In this document: piece after piece, positions 1-5,840 of the stretch
Numbering within the stretch: position 1 is the stretch's first letter
How the letters are laid out: each line of letters starts with the position of its first letter
Origin: Deltaproteobacteria bacterium
Lineage (GTDB): Bacteria; Myxococcota; XYA12-FULL-58-9; JAUUZB01
Length of the DNA stretch: 5,840 nucleotides
Reading direction: 5' to 3'
NCBI GenBank assembly: GCA_030590185.1
Contig: JAUUZB010000318.1
Span: forward strand, 1-5,840
Translations under genes and position numbers: made by a program
The notes under the pieces: generated by a model
The model's database searches: none
Told to the model about the DNA's origin: nothing
The model's input: the letters and a program-made list of their open reading frames with translations, nothing else

Positions 1-508
1 CGGCGTACTTATCGAGGTCGGGATCGTTCAGGGCACGATTGTTCTCGAACAACTTATCGTGCATCTCCCAGAACTTGCCCTGCTCGTTGGCGCACATGGT
101 CGCGTTGGCCGCCGGCATCGCCCGCTGGTGGAAGCCCAGGGGGTTCTGCTTGAAGACCATGCGAACATCGTTGCCGTATTTCTCAGAGACCTGCTTGAGA
201 GTCGGACCGACTCTCTTACAATAGGGTCATTGAAAGTCCGATACTTCGATCACCGTCACCCAGGCATCCTTCGGGCCTTTCTGGGGCGAGTCGCCGACCG
301 GGAATGAATAGGTCTTGGCCGGATCGGGGCCGCGGGGTTTCTGTGGGGGGGTCGGGCGCTGGGGCCCGGCTTTCCCGACCTTGTCTAGCTTGGTCAGGAT
401 GTCCTTTTGGTTCTTCTTGATCTCCTCAATATCGGCCCGGGTGATACATCCCGCTAGGAACGTGAAACCCAGGAGGAGCAAGGGAACCCGTTGCTGGGTT
501 AGCCTCAT
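1..508 (-). CDS. Selenocysteine-containing DsbA-like (thioredoxin-fold) lipoprotein, 3' end cut by window edge
   Basis: Probable thiol-disulfide oxidoreductase tethered to a membrane on the periplasmic side. It starts at the ATG at 508, preceded by AGGAGG. Residues 1-21 form a lipoprotein signal peptide with lipobox LAGC (Cys21). Residues 24-44 are a charged, probably coiled-coil helix, and 45-64 a Pro-rich linker. The thioredoxin-like domain begins near residue 65 and reaches strand VTVIEVSDFQ. The next codon is TGA (229..227), followed in frame by PYCKRVGPTL, FKQNPLGFH, AMPAANATMC and EQGKFWEMHDKLF. These are typical of the DsbA/thioredoxin_4 family, where the site is normally FQCPFC. TGA thus replaces the first active-site Cys, giving Sec94-Pro-Tyr-Cys97. 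A hairpin with a GGUC loop follows (see SECIS entry). There are 169 complete codons in the window; the cis-Pro loop and C-terminus lie outside. It is transcribed divergently from rsmD. The alternative, a nonsense mutation, is less likely because the frame stays open and conserved and the hairpin is correctly placed. Confidence 0.92.
197..215 (-). promoter_or_regulatory. Bacterial SECIS element (selenocysteine insertion hairpin)
   Basis: The mRNA-sense sequence is gagagtcggtccgactctc, a perfect inverted repeat. It folds as an 8-bp stem (GAGAGUCG/CGACUCUC) closed by G-U-C, or as a 7-bp stem with loop GGUCC. A possible lower stem of about 4 pairs, including G-U pairs, lies beyond an AA/AA internal loop. 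The GGUC occupies nucleotides 19-22 after the UGA. From memory, the E. coli fdhF SECIS has its SelB-binding GGUC in the same register. The element is inside the coding sequence, as expected in bacteria, and would recruit SelB with Sec-tRNA. Unlike the fdhF hairpin it shows no obvious bulged U in the upper stem. Confidence 0.85.
227..229 (-). other. In-frame UGA read as selenocysteine (Sec94)
   Basis: On the minus strand the codons run ttt caa TGA ccc tat tgt, that is F-Q-U-P-Y-C. The TGA lies at the N-terminal, nucleophilic cysteine position of the CXXC motif, the usual place for Sec in redox selenoproteins. Downstream codons stay in the same frame, with no stop, to the window edge. Standard gene callers would end the gene here and lose the catalytic domain. 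Confidence 0.9.
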
Positions 509-518
509 GGTGTGAGTG

Positions 519-524
519 CCTCCT
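519..524 (-). promoter_or_regulatory. Shine-Dalgarno AGGAGG for the selenoprotein
   Basis: A perfect AGGAGG on the minus strand ends 10 nt before the ATG at 508. It fixes the start codon and shows that the lipoprotein signal peptide is the true N-terminus. It is the best ribosome binding site in the window. Confidence 0.8.
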
Positions 525-576
525 GAAAAGTGGTGTTGATGGGGGGTGACGATGGCTCATCCCGCCATTTCGAGTC

Positions 577-605
577 AAGTTGCGTCGGCACAAAACCTCT
601 GTCAA
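577..605 (-). promoter_or_regulatory. Possible sigma-70-like promoter for the selenoprotein gene
   Basis: On the minus strand a perfect -35 hexamer TTGACA (605..600) is followed after 17 nt by CAACTT (582..577), a poor match to TATAAT. Transcription would begin near 570 and leave a 5' leader of about 60 nt. The good -35 and correct spacing support it; the weak -10 keeps it tentative. Confidence 0.28.
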
Positions 606-618
606 CCGTGCAGAAGCT

Positions 619-646
619 TTGGCGCTCAGCAGGGTTGGCGTAGAAT
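619..646 (+). promoter_or_regulatory. Possible promoter for the rsmD-coaD-aspC operon
   Basis: TTGGCG (619-624), 16 nt, then TAGAAT (641-646), the latter one mismatch from TATAAT. Transcription would start near 653, almost on the ATG at 654, which would make the rsmD message leaderless. The whole 509-653 gap between the divergent genes contains only this, the opposing promoter candidate and the AGGAGG on the other strand. Confidence 0.28.
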
Positions 647-653
647 GGCGGCG

Positions 654-1316
654 ATGCGGGTGATCGCTGGCACCGCCCGTGGCCGTCGGCTCACGGCGCC
701 AAGAGGAGCGGACACCCGCCCTACGCCGGACCGCGTCCGCGAGGCCCTATTCTCACTGCTCGCCCCACACCTGCCCGAGGCGCGGGTCCTCGACCTGTTC
801 GCCGGCACCGGCGCCCTCGGGATCGAGGCCCTGTCCCGGGGGGCGGGCCACGCCACCTTCATCGAAAGGGATCGCGACGCCCTCACCGCCCTACGCCGTA
901 ACCTGACGATCCTTCCAGGGGCCGACGTCCGGGTCCTGGGCCAGCCCTTGCCCCGTGCCCTCGACCCCCTCGCCGAAGAGGAGCCCTTTGATCTGATCTT
1001 CCTCGACCCGCCCTACGCAGCCGGTCTCCTCGCTGCCACCCTCGCCCGCCTCAGTGAGCTCAACCTGCTCAACCACGGCGGTGTGGCGATCTGCGAACAC
1101 CCGGGCGGCGCCCAAGGTGAAGCCTCGCCCCCGGAAACGATCAGATCTCTGCCCTCCTCAGCCTGGCGGATCCTGGAGACCCGGAGTTGGGGGAACGTCG
1201 CCGTCACCCTGCTCGGCCCGTTGGCGAGGGAATCATCCCCCAACGGCGGGCATCTCAGCCCGACTCGCCGCCGACGGCGCTCCGCGCCCGAACCGATCGT
1301 CACCTTGGAGAATTGA
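654..1316 (+). CDS. rsmD: 16S rRNA (guanine(966)-N(2))-methyltransferase RsmD
   Basis: SAM-dependent methyltransferase that, in E. coli, methylates G966 of 16S rRNA during 30S assembly in the cytoplasm. The protein begins MRVIAGTARGRRL, the usual RsmD N-terminus, which is why the ATG at 654 is preferred. An ATG at 645 is possible (AGGG at 631-634), and the open frame reaches back to 546, but that extension looks non-coding. The SAM-binding motif DLFAGTGALGIEALSRGA lies at residues 47-64, the acidic residue FIERD at 69-73, and the catalytic DPPY at 118-121. At 220 residues it is somewhat longer than the usual 180-200 because of a hydrophilic Arg-rich tail (about 190-220, including TRRRRRS). 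It is the first gene of the plus-strand cluster and ends 4 nt before coaD. Confidence 0.93.
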   Translation: MRVIAGTARGRRLTAPRGADTRPTPDRVREALFSLLAPHLPEARVLDLFAGTGALGIEALSRGAGHATFIERDRDALTALRRNLTILPGADVRVLGQPLPRALDPLAEEEPFDLIFLDPPYAAGLLAATLARLSELNLLNHGGVAICEHPGGAQGEASPPETIRSLPSSAWRILETRSWGNVAVTLLGPLARESSPNGGHLSPTRRRRRSAPEPIVTLEN

Positions 1317-1320
1317 TCTC

Positions 1321-1821
1321 ATGCTCACCGCTGTCTACCCTGGCTCCTTCGATCCGATCACCAACGGACACCCCAACCTCATTGAGCGGGGCCTCAACAT
1401 CTTCGAGCGCCTGATCATCGGTATCTCCACCAACATCCGCAAAAAATGCATGTTCACCTTCGAGGAGCGCTCGGACATGCTCCGCCATACCCTGCGCGAC
1501 CATGGCTGGGAGGACCGGGTGGAGGTCGACGCCTTTGACGGCCTGTTGGTGGAGTACGCCCGCTCCCGCAAGGCCACCGCCATCCTGCGTGGCCTTCGCG
1601 CCGTCGCCGATTTCGAGTACGAGTTCCAAATGGCCCACATGAACCGCCGACTGGCCGAGAACATTGAAACCGTCTTCATGATGACCGGCGAGGAGCACTT
1701 CTACGTCTCGAGCTCGCTGGTCCGCGAGGTCGCCCACTTTGGCGGCTCGGTCACCGGCCTGGTGCCGGCCTACGTCGAGGATTGTCTACTCAAACGCATC
1801 GAGGAGCTGAGAAGCGCGTGA
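1321..1821 (+). CDS. coaD: Phosphopantetheine adenylyltransferase CoaD
   Basis: Catalyses ATP + 4'-phosphopantetheine to dephospho-CoA + pyrophosphate, the penultimate step of coenzyme A synthesis, in the cytoplasm. The 166-residue product has the family's usual length. Its nucleotidyltransferase signature GSFDPITNGH is at residues 8-17 (TNGH, the (T/H)xGH motif). RGLRAVADFEYEFQMAHMNR (90-109) and SSSLVREVA (130-138) also match the family. The ATG follows the rsmD stop by 4 nt, with GGAG at 1307-1310 inside the rsmD end as ribosome binding site. The pairing of rsmD with coaD is common in bacteria. Its stop overlaps the aminotransferase start. Confidence 0.97.
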   Translation: MLTAVYPGSFDPITNGHPNLIERGLNIFERLIIGISTNIRKKCMFTFEERSDMLRHTLRDHGWEDRVEVDAFDGLLVEYARSRKATAILRGLRAVADFEYEFQMAHMNRRLAENIETVFMMTGEEHFYVSSSLVREVAHFGGSVTGLVPAYVEDCLLKRIEELRSA

Positions 1822-2996
1822 AGCTCTCGCAACGCATCCAAACAGTCGCCCCCTCCGCCACCCTGGCGGTCACCGCCAAGGCCAAGGCCCTGCGGGCCGA
1901 GGGCCGCGACATCCTGGTGATGTCCGCCGGTGAACCGGACTTTGACACGCCGGACCACGTCAAGCGCGCGGCGGTGGCCGCCCTCGATCAGGGGCAGACC
2001 AAGTACACCCCCGTGCCCGGCACGCCAGCCCTGCGCCAGGCGATCGCCGCCAAGAGCACCGCCACGTACGGGCGCGCCTTCACCAGCGACCAGACGATCG
2101 TCGGGGCGGGGGGCAAGCAGATCCTCTTCAACGCCTGCGCCTGCCTGTTGGACCCGGGCGACGAGGCGGTCTTTGCCGCCCCCTATTGGGTGAGCTACCC
2201 GGACATGGTGCGCTTCGCCGGCGCCGCGCCGGTGCTGGCCTGGGGCGACCGACAGGCTGGCACCCTGCCGGAGGCGGCGGCCCTCGAGGCAGCCTTCAGC
2301 GAAAAAACCCGGCTGCTCATCCTCAACAGCCCCTCCAACCCAACCGGCGAGACCTACAGCCGTGCCCAACTCGAAGCGATCGCAGAGCTGCTGCGCGGCC
2401 GCCCCGACATCGCCATCATCACCGACGATGTCTACGAAGCGCTCGTCTTTGACGACGCCTTCGTCAGCATCGCCCACGTCGCCGACGGCCTTGAGGATCG
2501 GCTGCTGATCGTCAACGCCCTGTCCAAGACCTACGCCATGACCGGCTGGCGGGTCGGCTACGGCGTCGGGCCGAAGGATCTGATCGGCGCCCTGTCACGC
2601 CTCCAGGGCGCCAGCACCTCCGGCGCCAACTCCATCGCCCAGGCCGCCGCCACCGAAGCGTTGGTCGCAGACCAAACGGAGGTTGAAAAGATGCGGGCGG
2701 TGTTCCGGGCCCGCCGGGATCGCCTGGTGGCCGGCCTGCGGGACATCCCCAAGGTCGAGGTCAACTCGCCGGGCGGCTCCTTCTATACGTTCGTCAACCT
2801 CAGCGCCTTTCTCGGTTCGAAGGTGACCAACAGCACCGAGCTGTGCACCCACCTGCTCGACGCGGTCGGGCTCGCGGCGGTGCCCGGCGGCGCCTTTGGA
2901 TCGGAGCAACACATTAGACTCTCCTTTGCCTGCTCGGAGCAGGACATCGACGAAGGACTTCGCCGGTTGCGCGCCGGCCTCGAAGAGCTCGGTTAA
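1818..2996 (+). CDS. aspC: Class I pyridoxal-phosphate aminotransferase, aspartate aminotransferase type
   Basis: Probably transaminates aspartate and 2-oxoglutarate to oxaloacetate and glutamate. The GTG at 1818 overlaps the coaD stop as GTGA, implying translational coupling, and gives 392 residues starting (M)KLSQRIQTVAPSATLAV, as in the bacterial Iγ aspartate aminotransferases. Upstream in-frame ATG 1782 is rejected because it would run 40 nt into coaD. Landmarks are SAGEPDFDTP (36-45), KYTPVPGTPALR (62-73), SPSNPTG (171-177, PLP-contacting Asn174), DDVYE (203-207), the PLP lysine in SKTYAMTGWRVGY (Lys237) and a C-terminal Arg367 in HIRLSFA, which should bind the substrate carboxylate. Exact substrate cannot be fixed from sequence; prephenate or other amino donors are used by close relatives. 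Confidence 0.93.
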   Translation: MKLSQRIQTVAPSATLAVTAKAKALRAEGRDILVMSAGEPDFDTPDHVKRAAVAALDQGQTKYTPVPGTPALRQAIAAKSTATYGRAFTSDQTIVGAGGKQILFNACACLLDPGDEAVFAAPYWVSYPDMVRFAGAAPVLAWGDRQAGTLPEAAALEAAFSEKTRLLILNSPSNPTGETYSRAQLEAIAELLRGRPDIAIITDDVYEALVFDDAFVSIAHVADGLEDRLLIVNALSKTYAMTGWRVGYGVGPKDLIGALSRLQGASTSGANSIAQAAATEALVADQTEVEKMRAVFRARRDRLVAGLRDIPKVEVNSPGGSFYTFVNLSAFLGSKVTNSTELCTHLLDAVGLAAVPGGAFGSEQHIRLSFACSEQDIDEGLRRLRAGLEELG

Positions 2997-3013
2997 CTAG
3001 CCACGGTGTCCCG

Positions 3014-3466
3014 ATGATTTCCCCTGCCGGTTTCAGCACCATCCTCCGCGGCTTGGCCGGGCTCGTGCTGATCAGCGCTTGCAGCGACCCACAGAAGGTC
3101 GACGGCTTCCCGGATACGTACGCCGGCATCGGTCTCGAGCTCGAGGTCACCGGCGACATGGTCCGGGTGGTGCGCCCGATCAAGGGCGGGCCGTCGGAGG
3201 CGGCCGGAATCAAGGCCGACGACGAGATCACCGCGATCAACGGCAAGTCGACCGAAGGCATGTCCCTCGGCGAAGTCGTCACCGTGCTGCGCGGTCGTCC
3301 CGGCTCCCAGCTCACCCTCTCCCTACGACGCCAGGGCTCGAAGCTCTTGGTGGTGCTGCGCCGCAGCCGCCTCAAGAAAACAGGCAAGGGCTATGAGGCC
3401 CAAGAGGAGGAGGAGCCGCCGCCCCCGCCGCCCAAGAAAAAGAAGAAGAGGAAAAAGAGAAAGTAA
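3014..3466 (+). CDS. Small PDZ-domain lipoprotein with Glu/Pro/Lys-Arg tail
   Basis: 150 residues. An N-terminal signal peptide ends in lipobox ISAC (Cys23), with Ser at +2, so outer-membrane sorting is plausible. Residues about 36-117 form one PDZ domain: YAGIGLELE, VVRPIKGGPSEAAGIKADDE, ITAINGKSTEGMSLGEVV and LRGRPGSQLTLSLRR. It resembles the PDZ of C-terminal processing (S41) proteases, but no peptidase domain follows. The tail after residue 130 is four Glu, six Pro and ten Lys/Arg. PDZ domains bind peptide C-termini or termini exposed by proteolysis, so an adaptor or scaffold role in the envelope is an inference. It starts 17 nt after the aminotransferase stop, without a convincing Shine-Dalgarno, and is probably the last gene of the operon. 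I recognise no named gene. Confidence 0.85.
   Translation: MISPAGFSTILRGLAGLVLISACSDPQKVDGFPDTYAGIGLELEVTGDMVRVVRPIKGGPSEAAGIKADDEITAINGKSTEGMSLGEVVTVLRGRPGSQLTLSLRRQGSKLLVVLRRSRLKKTGKGYEAQEEEEPPPPPPKKKKKRKKRK
3404..3463 (+). repeat. Low-complexity tract coding E4-P6-(K/R)10
   Basis: Simple codon repeats: gag x4, then six Pro codons (ccg/ccc), then ten aag/aaa/agg/aga codons up to the TAA. The purine-rich end is nearly all A and G on the plus strand, so it is a T/C-rich tract on the minus strand just beyond the end of the converging gene. Such tracts are prone to length variation. Confidence 0.8.
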
Positions 3467-3471
3467 GCACC

Positions 3472-3485
3472 GGCGGTGGTCCGCC
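3472..3485. terminator. Possible hairpin terminator between convergent genes
   Basis: The 30-bp gap between the PDZ gene stop and the YqgE/AlgH gene end contains GGCGG-tggt-CCGCC, a 5-bp GC stem. On the minus strand it is followed, from about 10 nt on, by a T-rich stretch provided by the complement of the Lys/Arg codons, so it could serve the minus-strand gene. On the plus strand no T-run follows. An alternative GGCGG/CCGCC pairing with the adjacent ccgggcggc is possible, so the fold is uncertain. Confidence 0.3.
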
Positions 3486-3496
3486 AGCCGGGCGGC

Positions 3497-4054
3497 TCAG
3501 TGCATCTCGGAGCTGTGCATCAGCTGCGCCGGATCGATCCCCATCTCCTCGAGCGCCGCCTGCCAGGGATCGATCTCCGCCTGCGCAAAGACCAGCGCCG
3601 CGGAGGCCTCGTGGACCAGCCAGGCTCCCTCACTGATCTCGTCGGCGAGCTGCCCCGACGCCCAGCCGGCGTAGCCGAGATAAATGCGCACGTGCTCGGC
3701 GGGGGTTTCAGAGAGGAGGCGCAGAGACTCCTGGGAGTAGCTGATGTTCACCCCCTCCAGGATCTCCTCGGTCTTCGGGCCCTCCGGCCCTGGGCTGTGC
3801 AGGATGAAGGCACGTTCGGTTTGCACGGGACCGCCGATGTTGACCGCCTGTTCGCCATCGCCTCGGTAGGCGAGGCCCTGGCTGCCGCAGAATGCGCCGA
3901 TCGTCAAGTCGGTCGCTCGGCTGATCACCAACCCCATGGAGCCATGGTCGCCGTGCTCGAGAATCATCACCACCGAGCGAATGAAATTCGGATCGCCGAG
4001 CTGAGGCACTGCGATCAGAAAGGCGGGTGCTTCCAGGGTGGTGACGATCGCCAT
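3497..4054 (-). CDS. yqgE: YqgE/AlgH family protein (UPF0301, DUF179)
   Basis: Conserved cytoplasmic protein of unresolved biochemical function; in Pseudomonas AlgH has been linked to alginate and virulence regulation. Family signatures are PQLGDPNFIRSVVMILEH (17-34), GSMGLVISR (38-46), NIGGPVQTERAFILH (72-86) and YLGYAGWASGQLADEISEGA (125-144). The length of 185 residues is normal. ATG at 4054 is preferred, with AGGGG at 4064-4060 as ribosome binding site 5 nt upstream. A GTG at 4060 would add two residues but overlaps that site. No signal peptide is present. It is transcribed toward the PDZ gene and away from the J-domain gene. The family is clear; a specific function cannot be given. Confidence 0.93.
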   Translation of the reverse strand: MAIVTTLEAPAFLIAVPQLGDPNFIRSVVMILEHGDHGSMGLVISRATDLTIGAFCGSQGLAYRGDGEQAVNIGGPVQTERAFILHSPGPEGPKTEEILEGVNISYSQESLRLLSETPAEHVRIYLGYAGWASGQLADEISEGAWLVHEASAALVFAQAEIDPWQAALEEMGIDPAQLMHSSEMH

Positions 4055-4071
4055 GCTCACCCCTAGTGTAG

Positions 4072-4129
4072 TGGGAAGATCACGTCAGGGCTAGGGTGTC
4101 GAATCCGTCGATCATGCTCGATCTTCCCA
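4072..4129. repeat. 10-bp perfect inverted repeat in the divergent intergenic region
   Basis: TGGGAAGATC (4072-4081) and GATCTTCCCA (4120-4129) are exact reverse complements separated by 38 nt. The left arm is 17 nt upstream of the YqgE/AlgH ATG. The pair could be paired operator sites for a regulator of the two divergent genes, or a long-loop RNA hairpin in the minus-strand leader. No function is proven. Confidence 0.55.
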
Positions 4130-4136
4130 TCCCCCG

Positions 4137-4155
4137 GCCGAGCGGCATGCTCGGC
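4137..4155. repeat. 7-bp stem hairpin upstream of the J-domain gene
   Basis: GCCGAGC-ggcat-GCTCGGC is a perfect 7-bp stem with a 5-nt loop, 43 nt before the ATG at 4199. It is not followed by a T-run on either strand, so it does not look like an intrinsic terminator. An operator or leader structure is possible. A weak promoter-like pair, TTGGAT (4160-4165) and TAGACT (4183-4188) with 17-nt spacing, lies between it and the start codon. Confidence 0.45.
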
Positions 4156-4198
4156 ACCATTGGATTTGCGACCGGCGAGTCGTAGACTGCGAGCCATC

Positions 4199-5840
4199 AT
4201 GGCTGGCGGTGAGAGAAGTCGCACCCAAACTCTGGTGCTCGCCGAAGTACCCGAGCGGGTCCTTCTGCGCGACCTGCAGGCTCAACTCGGCCGGATGCGT
4301 GACGACATCGGCGCCCTCGACCTCGACATCGAAACCCTACGCGAGGGGCTCACCGCCTTCGAGTCGGAGTACAACGGCCGCCTCTCCCCTGAGCACGATC
4401 GTCTAACGCGGATCAGCAACCTGACCCGCCACCAGGAGCGTTGGGCCGAGCTGATCAGCCGGGCCGGCGATAGACTCGACGCCAAGGGGGGCAGCGCCAA
4501 GGTCGAGCGCTTGGATCGCCGGCGCCACCGGGAGCTGACCAGCGGTGGACGTCGCCGGCGGGCCACGAGCCAACCGCCACAGGTGGAGCCCCAGGGGCCG
4601 CGCCAACCCACCCCCGCGGACACCGGCGAGCCAGAGGTCAGACGCGACCGCCTCAAGGAGGCCTACCGTTCCCTGGCCCGGCGTTTTCATCCCGACCTGG
4701 CCCGCACGGAAGAGGAGCGACTCGAGCACAGCGCCATGATGACCCGGATCAACGCCCTCTACCACGCCAGCGATCTCACCCGCCTCCAGGCGCTGGCCGA
4801 AACCGCCAAGGGCGGCGAGATCGACGATCCTGAGCTGAGCATCGCGGAGCAGACCGCGATCCTGGAGGAACGCCTCGCCTGGTTCGAGGCGGTGCGTGAG
4901 AACCTGCGCGAGGACCGCATCGAGGTCGAGCGCAGCTCAACCTGCCAGCTGATGCGCCAAGTTCGGCAGGCCGAGGCGAACGGCATCGATCTGATCGACG
5001 ATCTCAGGACCGAGCTACAGGACCGCATCGCGGGCGCCTACGACGACGTGGGCGCGGCGGTGCGTCTGGTGGAGAAACAGGTGACCGACTTCAACCGCAA
5101 GGTTAGCACCCTGACCAAGAGCGGCGCCGAAGCGCTGCAGAAGATTTTCGACCCCTACACCGACAAGCGCCTGGTACGCCTGGGGCTCGATCACCTCGCC
5201 CACGGCCGCCTCACCTCGGCGGCCCGCGAGCTGGCCGAATGGATCGAACAGGGCGCCGTCGAGCGCCCCGCCCAGGTGCGCCTCCTGATGTTGACCTACG
5301 TCTCGGAGCTCTCGCCGTTCCCCCTCGAGGGGATCGAAAGCTATGAGGACGTGCAGCTGCGCTTCGACTTTCTCAACGGCGACGCCCCGGATCCCCCGAG
5401 CCTCGAGCAGACCCTGGTGGAGATCGACGACCTGGTGGAGTTTGGGGTCAAACGCGCCGGCGGGCAGGTCGCCCACATCGGCTTGCGCTTTCGCTCCACC
5501 GAGGTCCGCGAGGCGATCCCGGCGGCCTTGCAGCGTCTGCCCGTGCGCCGCCTGCTGCGCGGAGTGCTCGGTGTGCTCAGCGAGCTCCAGCCGTGCAGCG
5601 GTTGTGGCGAGGAGACCTTCCCGGTCCCGCTCTATCGCCTGCGCGGCCTCGACAACCTGCGCAGCGTCGTGTGTCCTAATTGTGGACACTCGCTGAGCAG
5701 CTATTGGATGCCCAAGGGCCAGGACGTCCAGGCGGTGCTCAACGCCACCTTCCTCGACTTTGAGCTAATCAGCGAATGGAGCTTTCAGCTCGACCGCGGC
5801 AGCGTCGCCACCCAGCTCGTCCCCTGTCAGGTCGACGATC
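4199..5840 (+). CDS. J-domain-like protein with helical arms and zinc-ribbon-like motif, 3' end cut by window edge
   Basis: Open frame of 547 codons from ATG 4199 with no stop before the right edge. Residues about 15-110 are charged and probably coiled-coil (for example ERVLLRDLQAQLGRMRDD, FESEYNGRLSPEHDRL). Residues 105-147 are basic then Pro/Gln-rich, likely disordered. A partial J domain follows: helix II RLKEAYRSLARRFHPDLA with HPD at 164-166, then helix III ending in MMTRINALYHASD. Helix I is not recognisable. Long helical segments fill about 190-320, and residues 321-360 may be a helical repeat. Near the end, Cys466-x2-Cys469 and Cys492-x2-Cys495 look like a zinc ribbon. No signal peptide, so probably cytoplasmic. 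An Hsp70 (DnaK) partner is expected from the HPD motif, by family knowledge. The Shine-Dalgarno is weak, so the start is less sure than the frame. I recognise no named gene. Confidence 0.85.
   Translation, partial: MAGGERSRTQTLVLAEVPERVLLRDLQAQLGRMRDDIGALDLDIETLREGLTAFESEYNGRLSPEHDRLTRISNLTRHQERWAELISRAGDRLDAKGGSAKVERLDRRRHRELTSGGRRRRATSQPPQVEPQGPRQPTPADTGEPEVRRDRLKEAYRSLARRFHPDLARTEEERLEHSAMMTRINALYHASDLTRLQALAETAKGGEIDDPELSIAEQTAILEERLAWFEAVRENLREDRIEVERSSTCQLMRQVRQAEANGIDLIDDLRTELQDRIAGAYDDVGAAVRLVEKQVTDFNRKVSTLTKSGAEALQKIFDPYTDKRLVRLGLDHLAHGRLTSAARELAEWIEQGAVERPAQVRLLMLTYVSELSPFPLEGIESYEDVQLRFDFLNGDAPDPPSLEQTLVEIDDLVEFGVKRAGGQVAHIGLRFRSTEVREAIPAALQRLPVRRLLRGVLGVLSELQPCSGCGEETFPVPLYRLRGLDNLRSVVCPNCGHSLSSYWMPKGQDVQAVLNATFLDFELISEWSFQLDRGSVATQLVPCQVDD

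Follow-up and report, generated by a model that had tools for sequence, protein, structure and literature searches.

An in-frame TGA at the active site of a DsbA-like lipoprotein gene is very probably a selenocysteine codon

The locus analysed here raises the question of why a frame for a DsbA-like protein should meet a stop codon exactly at its catalytic motif. The window, that is, the whole 5,840-nucleotide stretch of DNA that was analysed, carries this frame on its minus strand next to two divergently oriented genes, and our analysis points to the TGA in question as a codon for selenocysteine (Sec). The features on which this reading draws are as follows, with their basis in brackets.

2–508, minus strand: 5′ two thirds (169 codons) of a predicted Sec-containing DsbA-like lipoprotein gene (read-through translation, homologues, Pfam)
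519–524, minus strand: AGGAGG ribosome-binding site (10 nt before the ATG)
446–457, minus strand: lipobox L-A-G-C, residues 18–21 (translation; the Cys hardly varies among 50 aligned relatives)
377–439, minus strand: N-terminal helix, likely a coiled coil, residues 24–44 (model of orthologue P0288)
311–376, minus strand: Pro-rich linker, residues 45–66 (translation)
2–280, minus strand: DsbA/Thioredoxin_4 domain, incomplete at the window edge (Pfam; fold from orthologue P0288)
227–229, minus strand: in-frame TGA, codon 94, probably read as Sec at the first position of CxxC (alignment with Cys homologues, TGA copies)
197–215, minus strand: putative SECIS-type apical hairpin GAGAGUCG-GUC-CGACUCUC, with GGUC at 208–205 (folding, covariation, comparison with fdhF)
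654–1316, plus strand: rsmD, divergent neighbour, ending in TGA (TIGR00095, 150.3 bits; synteny)
1321–1821, plus strand: coaD, ending in TGA (TIGR01510, 189.8 bits; synteny)

The 169-residue frame runs from position 508 to position 2 of the minus strand, and its single internal stop is the TGA at 227–229 (residue 94); no other stop occurs in it. Read-through placed this codon within VSDFQ-U-PYCKRVGPTLK, at the first Cys of the CPYC motif of DsbA, which bears out the claim of the first-pass annotation that one internal TGA occupies the first cysteine of a CXXC motif. Its expectation that the annotated protein would end at residue 93 also proved correct: the protein database entry P0099 is the window's own 93-residue product, cut at the active site. 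The minus-strand DsbA-like frame is therefore real, but about two thirds of the protein lie within the window; the last third of the gene is absent because the frame runs off the left end after 169 codons. The best homologues are 64–69% identical to the window gene, and most of the listed relatives are 246–293 residues long.

The window fragment shows the architecture of an anchored oxidoreductase. With the TGA read as C, the Pfam Thioredoxin_4 model matched residues 77–166 (51.8 bits) and DSBA (PF01323) matched residues 85–129 (34 bits, cut-off 25.6), both matches spanning codon 94. The fragment combines PF01323 with UxxC in the form U-P-Y-C, and its orthologue P0288 scores 92.5 bits with the same model. 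The structure model of P0288, calculated with C in place of Sec, has a mean pLDDT of 91.8 and shows a helix (residues 24–46), a linker and a DsbA fold; based on this prediction, the window protein would adopt the DsbA fold as well. Upstream of the domain, the Cys of LAGC (residues 18–21) follows a short signal sequence, an arrangement typical of lipoproteins. We take this motif to be the signal peptidase II site, at which lipidation is predicted. A lipoprotein with an N-terminal coiled coil and a Pro-rich linker had been proposed for this gene; the lipobox, the helical region and the linker were all recovered, but the coiled coil is our interpretation of the helix.

We identified the same interruption in many relatives. 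A protein search with the 93-residue stub as query, which limited the candidates to short proteins, returned 47 proteins, including the window's own. Among the 46 others, 41 end in SDFQ and four in SEFQ; the remaining stub, P0166, ends in SAFT. Forty-five of these 46 short proteins therefore end directly before the active-site position, the listing giving protein ends and not the identity of the stop codon. Two of the stubs bear the name of an organism, V3T05_10240 [Myxococcota bacterium] and HY903_20475 [Deltaproteobacteria bacterium], and the latter has the same N-terminal sequence as the copy in genome G604, where the codon is TGA. A scan of genome contigs covered the best 80 of more than 530 confirmed matches, at 78 loci. 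In this set, the column of residue 94 reads CPFC or CPYC in 216 of 238 aligned stretches, a stop followed by PxC in 12 and something else in 10, so that cysteine homologues do align at the TGA, as had been anticipated. Column C93 was invariant in the 50 aligned rows, in which P0288, P0289 and P0001 had TGA read as C.

At the DNA level, the matches listed came from 161 sources, a sample and not a census, and contained 27 distinct TGA regions (the window plus 26 from 20 genomes) and 272 Cys regions. In none of the 27 TGA regions does a further stop occur within 25 codons. The stubs together with these 26 other TGA copies show that independent relatives keep a stop at the same codon, which supports the proposal that this TGA is a Sec codon of the DsbA family. 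Two paralogues in G616 and G604 that contain a TGA within a wide frame were rejected as Sec copies, their active site being Cys in both cases.

Termination competes with Sec insertion in bacteria, and the N-terminal part of the protein is conserved across the 45 stubs. Both observations would fit a UGA that is partly a genuine stop, with the 93-residue short lipoprotein as a second product under selenium control. Against this, all 26 other copies have an open frame of 144 codons or more past the TGA, and the short form would have no catalytic domain; we consider such a dual output improbable, if the most durable of the alternatives. Reading through the UGA remains the preferred interpretation, and it is further substantiated by what follows the codon in the RNA.

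As in bacterial selenoproteins, a hairpin follows soon after the UGA and has a G in its apical loop, the GGUC of the window lying at nucleotides 22–25 counted from the UGA. In the register used for comparison, nucleotides 15–22 pair with nucleotides 26–33, counted from the U of UGA, to form eight pairs. Among the matches listed, at least seven of these eight pairs form in 22 of 27 TGA regions versus 8 of 272 Cys regions, GGTC occupies nucleotides 22–25 in 23 of 27 versus 3 of 272, and the Gly codon at the GGTC residue is GGT in 23 of 23 versus 4 of 20; p-values for these contrasts overstate independence because the sequences of the TGA and Cys regions are related. The codon usage of the window does not readily produce the structure by chance, as 830 of 200000 synonymous recodings drawn with this usage contained all eight base pairs of the stem. 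Over 42 nt, the window hairpin was more stable than its shuffled versions (z = -4.14; 0 of 200 as stable), and over 49 nt the difference was smaller (z = -2.35; 6 of 200). Fold stability alone decides little, since the real SECIS of E. coli fdhF scored only z = -0.91 in the same shuffle test.

Covariation was analysed in 22 of the 27 TGA regions, namely those with GGTC in register and with L126 left out. In these 22 regions, 97.2% of the cells pair, compared with 24–59% when the partner is shifted by one to three columns. Changes on both sides of a pair were found at two of the eight pairs, in five cells, a cell count that none of 500 shuffles reached; the number of pairs changed on both sides (88 of 500 shuffles) and the number of further pair types (346 of 500) did not exceed shuffles of the same regions. 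One stem pair that is G-C in 17 regions is A-U in the window, L142 and L121. The hairpin of L144 competes with another fold. Four of the 27 TGA regions have no GGTC in register: L128, L132 and L137 (another lineage) and one domain of L054, and the folds of L132 and L128 were no better than shuffles. In L128, L132 and L137, a different hairpin around CCAGUUUGG may replace the common GGUC hairpin. An Rfam scan of the window at E values up to 5 gave two chance-level matches, neither of them within the DsbA gene.

The closest orthologues that we found belong to the phylum of genome G023, in which 10 of 146 genomes contain a match at 1e-44 or better. Four of these ten genomes carry TGA (G611, 66% identical, G604, G613 and G625) and six carry Cys. 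In this close lineage, selA was found in four of four TGA genomes versus three of six Cys genomes, selB over cut-off likewise in four of four versus three of six, and tRNA-Sec of at least 68 bits in four of four versus two of six; selA and selB occur together in three of the six Cys genomes. All three components were jointly present in four of four TGA versus two of six Cys genomes, a small contrast (p = 0.08) between genomes that are not independent. ARAGORN identified all six hits of at least 68 bits as tRNA-SeC (tca) and three hits of 46–48 bits as tRNA-Ser, including one in G624 that is formally over the Rfam cut-off. In the tRNA-Sec searches, both here and in the first machinery set described next, some of the first-look candidates were scored, 88 or at most 150 in each genome.

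A first machinery set comprised 36 of the 78 loci in 35 genomes, with TGA status assigned by the fetched locus. Here selB was over cut-off in eight of eight TGA genomes versus 15 of 27 others and tRNA-Sec of at least 58 bits occurred in seven of eight versus 14 of 27, a contrast that is blurred because at least one of the others (G013) has a TGA homologue elsewhere. In the TGA genome G005, no tRNA-Sec match exceeded 45.2 bits among the candidates scored. Among other phyla, that of G001 (Paraliomyxa; 235, then 377 genomes) yielded nothing as closely related as the orthologues of the G023 phylum, that of G011 (188 genomes, largely shared with the 235-genome G001 search) gave nothing at 1e-44, and that of G006 gave a match at 1e-30 in eight of 198 genomes. 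Paraliomyxa miuraensis SMH-27-4 is one strain in which a relative (L001/L141) occurs.

These data also bear on the possibility that a changed code or a suppressor tRNA has the UGA read as Cys or Trp. Most homologues do have Cys at the position of codon 94. However, rsmD (ending at 1316) and coaD (ending at 1821) both terminate at TGA, so that TGA acts as an ordinary stop here and the code appears unchanged, and the hairpin along with the selA, selB and tRNA-Sec of the TGA relatives indicates Sec; we regard a Cys or Trp reading as highly unlikely. Selenocysteine is thus the residue that we assign to codon 94 in what follows.

The gene neighbourhood allows Sec and Cys versions of the gene to be compared. 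G624 and G597 share the arrangement of the window, with the DsbA gene divergent beside rsmD, coaD and a PDZ gene, and have Cys in this gene; no selA, no selB over cut-off and no tRNA-SeC were found in these two genomes. The corresponding gene of the window (3014–3466) encodes a small protein that combines a PDZ domain with a run of Pro and a tail rich in Lys and Arg; a relative of it lies next to coaD in G624 and G597. For two of the TGA genomes, G613 and G625, the stretches examined do not place the DsbA gene beside rsmD, and in G611 and G604 the contig ends near it. Each of the ten close-lineage genomes contains one orthologue at least 57% identical to P0288 (TGA in four, Cys in six), and G613 has a second copy at 54% identity. 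Further along the window, positions 4196–5839 encode a long protein that runs off the contig; its similarity to DnaJ is weak, falling short of the Pfam cut-off, and two CxxC pairs lie close to the end of the window.

A tree of the N-terminal region was built from 163 rows (113 Cys and 50 Sec), after six of 119 Cys rows were dropped for motif or length and the stub P0166 was dropped as well. Sec and Cys rows are mixed in this tree, which needs 13 changes between them compared with a shuffled mean of 43, and the window lies inside an all-Sec set of five rows with support 97. Repeated exchange between Sec and Cys is therefore likely but not proven, because the starred branches force only two changes and the columns are few; gain and loss cannot be told apart in this tree.

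The least probable alternative that we weighed is that this is an ordinary Cys DsbA gene in which the TGA arose by a recent nonsense mutation or by an error in sequencing. In line with this account, the window is a single short contig, and Cys occupies the position in the closest full-length relatives inspected from the database; yet 45 of the 46 other short proteins end directly ahead of this codon, 26 more TGA copies in 20 genomes are free of another stop within 25 codons, and the hairpin accompanies TGA, not Cys. Taken together, these observations make an error or recent mutation extremely unlikely. A pseudogene or plain truncation was rejected in view of the independent TGA copies, the open downstream frame and the TGA-linked hairpin.

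We therefore consider it very likely that the gene product is a thiol-disulfide oxidoreductase of the DsbA superfamily, anchored to a membrane in the envelope, and that its nucleophilic active-site residue is Sec (U-P-Y-C), the UGA being read by means of SelB and the hairpin. This assignment draws on what can be read from DNA: the position of the UGA, its conservation along with that of the hairpin, the Sec machinery of the nearest TGA relatives and the Cys present elsewhere. What we infer beyond this is that the codon is translated as Sec in the source organism, that the protein is lipidated, what its substrates are and whether it works as an oxidase, an isomerase or a reductase; we favour a membrane-anchored thiol-disulfide oxidoreductase or isomerase as the presumed activity. 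In this proposed mechanism, SelB carrying Sec-tRNA would bind the hairpin directly downstream of the UGA at 227–229, and owing to SelB at this hairpin ribosomes would read the UGA as Sec. The protein would then be exported and lipidated at Cys21, the helix and Pro-rich linker would keep the DsbA domain away from the membrane, and Sec94 and Cys97 would cycle between the selenol/thiol and selenenylsulfide states. In Sec enzymes generally, Sec is the faster nucleophile and resists irreversible oxidation, and it would do the same here.

Under this reading, Sec DsbA lipoproteins sit in databases as stubs of 80–104 residues that have lost the catalytic domain, and the 45 stubs are candidates for re-annotation. 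The same gene neighbourhood with Sec in the window and Cys in two relatives devoid of Sec machinery would form a natural series, which would serve to ask what Sec buys an envelope thiol oxidoreductase.

Several relatives, mostly from draft genomes, contain more than one DsbA domain or occur in pairs. At L029:4530–6125, one frame of 532 residues spans two DsbA domains, and the common GGUC hairpin comes after both of its TGAs (residues 178 and 388), which makes the product a candidate two-Sec protein. L013:4140–6836 encodes four DsbA domains in the order Sec, Cys, Cys, Sec, and L054:1428–3347 encodes two Sec DsbA domains, one of which has no common hairpin. With two Sec codons each, and a separate hairpin for most of these, such multi-domain relatives are candidate bacterial multi-Sec proteins. 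At five of 15 TGA loci, the Sec DsbA gene forms a co-directional pair with a Cys paralogue, Sec coming first in all five (L001 5001/6173, L010 4369/5360, L049 4018/5001, L171 4979/5862 and L172 6997/6063). The Sec stub P0157 and the Cys relative P0011 are each listed on a contig of 3283110 bases, so that one genome probably has both. As a tentative extension that we find rather doubtful, Myxococcota and neighbouring lineages might possess a selenium-tuned envelope DsbA system, with repeated Sec/Cys exchange at one orthologous gene, a system that would elsewhere have grown into Sec-then-Cys gene pairs and multi-DsbA chains with two Sec, which would together act as a cell-surface Sec–Cys redox relay.

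Anaeromyxobacter, a myxobacterium, is among the organisms for which related selenoproteins are already on record. A DsbA-like selenoprotein with UxxC (PF01323) was reported from the Sargasso Sea in 2005 (PMC1088965), the GOS survey lists a selenoprotein “DsbA 1” (PMC2398784), PMC1794560 records DsbA-like selenoproteins from Anaeromyxobacter among other organisms, and reviews of 2022 and 2026 include Sec DsbA-like proteins (PMC9312934, PMC13188914); the first-pass annotation was thus right that proteins of this kind had been described. These proteins have in common with the window gene a DsbA domain, Sec in first place within CxxC and a bacterial SECIS downstream of the UGA, and a review table gives the family one Sec. 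The term lipoprotein appears in neither PMC1088965 nor PMC13188914, whereas the window protein bears a lipobox. Our literature search returned no paper linking selenocysteine or selenoproteins with Myxococcota, or selenocysteine and DsbA with Myxococcales, and none on Rcas_1661 or selenolipoproteins. DsbA, disulfide, lipoprotein and thioredoxin are absent from the main text of PMC8318568, and none of the papers on related terms names the group in its title or the opening of its abstract.

By sequence, the best solved match is TsdA/DsbA of Corynebacterium diphtheriae (7unn, 4pwo; 9e-21 with the relative P0002), which is also the best by fold at 33% identity and is a Cys enzyme of a Gram-positive. 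The next fold matches were ScsC, BdbD and other DsbA-like proteins. ScsC proteins of Proteus, Caulobacter and Salmonella have a DsbA fold, and several chains align over most of the P0288 model, N-terminal region included; they are Cys enzymes with 20–24% identity, and their likeness to the window protein is one of fold only. The N-terminal region of ScsC makes a trimer. The SECIS of E. coli fdhF likewise has GGUC at nucleotides 22–25 from the UGA, but it belongs to a formate dehydrogenase gene and its stem sequence differs from that of the window hairpin.

Among described families, NF041057 (Rcas_1661 family thioredoxin-like (seleno)lipoprotein) likewise comprises thioredoxin-like lipoproteins with Sec or Cys, and no other NCBIfam model gave a match below E 1e-8. 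We do not place the window protein in this family. Its cut-off of 190 bits lies above the scores of the window fragment (54.2) and of single-domain orthologues (121.8 and 98.6), whereas the two-domain P0290 reaches 196.9 bits over two matched stretches. The suggestion that the window protein is of a less familiar type therefore holds for the single-domain proteins that score below this cut-off, but not for Sec thioredoxin-like lipoproteins as such, for which NCBI already has a model. Because of this model and of the published Sec DsbA-like proteins, we class the window gene and its relatives as a new group of an already known sort.
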